Below the pieces are notes generated by a model that was not told the origin of the DNA, searched no databases, and worked only from the letters and a program-made list of their open reading frames with translations. DNA of 34,132 nt, taken from assembly GCA_035527515.1 (NCBI GenBank), contig DATLAJ010000155.1:1-34132 (forward strand), given 5' to 3'. How positions within the stretch are numbered: the first letter of the stretch is position 1; each line of letters starts with the position of its first letter. Made by a program: the position numbers and the translations under genes. This document shows, piece after piece, positions 1 through 34,132 of the stretch. This DNA comes from a bacterium (lineage in GTDB: Bacteria > B130-G9).

Positions 1-2
1 AC

Positions 3-791
3 GGGGCACTGAGCGCACACAACCGCCCTGAAAGCCCGACGCCGGTCGTCAACGACGCCACGATGGAGAACGCCTGGTGTGAGCGCCATCTCTCTGAGTT
101 TTCGACGTACGAGGACCAGATGGCGGATTTCGACAAGTTCCTAGAGCCCTTCTTCGAGTGCAGAGACGGTGCTAGCGTGTGGGTCATGCAGGACTGCTGG
201 TTATACGATCTTTGGGGTCCAGAGATACAGGCCAAATACCTCGCCAGGACATACATCATCAACTTCGTGCTCGGCGTCCCGACCTTCTGGTGGCAGCTCA
301 AGGAAGGCTCCGAGCTTTATGCCCACGACTGGGGAATACTGAACTACCAAACTTGCGAGCCACGACCAGCCTATTACACGTTGCAGGCCATCTGCGCCGG
401 CCTCGACAGCACCATGACTCCACATCCGCTGTGGTTCAGGTTTCCAGACAGGGACCCCGGGCCTCTCCGCTTCTGCTCATTCATCTCGCCTACCGACGTC
501 CGAATCGCGATTTACAGGGACGTCAAGGCCGATAGCTCGACGCCGGAGGCCGAGCCGCCCCAGAGCTACGACCTTGAGATCGAGAACCCATACGGCGGCC
601 TCCCTCTTGATGTCTGGCCCGTTCAAATGCAGACCTATCCCAACTTCTCTGTGCCCGAGGACAAGCACCCGTGCATCGAATCTTACGTCACCTACGAATA
701 TACCGCCTCGCTGAGGACGATCATCCTGCACGATGTCATAGTCGCTGACTACCCCGTCATCATTAGCCTCGGCCGGGCGCCGCACAACTGA
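3..791 (+). CDS. Glycoside-hydrolase-like protein, C-terminal part (5' truncated)
   Basis: The frame is open to the left edge of the window, with no stop before the first ATG at 63, so this is the 3' end of a longer gene. The segment with QAKYLARTYI and GVPTFWWQLKEG resembles the last strands of a (beta/alpha)8 glycosidase barrel of the GH5/GH39 kind. There the aromatic FWW stretch would line a sugar-binding cleft. The remaining 120 or so residues are rich in beta-forming and aromatic residues and look like an accessory beta-sandwich. The catalytic acids cannot be assigned because the N-terminal part is missing. The gene stops with TGA, and a hairpin lies just beyond, between it and the convergent molybdenum cluster. 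The glycosidase assignment is an inference from motif feel; the substrate is unknown. Confidence 0.5.
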   Translation, partial: GALSAHNRPESPTPVVNDATMENAWCERHLSEFSTYEDQMADFDKFLEPFFECRDGASVWVMQDCWLYDLWGPEIQAKYLARTYIINFVLGVPTFWWQLKEGSELYAHDWGILNYQTCEPRPAYYTLQAICAGLDSTMTPHPLWFRFPDRDPGPLRFCSFISPTDVRIAIYRDVKADSSTPEAEPPQSYDLEIENPYGGLPLDVWPVQMQTYPNFSVPEDKHPCIESYVTYEYTASLRTIILHDVIVADYPVIISLGRAPHN

Positions 792-815
792 TGCAGAAGC
801 CTCGCCGTGGCGTTC

Positions 816-839
816 GGGCTGTTTTGCTTTGAACGGCCC
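816..839. terminator. Hairpin between convergent genes
   Basis: The arms GGGCTGTT and AACGGCCC form an 8-bp stem (one G-U pair) around an 8-base loop. It lies between the 3' ends of two convergent genes and is probably a bidirectional terminator, although no long U tract follows on either side. Confidence 0.45.
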
Positions 840-913
840 TCCCTCGGCACATTCCCCTCTTTGTGGCGACTCCATCTTCAAATCCCAAGCCCGGATAGAC
901 CCGCCGAGACTCA

Positions 914-1867
914 TCAGCCGGCGTGGGGATCGATGCCATGAACGGTCAGGATTAGATGCTCGATCGTTTTGAGAATCTCACCTATGTACTGCTCGACCGC
1001 ATGTACACTGCCCGGCAGTGCGTAAACAATGGTGCGCCCCATGACTCCGGCGATGGACCGGCTTAGAAGTGCCGTAGGGATTTGCGCACCGTATTTGAGG
1101 CGGACGTAGTCCATGATGCCCGGTAGAAGCTTGTCGCACATAGGCGCGACCACATCAGGGGTGATGTCTCGTGGCCCAACGCCAGTGCCGCCTGTCGTGA
1201 TGACCACATCTACCCCGTCTTCTCGCGCTGCTACAAGGAATGCTCTCAGCTTTTCTGGGTCGTCAGGAAGCAGATAGTTTACCACCTCTTGCCGCCAGCG
1301 TTTGGGACGAAAGAACTCGTTGAGAATGGCAGTGATGCGAGGTCCGCTTCTGTCCTCGTAGTCTCCCCGGCTTGCCCTATCGCTCAAGGTAAGAACTCGA
1401 AATGAGAGGTTATGAGGATACACCCCGATGGCATCGCCCGCCGCGATGCTACCGCCCGACCTGACCCGGCAGAAGATGCCCTCACGTGGCATCACGCACT
1501 TGCCAACCTGTTTGAAAACGCTGCACCCGCCCGGGTGGCAAGCCTTCCCGATCTGGGTTACCTCAAGGCGGGTCTTGCATATCGTGAACTCATCTAATAG
1601 CGACACTTCAGAGAGGTCCAACCCCCACGTTGTGATGTTCTCCGCGAAGTCCCCTGGCGCAAAATCGCGACCGACATCGGCTGAAAACGTGTCAATGGTC
1701 TCCTTGCTCAGCAGGCTGACCTGCCGATGCCACTGGCCTGCGTGGGCGTCCGCCTCAATGCCCCGGTCGGTGAGCTCGATGCTCTTGACCGGTCTCTTAC
1801 ATGTCCCCCTCTGTCTCGAGATATTGACCGAAAGAACGGTCGGCTTAGTTTTCCGGTGCTGTTTCAT
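914..1867 (-). CDS. MOSC domain-MogA/MoaB fusion, molybdenum cofactor protein
   Basis: Two domains are joined in one 317-aa chain. Residues 10-150 form a MOSC domain with the conserved Cys region GKACHPGGCSVF (C110, C115). MOSC proteins handle sulfur transfer to the molybdenum cofactor or carry abstracted sulfur. Residues 155-317 are a MogA/MoaB domain with the molybdopterin-binding loop TTGGTGVGPRD (225-234) and the later LPGS motif, which in this family adenylylates molybdopterin before metal insertion by MoeA. The gene is the last of the molybdenum cluster, 64 bp after moaC. MOSC-MogA fusions occur in several anaerobes, so the architecture supports a role in maturing the formate dehydrogenase encoded upstream. 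The stop is TGA. Domain assignment is firm; which sulfur reaction the MOSC half performs is not known. Confidence 0.85.
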   Translation of the reverse strand: MKQHRKTKPTVLSVNISRQRGTCKRPVKSIELTDRGIEADAHAGQWHRQVSLLSKETIDTFSADVGRDFAPGDFAENITTWGLDLSEVSLLDEFTICKTRLEVTQIGKACHPGGCSVFKQVGKCVMPREGIFCRVRSGGSIAAGDAIGVYPHNLSFRVLTLSDRASRGDYEDRSGPRITAILNEFFRPKRWRQEVVNYLLPDDPEKLRAFLVAAREDGVDVVITTGGTGVGPRDITPDVVAPMCDKLLPGIMDYVRLKYGAQIPTALLSRSIAGVMGRTIVYALPGSVHAVEQYIGEILKTIEHLILTVHGIDPHAG

Positions 1868-1931
1868 TGTGGATTTCTCTTGTCCATTCTGAGCTGCGCA
1901 TCAATCGGAAGGCGGTGTTCGTTGTTTGCTC

Positions 1932-2390
1932 TCATTCGACATCGGTTTTGGCCTTCGAGAGCAGAACTATCTCCCCGATGCGCATCTTCTTATCGACTGC
2001 TTTACACATGTCATAAACTGTTAGCAGGGCGACTGCGACCGCGGTGAGCGCCTCCATCTCAATGCCCGTCCTTGCGATGCAGGACACCTCGCTCTCGACC
2101 GAGACGCTGTGTGGGTCAAGACTCGCCGTCACGGTGATACTCGTGATGGGGAGTGGATGGCAGAGCGGGATGAGCTCTGACGTGCGCTTGGCAGCCTGAA
2201 CACCTGCGATCTCCGCCACGCTGAGGACGTCCCCCTTCTTGATGTTGTTAGCGGCGATTAGTTCCACTGTCCGCTCGGCGAGCTCAATCCTGCCCGAGGC
2301 GCGCGCGACGCGAAGCTGAGGCGTTTTGCCGCTAATGTCCACCATCCTCGCCCGACCCTTGTCATCGATGTGTGTAAGCTCTTCGGCCAT
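1932..2390 (-). CDS. moaC: Cyclic pyranopterin monophosphate synthase MoaC
   Basis: This 152-aa protein has the usual MoaC length. It shows the family blocks KGDVLSVAEIAGVQAAKRTS, LIPLCHPLPIT and GIEMEALTAVAVALLTVYDM. The LCHPL and EMEAL elements contain the active-site His and Glu. MoaC converts the 3',8-cyclo-GTP made by MoaA into cyclic pyranopterin monophosphate in the cytoplasm, the first stable intermediate of molybdenum cofactor synthesis. The ATG lies one base after the moaA stop. Its Shine-Dalgarno sequence GGGAGG is formed by the final Met-Gly-Gly codons of moaA, so the two genes are very likely translationally coupled. Confidence 0.95.
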   Translation of the reverse strand: MAEELTHIDDKGRARMVDISGKTPQLRVARASGRIELAERTVELIAANNIKKGDVLSVAEIAGVQAAKRTSELIPLCHPLPITSITVTASLDPHSVSVESEVSCIARTGIEMEALTAVAVALLTVYDMCKAVDKKMRIGEIVLLSKAKTDVE

Positions 2391-2391
2391 C

Positions 2392-3192
2392 TCAACCTCC
2401 CATAACGTAGAACTCGTTCTGAGCGCCCGCCCGCCCTGACTCGGGCTTTGCAGCGACCGCGCGCCTGATGGCCTCGGCCGGGCCGAGCTCGCGGCATGAA
2501 AATGCTATGTCATTGAAAAGACAGGGCTTCACTAAACCATCGCTTGTGAGCCTCAGTCGGTTACAGTGCTCGCAATCGCCGCCGGTGCCGCCATCAACCA
2601 CCCAGAACTTGCCCCCTGGGATGTGCATCTGCCGTATGAAACGAGCCTCAAGCCCGTGCTCCTGCGCGAAACGCCGCACTGGGACGGCGTCTGGCTCTGC
2701 GGACGATCTGTTAACGACGCAGTTAATCTTCGTGCCCTGAAACCCCGCGTCCTGCGCGGCGCTTATTCCCTCAAGGACGGGTCCGAGCTCTCCACGGCGC
2801 GTGATCTGCCGGTATCGCACGGGGTCAAGCGTGTCGAGGCTTATATTCAGCCGGTGCAGCCCAGCGCTCCTGAGGGGCGCAGCAAACTCGCCCAACAGTG
2901 TGCCATTTGTGGTCATGGCAAGGTCCTTAACTCCATCAATCTCTGCGAGCATGGAGACGAGCGTTACGATGCCCCGGCGAACTAGCGGCTCGCCGCCAGT
3001 GATCCGAACCTTGTCGATGCCCATCCTGACGCCGGTTTTGACTACGTGCAGTATCTCCTCAAACGACAGGATGTCAGCGTGCGTGGTAAGCGGAACGCCC
3101 TCGGGTGGCATGCAATAGACGCAGCGCAGGTTACACCTGTCGGTTACGGAGACACGGAGATAGTGGATGCGGCGGTCAAATCTGTCGAACAT
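2392..3192 (-). CDS. moaA: GTP 3',8-cyclase MoaA (short form)
   Basis: Radical SAM enzyme for the first step of molybdenum cofactor synthesis, the rearrangement of GTP to 3',8-cyclo-GTP. The N-terminal SAM cluster motif is VTDRCNLRCVYC (C20, C24, C27). The C-terminal substrate cluster is CEHCNRLRLTSDG plus a further Cys (C207, C210, C224) with the MoaA spacing CX2CX13C. The protein ends in Gly-Gly, as the family requires for activity. At 266 aa it is about 50-60 residues shorter than typical MoaA. The missing part lies between the last barrel strand (ARFIRQMHIPGG) and the second cluster. All cluster ligands remain, so this looks like a natural short subfamily rather than decay. It overlaps the end of moeA by 17 bp. 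Confidence 0.9.
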   Translation of the reverse strand: MFDRFDRRIHYLRVSVTDRCNLRCVYCMPPEGVPLTTHADILSFEEILHVVKTGVRMGIDKVRITGGEPLVRRGIVTLVSMLAEIDGVKDLAMTTNGTLLGEFAAPLRSAGLHRLNISLDTLDPVRYRQITRRGELGPVLEGISAAQDAGFQGTKINCVVNRSSAEPDAVPVRRFAQEHGLEARFIRQMHIPGGKFWVVDGGTGGDCEHCNRLRLTSDGLVKPCLFNDIAFSCRELGPAEAIRRAVAAKPESGRAGAQNEFYVMGG

Positions 3193-4360
3193 GAACCATC
3201 GCCCCTCTGTCGAGCCTTGTGACCCCAGCCGGAATGCAGATGATGCCGTCGGCCTGGGGTAACGCGCGGGTGTGCGCCGAGCCGTGGTACTCGATCGGTC
3301 TCACAGCGCCGCTTGGGGTCAGGACAACTGGATACCAGGCCTCGCGGCTCGTTCTGCGCTTTTCGATGGCCTCCTCGAGCGGCATTATTACGTTAGCGGG
3401 CGCGTAGTCGTGCCCCTGCATCCGGAGAAGGAACGGCTTGACCAAGAGCTCGAATACGACAAAAGTGGAGACAGGATTGCCCGGCAGGCCAAAGCAGAAT
3501 CCGTCATCCGAGACGCCGAAGTGAGTCGGCTTACCCGGCTTGATCGCCACACTCTCGAAGAGTAGATGGAAACCACAACGCTTCAGGATGGCGGGCACGA
3601 GGTCGTAATCCCCGACTGAAACGCCCCCGGAGACAAGCACAACATCGGTCTTGTCAATGGCGTCCCGCAAGAGGGAGTCGATCGCGTGCTCGGTATCGCG
3701 CGCAATCCCGAAGTAATGAGGGAGGCCGCCCACTGTGGCAACCTGCGCTCGAAGTTGGTAGCTGTTGCTGTTTCTTATCTGTGAGATGGCCGGCTTGTCA
3801 ACTGGTTCTACCAGCTCGTCCCCCGTCGCAATGATACCCACACGGGGTCGATCTGAGACCAGGGGAGCTATGCATCCAACCGAGGCGAGGACAGCGAGAT
3901 GCTGAGGCCGGAGCCACTCGCCGGCGTGAAGAACGATATCGCCAGCTTCGGTGTCCTCCGCCTTATAGCAGATGTTCGTCGCTGTGTCCTTCCCAACAAA
4001 ACGGATTGTGTTCTCGGGCGTGAGCTCAACGTGCTCCTTCATGATCACGCAGTCGGCGCCATCAGGAACCATCGCACCAGTCATTATCTTGGCGCACTCG
4101 CCCGGACCCACACGTCGCGTCGGTATGTGCCCGGCCGGGACCACTTCGCGAACATGAAGCTCCCTGAACAGGTCCTCTCGCCGAATTGCGTAGCCATCCA
4201 TGGCGGACTTGTCGAAGGGGGGCATGTCTATGTCAGAGACTACGTCCTGGGCTAGGACTCTGCCAAGGGCCTCGTCGAGCGCGACCCTTTGGGTAGGAAG
4301 TCTAGGGGCAGAGAAGAGGACGCTGTTGTACGCCTCCTCACGCGATACCATTTTGGCCAA
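3176..4360 (-). CDS. moeA: Molybdopterin molybdenumtransferase MoeA
   Basis: The 394-aa protein has normal MoeA length. Visible family blocks are DMPPFDKSAMDGYAIR near residue 40, the nucleotide/pterin loop VSGGVSVGDYD in the MogA-like domain, and LPGNPVST after it. MoeA inserts molybdate (or tungstate) into adenylylated molybdopterin in the cytoplasm, acting after MogA, whose domain is encoded at the end of this cluster. Its start overlaps the 3' end of the mobBA-like gene by 23 bp, and its 3' end overlaps moaA, indicating a tightly packed operon. The stop is TGA. Nothing essential appears to be missing. Confidence 0.95.
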   Translation of the reverse strand: MAKMVSREEAYNSVLFSAPRLPTQRVALDEALGRVLAQDVVSDIDMPPFDKSAMDGYAIRREDLFRELHVREVVPAGHIPTRRVGPGECAKIMTGAMVPDGADCVIMKEHVELTPENTIRFVGKDTATNICYKAEDTEAGDIVLHAGEWLRPQHLAVLASVGCIAPLVSDRPRVGIIATGDELVEPVDKPAISQIRNSNSYQLRAQVATVGGLPHYFGIARDTEHAIDSLLRDAIDKTDVVLVSGGVSVGDYDLVPAILKRCGFHLLFESVAIKPGKPTHFGVSDDGFCFGLPGNPVSTFVVFELLVKPFLLRMQGHDYAPANVIMPLEEAIEKRRTSREAWYPVVLTPSGAVRPIEYHGSAHTRALPQADGIICIPAGVTRLDRGAMVHVRQI

Positions 4361-5468
4361 TGTAATCCTCGTAATCGTTGATGGTGTTCAGGTTCTTCAA
4401 TTGGAGGCGTTGCTCGAGGGGGTAGTAGCGAATCCTGGCGTGCTTGAAGACTTCGGAGACCTTCCGCGAGCAGTGCCCAAGGGAGCTGCGCATGGCCGGC
4501 AGGATGCTCTTATTATAGATGGCAAAGAGCGGCTCGAACGTCCCTTCTGCGCTTTGTGGGATGACCGCATCGTAGCCTTCAGAGACCGCGATCATCTTCC
4601 TGAGCAGCGGTATGTTGGGCTCGGGAATGTCGCACGCAACCACAGCGTTGGTCTCCCTGGACGAGGCGAGAAGCGACGAGAAGATGCCCATAAGTGGGCC
4701 GTGATTGGGCGCGATGTCCGGAACAACTGGGATGTCAAGGAACCGGAACTTCTGTGGGTAGTTTGCGCTCACGATAAGCTCCTCGAAATGAGGCGCAAGC
4801 TGGTCCGCGATGTGCTGTATCATTGGGCGACCGTTGATGGGAAGGATGGCCTTGTCCGAGCCCATACGGTAGCTGCCGCCGCCAGCCAGAATGATCGCTG
4901 TGGCATCCTCCACTAGCCCCCAGCCGCGGTCTGAGAGAACAATGCGGCTCATGTCCAGGTCGAAGTCGTTCCCGTCTGAGAGCAGTATCCGGTCGGCATT
5001 CTTCAGCACATTCTTGGCTGATTGTTTGAAAGTCTGTGACTCCCTATCCTTGACGATAACGAAGACGCCGGGCCTGACAACCTGACGTAGGCTGTTCGAT
5101 TCACAGACCAAGACCGAATCCCGACCCGTGACCTCAAGAAGCGCGATCGCCCCCTCGCGCAGGTGCGACCTGAGGCAGCGGAGCCAGAACACGCGTGAGG
5201 CCCCCGCCCGTAGCATACGTGTGGTGTCCTTGCCGGGGCACGTGCCTCTCTCCTCGGTGATGCAGAAGTTGCCTTCAAGGGATGTGCATACGCCGCAGCC
5301 TTGGCCACCTCGGGGGCAATTCCCGTCCAGCTTCTCTATGGTCGTTACCTTTACGCCAACTATCTCACGACTTCGCACATACCGCCTGATGAGAGCGCAG
5401 GCGAGCTCAGTCTTGCCCGCGTTTCGTCCGGCCGAGCCGATCATGAACATCAGTGGCAGAGAAATCAT
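4338..5468 (-). CDS. MobB-like P-loop protein fused to MobA guanylyltransferase
   Basis: This is a 376-aa fusion. Residues 1-185 are a P-loop NTPase with Walker A GSAGRNAGKT (11-20), comparable to MobB. They contain an unusual Cys-rich insert with C51, C58, C61, C69 and C77 in the pattern CPRGGQGCGVC, then FC, then TCPGKDT. Residues 188-376 are a MobA domain with the nucleotide-binding signature LAGGGSYRMGSDKA, the later PVVPDI and NHGPLMGI elements, and AVVACDIPE. MobA joins GMP to the molybdenum cofactor to give the bis-guanine dinucleotide form used by formate dehydrogenases of this type, matching the fdhA gene upstream. The Cys-rich insert could hold a metal or Fe-S cluster; that is inference. 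The gene overlaps moeA and follows the transporter ATPase by 27 bp. Confidence 0.85.
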   Translation of the reverse strand: MISLPLMFMIGSAGRNAGKTELACALIRRYVRSREIVGVKVTTIEKLDGNCPRGGQGCGVCTSLEGNFCITEERGTCPGKDTTRMLRAGASRVFWLRCLRSHLREGAIALLEVTGRDSVLVCESNSLRQVVRPGVFVIVKDRESQTFKQSAKNVLKNADRILLSDGNDFDLDMSRIVLSDRGWGLVEDATAIILAGGGSYRMGSDKAILPINGRPMIQHIADQLAPHFEELIVSANYPQKFRFLDIPVVPDIAPNHGPLMGIFSSLLASSRETNAVVACDIPEPNIPLLRKMIAVSEGYDAVIPQSAEGTFEPLFAIYNKSILPAMRSSLGHCSRKVSEVFKHARIRYYPLEQRLQLKNLNTINDYEDYIGQNGIA

Positions 5469-5495
5469 ATTCTCGATACCTTATGGTTTTTGTCG

Positions 5496-6557
5496 TTATT
5501 CCTTTAAGAATCGTGCCGCACTGGCTTTGAAGTAGACCCAGACTGCCTTGCCGACCTCAAGACTAAGCGACCTGACAGACGCTTGCGTCAGAAGCGCCGA
5601 CAACTTCACACCTATTTGAACAGACACCTCGACGCCGAGTTTCGCCGGGATGATGTCTAGCACGTTCCCCCTGAAGACGTTCCTCGCACTGGTCTGGGGC
5701 TGCTCGTTGGAGATGGCGATGTCCTCGCTACGGACGATGAGGCATCCGGGACCTGGGTCGGCCTCTGTAAGCACGCAGAAACGAATCCCACTCGGACCGG
5801 TGAACTCCGACAGTTGCCCATTGCCGGCGGCACGCTTGAGCGTTCCTCTGAGGAAATTCTTGATCCCGACGAAGCTCGCAACGAACTCCGATTCAGGCCT
5901 CTGGAATATCGCTTCCGGCGTCCCGACCTGCACGATTGTCTCGTTCTCCATGACCGCGATACGGGAGGCCAGGGACACCGCCTCCTCGTAATCGTGTGTA
6001 ACGTGCAGCATTGTTTGACCACGTCGGTTGAGGTCACGAAGCAGCGAGCGAACCTGCCAGCGCGATGCCGCATCCAGCGAGGCGATTGGCTCATCCAAGA
6101 GGATGCACCTGGGCTCGGTGGCAAGCGTTCTGGCCAGCGCCACGCGCTGCGCCTCGCCCCCAGAGAGAGTCTGTGGACTTCTGTCGAACAGCTCTAGTGC
6201 GTCAACAGACTTTGCGAGCTCAAAGGCCCTCTCGCGAATTTGGGAGCGCTTGAGGCCACGGGAGTGAAGCCCGTAGGCGATGTTTTTCTTGACTGAGAGG
6301 TGCGGAAAGAGAGCCTGGTCCTGATACACGAGCCCGATTCTCCGTTTCTGCATCCTCTCCGATGTTATCTCTTTGCTGTCCAGAAAGACATGGCCACTGT
6401 CCGGACGCATCAGCCCCGCGATTATCTCGAGAAGCACAGTCTTACCCACGCCGGACGCACCGAGCAGGACGAAGTACTCGCCCTCGTTCACCTCAAACGA
6501 CACGTCTTTCATCACGAATGATCCGAGCCGCTTCGAGAGGTTCTCAACGGCCAGCAT
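5496..6557 (-). CDS. wtpC: Tungstate/molybdate ABC transporter ATP-binding protein
   Basis: The 353-aa ABC ATPase shows Walker A GASGVGKT near residue 33, the Q-loop YQDQALFP, the signature LSGGEAQRVALARTL, Walker B ILLDEPIASLD and the switch His in HVTHDYEEA. Residues from about 235 on form a C-terminal extension whose last 70 residues (NVFRGNVLDIIPAKLGVEVSV and following) look like a TOBE domain. In ModC/WtpC proteins this domain senses oxyanion and can inhibit transport. It powers uptake with the permease encoded just upstream, whose 3' end it overlaps by 14 bp. It ends in TAA. Whether molybdate or tungstate is preferred cannot be read from the sequence. Confidence 0.9.
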   Translation of the reverse strand: MLAVENLSKRLGSFVMKDVSFEVNEGEYFVLLGASGVGKTVLLEIIAGLMRPDSGHVFLDSKEITSERMQKRRIGLVYQDQALFPHLSVKKNIAYGLHSRGLKRSQIRERAFELAKSVDALELFDRSPQTLSGGEAQRVALARTLATEPRCILLDEPIASLDAASRWQVRSLLRDLNRRGQTMLHVTHDYEEAVSLASRIAVMENETIVQVGTPEAIFQRPESEFVASFVGIKNFLRGTLKRAAGNGQLSEFTGPSGIRFCVLTEADPGPGCLIVRSEDIAISNEQPQTSARNVFRGNVLDIIPAKLGVEVSVQIGVKLSALLTQASVRSLSLEVGKAVWVYFKASAARFLKE

Positions 6558-7356
6558 TCTTTCTCCCTTGTGCTAAAAGTCGCAGAACGACGAACATGAC
6601 GAGGCAGACCAGCATGAAGAGAGCCGAGACGGGTCTTGAGTACTTCAGCCCAAATGCGCTGAAGCGCTCGTAGATAAGGATCGGGGTGATCATGGGGTGG
6701 TAGGCAATGATCATGACAGCCCCAAACTCGCTCATGCCCCGACCCCACATCAGCACAAGCCCCGAGACTATCGCTCGCCACGCCAGTGGCACCGAGACCG
6801 TCAGAAATACCCGCAGCGGGGACGCACCGAGGCCGAGAGCCGCCTTCTCGAGCCTCTCGGGAACCGCCGCAAAACCATCGCGAGCGGAGTTAATGAGAAA
6901 AGGGACGCTCACGAACGCCATCGCCGCGCCTATCCCCACAGGGGTGCCAACTATCTCAAAGCCCATCGATTCCGCCGCGCTGCCCACCAGTGTATCCCTG
7001 GCAACGATGCCCAGTATAGCGATGCCAGCGACGGAGTGGGGAACTATGACGGGGAGGTCAACTATGCCGGTAACAAATCCTTTCAGCGGGAAGTCCTTGC
7101 GGGCGAGGATGTATGCAAATGGGATGCACGCGACCGCAAACACCAATGTCGCAGCCATCGAGACCCACAGCGTCAGCCATATACTCTCGCGGACCTCCGC
7201 GTCTTGTGCGGTCGCGACTATTTCCCCAAACGTCGATTTGAGGTATATGCCCACGAGCGGCGCCACGATCAAAAGAAGGACGACGCCGCCAAGTGCGCTG
7301 AACGTTAGATGCAGCCAAGAGAGCTGACCTTTCGCTGCCGCAGTATTCTTACTCAT
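6544..7356 (-). CDS. wtpB: Tungstate/molybdate ABC transporter permease
   Basis: The 270-aa integral membrane protein has about six hydrophobic segments and the binding-protein-dependent transport signature around EKAALGLGASPLRVFLTVSVPLA. That segment contains the EAA loop that docks on the ATPase. Other typical ModB/WtpB elements are DLPVIVPHSVAGIAILG and the RGMSEFGAVMIIAYHP stretch near the end. It is placed between the substrate-binding protein and the ATPase genes, so it completes a WtpABC/ModABC importer. A gap of 91 bp separates it from wtpA. The stop is TGA and the gene overlaps wtpC. Confidence 0.92.
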   Translation of the reverse strand: MSKNTAAAKGQLSWLHLTFSALGGVVLLLIVAPLVGIYLKSTFGEIVATAQDAEVRESIWLTLWVSMAATLVFAVACIPFAYILARKDFPLKGFVTGIVDLPVIVPHSVAGIAILGIVARDTLVGSAAESMGFEIVGTPVGIGAAMAFVSVPFLINSARDGFAAVPERLEKAALGLGASPLRVFLTVSVPLAWRAIVSGLVLMWGRGMSEFGAVMIIAYHPMITPILIYERFSAFGLKYSRPVSALFMLVCLVMFVVLRLLAQGRKNAGR

Positions 7357-7447
7357 CCTCGTTACTTGCGCCCGAGCTCCTCATCTTAGCCACGTGCCGT
7401 GCCTGCATGAAACGCTCTCGTGCTTGCCTGTTGTGTGCTCAAGGCGT

Positions 7448-8410
7448 CTATCCCTTTACGGCGAATTTCTTGAGGCGCAGCGGCAGTTTGTCGTAAGTGT
7501 TAGTCGGCGACGGAACGACGGAGGGCTGGCCGTTCTTTTCCATAATCGCGATGCCCTTGTCCTTATCCAGAAGAAACTCAACGAAGGCAAGCGCAGCCCC
7601 CGGATTCTTGGAGCTCTTGGGAATCGTTACTCCATAGACCATCGGAGCTCCTCTTTGGGAGATGAACTCACCCGGCTTTTTGCCGGATATCTTAACCGAG
7701 ACCGAATCATACAGACTTGCCAGCGCCGTTTTCTTCAGGTTCACCTCATCCGGCAGCAGGAGATACTTGAGGCCATGCTGCTCAGCCACCGAGCGATACA
7801 GGAATATGTAATCGATTGTGTGAGACTCCAGAAGGGCCAGGAGGTCAACCTCCTTTGGCCGGATGAACCTACTGTCCTTCTTGAGCATCTTTTCTGCGAG
7901 GCCGGGCTTCTTGTAGTGTTTCTCGGCGAGCTTCATTGTCATAATCGACCGGTAGCCGCATGGATCGGCGTTTGGGTCTGACCTGCCGAACCTCACTCTC
8001 TTGTCGAGAAGAACCTCGAACCAGTTGTCTCGATCGATCTTATCCGACAGCCGAGAGGCCTCGTGATAGACGATCGTCATCTCGTTCGCTGCGAACGAGA
8101 TGTTCCAACTTGCATACTCGGGGACCAGAAGCGTGTCGATTACCGTGTAATCCGCCGAGGCCATTACGTCGCACGGCCTTTTCAGGTCGGAAATCTTGCG
8201 GGCGCAGGTCCTGCTGCCGGCCGCCTCGCGAATCACTTTCACGTTCTGATACTCTTTCATAAACGCTTTGGCTATCTCATCGAACGGAACGGCGAGGCTG
8301 CCCGCATGAAAGACCACGAGTTCGCCCGACAGGCCGCTACCTTTCGTGCCAGCAAGCGACAATGTCCCCAAGATGACAAGAGCAAGAACCACAAGCAAAA
8401 TCCTTCTCAT
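7448..8410 (-). CDS. wtpA: Tungstate/molybdate-binding protein, WtpA type
   Basis: The 320-aa protein starts with a Sec signal peptide (MRRILLVVLALVILGTLSLAG) and then the substrate-binding block VVFHAGSLAVPF near residue 32. The later motif GRSDPNADPCGYR (142-154) is characteristic of the WtpA/archaeal ModA class, which holds the oxyanion in an octahedral site with acidic ligands. It is the extracytoplasmic receptor for the transporter. The ATG overlaps the modE stop as ATGA, with a good AAGGAG ribosome binding site. The gene ends in TAG, followed two codons later by an in-frame TGA. No lipobox is seen, so it is periplasmic rather than lipid anchored. Confidence 0.92.
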   Translation of the reverse strand: MRRILLVVLALVILGTLSLAGTKGSGLSGELVVFHAGSLAVPFDEIAKAFMKEYQNVKVIREAAGSRTCARKISDLKRPCDVMASADYTVIDTLLVPEYASWNISFAANEMTIVYHEASRLSDKIDRDNWFEVLLDKRVRFGRSDPNADPCGYRSIMTMKLAEKHYKKPGLAEKMLKKDSRFIRPKEVDLLALLESHTIDYIFLYRSVAEQHGLKYLLLPDEVNLKKTALASLYDSVSVKISGKKPGEFISQRGAPMVYGVTIPKSSKNPGAALAFVEFLLDKDKGIAIMEKNGQPSVVPSPTNTYDKLPLRLKKFAVKG

Positions 8411-8772
8411 TTGTTTCTCCTTTCTAGACTCTCAATGTGCGCCGTAAAGGCGCTTGAAATGGCATCGTCAACATCAGAGCGGAACTCGGAATACGCCTCA
8501 AGCCAAACCCTTCCCGCCTCGGTCAACCTGGTCTCGCCGCCAGAAATCCCGCCCCGGCGCCTCTCGACGAGCGACACGTCAAGAGACCGCTCGGCCTTCT
8601 TGAGGTCGCCCCAGGCCTTGCGATAGCTCATCCCAAGCTCCGTCGCCGCCGCCATCAGCGAGCCTTCACGTTGGATGGCATCGAGCAAACGCCACTTGCC
8701 GTCTCCGAAAGCACCCTCCGCATCCCTAGTCGAGAGCCAGAGCTTGAACCTCGGCCGCAGACCCTCTTTCAT
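8407..8772 (-). CDS. ModE-type winged-helix regulator, DNA-binding domain only
   Basis: The 121-aa protein corresponds to the N-terminal winged helix of ModE: KWRLLDAIQREGSLMAAATE, then LGMSYRKAWGDLKKAERSL as the recognition helix region, and LVERRRGGISGGETRLTEAG as the wing. Full-length ModE has two C-terminal MOP domains that bind molybdate. They are absent here, so sensing must use another route, or the protein responds through a partner. Such short ModE relatives, including tungstate-responsive ones, are known in anaerobes. Its position between the FDH genes and the transporter, overlapping wtpA by 4 bp, suggests that it controls this block. The palindrome at 9072-9113 is a candidate target. 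Confidence 0.85.
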   Translation of the reverse strand: MKEGLRPRFKLWLSTRDAEGAFGDGKWRLLDAIQREGSLMAAATELGMSYRKAWGDLKKAERSLDVSLVERRRGGISGGETRLTEAGRVWLEAYSEFRSDVDDAISSAFTAHIESLERRNK

Positions 8773-8812
8773 CTACCCACTCTCCGGACGCTCGCCCTCT
8801 GCCCTTGACCAG

Positions 8813-9004
8813 CTATTTGAAACACCCCAACTGACAGTTGGAGATGCGAATCTTGCTCTGATTGCACACGCGGCTTATCTCGTGCAATTTGACGTCGAGT
8901 CGCTCCGCGAGTTTGAAGGCGTCGGCGCAGTTGAGCTTCCGTCGTTCGCCCTCCACATAAGACGCATCCATTATTGCAGTTAGTAGTTCGTCATTCACTC
9001 CCAT
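8813..9004 (-). CDS. Small conserved CQLGCF protein
   Basis: This 63-aa protein starts at ATG with a strong GGAGG ribosome binding site 5 bases upstream. The first 45 residues (MGVNDELLTAIMDASYV and following) look helical, with a pattern like a small helix-turn-helix or degenerate MerR/HTH fold (CADAFKLAERLDVKLHEIS). The tail IRISNCQLGCFK carries two closely spaced Cys. I recall similar short proteins ending in a CQLGCF-like tail near molybdenum or formate dehydrogenase genes in anaerobes, but I know no assigned function. It sits between the FDH genes and modE, 40 bp before modE. A role as a regulator or metal or thiol sensor would be inference. It ends in TAG. Confidence 0.75.
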   Translation of the reverse strand: MGVNDELLTAIMDASYVEGERRKLNCADAFKLAERLDVKLHEISRVCNQSKIRISNCQLGCFK

Positions 9005-9071
9005 GTTGCCTCCGTTATTCTTGAACGATTCGGCATCGCTCGGAGGTTATTAACCATCCGATATATTTTCG

Positions 9072-9113
9072 TTTGGGGATGTGATATGTCGAGTGCGACA
9101 TATCCCACCCAAA
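9072..9113. promoter_or_regulatory. Extended inverted repeat upstream of the 63-aa gene/modE/transporter
   Basis: An inner perfect palindrome, GATATGTCG / CGACATATC, has a 4-base spacer (9083-9104). It is flanked by an outer matching pair TTTGGG / CCCAAA (9072-9077 and 9108-9113). It lies in the 151-bp gap after the FDH ferredoxin-type gene, about 70 bp upstream of the 63-aa gene start. No U tract follows on the minus strand, which argues against a simple intrinsic terminator. The perfect two-fold symmetry is compatible with a ModE-family operator or an mRNA processing or attenuation hairpin. Confidence 0.5.
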
Positions 9114-9155
9114 AGAAATGGCCTGATAAAAATACCAGACCACTCCATTTACGCT

Positions 9156-10148
9156 TTAACTATAACGCTCCACTATCATTTTGCAGACCGACTTCATCCC
9201 GATGTCCGTCGGGCAAACATCGTCGCACCGGCCGCACACCATGCAGGTCTTGTGGCCCCAACGCTCGACGTCGGCGGCCAGCTTGTGATGGATGCGCCGA
9301 TGCGTTCTCTGCATCTGCTTGCCCGATGGGTTGTGCCCACTCGCCTCCCGCATAAAGCCGTCAAACTGACACGAATCCCACACTCTTTGACGGACCATTT
9401 TGCCGTCGCGCTTACGGTCATAGACCTCGAAACATGTGCAGGTTGGGCACGCCAGATTGCAGCTGGTGCAGGCGATGCAGCGGGCTGCGATTTCGTCCCA
9501 GAACACGTCAGGGATTTCATTCGCACGGATGAGCTCCGAGGCCTTGTCGATCGTATCCTCGTCGTCGGTGGGGAGCGCGTCCGATTCCTTGTTCAGAGCT
9601 TCTATCGCGTCCCTGTCGGCCCCGGATTCTGGCGCGACGAGTTTTTCTGTAAGTTTCCTGCCTCTGTCCGTGTAGGGCTGGACGATGAATGACTCGCCAT
9701 CGGAGATGAGCTCGATGTCGCACTTGCCGCCGGCTATCTTCATGAACTCGCCGTCCTTCCCACATCTGCCTGAAATGCCCACCACAACCGAGCCGTCGCG
9801 CTTGTTGAAGTAGATGTTGTCGCGGTAGTTCTCGGAGAAGAACTTGTCGATGAACTCGAGGCAGTCGAGGTCCTGAGCTGTAAAGCCCACGACCATGATC
9901 GGTTTTGGAACTGGTCCTGCCATCTGGAACTTGCCTTGTTCGTCAACCACGAAGACCTCATCGAACTGCGGGAAGAAGACGCTCGTAGGTTTCTGAGGAA
10001 TCTTGCCGCCCTGAAGCGCAAGAGGACCCTCTGAGAGACCGCCGAGCACGCGCGTCCCATCGTGCAGCTTGACTGGCACTCGCAAGTCGAAGTCGGTCTG
10101 AAGCGATTCGAAGAATGTTTTTAACTGTTCTGCTGTCGCTGTTTTCAT
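9156..10148 (-). CDS. Formate dehydrogenase ferredoxin-like subunit (sulfhydrogenase beta/HydB type)
   Basis: The preferred start is the ATG overlapping the fdhA stop (ATGA) with AGGGGGG just upstream, giving 330 aa; a start 27 bases upstream is possible. The C-terminal third has two 4Fe-4S motifs, CIACTSCNLACPTC (about 224-237) and CMVCGRCDDVCPTD (about 302-315). This is the layout of the beta subunit of archaeal-type sulfhydrogenases and related formate dehydrogenases. The N-terminal 200 residues match the same family (KPIMVVGFTAQDLDCLEFID). The protein probably carries electrons between FdhA and the flavoprotein subunit. The three genes fdhA, this one and the flavoprotein overlap by 4 bp each, so they form one soluble complex. 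The stop is TAA. Confidence 0.85.
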   Translation of the reverse strand: MKTATAEQLKTFFESLQTDFDLRVPVKLHDGTRVLGGLSEGPLALQGGKIPQKPTSVFFPQFDEVFVVDEQGKFQMAGPVPKPIMVVGFTAQDLDCLEFIDKFFSENYRDNIYFNKRDGSVVVGISGRCGKDGEFMKIAGGKCDIELISDGESFIVQPYTDRGRKLTEKLVAPESGADRDAIEALNKESDALPTDDEDTIDKASELIRANEIPDVFWDEIAARCIACTSCNLACPTCTCFEVYDRKRDGKMVRQRVWDSCQFDGFMREASGHNPSGKQMQRTHRRIHHKLAADVERWGHKTCMVCGRCDDVCPTDIGMKSVCKMIVERYS

Positions 10149-12184
10149 GACACCCCCCTCATCTGTGCTGCGCACACTTTGTATTCTGGTATCTTGGCCA
10201 CTGGGTCAAGCGCATTGTTGGTCAACACGTTCGCCGCGCCCTCCTCAAAGTGGAAGGTCATAAACAGGTGCCCTGGGATGACGATGTCGGAGACCCTGGC
10301 CATTGCTTTGACCTCGCCACGGCGGGTCGAGACAATGACCCAGAATCGATCGTGGATGTTGAGTCTCTTGGCGTCATCAGGATGCACCTCGACGTAGGGG
10401 AAACGCTCCTCGCGGTCCAAAAGCCGCGACCTTCGCGTCATTGTCCCCGTGTGGAAGTGAAAGTAGCAGCGACCAGTGGACAGAACGAACGGATACTCAT
10501 CGTCCGGCAGCTCCGCTGGTGGTTTGTATTCTGCAGGACTAAATAGCCCTAACCCGCGGGTGAACTTGCCGACGTGCAATACTGGCGTTCCAGGGTGGTT
10601 CCGGTCAGGGCACGGCCATTGAAGGCCGACCTGGTCGAGCCGGTCAAACTGCATGCCGCCGTAGCTCGGCGTGACCCCGGTTACCTCGTCCATGATCTCC
10701 TTCGGAGAGCTGTAGGTGAGTCCGTCGTAGTCCATGCGCCTCGCCAATTCGCAGAGTATCTCCCAATCCTGTCTGGCCTGGCCTGGTGGGTCGCATGCTT
10801 TTCGGACGCGCTGGACTCGACGCTCGGTGGAGGTGAAAGTCCCATCTTTCTCCGCGAAGCACGCTGCCGGCAGGACTACGTCCGCGAACTTCGTAGTCGG
10901 AGTCGGGAAGATGTCCTGAACCACGAGGAAGTCCAGCTTCTCCAGCGCATCTTGAACGTGGTGTTGGTCTGGGTCTGACATCATCGGGTTCTCGCCCATC
11001 ACATAGAGGGCCTTCAGCTTGCCGTCCGCAGCCGCATTGATCGCGGTTGTGACGGTTAGGCCCACGTTCCCGGGCAAGTGCTGGACACCCCACGCCTTCT
11101 CGAACTTCCCACGCACCGCATCGTCAGTAACCTTCTGGTAGCCTGTATAGACGTTCGGTAGCGCCCCAAGGTCGCATGCGCCCTGGACGTTGTTCTGGCC
11201 ACGAAGCGGGTTCACGCCTGTCCCGACTTTCCCAACGTTACCCGTGAGCATCACGAGGTTTGCGCAGGCTTGGACGTTGTCAACGCCGTGCGAGTGCTGA
11301 GTGATGCCCATAGAGTAGATGATCATCGCCCTAGCAGCGCCAGCAAACATCCGCGCCGCCTTCTCAACCTCATCAGGCGTGATCTTGCATATCTTGGCCG
11401 TCCGCTCGGGCGTGAACCTCCCAACGATCTCCTTCAGCTCGTCAAATCCCTCTGTCCGTGTCCTGACAAACTCGTCGTCCGCAAGGCCATCCTTTATGAT
11501 CACGTGCATCAGACCGTTTAAGAACGCCACGTCCGTCCCGTTCTCGAAGCGGATGTGCATGTCAGCAAGCATGGCAAGCCGTATCTTGCGGTTGTCCGCC
11601 ACGATGAGCTTCGCTCCTTGCGCGACTGCTTTGACGATTCGCGTTCCAATCAAGGGGTGTTGCTCGGTCGTGTTGGACCCTGTCACTAGAATGCAGTCGG
11701 CCTTCTCTATGCACGAGATCGAGTTGGTCATCGCGCCTGAGCCAAACGTCGCAGCCAGACCTGCGACCGTCGAGGAGTGGCAGAGCCTTGCGCAGTGGTC
11801 AACGTTGTTGGTCTTGAAGACCGCCCGCGCAAGCTTCATCATGACGTAGTTCTCCTCGTTCGTCGTCTTGGCTGACGAGAAGAAGGCCACAGAGTCGGCG
11901 CCGTGCGCATCTTGGACCTTTTTGAGCCTCGTAGCTATCAGGTCGAGCGCCTCGTCCCACGAAGCCTCGACGAGATTGCCGTTCTTTCTTATCAGCGGAA
12001 CGGTTAGCCGGTCTGGGTGGTTTACGAAATTGAACGCATTCCAACCCTTAACGCAGAGCTGGCCTTTGGAGACGACGTGGTTGCTCGAAGGCTCCACGCC
12101 GACCAGATGCCCCTCTCCATTTGTCATAAGGTAGAACTGGCAGCCAGTGCCACAATAAGGACAGGTAGTTAGTGTTCGTTTCAT
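10145..12184 (-). CDS. fdhA: Formate dehydrogenase catalytic subunit, Cys type
   Basis: This 679-aa molybdopterin oxidoreductase begins with a 4Fe-4S motif CPYCGTGC (C8, C11, C15) and GQLCVKG (C44). The metal-ligand region reads VDHCARLCHSSTVAGL, with Cys135 at the position where E. coli FdhF has selenocysteine. The adjacent His (CH) is the conserved catalytic base. C-terminal blocks include TGRCYFHFHTGTMTRRS and VEVHPDDAKRLNI of the dinucleotide-binding domain. It interconverts formate and CO2 in the cytoplasm using a bis-MGD molybdenum or tungsten centre; no Tat signal is present. The gene overlaps both neighbours by ATGA junctions. Because Cys replaces Sec, no SECIS element is needed. Confidence 0.95.
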   Translation of the reverse strand: MKRTLTTCPYCGTGCQFYLMTNGEGHLVGVEPSSNHVVSKGQLCVKGWNAFNFVNHPDRLTVPLIRKNGNLVEASWDEALDLIATRLKKVQDAHGADSVAFFSSAKTTNEENYVMMKLARAVFKTNNVDHCARLCHSSTVAGLAATFGSGAMTNSISCIEKADCILVTGSNTTEQHPLIGTRIVKAVAQGAKLIVADNRKIRLAMLADMHIRFENGTDVAFLNGLMHVIIKDGLADDEFVRTRTEGFDELKEIVGRFTPERTAKICKITPDEVEKAARMFAGAARAMIIYSMGITQHSHGVDNVQACANLVMLTGNVGKVGTGVNPLRGQNNVQGACDLGALPNVYTGYQKVTDDAVRGKFEKAWGVQHLPGNVGLTVTTAINAAADGKLKALYVMGENPMMSDPDQHHVQDALEKLDFLVVQDIFPTPTTKFADVVLPAACFAEKDGTFTSTERRVQRVRKACDPPGQARQDWEILCELARRMDYDGLTYSSPKEIMDEVTGVTPSYGGMQFDRLDQVGLQWPCPDRNHPGTPVLHVGKFTRGLGLFSPAEYKPPAELPDDEYPFVLSTGRCYFHFHTGTMTRRSRLLDREERFPYVEVHPDDAKRLNIHDRFWVIVSTRRGEVKAMARVSDIVIPGHLFMTFHFEEGAANVLTNNALDPVAKIPEYKVCAAQMRGVS

Positions 12185-13041
12185 ATTGCCCCCCTCAGCC
12201 CGCTAATCTCGTTCAGCCAGAACACCGGCCCATCGAGGCAGCAATACAGGTGCTCGATGGCGCAGTGTCCGCACTTCCCGACCCCGCACTTCATGTAACG
12301 CTCGAGCGAAACGATGATGTGGTCCTCGGTCATGCCTTTCTTCTTCAGCTCCGCGATCACGAACTTATACATGATCGGCGGCCCGACGATCACCGCTATC
12401 GCTTTCTGAACATCGATCTTCAGGGGCGGAATCAGGACCGTGATAAGTCCTATCTCACCCTCGTCAAAACAGCCGACGCCGGGCACGCCGTCCACAGCAT
12501 ATTTGCACGCAAACACATCCAACTGCGCCCAGTGGGCGAGGTCCTCCTTGAACAACCTCTCCAGCGGCGTCTTAGCACCATAGAGAATCGTTATCTTCCC
12601 GAACTCCTCCGGCCTATCCTGGCAATACTGGATCAGCGAGCGCATGGGCGCAAGGCCGCATCCCCCAGAGATGAGCAACAGGTCCTTGCCGGCCAGCTTC
12701 TCAACATCGAAAAACGTGCCAAACGGCCCACGGATGCCGACTTCGTCGCCATCATTGAGTCGATGCAACGCCCCAGTTAATGTTCCGGCGTTGCGCACTC
12801 CGAGCTCAAAGTAGCCTCTCCGAGTCGGCGAACTCGCCACCGAAATCGGCGCCTCGCCGTATCCCAGAATCGAGAGTTGGACGAACTGCCCGGGCTTCTG
12901 GCCGAGCTCCTGCGCGTCCGGCATCTGAATTCGGAACAATTTCTCCATGGGTGTCAGGTCTCTTATAGAGACGATCTTGCAGGGAGTCGGGAGATACAAC
13001 TGCTCTGCGTCCCTGGCCAATGGCTTTGTCGTGACACTCAT
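12181..13041 (-). CDS. FAD/NAD(P)-binding flavoprotein subunit (sulfhydrogenase gamma/HydG type)
   Basis: The 286-aa protein of the ferredoxin-NADP reductase/dihydroorotate dehydrogenase K family has an FAD-binding barrel (APISVASSPT near 64-73), an NAD(P)-binding half (ISGGCGLAPMRSL at 124-136; VGPPIMYKF near 219-227) and a C-terminal 2Fe-2S motif with C252, C257, C260 and C267/C268 (MKCGVGKCGHC). It connects the formate dehydrogenase to NAD(P)H, as HydG does in sulfhydrogenases. With the other two subunits it would form an NAD(P)-linked formate dehydrogenase or CO2 reductase. The start has GAGGAAC upstream. It overlaps fdhA by 4 bp and lies 48 bp after the formate channel gene. The coenzyme (NAD or NADP) is not determined. 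Confidence 0.88.
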   Translation of the reverse strand: MSVTTKPLARDAEQLYLPTPCKIVSIRDLTPMEKLFRIQMPDAQELGQKPGQFVQLSILGYGEAPISVASSPTRRGYFELGVRNAGTLTGALHRLNDGDEVGIRGPFGTFFDVEKLAGKDLLLISGGCGLAPMRSLIQYCQDRPEEFGKITILYGAKTPLERLFKEDLAHWAQLDVFACKYAVDGVPGVGCFDEGEIGLITVLIPPLKIDVQKAIAVIVGPPIMYKFVIAELKKKGMTEDHIIVSLERYMKCGVGKCGHCAIEHLYCCLDGPVFWLNEISGLRGAI

Positions 13042-13089
13042 AAATTCAGTTCCTCAATTGGTCTTGTATCTTGCCGTTTCTCTAATCAT

Positions 13090-13929
13090 TCAGTCTTTGC
13101 TCCCTCTGAGAAAAGCATACCAGTAACCTACGCCGACGAATAGCGCGCCTCCTACGATATTACCGAGGGTAACAGAAATGAGATTCTGGCTCCACATGCT
13201 TCCCCAGTTGATCGTGTTAAGCTGCGCTTGGGAGAGCCCCGAGGCGACGACAGCCTTGGTGAAGCTCTTTGCGTAGATGCCAGCGGGAATGAAATACATG
13301 TTGGCAACGCAGTGCTCGAAGCCGCTGGAGACAAACGCCATGATAGGGAAGAAGATCGCCCAAACTTTTCCAACAATGTTCTTGGCCGCAAGCGCCATGT
13401 AAACCGCAAGACAGACCAGCCAGTTACAACCGATCGCCCTGAAGAAAAAGGCCCAATTGTGCCCGAGGCCCTGCGGCGATGCTGCCACCTTGCCGTAAGC
13501 TATACTCAGCGCCGTGCCGCCTACCGGCCCATCGAGAAGCCCAGATTGCGATGCGACCATCCATGCCAGAAAGATCGAGCCGAGCAAGTTCGCGACGTAA
13601 ACAACGGACCAGTTACGAAGCACGCCTCCTAACTTGACTCTTTTGTGGGCACAGCCACAACCGAGCAAGCAGTTACCTGTGAACAGTTCTGATCCCGCGA
13701 TCACGACCAACATGAGGCCGACGCTGAAGACGGCACCCATCGCTAGCTTCTTAAGGCCCAGTATGCCGATCCCGGTCCCAACTGTTGTGGCCAGGTGTGC
13801 CCCAAAACCGATGTAAACGCCAGCGAGGATTCCAAGCCATGCCATTTTGCCAAAAGGCAAGCGCGCCTTCTTCTCGCCAATGTCGAGTAGGGATTTCGCC
13901 ACTTCTTGTGGTGAATTGAAACTCGCCAC
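13090..13929 (-). CDS. Formate/nitrite transporter (FocA family)
   Basis: The 279-aa channel has six hydrophobic segments. Family blocks include KMAWLGILAGVYIGFGAHL, ELFTGNCLLG and NWLVCLAVYMALAAK, and the SSGFEHCVANMYFIP region contains the conserved pore His. FNT proteins form pentamers in the inner membrane that pass formate or nitrite. Here the first-gene position in the FDH operon argues for formate. The start is GTG with AAGGAGAG about 6 bases upstream. It is probably the promoter-proximal gene of the whole minus-strand block ending at 914. Confidence 0.92.
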   Translation of the reverse strand: MASFNSPQEVAKSLLDIGEKKARLPFGKMAWLGILAGVYIGFGAHLATTVGTGIGILGLKKLAMGAVFSVGLMLVVIAGSELFTGNCLLGCGCAHKRVKLGGVLRNWSVVYVANLLGSIFLAWMVASQSGLLDGPVGGTALSIAYGKVAASPQGLGHNWAFFFRAIGCNWLVCLAVYMALAAKNIVGKVWAIFFPIMAFVSSGFEHCVANMYFIPAGIYAKSFTKAVVASGLSQAQLNTINWGSMWSQNLISVTLGNIVGGALFVGVGYWYAFLRGSKD

Positions 13930-14393
13930 TTTTTTCTCTCCTTCCTTTGGAGGTCAGTCTGACAACAAAGAACACTTCTGCGCAAGATAGATCGAGGCAA
14001 CTCGCCTCTGCGCTATACACATCTCCATTAAAATACTGATCAAAAGAAATCTAAATGCAGGGTTCAGCCCCCTTCTGCTGGGCAATCTATAGGGCAGCCG
14101 GGCAGATGTCAAGCAAAGCTTGTTAAAAGAATATCAGACTCCCCTGCGACCCAAAAGTAGCGAATCCACCCCAATCGGATTCTTACGGCAAGAATCCCTT
14201 AAAACGTTTCTACTTTCATGCTATCCGGGAGGTCATCCGGGGCGAAGGCGCCGTAGTATTCAAGAATCAGGTGTGATGAACAAAGGTTACGACTCCAACC
14301 TTCAACTGATGGCTCGTTCACCATATCGGTTGCGACGGTGAAACCGCGGACCGCCAAGCGACAACGGCTCTTGCTTGAAGCCTGTTTGGGTCG
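13930..14393. other. Intergenic region between divergent focA-like and tRNA/gatE units
   Basis: These 464 bp hold no convincing gene. On the minus strand TTGATC and TATAGC, about 20 bases apart near 14012-14044, may be a weak promoter for the FDH block. Short reading frames on the plus strand here have no good ribosome binding site or recognisable motif. Confidence 0.5.
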
Positions 14394-14423
14394 TTGACCT
14401 ATTCAACTCGTGCGTGCTATTGT
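14394..14423 (+). promoter_or_regulatory. Putative sigma-70-type promoter of tRNA-CUA
   Basis: TTGACC at 14394-14399 and TATTGT at 14418-14423 are 18 bases apart. The predicted transcription start is about 14430, some 18 bases before the tRNA 5' end. The -35 box is near consensus and the -10 is moderate. It could drive the tRNA, gatE and radical SAM genes together. Confidence 0.45.
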
Positions 14424-14447
14424 TATGCGGTTTTTTTGAGAATGGGC

Positions 14448-14522
14448 AGGGGCGTGGTCGAACAGGGACGATGCGAGGCTCTATACCTCGAGGTGGGGGT
14501 TCAAGTCCTCCCGCCCCAGCCA
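14448..14522 (+). tRNA. tRNA with anticodon CUA (amber), Gln-like acceptor end
   Basis: This 75-nt sequence folds as a canonical tRNA. The acceptor pairs GGGGCG (14449-14454) with CGCCCC (14512-14517), with an A-A mismatch at position 1:72. The D stem is GTCG/CGAT (14457-14460/14469-14472) with an 8-base loop AACAGGGA holding A14, G18, G19 and A21. The anticodon stem CGAGG/CCTCG encloses the loop CTCTATA, with U33 and anticodon CUA at 14481-14483. The variable loop has 4 bases. The T stem GGGGG/CCTCC has the loop TTCAAGT. G73 is followed by an encoded CCA. G73, G2-C71 and G3-C70 are glutamine identity elements in bacteria, and the acceptor end resembles bacterial tRNA-Gln. Position 37 is U instead of the usual purine. 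It lacks the short D loop and 3-base variable loop of pyrrolysine tRNA. It could be a functional amber reader or an altered, inactive copy. Confidence 0.8.
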
Positions 14523-14576
14523 CCGGACGAGTTGTAGGTTAAAAAGTTGCCGGTCGTGGGACGCCGCTGTGCAGAG

Positions 14577-16556
14577 ATGGCGAGGCCGGGATACAAGAGA
14601 TATTGGTATTTCGTGAATGTAGAATACTTAAGCGCCGAGGAATACGAAGAGCTTGGGCTCACATCTGGTATTGAGATCCATCAGCAGATCAAGACCGCGA
14701 AGAAGCTCTTCTGTCATTGCCCGGTAATAATGCACAAGGATAACGACTTCGACGCGGTCGTGGTTCGGCACATGCGTCCGACTCTTTCGGAGCTTGGCGA
14801 ATACGACGGGACGGCCTTGATGGAGTTCAAGACCAAGAAAGAGGTCGTCTATCAGCTGTATCACGACTGTGTCTGCACGTATGAGATGGACGATACGCCG
14901 CCGTTTATGATAAACCAGGACGCGGTCGATATAGCGATTGTGGTTTCTCTGCTGCTGGGCTGCACGATGATCGATGAGCTGTTCATCACTCGCAAGCAGT
15001 ATTTGGACGGAAGCATCCCGACCGGCTTCCAGCGCACGTGCATTGTGGGGATAGACGGAGTCATTCGGCACAAGGGCAAGAGAATCCGCATCCGGCAGCT
15101 GGGACTCGAGGAGGACGCTTGCCGAGAAGTCTCTGATGTGGGGCATCGCATCACCTTCAAGGCCGACCGGCTTGGCATGCCGCTGGTTGAGGTCGTTACG
15201 GAGCGCGACATGGTGACGCCCTGGGAGGTTGAGGACGTCGCGGAGCAGATCGGCACGAGCCTGAAGGCAATGGGACTTGTGCACCGGGGGCTCGGTAGCG
15301 TTCGGCAGGACGTGAATGTCAGCATCGCTGGTTCGACACGGGTCGAGATCAAGGGCGTGCCCAAGGTGTCTCTGATCGGGCCACTTGTCCACTACGAGGC
15401 GCTGAGGCAGAAGCATTTGCTCGAGCTTAAGGAGGAGCTGGCCAGCCGAGGCGTCACAAAGGAGAGCTTGAAGTTCTGGAGCGTGGACGTTGCCACAATG
15501 GTTGGCGAGCTTGGCTCCGCAATCCTCGAAGAACAACTTGACATCGGGCCGGGCAATTGCGTTGTGGTGATAGGCCTCGGCAAACTTGGCGGAATTCTCA
15601 GCCCAGAACTACAGCCGGGAAAACCTTTCGGATACGAGGTCTCCCAGCGGATCAAGGTGATTGCTTGCCTCGACGGCGAGCCCAACATAATGTGGAACGA
15701 CGGCAAGGGGCGAACAGGGGACATCAGCGACAATGCTTGGTCAAGAGTCTTTTTGGCTCTCGGCGCCTCAACAGATGACGCGGTCATCTTGGTTTGGGGG
15801 AACAGACAGGATGTAAAGACAGCTGTGTCGGAGACGCGGTTGAGGATCGAGGACGCGATTGACGGCGTTCCCAACGAGACAAGGCAGGCGTATGAAAATG
15901 GGACGACCGGATTCGAGCGAATTCTCCCCGGGCCTAACCGCATGTATCCAGATACCGACTTGCCGCCGATTGAGATTCCGGCTGAGCGGATTGAGCAGGC
16001 CAAGTCGAGAATTGAGGCAAACCCGTTTGAGGCGTTCGAGCGTTTTCGGAATCTGGGCCTTTCCGAGGAGGCTATCAAGCAGCTGATGCGCACTGGTAAA
16101 TGGAAGCTCTTTGACCGATTGGTTAGCGAGCTGGGAGTTGAGCCCTGTTTTGCGGCCTTCGTTTTGACGGAGCGTTTGAGGTGGCTTGAGCGAGCGGGTT
16201 TTGACGTGTCCGAGCTGTCGGATGACGAGATTTTCGAGATTTTCGAGGCGCACAAGATGGGCAGGTTGTCCCAAGAGGCAGTTTCTTGGGTGTTGCGCGA
16301 CATTGTCGTGTTCGACGATGCGCTCGAGGTGGCGATGGAGCGTTATGCGCTCGACTCTACCGGCGAAGAGGCTGTCAATGAGGCTGTCTGCGAGCGGCTT
16401 AAGTCTCGTCGGGACCTGCTTGACGTGTTGCCTGCCGATAAGGTCTTCAATGCGCTGATGGGGGACATCATGCGATCAACCTGTCTGAAACTTGAGCCCA
16501 GGAGTGTTGCGAAGGCCCTTCGCAAGGCCCTGGGCGAAGTTCATGAGAGTAGTTGA
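14577..16556 (+). CDS. gatE: Glu-tRNA(Gln) amidotransferase subunit E (GatE) homologue
   Basis: The protein starts near the archaeal GatE N-terminus, GLTSGIEIHQQIKTAKKLFC. It continues with GatB/E core blocks (EFKTKKEVVYQLY, GFQRTCIVGIDG, LGLEEDACREV, RLGMPLVEVVTE, LGSVRQDVNVSI, RVEIKGV). A GAD insertion follows around FGYEVSQRIKVIACLDGEPN, which marks GatE rather than GatB. The GPNRMYPDTDLPPIEI block and a C-terminal helical YqeY-like tail come last. Length matches GatE. In archaea GatE acts with the amidase GatD to convert Glu-tRNA(Gln) to Gln-tRNA(Gln). Bacteria normally use GatCAB, and no gatD is in this window. The start is uncertain: TTG at 14547, ATG at 14577 and GTG at 14613 are all in frame. 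The gene begins 25-91 bp after the tRNA-CUA. Confidence 0.9.
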   Translation: MARPGYKRYWYFVNVEYLSAEEYEELGLTSGIEIHQQIKTAKKLFCHCPVIMHKDNDFDAVVVRHMRPTLSELGEYDGTALMEFKTKKEVVYQLYHDCVCTYEMDDTPPFMINQDAVDIAIVVSLLLGCTMIDELFITRKQYLDGSIPTGFQRTCIVGIDGVIRHKGKRIRIRQLGLEEDACREVSDVGHRITFKADRLGMPLVEVVTERDMVTPWEVEDVAEQIGTSLKAMGLVHRGLGSVRQDVNVSIAGSTRVEIKGVPKVSLIGPLVHYEALRQKHLLELKEELASRGVTKESLKFWSVDVATMVGELGSAILEEQLDIGPGNCVVVIGLGKLGGILSPELQPGKPFGYEVSQRIKVIACLDGEPNIMWNDGKGRTGDISDNAWSRVFLALGASTDDAVILVWGNRQDVKTAVSETRLRIEDAIDGVPNETRQAYENGTTGFERILPGPNRMYPDTDLPPIEIPAERIEQAKSRIEANPFEAFERFRNLGLSEEAIKQLMRTGKWKLFDRLVSELGVEPCFAAFVLTERLRWLERAGFDVSELSDDEIFEIFEAHKMGRLSQEAVSWVLRDIVVFDDALEVAMERYALDSTGEEAVNEAVCERLKSRRDLLDVLPADKVFNALMGDIMRSTCLKLEPRSVAKALRKALGEVHESS

Positions 16557-17556
16557 GGCGGCGGCTCGTTCTGTTGCTCGGCTGGTCGCGAGGAAAGTCG
16601 CCAGAAACAGGCAGGTCGCTGAGGTCCTTTTCGACAGGTGCAGAACGCCATCAGACCTTGTGAGGTCGGGGCTGAACCATCTGGCTTTTCTCCTGAGGCT
16701 TCCCAAGATACCATTTCTTACGAGCGTGATGCTCGAGACCACGAACCACTGCAACCTACGATGTCGCTTCTGTCCGAGCGCCAAGATGCACCGTCCAAGG
16801 GGATTCATGGACCCCGGCCTGGCCGAGAGGGTTTTGAGAGACTGCGGGAGGCTGCAATACGTTTATCTATATGATTGGGGCGAGCCGATGCTCCATCCAG
16901 AGCTTCCTTCCATAATCCAGACAGCCTCGCGCCTCGGCCACAGGACTTTCATGGTTACGAACGGGACTTTGCTCACACCGTCGCTTTCTGAGGCGATCAT
17001 TCGAGCGGGGCTTTCTGCGATATGCTTCTCAATTGACGGGCTTTTTGAGATATACAGCTCTCTTCGTGGTTTCGACTACCGGGTTTTGGAGCAGAGGGTC
17101 ATGGAGTTTTTGGGCACGAGGGAGCGGCTCAACCCGAGGCTAAGGGTCGAGATCAACTACGTCGTATCGCGCGAGACGGAGCAGCAGGTTGAGCGCTTCA
17201 GGTCAATCTGGGCAGCTCGAGTGGACCACATAACCTTCCAGCCGATGCTGATGTATAGCAAGGTTCGTCGCTTCAGGCCTTGTAGGGAGCTTTGGAAGGG
17301 GTCGCTCGTGGTCCTTTGGAACGGCACCGTGGTTGCGTGTTGCGTGGACTACGACGGCGTTCTCAAGGTCGGTGATGCGACCGAGGAGAGCATCACGAGC
17401 ATCCTCAATTCCCGGCCGATGGTTCTGCTTCGCTCGGACCATGTCCGAGGACGCTTCTGCTCACTTTGCAGCTATTGCTCGGAGTATGAGACGGAATGCG
17501 TTGACGGGCGGTTTGACGGCAGAATCTCCGGGCAAGAGGGTGCACCTCTCTCGTAG
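16543..17556 (+). CDS. Radical SAM/SPASM-type protein
   Basis: The chosen ATG at 16543, with GGGCGAAG upstream, overlaps the end of gatE by 14 bp and gives 337 aa. The radical SAM cluster motif is TTNHCNLRCRFCPS (C70, C74, C77), followed by the LYDWGEPMLHPEL glycine/GEP motif. A C-terminal SPASM-like part reads VLWNGTVVACCVDYDG, then a GD motif, then RGRFCSLCSYC, providing Cys ligands for one or more auxiliary clusters. Such proteins modify peptides, sugars or other small molecules; the substrate is unknown. The close overlap with gatE implies co-expression. The TAG stop lies inside a REP-like palindrome, so the native C-terminus may have been changed by the repeat. Confidence 0.85.
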   Translation: MRVVEAAARSVARLVARKVARNRQVAEVLFDRCRTPSDLVRSGLNHLAFLLRLPKIPFLTSVMLETTNHCNLRCRFCPSAKMHRPRGFMDPGLAERVLRDCGRLQYVYLYDWGEPMLHPELPSIIQTASRLGHRTFMVTNGTLLTPSLSEAIIRAGLSAICFSIDGLFEIYSSLRGFDYRVLEQRVMEFLGTRERLNPRLRVEINYVVSRETEQQVERFRSIWAARVDHITFQPMLMYSKVRRFRPCRELWKGSLVVLWNGTVVACCVDYDGVLKVGDATEESITSILNSRPMVLLRSDHVRGRFCSLCSYCSEYETECVDGRFDGRISGQEGAPLS

Positions 17557-17576
17557 GGGCGGTGCTTGCCCCGCCC
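17553..17576 (+). repeat. REP-like palindrome, copy 1
   Basis: The repeat begins GTAGGGGCGG and ends CCCCGCCC around a short centre. It has the GTAGGGGCG...CGCCC layout shared with the two copies downstream. Its TAG supplies the stop codon of the radical SAM gene. Confidence 0.7.
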
Positions 17577-17602
17577 GTCTGCCCATTTGGCGGCCCGCTG
17601 GT

Positions 17603-17626
17603 GTAGGGGCGGTTCACGAACCGCCC
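17603..17626 (+). repeat. REP-like palindrome, copy 2
   Basis: GTAGGGGCGG, TTCACGAA and CCGCCC together make a nearly perfect hairpin: GGGCGGTTC pairs with GAACCGCCC around CA. It is in the same orientation as copy 1, 26 bp away. Confidence 0.75.
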
Positions 17627-17665
17627 TTCTCCTGATTTCCGCGGGATGGGCGCATCGATGAGATC

Positions 17666-17689
17666 GGGCGATTCGTGAATCGCCCCTAC
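17666..17689 (-). repeat. REP-like palindrome, copy 3 (inverted)
   Basis: GGGCGATTC pairs with GAATCGCCC, and the element ends in CCTAC, so it is copy 2 in reverse orientation with a few changes. Copies 2 and 3 together form an inverted pair, as in mobile REP/BIME units that are moved by RAYT-type transposases. Confidence 0.75.
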
Positions 17690-17723
17690 ACAACGGCCAC
17701 TGCCTTGCTCTGCAAAGAGTCTC

Positions 17724-17750
17724 TAAAGTTTTCCGACTCGGTTTCGATAA
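17724..17750 (+). promoter_or_regulatory. Sigma-28 (FliA) type promoter of fliC1
   Basis: TAAAGTTT at 17724-17731 is a perfect match to the flagellar -35. After 11 bases, TTCGATAA at 17743-17750 matches 6 of 8 positions of GCCGATAA. The transcript would have a leader of about 175 bases before fliC1. Confidence 0.8.
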
Positions 17751-17896
17751 GTGCTGGAGCAATTGATGCGAATGCATGGAAGGTAAGAAGAGAATAGGAA
17801 GGGAGGTGACGCCCAGGACCAAGGGTCTTCTCGATTCAGAAGCCAGCTGCCTTATAGCAGCGCGGCTAACGGAGTAGGGCACGGATGCCCGAACAC

Positions 17897-17914
17897 CAGC
17901 CATGTTCATGGCTG
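17897..17914 (+). promoter_or_regulatory. Hairpin just upstream of the fliC1 ribosome binding site
   Basis: CAGCCATG and CATGGCTG form a perfect 8-bp stem with a TT loop. It ends 7 bases before the GGAGG ribosome binding site of fliC1. A post-transcriptional role in flagellin expression or mRNA stability is possible but unproven. Confidence 0.5.
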
Positions 17915-17932
17915 AAATCACGGAGGAAATAA

Positions 17933-19420
17933 ATGAACGCAGAAACGCAAGCTATTGGTATTCAAAACATGCTTGCCTCAATCAGCACGCTTGTGGCCAA
18001 GACAGAGAACAGGATCTCGACGGGCTACCGTGTGTCTAAGGCGTCTGACGCCCCGGCCGACTACGTCATCTCCCAGATGATGAACAAGACGATCAATGGT
18101 CTTCAGACGGCGAGAGCCAACGTCGGCAACGCCAGCAACCTAGTGGCGGTTGGGGAAGGCGGCCTGACCGGCATCAAGAATTTGCTTAGTGAGATGCGCA
18201 GCACAGCGCTGACGGCCGCTGACGCTACGAAATCCGGGGCAGAGCGCTCCGCGTTGAGCCAGACCGTCGCCGAGATGATGAAGGAACTCGACGACATGGT
18301 CAAGCAGACGACCTGGGGCGGCAAGATGCTCCTCAACGGCGCTGGCTTGTTCAACTTCCAGACGGGCGCAAATCCAGGGGACGTAACGTCGATTAAGATC
18401 GACCAGAGCTTCTACGCGAGAGAGATCGGCGTTGGTCTGACTGGTTCGGCCGCTCAGGCGGACTGGACGGAAGACGCAGATGGTCGTAGGATCTACGTCT
18501 CTGACTACAGCGCGGTTGAAGATGCCGAATGGACACTCGAGTTCACGAGTGCTGGGACGTTCAACGTTACGAGCACAACGATCAATGAGCCGCCCACATC
18601 AACGGGCGCAACAGGCACGGCGTATTCTGACGCCGGTATCGAGTTCCAGCTGGAGGCGAGCAGCAACTCCACTGACTACGCGGTTGGCGACAGGATCACC
18701 TTCAGCAGCAAGGCGGCGGCCATTGACGCGATTGAGGCGTTTCGCAGCAAAGGCACGACAGGCAACGCGGCCGCAACCGCCGGAAGTCAATACACTGGTG
18801 AGATGGGCGGAACGTTCCAGATCAACGTCACAGGGTCCGGTAACGCGACAGTCATATCCAGTCAGGGCCAGCTGACGGGATCATTCACCTTCAGCGGAGC
18901 GGATGGGACGGAGCACAGCGGCACGATGTCCATAGATGCGGACGGCAAGGCCAGTCTAGTCGATGGAACGTGGGATTCGGGGATCACAATCCAGTTAAGC
19001 GACTACGACCAGATCGGAAGCACGAACGACTTCGTGGCGGGCGACAGCTTCTCGTTTGACGTTACTGCTGCATCCGTAACGGGACCTGATACGACAGGTA
19101 TCCTGGGCACCAGTGGTATCAGCCTTTCGTCAGCGGCCGCTTCCTCGACGTCAATCGCTCACATCGACAAGGCGATCTCGTTGGTGGAGACGTATGAGAC
19201 GATTCTTGGTTCGACATCCCAGAGGCTTGGTATCAGGGAGAGCTCAATCACAACGATGATTGAGAACAACACGGCGGCCATGGACCGTATCGTGAAGTCT
19301 GACCTTGTTGAAGAGCAGCTGAATCTGACCAAGTACACGGTGCAGCAGCAGGCTGCGCTGGCGATGTTCGCGCATGCGACGACGCAGATGCAGATGGGTC
19401 TGTCAATTCTCAGTATATAA
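17933..19420 (+). CDS. fliC: Flagellin 1
   Basis: The 495-aa flagellin has conserved D0/D1 ends: residues 1-140 (ENRISTGYRVSKASDAPADY, ANVGNASNLVAVGEGGLTGI, LLNGAGLFNFQTG) and about 410-495 (ISLVETYETILGSTSQRLGI, QLNLTKYTVQQQAALAMFAH). The middle is a Ser/Thr/Gly-rich beta domain exposed on the filament. The extreme N-terminus is MNAETQAIGIQ rather than the common INTN motif, a trait shared with flagellin 2. The ATG has GGAGG 7 bases upstream, and the gene ends in TAA before a hairpin. Flagellin is exported by the type III flagellar apparatus, with FliS as chaperone encoded next. Confidence 0.95.
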   Translation: MNAETQAIGIQNMLASISTLVAKTENRISTGYRVSKASDAPADYVISQMMNKTINGLQTARANVGNASNLVAVGEGGLTGIKNLLSEMRSTALTAADATKSGAERSALSQTVAEMMKELDDMVKQTTWGGKMLLNGAGLFNFQTGANPGDVTSIKIDQSFYAREIGVGLTGSAAQADWTEDADGRRIYVSDYSAVEDAEWTLEFTSAGTFNVTSTTINEPPTSTGATGTAYSDAGIEFQLEASSNSTDYAVGDRITFSSKAAAIDAIEAFRSKGTTGNAAATAGSQYTGEMGGTFQINVTGSGNATVISSQGQLTGSFTFSGADGTEHSGTMSIDADGKASLVDGTWDSGITIQLSDYDQIGSTNDFVAGDSFSFDVTAASVTGPDTTGILGTSGISLSSAAASSTSIAHIDKAISLVETYETILGSTSQRLGIRESSITTMIENNTAAMDRIVKSDLVEEQLNLTKYTVQQQAALAMFAHATTQMQMGLSILSI

Positions 19421-19455
19421 CAATGGAGTAAGTCAGAACAGATAACACGATGGTT

Positions 19456-19475
19456 GGGGGAGCTCTTGCTCCCCC
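19456..19475 (+). terminator. Hairpin after fliC1
   Basis: GGGGGAGC and GCTCCCCC form a perfect 8-bp stem with a TCTT loop. It lacks a U tract, so it may attenuate rather than stop transcription into fliS1, or protect the abundant flagellin mRNA from 3' decay. Confidence 0.6.
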
Positions 19476-19521
19476 CTCCGTCGCTTAACTTTCTCAAGAA
19501 GAAGTTGAAAGGTAAGTGAGA

Positions 19522-19923
19522 ATGTTAAATCAGCAGATGACCGCCGGAAGGGCTTACCAGGCAGTTCAGTTCGCAACTACGAGCGGCCCCCAGATGGTGC
19601 TTATGTTCTACGAGGGTGCGCTCAAGTTCGCTGGACTTGCTAAAAGACATACGAACGACGGGAACTTGAGAGAAGCCTACAAGTTTCGCGGCAAGCTGCT
19701 GAACGTGTTGTCTGAACTGACGCGCTCTTTGGTCCTGGATTCAGGACGCGAGGAGGTCAACAGTTTCTTCTTCCTCTATGACTATATGAGCAAAATGGTG
19801 CGAGAGACCGCAATCGAGCAGCAAGATGCGAGCGGCTTCGACGAGGTCCTGCGCATCATGGGCGAGCTCAGGGATAGTTGGAAGGAGATGTTGGCCCGTA
19901 ACAAGATGGCTGGCCAGAGCTGA
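19522..19923 (+). CDS. fliS: Flagellin chaperone FliS 1
   Basis: This protein of about 133 aa shows the FliS pattern: GRAYQAVQFATTSGPQMVLM, then FYEGALKFAGLAK, then a long central helix YKFRGKLLNVLSELTRSLVL. FliS binds the C-terminal helix of flagellin and prevents early polymerisation in the cytoplasm. The ATG at 19522 is chosen because AAAGG lies about 9 bases upstream; a GTG two codons earlier is too close to that site. It follows fliC1 by 100 bp and is nearly the same size as FliS 2, pointing to duplication of a fliC-fliS unit. Confidence 0.88.
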   Translation: MLNQQMTAGRAYQAVQFATTSGPQMVLMFYEGALKFAGLAKRHTNDGNLREAYKFRGKLLNVLSELTRSLVLDSGREEVNSFFFLYDYMSKMVRETAIEQQDASGFDEVLRIMGELRDSWKEMLARNKMAGQS

Positions 19924-19950
19924 TCTGGTTCTAGCCAGGAGGTAGCTAAG

Positions 19951-20448
19951 ATGATGCGGATTGAAATCGCCTCGAATCTCCAGACAAACTCAATCTATGG
20001 GGATAGGAGAGCCGCAGCTGCCGCGCGAACGAACGACGAGAGACAATCAGCCAGCGCGGATGCCCGGGCCACCGAAGTGAAGGCCAGCAGTGTTGGTCTT
20101 GGACAAGCCTCGGATAGGACCGGCAGCATCAGAGACGAAGCTGCGTCCGTTCAAAGGCCAGCTCCAGTTGAGGAAACAGATGATAACGCACGTTCCTCAA
20201 CTGCTGAGAGCAGCCCGGCACGGACAGAAGATGATCTCAAAGAGTTCATCTCAATGCTCAACGAGCTGAGTCAGATGTCGAAGAACCAACTCGAGTTCGA
20301 GTTCGAGCCCGAGGAGGAGATATCGGTAATTCGCGTGGTTGACGCTGAGACCGGCGAGATGGTTCGGAGGATACCACCTGAGAAACTTCTCGCCGCGATG
20401 AACCAAGTGTTCGACATGTTAGGGATAGTTCTCGATAAGACGGCTTAG
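19951..20448 (+). CDS. flaG: FlaG family protein
   Basis: The 165-aa protein has a low-complexity Ala/Ser/Glu-rich first half. A FlaG domain occupies about residues 95-165, recognised by LEFEFEPEEEISVIRVVDAE, TGEMVRRIPPEKLL and the terminal MLGIVLDKTA. FlaG affects filament length in some bacteria; its exact role is not settled. It is 27 bp after fliS1, with AGGAGGT upstream, and is probably co-transcribed. It has no copy in the second flagellin unit. It ends in TAG. Confidence 0.88.
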   Translation: MMRIEIASNLQTNSIYGDRRAAAAARTNDERQSASADARATEVKASSVGLGQASDRTGSIRDEAASVQRPAPVEETDDNARSSTAESSPARTEDDLKEFISMLNELSQMSKNQLEFEFEPEEEISVIRVVDAETGEMVRRIPPEKLLAAMNQVFDMLGIVLDKTA

Positions 20449-20482
20449 ATTAAGCCCTCATCCATCCCCATTGCAAGGCGAA

Positions 20483-20516
20483 GGGGGCTGACCGGCGCGA
20501 AAGCGCCGCGGCCCCC
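20483..20516 (+). terminator. Terminator-like hairpin after flaG
   Basis: GGGGGC and GCCCCC enclose an inner CGGCGC-GAAA-GCGCCG stem capped by a GNRA tetraloop. It is placed 35 bases after the flaG stop. The following bases are not U-rich. Confidence 0.6.
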
Positions 20517-20877
20517 CTATCGCCGCCGCTTTTTGGCACCTGTTTAAGTGTCCGATCAGTCATCCCTTGACGGTGCATGAAACCCCACTTCAACCCGTCC
20601 TTCACAACGACAGCACCCAAGGGGCGGAAATTATTTCCCTCTGAACGACTCTGTCGCTAAGTAAGCGGGAATAAGCCCAACCGCCAACACCAAGAAAGCG
20701 CTGGGGCAGAGCTCTTGGGACCCGAGTGAGCCTGCTCTGCCGGAAAAACCTGCCACCTATTCTATGCGCTGGCCTGATGTCCTTTGTGCGCTGGCGATAG
20801 AGTCATCCCACGTAGCCTTTATGAAGCCCCGTCTCAAGCGGCGATTAGGAACATCCGACCACAATAATGTGATGGAA
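20517..20877. other. Non-coding upstream region of fliC2
   Basis: About 360 bp with no gene I can support. As the leader-side region of a sigma-54-type promoter, it would be the expected place for enhancer sites for a flagellar activator, but I see no clear repeated site. Confidence 0.4.
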
Positions 20878-20892
20878 TGGCACGGTTGCTGC
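20878..20892 (+). promoter_or_regulatory. Sigma-54 type promoter of fliC2
   Basis: TGGCACGGTTGCTGC keeps the invariant GG (20879-20880) and GC (20891-20892) exactly 10 bases apart, and TGGCAC is a full match to the -24 element. The expected start is about 12 bases downstream, leaving a leader of about 70 bases to the GTG start of fliC2. Confidence 0.75.
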
Positions 20893-20974
20893 TTAAGCGA
20901 ACGGTGGCAGTAACTTATGGCAGCGAACTAGAACGTTCAATGGATGAGACGATGACAAACACGGAGGAATTGTT

Positions 20975-22462
20975 GTGACTGTAGAGACACAAGCAGTCGG
21001 TATTCAGCACTTGCTTTCGCTTTTGGCGAAGGACATCATGGAAACAGAGAAGAGAATCTCCAGTGGTCTGAAAGTAGCGAAGGCATCGGACAACCCCGCT
21101 GATTACGTGATCTCGGAGATGATGAGTAAGACCATATCCGGGCTCACGACGGCGAAAGTCAACGCCGGCAACGCCAGCAACCTCGTGTCGGTGGCTGAGG
21201 GCGGGCTGAAGGGGATCAAGGACCTTCTCAGCGCAATGCGCGCCACTGCGCTTACGGCGTCCGACTCAACCAAATCAGGGCCGGAGCGCTCGGCCCTGAG
21301 CAAGACGATCGTTGAGCAGATGAAAGAGATCGATGATACGGTGAGGCAGACAACGTGGGGCGGAAGACAGCTGCTCAATGGCGCCGGGCTTTTCAATTTC
21401 CAGACTGGCCCGAGCCCCGGAGACATCACCTCGATCAAGATCGACCAGAGCTTCTATGCCCGCGAGACCGGAGTCGGGGCGACCGGTGATGCGGCTGAGG
21501 TTACTTGGGAAACTGACGCTGACGGCCGAAACGCCTACATAACGGATTACAGCGAGGTGCGGACAGGGGATTGGACGCTCGAGTTCACCAGCGCGGGCAC
21601 CTACAATGTGACGAGCAACACGACGTATGAGCCGCCCGAGGCGACAGGTATTGTCGGGTCAGCTTACTCGGATGCTGGCATCGAGTTCCAGCTCGAGCCA
21701 AGCGGTAATTCGGTGAACTACGCGGTCGGGGACAGGATCACCTTCGGCACCACGGCATCGATCACTCATGAGACGGAAGCGTTCCGGAGCAAAGGCTCAA
21801 CTGGCAACGCTGCCTCAACCGCTGGAAGCACCTACGTCGGACCGGTGGATGGTAAGATACAGGTCAACCTAACCGGTTCAGGGAACGCGACGGTAATATC
21901 GGGACAGGACCAGCTGACCGCATCCTTTACGTTCACAGGTGCGGACGGCTCCCAGCAGACCGGCACGCTCTCGCTTGACTCCACCGGCAAAGCCGAGATC
22001 AAGAATGGCTCGTGGGATTCTGGGGTCACAATCCAGTTCAGCGACTACGACCAGATGGGCTACACGAATGATTTCGTCGAGGGCGATAGCTTCTCGCTCA
22101 GCGTTGAGGCGGCCACGATCACAAGTCCGGACACTTCAGGCGTGATAGGTGCAGACGGTATCAGCTTGGAAACAGCGAATGCTGCTGCGACCTCGGTTTC
22201 GCACATCGACAGAGCGATCTCACTAGTAGAGGCTTTCGAGACACTCCTGGGTTCTACGTCGCAGAGGCTAGAGATCAGGGATAGTTCACTTGCGACAATG
22301 ATCGAGAACAACACAGCCGCAAGAGACCGCATCATCAATGCGGATATCATCGAGGAGCAGCTCAACCTCACCAGACAGAGTGTCCAGCAGCAGGCGGCGC
22401 TGACGATGTTCATGCACGCCGCTCAGCAAATGCAGCTGCCGCTCGCTGTTCTTCAGCTGTAA
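20975..22462 (+). CDS. fliC: Flagellin 2
   Basis: The 495-aa flagellin is exactly the same length as flagellin 1 and closely similar along its whole length, including the middle domain. It has the same conserved ends (EKRISSGLKVAKASDNPADY; LLNGAGLFNFQTG; GSTSQRLEIRDSSLATMIEN). The start is GTG with GGAGG upstream. It has its own promoter of a different type and a strong terminator, so the two flagellins are probably made at different times or levels and may occupy different filament regions. The two N-terminal variants (MTVETQAVGIQ and MNAETQAIGIQ) show recent but not immediate duplication. Confidence 0.95.
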   Translation: MTVETQAVGIQHLLSLLAKDIMETEKRISSGLKVAKASDNPADYVISEMMSKTISGLTTAKVNAGNASNLVSVAEGGLKGIKDLLSAMRATALTASDSTKSGPERSALSKTIVEQMKEIDDTVRQTTWGGRQLLNGAGLFNFQTGPSPGDITSIKIDQSFYARETGVGATGDAAEVTWETDADGRNAYITDYSEVRTGDWTLEFTSAGTYNVTSNTTYEPPEATGIVGSAYSDAGIEFQLEPSGNSVNYAVGDRITFGTTASITHETEAFRSKGSTGNAASTAGSTYVGPVDGKIQVNLTGSGNATVISGQDQLTASFTFTGADGSQQTGTLSLDSTGKAEIKNGSWDSGVTIQFSDYDQMGYTNDFVEGDSFSLSVEAATITSPDTSGVIGADGISLETANAAATSVSHIDRAISLVEAFETLLGSTSQRLEIRDSSLATMIENNTAARDRIINADIIEEQLNLTRQSVQQQAALTMFMHAAQQMQLPLAVLQL

Positions 22463-22495
22463 ACACAACCCACTCGAAAAACGAAGAGTAATAAC

Positions 22496-22528
22496 GGGCA
22501 GGATGCGCTCGTCGCATTCTGCCCTTTA
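22496..22528 (+). terminator. Rho-independent terminator after fliC2
   Basis: A 12-bp stem, GGGCAGGATGCG with CGCATTCTGCCC (one G-U pair), and a 5-base loop are followed by TTTATATT. It sits 34 bases after the fliC2 stop. Some read-through would be needed to express fliS2. Confidence 0.8.
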
Positions 22529-22562
22529 TATTGACCTCGATCAACATTGAGAGGCGGGAAGC

Positions 22563-22952
22563 GTGGATCAGAGGCTACACGCAAAGAGAACGTACCATTC
22601 GGTTCAGGTCAGAACCGCCAGCGGTCCCCGTTTGATACTGATGCTGTATGAAGGAGGGATCAAGGCTGCTGGACTGGCCAAGAACAAAATGCTCGAGGGA
22701 AACATTCGTGACGCCTACAAGTATCGCGGAAAGCTTCTCTGCGTCCTATCTGGCCTCATGAGCTCCCTGACGGTCGAATCTGGGCACAAGGAGGTTAATA
22801 GCTTCCTGTTTTTGTATAGCCACATGAGTAAGCTTGCCCGTGAGGCCCAGATCGAGAAGCAGGACGAGGCAAGCTTTGACGAGATAATGCACATACTAGG
22901 TGAGCTCAGGTCCTGCTGGCACAAGATGCTTGTTGACAATGGGATCGTGTAG
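22563..22952 (+). CDS. fliS: Flagellin chaperone FliS 2
   Basis: This 129-aa FliS paralogue is similar to FliS 1 (TYHSVQVRTASGPRLILMLY, then EGGIKAAGLAK, then YKYRGKLLCVLSGLMSSL). It starts with GTG behind GAGGCGGGAA. It is next to fliC2, so it may be dedicated to that flagellin. It ends in TAG; the frame stays open for about 28 more codons to a second TAG. No flaG copy follows. Confidence 0.88.
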   Translation: MDQRLHAKRTYHSVQVRTASGPRLILMLYEGGIKAAGLAKNKMLEGNIRDAYKYRGKLLCVLSGLMSSLTVESGHKEVNSFLFLYSHMSKLAREAQIEKQDEASFDEIMHILGELRSCWHKMLVDNGIV

Positions 22953-23020
22953 CAAGAAGGATGGATGGCTTGGAACAAACCTACTGCAACAGTGCGGGCC
23001 GCAATATCCCCGCGAGTCGA

Positions 23021-23036
23021 GTGCGGGCGCCCGCAC
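23021..23036. terminator. Perfect palindrome between convergent genes
   Basis: GTGCGGGCGCCCGCAC is a perfect 16-bp palindrome in the 107-bp gap between fliS2 and the convergent KOW-domain gene. It could act as a transcription barrier on both strands, but there is no U tract. Confidence 0.4.
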
Positions 23037-23059
23037 ATCGCCACTTGGGTGGCCGGCCT

Positions 23060-24187
23060 TTAGTGCTCGATCATCTCCACGTTAGCTCGCGGAAGAACTG
23101 CTTTTTCGCCATCGTCGAGCTTCACCTCTAGAACTCTGACTTCTGACTCTGTCTCCAATTTTCTGAGCTCCGGCGGCAGGCCGATAACCTTACCAAGCCG
23201 GCCAAAATAGGGATCCCTGATCACCCTGATCTCGCTGCCAACCTCTAAACCCACCGAGGCCGCCTCACCCACATCAGGCTGCTCGAAGTCGCCCAGGTCG
23301 CGAGGTATCACGACCTCAGGCCGCAGCACGCCTGCGCGAATCTGCGTCGCACCATTGATCGAGGCACGCCTTCCCTCGTTGGACCTGAATATCCCAAACG
23401 TGCTCTCCGCCATGTTGATCTTGCCAAAACCCTCTGTGATGACCAGCGTTGCTCCCAGCCGCTCCGAGCCGGTTATCGCAACACCTATGTCGTATCCAAG
23501 GAAGTCCCGCAGGTCCTGGTCGGCCAGGCCACCAACCACTATGCCAAGCGCCCCGAGCTCAATGACGCGCTTTATCGCGTCGCTGGTTACGAGCGAGCCG
23601 CCCACAAGTATCTGACCCTTGCAGTTGTCCGGGATGGAGCTTCTGTCCATCACATCCCCAGGCGAATCGCAGACCATCCGAATAGTCCCACATGCCTCTC
23701 CGCCTATGCCGAAAATCCCCTGCACAAAGGCGCCTTGTGTCTCGACTACCACGCCCTCCTGCTCGATCACCTCGACAACAGTGCCGTCGAGGTAGGCATC
23801 TACCGAGACAGGCATCGGCGCCCCACGAACCAGAACCTGGCCCGTTACCTTAGAGATGTTCTCTATCGTTCCGTCGGCCGGAGAGTCACAAACTGATTTG
23901 AACAAGCCCCAAAACCCCTTGGACATCGCGATCGGCTCGCCCTTTTTGGTCTTTCCTCCTTGTTCGATAAGCATGAAGCGGTCTATATCCTCCGGGACGA
24001 TGCCCAAGATGTTGGCGACGTTCACCGGATAGACGTTGCCGGGAAGGTCAGTCTTGGCGACCACGTCCTCCGCTTTAACAGCCTGCCCCTTCTGGACCAG
24101 GACCTCGCCCTTCAGAGGGAGGATACGCCGTTTCCTTATGATCGTCCTCTCGACTACTTTGAGTCCCGGTGTATATGCGTGAGCCAA
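23060..24187 (-). CDS. KOW-containing protein, partner of the MutL/GlmL-like ATPase
   Basis: I do not recognise a named family for this 375-aa protein. The N-terminal LPLKGEVLVQKGQAVKAEDV resembles a biotinyl/lipoyl-like barrel hinge such as in RnfC/NqrA or HlyD. The middle has many Gly/Val strands, including LVGGSLVTSDAIKRVIELGA. A C-terminal KOW-like stretch (RVIRDPYFGRLGKVIGLPPE) suggests RNA or ribosome contact. It is 20 bp downstream of the MutL/GlmL-like gene and in the same operon, so the two probably work together. No membrane segment or catalytic motif is evident. Function is unknown. Confidence 0.75.
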   Translation of the reverse strand: MAHAYTPGLKVVERTIIRKRRILPLKGEVLVQKGQAVKAEDVVAKTDLPGNVYPVNVANILGIVPEDIDRFMLIEQGGKTKKGEPIAMSKGFWGLFKSVCDSPADGTIENISKVTGQVLVRGAPMPVSVDAYLDGTVVEVIEQEGVVVETQGAFVQGIFGIGGEACGTIRMVCDSPGDVMDRSSIPDNCKGQILVGGSLVTSDAIKRVIELGALGIVVGGLADQDLRDFLGYDIGVAITGSERLGATLVITEGFGKINMAESTFGIFRSNEGRRASINGATQIRAGVLRPEVVIPRDLGDFEQPDVGEAASVGLEVGSEIRVIRDPYFGRLGKVIGLPPELRKLETESEVRVLEVKLDDGEKAVLPRANVEMIEH

Positions 24188-24207
24188 AACGTTACTCCCT
24201 TACTACC

Positions 24208-26025
24208 TTAGAAAGAGTATTCTGGATAAACCGAGAGCGCTCTCTGCCATTCCTGAAGCTTTCGCACCCTTTCTGGCTTGTTCCCAGGCAGGACAATGGG
24301 CCTGCCCCGTGCATCGAGGATGATGCCGACAACGCCGCCGCTAACCTTGGCTGTGAGCGACTTGCCAGGCCCGGCGCCAACGTCAAATCCCTTGTGAGGA
24401 CTCACCTTCAGTTGAGCCGATTCACCGACAGCCGCGTTCAGCAGATACATCTCGCCCAGACTGAGCGAGACCTCCCTATGCTCTCCGCTCGGCAGATCAG
24501 CCGAAACCTGCATACATGGAGTCCCTGGTTTGCCTGTGCCCCTCGCTGCTATGCACGTGCCAAGATGAATTAAACAGTCCTTCTCGAAGACCTCAGTCGC
24601 CGCCCTCTCATGCAACGTGGACAAAACACCAAGCTGTGGCATCATAAAAATGCTATCGACAGTAAGTTGTGTGATCCCTTCCGGCTGGAACGCGTCAATC
24701 ATCATTAGTGCCGCCTGATGCCGACGAGGCGCATGAGACAGGATGCCTCCGCTGCCGACGAGCATGTCCAAACTCATCATATTCACTAGCGTTCCGCCCG
24801 TTCGAGATTGCGCAAAAGCGTCGGAAATCGTCCGTTCCTGCTGAACACCCTTCAGGCCGACCGCAAGCGACTTATGGTGCTCGAAAGCAAGCCGTAGCGC
24901 CTCTCTGGCGATCGCCTGCTCGATGATTAGCTCCTGAAGGCTCTGAGGTATCGTTGTCGGGCGGATCATCTTGTTCTTGATCCGATTCCTTAGGTCTCTT
25001 TCCTCCAAATCGAACGGAATCCACCGCATCACATTCTCAATGCCCGCCTCAGCCAGAACGTTTGACACGCTGTAACTCATGCCGAGGTTGGCGGAAACGG
25101 TTCGGTTGAAAACGCCCGAAAACACCGAGAAAATGTCAGTCGTGGCGCCGCCGATGTCAACGCCAACGACCTGGATATCCTCGAGCTTCGCTATCGTCTC
25201 AATTATCTTCCCCACCGCGCCCGGAGTCGGCATGATCGGAGCATGAGTCCAACCCATGAGCTTCTTGTAGCCCGGAGCCTGGGCCATTACATGTTCCATG
25301 AACAAATCGTGGATCTTGTTCCGAGCGGGGATGAGGTTCTCTCGCTCAAGCACCGGCCGAAGGTTATCGACGATCGAAAGGTCCGTCTTTTCGCCGAGGC
25401 GCTGAGTTATCTCGCCCCTTGCGTCCTTGTTGCCGGCATAGATAACAGGCAATCGATATGACATCCCGAGCCGAGGTTTGGGGTCCGCCGCCGCGATGAG
25501 CTCCGCGATCTCTACCACATGCGAGACCGTCCCGCCGTCAATCCCGCCCGAAAGCAAGATCATGTCCGGCCGAAGCTGGCGTATGCGCTCGATCTTCTCG
25601 TGAGGCCGACGTCCGTCGTTCGACGCGATGGCGTCCATGACGATCGCCCCGGCTCCAAGCGCCGCACGCTCAGCCGATTCCACCGTCATGCTCTTGACCA
25701 CCCCAGCCACCATCATCTGAAGACCCCCACCAGCGCTCGACGTCGAGATGTATATGTCAACCCCGACCTGCTCGTCTCTTTGAGGCGAGATTATCTTGTT
25801 CCCGTCAAGTATCCTCCGCCCCGCGAGCTCCTCAACCTCGGCGATGGCGTTCAAAACGCCCATCGTAACGTCCTCAAACGGCGACTCGACCGTGGTTGGC
25901 GACTCCCCACGAACGATCAGGCGATACTCCCCGTCGTGCTTCTCTATGAGTATCGCCTTCGTTGTCGTGCTACCGCAGTCGGTAGCCAAAATCGACCGCA
26001 CTTCCTCTGGAATAATCTTACCCAT
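24208..26025 (-). CDS. MutL/GlmL family ASKHA ATPase
   Basis: The 605-aa protein has an ASKHA phosphate motif ATDCGSTTTKAI near residue 14 and a second GVDIGGATTDIFS near the middle. Other family stretches are YISTSSAGGGLQMMV and ILLSGGIDGG. This matches the glutamate mutase accessory protein MutL/GlmL, which uses ATP in maintenance of the B12 enzyme. No glutamate mutase subunit genes are in the window. The neighbours are a UDG, a 125-aa protein and a KOW protein, so the role here may be different from the named one. The C-terminal 120 residues (GFDVGAGPGKSLTAKVSGGV) may be an extra domain. The stop is TAA. Confidence 0.85.
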   Translation of the reverse strand: MGKIIPEEVRSILATDCGSTTTKAILIEKHDGEYRLIVRGESPTTVESPFEDVTMGVLNAIAEVEELAGRRILDGNKIISPQRDEQVGVDIYISTSSAGGGLQMMVAGVVKSMTVESAERAALGAGAIVMDAIASNDGRRPHEKIERIRQLRPDMILLSGGIDGGTVSHVVEIAELIAAADPKPRLGMSYRLPVIYAGNKDARGEITQRLGEKTDLSIVDNLRPVLERENLIPARNKIHDLFMEHVMAQAPGYKKLMGWTHAPIMPTPGAVGKIIETIAKLEDIQVVGVDIGGATTDIFSVFSGVFNRTVSANLGMSYSVSNVLAEAGIENVMRWIPFDLEERDLRNRIKNKMIRPTTIPQSLQELIIEQAIAREALRLAFEHHKSLAVGLKGVQQERTISDAFAQSRTGGTLVNMMSLDMLVGSGGILSHAPRRHQAALMMIDAFQPEGITQLTVDSIFMMPQLGVLSTLHERAATEVFEKDCLIHLGTCIAARGTGKPGTPCMQVSADLPSGEHREVSLSLGEMYLLNAAVGESAQLKVSPHKGFDVGAGPGKSLTAKVSGGVVGIILDARGRPIVLPGNKPERVRKLQEWQRALSVYPEYSF

Positions 26026-26095
26026 ATCTAATCCTTATGATCTAACAATCCGGTGGCGAGGATTATACTGCTAGGTGCACACTAGTCAATCGCAC

Positions 26096-26473
26096 TTAAT
26101 CGGGAGGCTTGGTTTCAAGTCTCTTGGCTCGGCGCTCGGCACGACTCCTCCTCCGAAGCTCCTTTGCGCGACTGCGCGCTGCTTTCTCTGCCTGCCTTGA
26201 CTCCGCGTCAAGCGCCTCGATCCGCTGCAAGAGATATTCCACGCTCTCACGCCTCTCCATTGCAAGAGCGAACTGCTCGTACTCATCAGGATTGAACAAC
26301 ACGTCCGCAAAAGGTCCAATTGCCACCAAAAATTGGCTCCCCACGAAGTTCAGCGGCTTCATCGATTCAAGCATTAATATCGCAGGAACGGTCGCGTGCC
26401 ATCTAATGACCTTCTTTGCGATTTTTTCCATTATTTGTTTCTGAAAATCCGTAAGTGCCTGCTGCTCAGTCAT
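26096..26473 (-). CDS. Conserved hypothetical protein, Arg/Lys-rich tail
   Basis: The 125-aa protein has an amphipathic N-terminal region (FQKQIMEKIAKKVIRWHATV), then PAILMLESMKPLNFVGSQFL and a helical stretch YEQFALAMERRESVEYLLQR. The last 40 residues are a highly basic coiled-coil-like tail. The PAILMLESMKPLNF segment may be membrane-associated. Its ATG lies two bases after the UDG stop, so it is translationally coupled to UDG and then leads to the ATPase 70 bp on. I know of no function. Confidence 0.75.
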   Translation of the reverse strand: MTEQQALTDFQKQIMEKIAKKVIRWHATVPAILMLESMKPLNFVGSQFLVAIGPFADVLFNPDEYEQFALAMERRESVEYLLQRIEALDAESRQAEKAARSRAKELRRRSRAERRAKRLETKPPD

Positions 26474-26475
26474 CT

Positions 26476-27156
26476 CTAGCCCCCCTCTTTCAGGCTATCA
26501 TAAAGCCGACGCAGGAACTTCACATCCTCCCACGTGTCCCGCTTCTTGTTGGGTGAACGCAGAAGGTAGGCGGGATGGTAAGTTGCGATCAGCGGCACTC
26601 CCCGGTAATCGTGCACAACGCCCCGAAGCGAGCTGATAGACGTGCTGGGGCCAAGCTTCAAGAGCGTCCTGGCGGCATGACCGCCGAGTGCGCAGATGAC
26701 TTTCGGCTTGATCGCTGCAATCTGCTCAACCAGATATGGCTCGCACGCCTCGACCTCATCCGCAAGCGGGTCTCGATTCTCCGGCGGACGGCACTTCAGA
26801 ACGTTAGCTATGTAAACCTCATCACGCTCGAAGTCGATTGATTTGAGAATCTTGGTCAAAAGCATTCCTGCCCGACCAACGAACGGGATGCCCTGCCTGT
26901 CCTCCTCCCCGCCCGGCGCCTCGCCGACGAGCACGAGGTCAGCCTTCGGGTTTCCCGCCCCGAAAACTACCTTGTTTCTCGTTTCGCTCAGCCGGCAACG
27001 CGTGCAGTTAAAAGCCTCTTGCTCAAGCTCCTCAAACGATCTTCTCCCCCGTGGCAGCACTGACAGAACCTCTTTAGGATATGTCTTCGCCCCAAGTTCT
27101 GCCTGCAATCGCAGGAAGTTCTTTACTTCGGATATGATCCCAACCAGCTCATTCAT
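26476..27156 (-). CDS. Uracil-DNA glycosylase, family 4 (4Fe-4S)
   Basis: The 226-aa family 4 UDG shows CTRCRLSETRNKVVFGAG near residue 51, the water-activating loop VGEAPGGEEDRQGIPFVGRA (77-96) and the DNA-contact motif HPAYLLRS (194-201). Four Fe-S ligands C51, C54, C122 and C138 are all present, so the cluster should form. The enzyme removes uracil from DNA in base excision repair. It is the first gene of a four-gene operon on the minus strand. The ATG lies only a few bases after the predicted transcription start. The stop is TAG. Confidence 0.93.
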   Translation of the reverse strand: MNELVGIISEVKNFLRLQAELGAKTYPKEVLSVLPRGRRSFEELEQEAFNCTRCRLSETRNKVVFGAGNPKADLVLVGEAPGGEEDRQGIPFVGRAGMLLTKILKSIDFERDEVYIANVLKCRPPENRDPLADEVEACEPYLVEQIAAIKPKVICALGGHAARTLLKLGPSTSISSLRGVVHDYRGVPLIATYHPAYLLRSPNKKRDTWEDVKFLRRLYDSLKEGG

Positions 27157-27166
27157 AAGGCCAGAG

Positions 27167-27196
27167 AGTATAGCAACCGCCTCCCCCTGCGGTCAA
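27167..27196 (-). promoter_or_regulatory. Sigma-70 promoter of the UDG operon
   Basis: On the minus strand TTGACC (27191-27196) and TATACT (27167-27172) are separated by 18 bases. Transcription would begin around 27160, about 4 bases before the UDG ATG, so the message would be almost leaderless. Confidence 0.6.
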
Positions 27197-27213
27197 CCGC
27201 CGGGGAAATGTCC

Positions 27214-27238
27214 CCCGTTTGGGAAACGGGCCAAACGG
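27214..27238 (-). terminator. Two mutually exclusive hairpins downstream of the hsdR remnant
   Basis: CCCGTTT-GGG-AAACGGG (27214-27230) and CCGTTTGG / CCAAACGG (27215-27222 with 27231-27238) share one arm, so only one can form. It lies at the end of the RT unit and before the UDG promoter; it may terminate the upstream unit. Confidence 0.45.
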
Positions 27239-27357
27239 TCAAGAGGTCAGAAAGGCAAAGCGGAATGGGGCAATGCCTCACCGCCCTCACCGCCCTGCTT
27301 CAATCCCCATGCGAGTAGATTTCGGATGGCGTCGAGACCGATCGAACCGTCCTCGAG

Positions 27358-27664
27358 TCAGCACTGAACCGGCACGCCATCAATGAGCATCTTGTGAGAG
27401 GCACGGTTGTTCTCGACCACCGATGGCGAGTCAAGTAGACTCACCTTCCGGAAGGCCTCCTCGCACGCCTCGTCGGGAAGCCTCAGATTCAGCGGCCAAA
27501 GCGCGTCCCTCAACCGCTCCGCAAGAATGAGCTCACCGAAGTCGTCTCGCTCAGCGTTCGGCTCACCGGGGGCAATCTCCTCGCCGTGTAGGGTCGCGTA
27601 GCGAAGTGCTCTCAACCGAGAGAGCGGCTTTCTCAACGGCCGATTCGGTGAAAGGAAGACTCAT
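27358..27664 (-). pseudogene. hsdR: Type I restriction subunit HsdR, 5' fragment, frameshifted
   Basis: The start ATG (27662-27664) overlaps the four-helix-bundle gene stop as ATGA and reads MSLPFTESAVEKAALS. The frame then shifts; the other frame continues RLRALRYATLHGEEIAPGEP, then GELILAERLRDALWPLN and SPSVVENNRASHKMLIDGVP. This is the N-terminus of HsdR. The shift lies in a short CT run at 27618-27624, and restoring two bases (CT) joins AALS to RLRALRY. The fragment ends with TGA after about 104 codons, while full HsdR has around 1000. The nuclease and helicase parts, hsdM and hsdS are all absent from the window. The gene is therefore dead unless only this peptide is used. Confidence 0.8.
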
Positions 27665-28485
27665 CCGATGTTCCTCCTGCTCTTTCGGATCCGATAAAGC
27701 CGCTCTGTGAAGCCGCCCTCCTGCTCAAAAGCACCGGCCTGAGAGGCGACCTGCCGGTCCAATAAAGCGCCAGCCACACCGATCAGGACCAATGCCGCGT
27801 TAGCTGCTATCTCGGGATAGGAGGATTCTCTGGACGATATGGACCCCATGGACTGTCCATCCTGTCCATCCTGTCCATGCAGTCCATGAACCTCTTTCAC
27901 CCACTCCGCTACCCTATCCGCCGTCGTGCAGCGCCGCGCCAGCAGCCTCTTCCGGCGGGGATCATCTCGATCCCAGAGCCTCATGTTTCGCTGCCTCAAG
28001 AAATCCTCATAATCCAACCGCAGCTCCTCCAAACTCGCTCGCGCCACGTTGGTTAGCTTCAATTCCATCTTCCTCGAAGTCCCGCTGGCGACACTACCCT
28101 CCGCGATATTCTGAACACCGGAACGCGCTGCCTGAATCATCTGGTCGTGGGTGCGGCTTTTCCTATCGATATAACGGTCACAGAATCGAACTGTAACATC
28201 ATAGACAAGCTGCGCAATCTGAAAACTCTTAAGCTTCCGATAACCTCCGTGCTTCGGAATCAGTGGCTCTCGCCCCGCGCCAACCCGTCTGTCCTGTCCA
28301 CCATCTTCATTGCGTCCATGCCTGTCCATCAAGCTGTTCTCCCCATAATCTGCTCCGAATCTCTCAGCCGTATCTCCTCCTAAAGCAGCTTCCGGAGCAA
28401 AGCCTCGTGACTCTCGCCGCTCATACTGGTCGCTCATCGCCGCTTTGTCAATGCTATGAACCATCAAGCTGCCATCCACACTCAT
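27661..28485 (-). CDS. Four-helix-bundle protein (four helix bundle suffix family)
   Basis: The 274-aa protein has a central four-helix-bundle domain from about residue 80 to 200 with YRKLKSFQIAQLVYDVTVRF, RTHDQMIQAARSGVQNIAEG and KLTNVARASLEELRLDYEDF. The family is related to the 23S rRNA intervening-sequence proteins and to Avd of diversity-generating retroelements; it also accompanies type I restriction genes. Residues 1-78 are polar and disordered-looking. Around residue 205 there is a short repeat, GQDGQDGQ, encoded by tandem copies of a TGTCCATCC-like unit. The gene overlaps the RT stop (ATGA) and the hsdR fragment start (ATGA). Its nucleic-acid-binding role is an inference. Confidence 0.8.
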   Translation of the reverse strand: MSVDGSLMVHSIDKAAMSDQYERRESRGFAPEAALGGDTAERFGADYGENSLMDRHGRNEDGGQDRRVGAGREPLIPKHGGYRKLKSFQIAQLVYDVTVRFCDRYIDRKSRTHDQMIQAARSGVQNIAEGSVASGTSRKMELKLTNVARASLEELRLDYEDFLRQRNMRLWDRDDPRRKRLLARRCTTADRVAEWVKEVHGLHGQDGQDGQSMGSISSRESSYPEIAANAALVLIGVAGALLDRQVASQAGAFEQEGGFTERLYRIRKSRRNIG

Positions 28486-30053
28486 TTCGCCTTCTCCACA
28501 AAGCCGACTGGCTCACGATCGAGTCCTCTGAGTGATGCAGTTTCCACGAAGGCCACACCCTCATCTTTGAGCACATTTAGCCTGGTCGAATTGAAGTACC
28601 CTTCTAAGTCGGTCGACTTCAGGTCCCCTTGCCGGGTCAGCTCATAGATGAGAATCCAATACTTGTCCAATTCATAGGGATGCTTACCAGCGAGGTTCTC
28701 CACGAATTTGATTACCAAGTTCTTGAACTTGTTGGTGGAGAGCATCATCGCCATTGCCATGCAATCACCTGAATTTACGATCTCTTTGGCTAGTTTCTTG
28801 CCGATCTTCTGGCGAAGAAGGAACATGAGGTATATGCTCCAACACACAGCATCCGACCGACGAAATTCCAGATGTCTGCGTAGAAGCTCCCGCAACACCC
28901 GCAACATTTCTGTCTTGACGGGCACCACGTATTTGCTCAGAGCTTCGCAGATCAGGGGAAGCACGACAGGATAGTGGAACGCGACTTGAATCAGATACTC
29001 GACAAATACTTGGATGTTCAGCTCATTCACCTTGCCCACAAGGCTGCGCGCAGCATATTTCAAAACACTTCCATCAGGACATGACTTCTGAAGAACAAGA
29101 GCGTATTCAAGGAAATCAGAAACCTTCCTCGCCGAGACTTCATCTTTGTCGTTGGGCAAGCGCATCAACAGCTCTGAGATCCAGGTGCTCTTGAACGGTA
29201 TCGGCAACTCCGCAATTGAGACCTTCTTTGCGTTGAGCTGCTGCAAATAATTGCACAACTCCTTCTCAAGGTCTCGTATGAACTGCTCTGCTCGCTCTCG
29301 CGTTTTGCAGTAGCACTTGTAGTCGTCGATGAACCTGAGAAAGCGATATTTCTTCTTCGCGAGCGCTTCATCAACCCTAAAAAGGATGATTTCATTCATA
29401 ATGCTGGATGTTGCCGGGCCTATCGGCACTCCTTGCGTTTCATTGCGCTTTAGGTAGCGCTGGCAGTGATCAAGTTGATTGAACCACACGCTCCGCGTTC
29501 GATTGCTTTTAGCTACGTCGTGACCAACCAAGGCCCAGGGAATTGCATGAGAATAGAGGGAGGGGAAGCACGAAGACACATCCGCTTCCGCCATGTACCG
29601 GGCACCGCAGGACATAAGAAGATGCTGTGCGATGTCTTGTGGGAATCTCTCCTTGTCCATGACCACGACGCGCCCAACGTCGTAACCACTGATAACCAGC
29701 ACCCGGTCGTCGTCATGACGGCCCGGTTTGATCTGGCTGTGCTGGTTGTTGCAGATGTGGCTTAATCTCTGCCAATTGTCACGAATACACTCGCACAAAC
29801 AGGCAAACGGATAGGGATGCGGGATATGCATCAGCCGTAATACGTTATTGAAACGGGTTGTTCGGAATTCGATTTGATCATATCCGTCACGTCTCCTCTG
29901 ATTCGGGCCTTTTGCTACCAGCTTGTTGGCAACATCAGCGGTGAAGCCTTTGCTGTTGATCGCCGGAGGGATGTCGTCGCGATGCGCCTTGATCTCTGGG
30001 AAAAAACCGTGGCGTAGCAGGCCCTCATACACATATTGTGCATCAATAGTCAC
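28482..30053 (-). CDS. Reverse transcriptase, Abi/UG (DRT-like) class with alpha-helical C-terminus
   Basis: The 523-aa protein has RT motif 3/A at ADVSSCFPSLYS (D158), motif 4/B at TQGVPIGPATSSIMNEI (206-222) and the catalytic RFIDDYKCY (D243, D244). The IGP plus EI form of motif 4 and FIDD instead of YADD are typical of the Abi/unknown-group RTs that include antiphage DRT systems. They do not fit group II introns, retrons or DGRs. Residues 310-523 are almost wholly helical and repeat-like, as in the alpha-Rep region of class 1 Abi/UG RTs. No maturase, nitrilase or primase domain is seen. The start is GTG overlapping a small upstream ORF (GTGA). The downstream four-helix-bundle gene overlaps by ATGA. 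An antiphage role is likely from family and context, unproven here. Confidence 0.88.
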   Translation of the reverse strand: MTIDAQYVYEGLLRHGFFPEIKAHRDDIPPAINSKGFTADVANKLVAKGPNQRRRDGYDQIEFRTTRFNNVLRLMHIPHPYPFACLCECIRDNWQRLSHICNNQHSQIKPGRHDDDRVLVISGYDVGRVVVMDKERFPQDIAQHLLMSCGARYMAEADVSSCFPSLYSHAIPWALVGHDVAKSNRTRSVWFNQLDHCQRYLKRNETQGVPIGPATSSIMNEIILFRVDEALAKKKYRFLRFIDDYKCYCKTRERAEQFIRDLEKELCNYLQQLNAKKVSIAELPIPFKSTWISELLMRLPNDKDEVSARKVSDFLEYALVLQKSCPDGSVLKYAARSLVGKVNELNIQVFVEYLIQVAFHYPVVLPLICEALSKYVVPVKTEMLRVLRELLRRHLEFRRSDAVCWSIYLMFLLRQKIGKKLAKEIVNSGDCMAMAMMLSTNKFKNLVIKFVENLAGKHPYELDKYWILIYELTRQGDLKSTDLEGYFNSTRLNVLKDEGVAFVETASLRGLDREPVGFVEKAK

Positions 30054-30196
30054 TGGGCGGCACCTGCTTCTAGTTCAGCATCGAGTTGGACTGGCCCGCT
30101 CCCGTCCTGATTCACGTGATACTCCGTCGCGTATAGGCTAAGACCACCAGATGCTATAACTGCGAAAAAGACGGTGAGAAAGATACAAGGCCTCAT
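30050..30196 (-). CDS. Small secreted-type leader ORF, probable truncated gene start
   Basis: The 48-aa ORF begins with ATG behind a perfect AGGAGG ribosome binding site (8 bases upstream). It encodes MRPCIFLTVFFAVIASGGLS, a plausible Sec signal peptide, followed by YATEYHVNQDGSG. The latter resembles the mature N-terminus of secreted beta-helix proteins, where VNQDGSGDFTTIQ-like sequences are common. After PVQLDAE it ends with TGA, overlapping the RT start codon by 4 bp (GTGA). The simplest reading is the 5' end of a secreted-protein gene cut by insertion of the RT module, now serving as translational leader for the RT. It could also be a genuine small peptide. Confidence 0.6.
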   Translation of the reverse strand: MRPCIFLTVFFAVIASGGLSLYATEYHVNQDGSGPVQLDAELEAGAAQ

Positions 30197-30439
30197 AATT
30201 ACCTCCTAGGTTCTGCAAAAGACCTAAGCCCAGCGAAAATGTCACGCCAACTGCCTGAATGGACGCTCGTCTGTGTCAGACCAATCATTGTCAGCTCTGC
30301 GATTCTGGGCGATGACCGACCATTGAAGGTCCGGCGCCGTTCAAATACCGACCATGAGTACGATCAAATCGTGTGAGAATGTCAAGCGCTACGAAACTTA
30401 TTTCAGCTGAAACAGCCCCGAATCAGCTCAAACGTAAGG
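30197..30439. other. Upstream region of the RT unit
   Basis: 243 bp without a gene. It contains the perfect palindrome TTTCAGCTGAAA (30401-30412) and the 5' leader of the small ORF. It would be the place to look for a non-coding RNA template partnering the RT, but no strong extended fold is obvious by eye. Confidence 0.4.
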
Positions 30440-32491
30440 CTAGCGAGATTGTTCAACCTCGATGTCGCAGACCTTGACTATCTGGCCGTTGGCGACGGTG
30501 AGGACGTTAAGAGGTCGGGCGGCCTGCCCGTGCGGCGTGAAGCCGTAGCGGCCGAGAACGCCGCGGAACTCAAGCCAGGACACCTCGTCGCGAAGGTCCT
30601 GCCGATAAAAAGCACCCCTGAAAAGCGCCTTGCACACGATCGATGCAGCGTCGTAGCTCTGCGCAATGAGCGGAGAGCAATCGATGTTCTGTTCCAGAAG
30701 AAGCCTTTGGTGAAGCTCGCCCGCCCTCGTCGTCTTGTCAGCGAGCCAGAATCCTGAGACGAAGAAGGCGCCCTCGAGCTGGCCGAGGACCGGCCCAAGC
30801 TCCGAGGGCGAGTTCCATCCGTCCCAGCCAAGAAGCACCACGTCGTGGATATTGCTGTATTGTATCTGAGGCGCCATGACGGAGATTTGGGAGGCGTAGT
30901 CGGCGATGAATATCGCCTCGGGCTCGAGCTCGCAAAGCCCAGAAAGGCGCTCCCTGAAATCCATCTCGCCCGGTGGGTAGCTCTTGATGAAGATGATCTT
31001 GGCGCCCGCGCTCTCGGCCGCTTTGATAAAAGAATCCGCAAGCAGTGTCCCATATTGCTTCTCTGGCATCAAAACCGCGATCCGCAAGAGATGAAGCCGC
31101 CTGACAGCGAACTGTGCGATCGCTCGAGCCTGCGTCCAGAGCGGCACGCAATTCCTGAACACGTATTGGCTCGCCTCAGTGGCGCCAGCGCCGCACGCGG
31201 AGGGAGATAGCGCGAGCATCCGATACTCGGTTGCCAGGGCCGAGATACCTCTCAGCGATTTGCTCAGGACCGGCCCTATCACGGCGATGACCTTCTCGTT
31301 CTCAGCGAGATCGATGAACGCCTCTGCCGCGACATCCGGATCGCCTCCGCTGTCGCGAACGATGAGAGACACACTGGCCTCGGAGGCGGCACAGTAATCG
31401 GAGATTGCCGTTTTGGCGCCCAAGAGCACTTGCCGTCCGAAATCGCTAAGGTCGCCGCTCAGCGGGGCGATGAGGCCGACGCGACCGGGGTCGCCGAGCA
31501 TTCCCATCACGATCATTCTGTGTACATCTGCTGCTTTGGGGGCAAACGCGCTCTGCGGAAATTGCCCCGGAAACTTGGCCAGCATCTCTTCCGCCTCAGA
31601 TTGCTCACCGTCCCGGATGAGGAGCCTTGCAAGTGCGAACGTGGCGATGTCAGCCGGGAATCTGACGCCGAACTGGTCGATAATGGCTCTGAGTTGGTCT
31701 CGGCCCAGCTTGGACAACAGCACCCGCTCAATGGAAGATTCGACCGATGCCTTGAGATCGTCCGGCTTGGCAACGTTCCTGAGCTCGTCCAGCGCGGCCA
31801 TGTAGTAGGTGACGGAATCTGCATAATGCATAAGGGCATCTGCACAGTGGCCAGCAATGAATGCTGCAACGTAACGCTCATAGCCCGGGCGCAGGCCTTT
31901 TATCCCCTGCGTCATGAGGTTCAAGGCGTCGTCAAATTGCCTCGATTCATACAGGCAAAAGCCTTTCGCAAACTGGCCCTCTGCACGCAAGTTGCCCTCA
32001 GAGGAGCTTATGATTGCGTCCGCTATCCTGACCGTTTTCTCACATTGGTGCGACCTGGTGGCCAAGAATGCTCTGAGCAGGCTCAACTTCACGACGTCTT
32101 GTTGTCCAGATGCCTCAATGGAGGAGAGCAGGCGGCTGGCTAGGTCAATATGGCCGGAGAATATCAGCGCTTTGGCAAGGACGTAGTCGGCATCCGCTTT
32201 GAGGTCCGGAGGTGGCTCGTGGACCCATTCAATCGCTGAGATTGCCCCGTCAAAATCGCCCATAGCCAACAGGACCTTAGCGTCAAGGAGAAAGGCCTCA
32301 GCACGCAGATGGGGGCTGAGTTGCCTCTCGAGAGCCCGCTCGACCTCGGCTCGTGCCTTTCCCAATTCGCCTGCCTCGTAAAGCGCCAATGCGGCGTCAA
32401 GCGTTGGGGCCTTTGGCGCGAATGGCTTCCTACAGCCAATCAGTGGCTGAAGCATAATCACAATGCAAACGAGTAAAACGACCAGTCTCAC
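30440..32491 (-). CDS. Lipoprotein with TPR-like repeats and periplasmic leucine-binding-type domain
   Basis: The 683-aa protein has a lipoprotein signal ending in LIGC (Cys20). Residues 30-330 are helical TPR-like repeats (ALALYEAGELGKARAEVERA; AEAFLLDAKVLLAMGDFDGA; FAKGFCLYESRQFDDALNLM). From about 335 it has a branched-chain amino-acid-binding fold: VGLIAPLSGDLSDFGRQVLL, GAKTAI, VIAVIGPVLS, AVLMPEKQYGTLLADSF and LLGWDGWNSP. The two-part layout is reminiscent of LpoA, the outer-membrane activator of a peptidoglycan synthase, but also of ABC receptor proteins; no transporter genes are adjacent. It ends in TAG. It belongs to the minus-strand group with the acyltransferase, 152 bp away. Confidence 0.85.
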   Translation of the reverse strand: MRLVVLLVCIVIMLQPLIGCRKPFAPKAPTLDAALALYEAGELGKARAEVERALERQLSPHLRAEAFLLDAKVLLAMGDFDGAISAIEWVHEPPPDLKADADYVLAKALIFSGHIDLASRLLSSIEASGQQDVVKLSLLRAFLATRSHQCEKTVRIADAIISSSEGNLRAEGQFAKGFCLYESRQFDDALNLMTQGIKGLRPGYERYVAAFIAGHCADALMHYADSVTYYMAALDELRNVAKPDDLKASVESSIERVLLSKLGRDQLRAIIDQFGVRFPADIATFALARLLIRDGEQSEAEEMLAKFPGQFPQSAFAPKAADVHRMIVMGMLGDPGRVGLIAPLSGDLSDFGRQVLLGAKTAISDYCAASEASVSLIVRDSGGDPDVAAEAFIDLAENEKVIAVIGPVLSKSLRGISALATEYRMLALSPSACGAGATEASQYVFRNCVPLWTQARAIAQFAVRRLHLLRIAVLMPEKQYGTLLADSFIKAAESAGAKIIFIKSYPPGEMDFRERLSGLCELEPEAIFIADYASQISVMAPQIQYSNIHDVVLLGWDGWNSPSELGPVLGQLEGAFFVSGFWLADKTTRAGELHQRLLLEQNIDCSPLIAQSYDAASIVCKALFRGAFYRQDLRDEVSWLEFRGVLGRYGFTPHGQAARPLNVLTVANGQIVKVCDIEVEQSR

Positions 32492-32643
32492 ATCTCACCC
32501 ACTTGAACACTTGAACTGAGCAAACCGAAATTAGCACAGCTGTTGCAACGTGCCAAGAGCAATGCCAAGCAAGCGTGCCGATTCGTGTTCAGCTAAAGGA
32601 TAGCTTCGCTTGCCGTCGTTGCTGAGAAAGCGACCTCGGCCTA

Positions 32644-33570
32644 CTATTCGCCCGCGGCAAGACCCTCGGCCTGCTGACGGCGGATCACGAACCACATCCA
32701 CGAGAACTGCTCGGGATAATGGGCTGCGTATTGCTCGACTATCTTCATGAGCTTCTCGGTGGTGGATTGCACGATCCGTTGTCGGTCATTGTCATGTTTG
32801 AGCTCAAGAGGCGCTTTTATTTCGATGCGGTGCCGATAGCCTTGCGGTCGCGAGATGAAGGCTGGCACGAGCGCTGCGCCTGTGGAAAGAGCTAGCCTCA
32901 CGGGCGAGGTAGATACCATTGTTCTGCCGCCCAAGAAGGTTATCCAGCAGCCTTTCGACGAGCCAAACGCGGTAGGGGATATCTGAAGTATTTCGTTCTG
33001 CCGGAGGGCCGCAAACATCCATCGAGGAGACATGTCCGGATGTCCCACCTTGTGCCATTTGAGCGAAGGCCCGAGCAGAATCCGTCTGACACTCTCCGAC
33101 GCCTCCTCATATCTGGAGGAGATCACGTTCATCGGGTAGCCCTTTATGGCGAGGGCGATATGCAAAAACCTGGGGTTGCCGAAGTGTGGGACAGCGAGAA
33201 CGACGCCCCTCCCGAGGGCGAGGCACTCGTCGAGGACCTCAAGCCCGTCGAACTGGACGAAATCGTCGATATTCTCCTTTGTAAGCATGGGAATCAGGAA
33301 CAGATCGAGAAATGATTTCTCATGGTCGATCCAGAATTGCCTCAGTATCTCACGTCGTTTGGTTTCTGGAAGGTGCGGTAGTGCTTCTCGCAGATAATGA
33401 AGATACGAACGTCTCGATCGCATCTTACCTACGTAACCCACGTGGTATCGTATATTGCCCAGAAGCGACCCGAGGGCAGAAAGCCGTGTTGTGTCAGGGA
33501 GAATAATCTTCGAGATGGTGGAGAAGAACTGGTAGTAACCTGTCCTGGCGAGTCGCGTCAGCGGGTTCAT
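32644..33570 (-). CDS. LpxL/HtrB-type lysophospholipid acyltransferase family protein
   Basis: The 308-aa protein has the family layout: an N-terminal hydrophobic region, RGVVLAVPHFGNPRF (121-135), SSRY at about 156-159, TAFGSSKGCWITFLGGRTMV, SPVRLALSTGAALVPAFISR and the end YPEQFSWMWFVIRR. The last motif resembles PEQWFWMHRR of lipid A acyltransferases, which add a secondary acyl chain at the inner membrane. The catalytic HX4(D/E) motif reads H129-FGNP-R134, so the acidic residue is replaced by Arg. The enzyme may use another acid, have a new donor or acceptor, or be inactive. The gene ends with tandem TAG TAG. A Gram-negative envelope is implied. Confidence 0.85.
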   Translation of the reverse strand: MNPLTRLARTGYYQFFSTISKIILPDTTRLSALGSLLGNIRYHVGYVGKMRSRRSYLHYLREALPHLPETKRREILRQFWIDHEKSFLDLFLIPMLTKENIDDFVQFDGLEVLDECLALGRGVVLAVPHFGNPRFLHIALAIKGYPMNVISSRYEEASESVRRILLGPSLKWHKVGHPDMSPRWMFAALRQNEILQISPTAFGSSKGCWITFLGGRTMVSTSPVRLALSTGAALVPAFISRPQGYRHRIEIKAPLELKHDNDRQRIVQSTTEKLMKIVEQYAAHYPEQFSWMWFVIRRQQAEGLAAGE

Positions 33571-33610
33571 TCGTTGAAGGCATTCCTAAAGCTACGAGAC
33601 ACTGCCTGGC

Positions 33611-34132
33611 TCAGCTGTCGTCCTCTGCTTCATCCTTCTCGTCAATCTCGGAAGTCCTGTAACCACAGTTCTTGTTGATGCATATATAGGTCGGACGGTC
33701 AGAGCCTCTCTCATACTTGGTTATCATCAAGCCGTCGCACCGCGGGCATTTTTGGGATATTGGCTTGTCCCAAACAGCGAATTTGCAGTTGGGATAGTTG
33801 CTGCATCCGTAGAATATCTTGCCCCTTTTGGTCCTTTTCTCGGTGATGTAACCCTCGCATCCCTTCTGAGGGCAAGCAACACCGATGCTGATCGATTTAG
33901 TGAACGTGCACTTGGGATATGCAGAACAGGCGAGAAACTTTCCGCTCCGACCGAGCTTTATGAGCAGCTTCGAGCCGCACCTCGGACAAGTCTCATTCAC
34001 CTCTTCCATTTTCACGACGACCATCTCGCCGGTCTGCTTGTCTATTCGGACAGGCTTTGTGTTCCGACAATCGGGATAGCCTGAACAGGCGAGAAAACTC
34101 CCATACCGCGACTGCTTGAGAACCATCTCCCA
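33611..34132 (-). CDS. topA: DNA topoisomerase I, C-terminal zinc-finger part (5' end outside window)
   Basis: The frame is open to the right edge (the last codons there read Trp-Glu before the Met), so this is the end of a longer gene. It holds four-Cys topoisomerase zinc fingers in series: SFLACSGYPDC, ETCPRCGSKLL with KFLACSAYPKC, ACPQKGCEGYI with FYGCSNYPNC, and KCPRCDGL with YICINKNC. This is the usual tail of bacterial TopA, which relaxes negatively supercoiled DNA; the tail binds single-stranded DNA. The catalytic Tyr domain lies outside the window. The gene is followed after 40 bp by the acyltransferase. Confidence 0.92.
   Translation of the reverse strand, partial: WEMVLKQSRYGSFLACSGYPDCRNTKPVRIDKQTGEMVVVKMEEVNETCPRCGSKLLIKLGRSGKFLACSAYPKCTFTKSISIGVACPQKGCEGYITEKRTKRGKIFYGCSNYPNCKFAVWDKPISQKCPRCDGLMITKYERGSDRPTYICINKNCGYRTSEIDEKDEAEDDS

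Follow-up and report, generated by a model that had tools for sequence, protein, structure and literature searches.

A tRNA-Gln-like element preceding gatE in a small bacterial phylum: a putative cis-acting mimic and probably not a stop-codon reader

The mRNAs of enzymes that handle tRNA can contain imitations of the tRNA concerned. This has been described for E. coli thrS, in which the operator is a tRNA-Thr mimic in the leader of the ThrRS mRNA, and for the AspRS and HisRS mRNAs of yeast, and feedback has been proposed; the thrS operator is without an equivalent of the acceptor arm (PMC6542539, PMC9976931). A tRNA-like element that lies outside translation, within a larger RNA, is tRNA-Other of Bacillus cereus. 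This flanks a genomic island, carries a Trp anticodon and is iron-regulated, and in the part of that report considered here no link with an amidotransferase gene is described (PMC3399842). The archaeal amidotransferase GatDE recognises tRNA-Gln by the D loop and the first base pair, and the anticodon is not read (PMC8007984, PMC9499178, PMC4810234). One review restricts present-day GatDE to the archaea (PMC9499178).

Here we describe a complete cloverleaf with encoded CCA in front of a gatE gene, an arrangement for which no counterpart before an amidotransferase gene was found in the open-licence literature searched. Its likeness to thrS and to the yeast mRNAs lies in having a tRNA-like RNA in the presumed mRNA of the enzyme that handles the same tRNA. 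The thrS operator mimics mainly the anticodon arm, whereas the gatE element has the full cloverleaf with CCA and a drifting anticodon loop; furthermore, the enzyme is an amidotransferase and the putative operator lies 90-132 nt from the start codon.

The element and its surroundings

The window, by which we mean the whole 34,132-nt stretch analysed, is contig C155 of a 3.47-Mb genome in 183 contigs. Four genomes of a small bacterial phylum (relatives of Candidatus Coatesbacteria) were compared: that of the window (G000), one of the same genus (G001) and two from other genera of the family (G002 and G003). The features of the locus are as follows.

14394-14423 (+): predicted sigma-70-type promoter, TTGACC-18-TATTGT, 24 nt upstream of the element (consensus scan; one found, 0.3 expected by chance)
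14448-14522 (+): tRNA-Gln-like element, a cloverleaf with CUA triplet, U37, A1-A72 and encoded CCA (ARAGORN; Rfam RF00005), with homologues before gatE in G001, G002 and G003
14479-14485 (+): anticodon loop CTCTATA, with the triplet CTA at 14481-14483; six of its seven positions vary among the four genomes
14523-14612 (+): spacer between element and gatE, conserved neither in sequence (identity equal to that of shuffled sequence) nor in length (90, 123, 132 and 90 nt)
14613-16556 (+): gatE, archaeal-type Glu-tRNA(Gln) amidotransferase subunit E, GTG start (NF003107, 550.7 bits, cut-off 456; PDB 1zq1, 2d6f; GatB_N, GatB_Yqey)
16543-17556 (+): radical SAM/SPASM protein gene, its first 14 nt shared with the end of gatE (PF04055, PF13186)

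The single tRNA that ARAGORN finds in the window is at 14448-14522 on the forward strand; its anticodon, CTA, gives it the triplet-based label tRNA-Pyl. Positions 14448-14519 match Rfam RF00005 with 45.9 bits (E 7e-7; gathering score 29), the weakest above-cut-off match to this family in the genome. Arm by arm, the letters are AGGGGCG TG GTCG AACAGGGA CGAT G CGAGG CTCTATA CCTCG AGGT GGGGG TTCAAGT CCTCC CGCCCCA G CCA. An earlier sequence-only reading of this DNA had described a well-formed cloverleaf, and both programs bear this out; the conserved bases that it listed are all present (U8, A14, G18G19, A21, U33, the TTCAA T loop, G73 and the encoded CCA). Its remarks on the odd positions also hold, in that the window copy has an A-A mismatch at 1:72 and U37 beside CUA at 34-36, and position 37 is a pyrimidine in all four genomes. 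The nearest tRNA of the same genome, ranked by plain global alignment, is tRNA-Gln(UUG) in each of the four (67-73% identity), in agreement with the Gln-like acceptor end that had been noted, and the 3′ half is identical to tRNA-Gln at 22-23 of 25 positions. The element departs from tRNA-Gln(UUG) in the anticodon loop, which is normal in the real tRNA-Gln; ordinary tRNA-Gln genes, UUG and CUG, are both present in every genome.

The element lies 90-132 nt upstream of gatE in all four genomes, so that the adjacency named earlier extends to the relatives. Because this placement recurs throughout, the element is not a chance match. Almost the whole gatE product can be matched to the solved GatE chains (1zq1 and 2d6f), and it has catalytic and YqeY-type domains. 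The 14-nt overlap with the radical SAM gene is found in three genomes (G000, G002 and G003), and the start at 16543 was picked from this shared overlap and the N-terminus; no NCBIfam model reaches its cut-off for this protein. The genes upstream of the element differ between genomes. TATGGT hexamers with weaker partners occur 29-31 nt upstream of the element in G002 and G003. No terminator-like site was found in the spacer of the window, and attenuation by an intrinsic terminator there was rejected on this ground; neither folding nor scanning revealed a shared structure in the other leaders. A short TTTxTGAGA-like stretch is located 8-20 nt upstream of the element in all four genomes (14431-14447 in the window).

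Among the four copies, the columns of the acceptor stem (2-7/66-71) and CCA are invariant (0 of 12 and 0 of 3 variable), followed by the T loop (1 of 7), T stem (3 of 10), D stem and D loop (3 of 8 each), anticodon stem (4 of 10) and anticodon loop (6 of 7). Variation affects 4 of 210 anticodon-loop columns in the phylum's real tRNAs, although grouping by anticodon and the U33 requirement depress this figure. The constraint is thus reversed: the end handled by tRNA-modifying enzymes is kept and the decoding end is not. Cloverleaf pairing holds in 92.9% of cells, compared with 46-57% when slid; with four sequences only, covariation counts do not rise above those of shuffles. A DNA search for further copies returned those before gatE and two weak matches, of which one lies inside a tRNA-Pro and the other does not fold as a tRNA. 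No similar tRNA was found before gatD or a GluRS-like gene, and of 69 matches to a short pattern in viral contigs none had a matching 3′ half.

Decoding, decay or a separate RNA

The sequence-only reading had proposed a natural amber-reading tRNA and had taken absence of CUA from close relatives as the result that would speak for decay. The triplets over the four genomes are CUA, UUA, CUG and UUA, so CUA is confined to the window copy and a stop anticodon is not conserved throughout the relatives; on its own check, the amber reading fares badly. In the CUG copy, that of G002, U33 is replaced by C33 and position 73 is U. Position 37 reads U, U, U and C, so that the loop with U33 and a purine at 37 expected of a decoding tRNA is found in none of the copies; among the 142 other tRNAs scored in the same genomes none has a pyrimidine at 37 and none lacks U33. 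A tRNA-Pyl has a small D loop without G18G19 and a short variable loop. The window copy shares the CUA triplet with tRNA-Pyl and amber suppressor tRNAs and differs from them in its normal D loop and variable loop. Pyrrolysine was ruled out by the G18G19 pair, the 4-nt variable loop (the dimensions on which tRNA-Pyl had already been set aside) and the lack of any PylRS above cut-off in the four genomes. UAG also behaves as an ordinary stop: in a sample of 434 kb with 326 long ORFs, 98 (30%) end in TAG, and coding-like in-frame extensions follow 8 of these 98, 12 of 165 TGA and 4 of 61 TAA codons, giving no TAG excess. In none of the eight TAG candidates does a Pfam domain run across the TAG; three of these have no Pfam match at all. 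RF1 is above cut-off in three genomes; in the fourth it is either cut by the end of a contig or lacking. Wholesale reassignment of UAG was ruled out by RF1, the normal TAG usage in the 434-kb sample and the lack of a spanning Pfam domain in its eight candidates. There is something to be said for an amber or ochre suppressor that inserts glutamine via GluRS and GatDE, perhaps for rare use of UAG in a single gene elsewhere in the genome: three of the four copies have a stop anticodon, gatE adjoins, and the survey that gave no sign of suppression covers 434 kb rather than the whole genome. The CUG and C33 of G002, the pyrimidine at 37 in all copies, the ordinary behaviour of TAG and the presence of RF1 make this very improbable, and the element is probably no stop-codon reader.

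Decay was the fallback of the earlier reading, and the element does change faster than its neighbours among the tRNAs. Between genera it differs at 14-18 of 75 positions, compared with medians of 2-4 for other tRNAs (the few larger values in these counts include mismatched paralogues) and 0-4 for real tRNA-Gln genes. A relic of a tRNA-Gln gene with no present function would also account for the lowest above-cut-off tRNA score in the genome and for mismatches at 1:72 in three copies, 13:22 in two and 29:41 in one. However, the element is still 76-81% identical between genera over which the four-fold degenerate sites of gatE are near saturation (34-38% identical, 28-30% being expected at random) and the spacer is random, for which reason decay is unlikely; these rates indicate an element under purifying selection, not one drifting freely. 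The acceptor stem and CCA are invariant, the element is kept in every genome, and all five differences between G000 and G001 (T25C, C32T, C34T, C40T and G51A, tRNA numbering) preserve the fold. We consider a relic improbable. Somewhat better placed, while still unlikely, is a pseudo-tRNA acting in trans, which tRNA-processing enzymes would release from the transcript to work independently, as a tRNA-like RNA with no part in translation. Such an RNA might titrate GatDE, regulate other genes or donate an amino acid in a non-ribosomal reaction, perhaps with the radical SAM neighbour, which is conserved. The complete cloverleaf is compatible with this, as is the CCA encoded in four of four copies (64 of 142 among the other tRNAs scored), and tRNA-Other of B. 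cereus provides a precedent (PMC3399842). The fixed place before gatE while the upstream genes change fits a role in cis at least equally well.

A putative cis role at gatE

The reading that we favour, with a probability of about 0.5, is that the element is a non-decoding mimic derived from tRNA-Gln that heads the gatE-radical SAM operon, most likely as a putative binding site in cis through which GatE (GatDE) would tune gatE expression. From the promoter predicted just upstream, the element would come first in a transcript that continues through gatE into the radical SAM/SPASM gene. Bacterial GatE may bind it, and binding could alter gatE output at the level of translation, processing or mRNA stability, so that gatE would be expressed according to how much of the enzyme, or of tRNA-Gln, is free. 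We prefer a mimic bound by GatE because its conserved parts are, by analogy with archaeal GatDE, ones that such an enzyme would touch, and because of the predicted promoter and operon layout. G18G19 and the T loop are kept along with the invariant acceptor stem and CCA, the anticodon loop drifts, tRNA-Gln(UUG) is the nearest tRNA, and the place before gatE is fixed in four of four genomes. A tRNA-like fold upstream of the gene for the cognate enzyme, the arrangement known from thrS, is conserved here in all four genomes.

Several observations stand against this cis-acting mimic. The spacer is long and unconserved, and offers no evident means by which a protein on the element could obstruct ribosome binding. 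The archaeal GatDE enzyme uses A1:U72 (PMC8007984, PMC9499178, PMC4810234), and three of the genomes have a mismatch at 1:72, unlike the acceptor end of an ordinary tRNA-Gln. The comparison comprises four genomes with weak covariation, and the gatE of a more distant bacterium (L032) has no tRNA upstream. We put forward as a tentative proposal that gatE has for its operator an entire tRNA-Gln cloverleaf, CCA included, which no longer decodes and is read via acceptor stem and elbow, the half of the tRNA opposite to that imitated in thrS, in a lineage with both GatDE and GatA/GatB.

If the element does control gatE, it would be a case in which a full copy of a tRNA, recognised by its elbow and acceptor end, governs the making of glutamine-tRNA; tRNA mimicry of this form did not turn up in the open-licence literature searched. 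A practical consequence concerns "suppressor" or "Pyl" tRNAs called in metagenomes from a stop anticodon, which can be non-decoding look-alikes; inspection of positions 33 and 37 and comparison with relatives offer a quick check on such calls.

GatDE in a bacterial lineage

The presence of GatDE in a bacterial phylum is unexpected. GatE is found in all four genomes, and its partner GatD is above the curated cut-off in G000, G002 and G003, G001 being 83% complete; the window gatE itself scores above its curated cut-off. GatA is present in all four and GatB is above cut-off in the two most complete, which also have AsnRS above cut-off (partial in the other two). No GlnRS reaches the cut-off in any of the four. 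The likeness to the archaeal GatDE system thus consists of GatE and GatD above curated cut-offs with no GlnRS above cut-off; the differences are the bacterial setting, the accompanying GatA/GatB and AsnRS, and the tRNA-like element before gatE. Contamination by an archaeal contig is unlikely for the window, because gatE shares its contig with genes of bacterial type, among them those for flagellin and MoaA, and because all four genomes have the same arrangement. A second bacterial MAG (Glo_17) likewise has GatE and GatD (L032 and L194), neither gene being preceded by a tRNA element. That bacteria can have GatDE alongside GatA/GatB is relevant to the evolution of both glutamine pathways.

Elsewhere in the window there are two similar flagellin-like genes of 495 aa each (17933-19420 and 20975-22462, both +), each with a smaller, related ORF after it, flagellar chaperone-like by eye. 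On the opposite strand are a gene whose 375-aa product matches nothing in NCBIfam or Pfam (23060-24187, -) and, beside it, one for a GlmL-family-like protein below the curated cut-offs (24208-26025, -). A four-helix-bundle protein (27661-28485, -) is encoded beside a Drt4 antiviral reverse transcriptase that is above cut-off (28482-30053, -).
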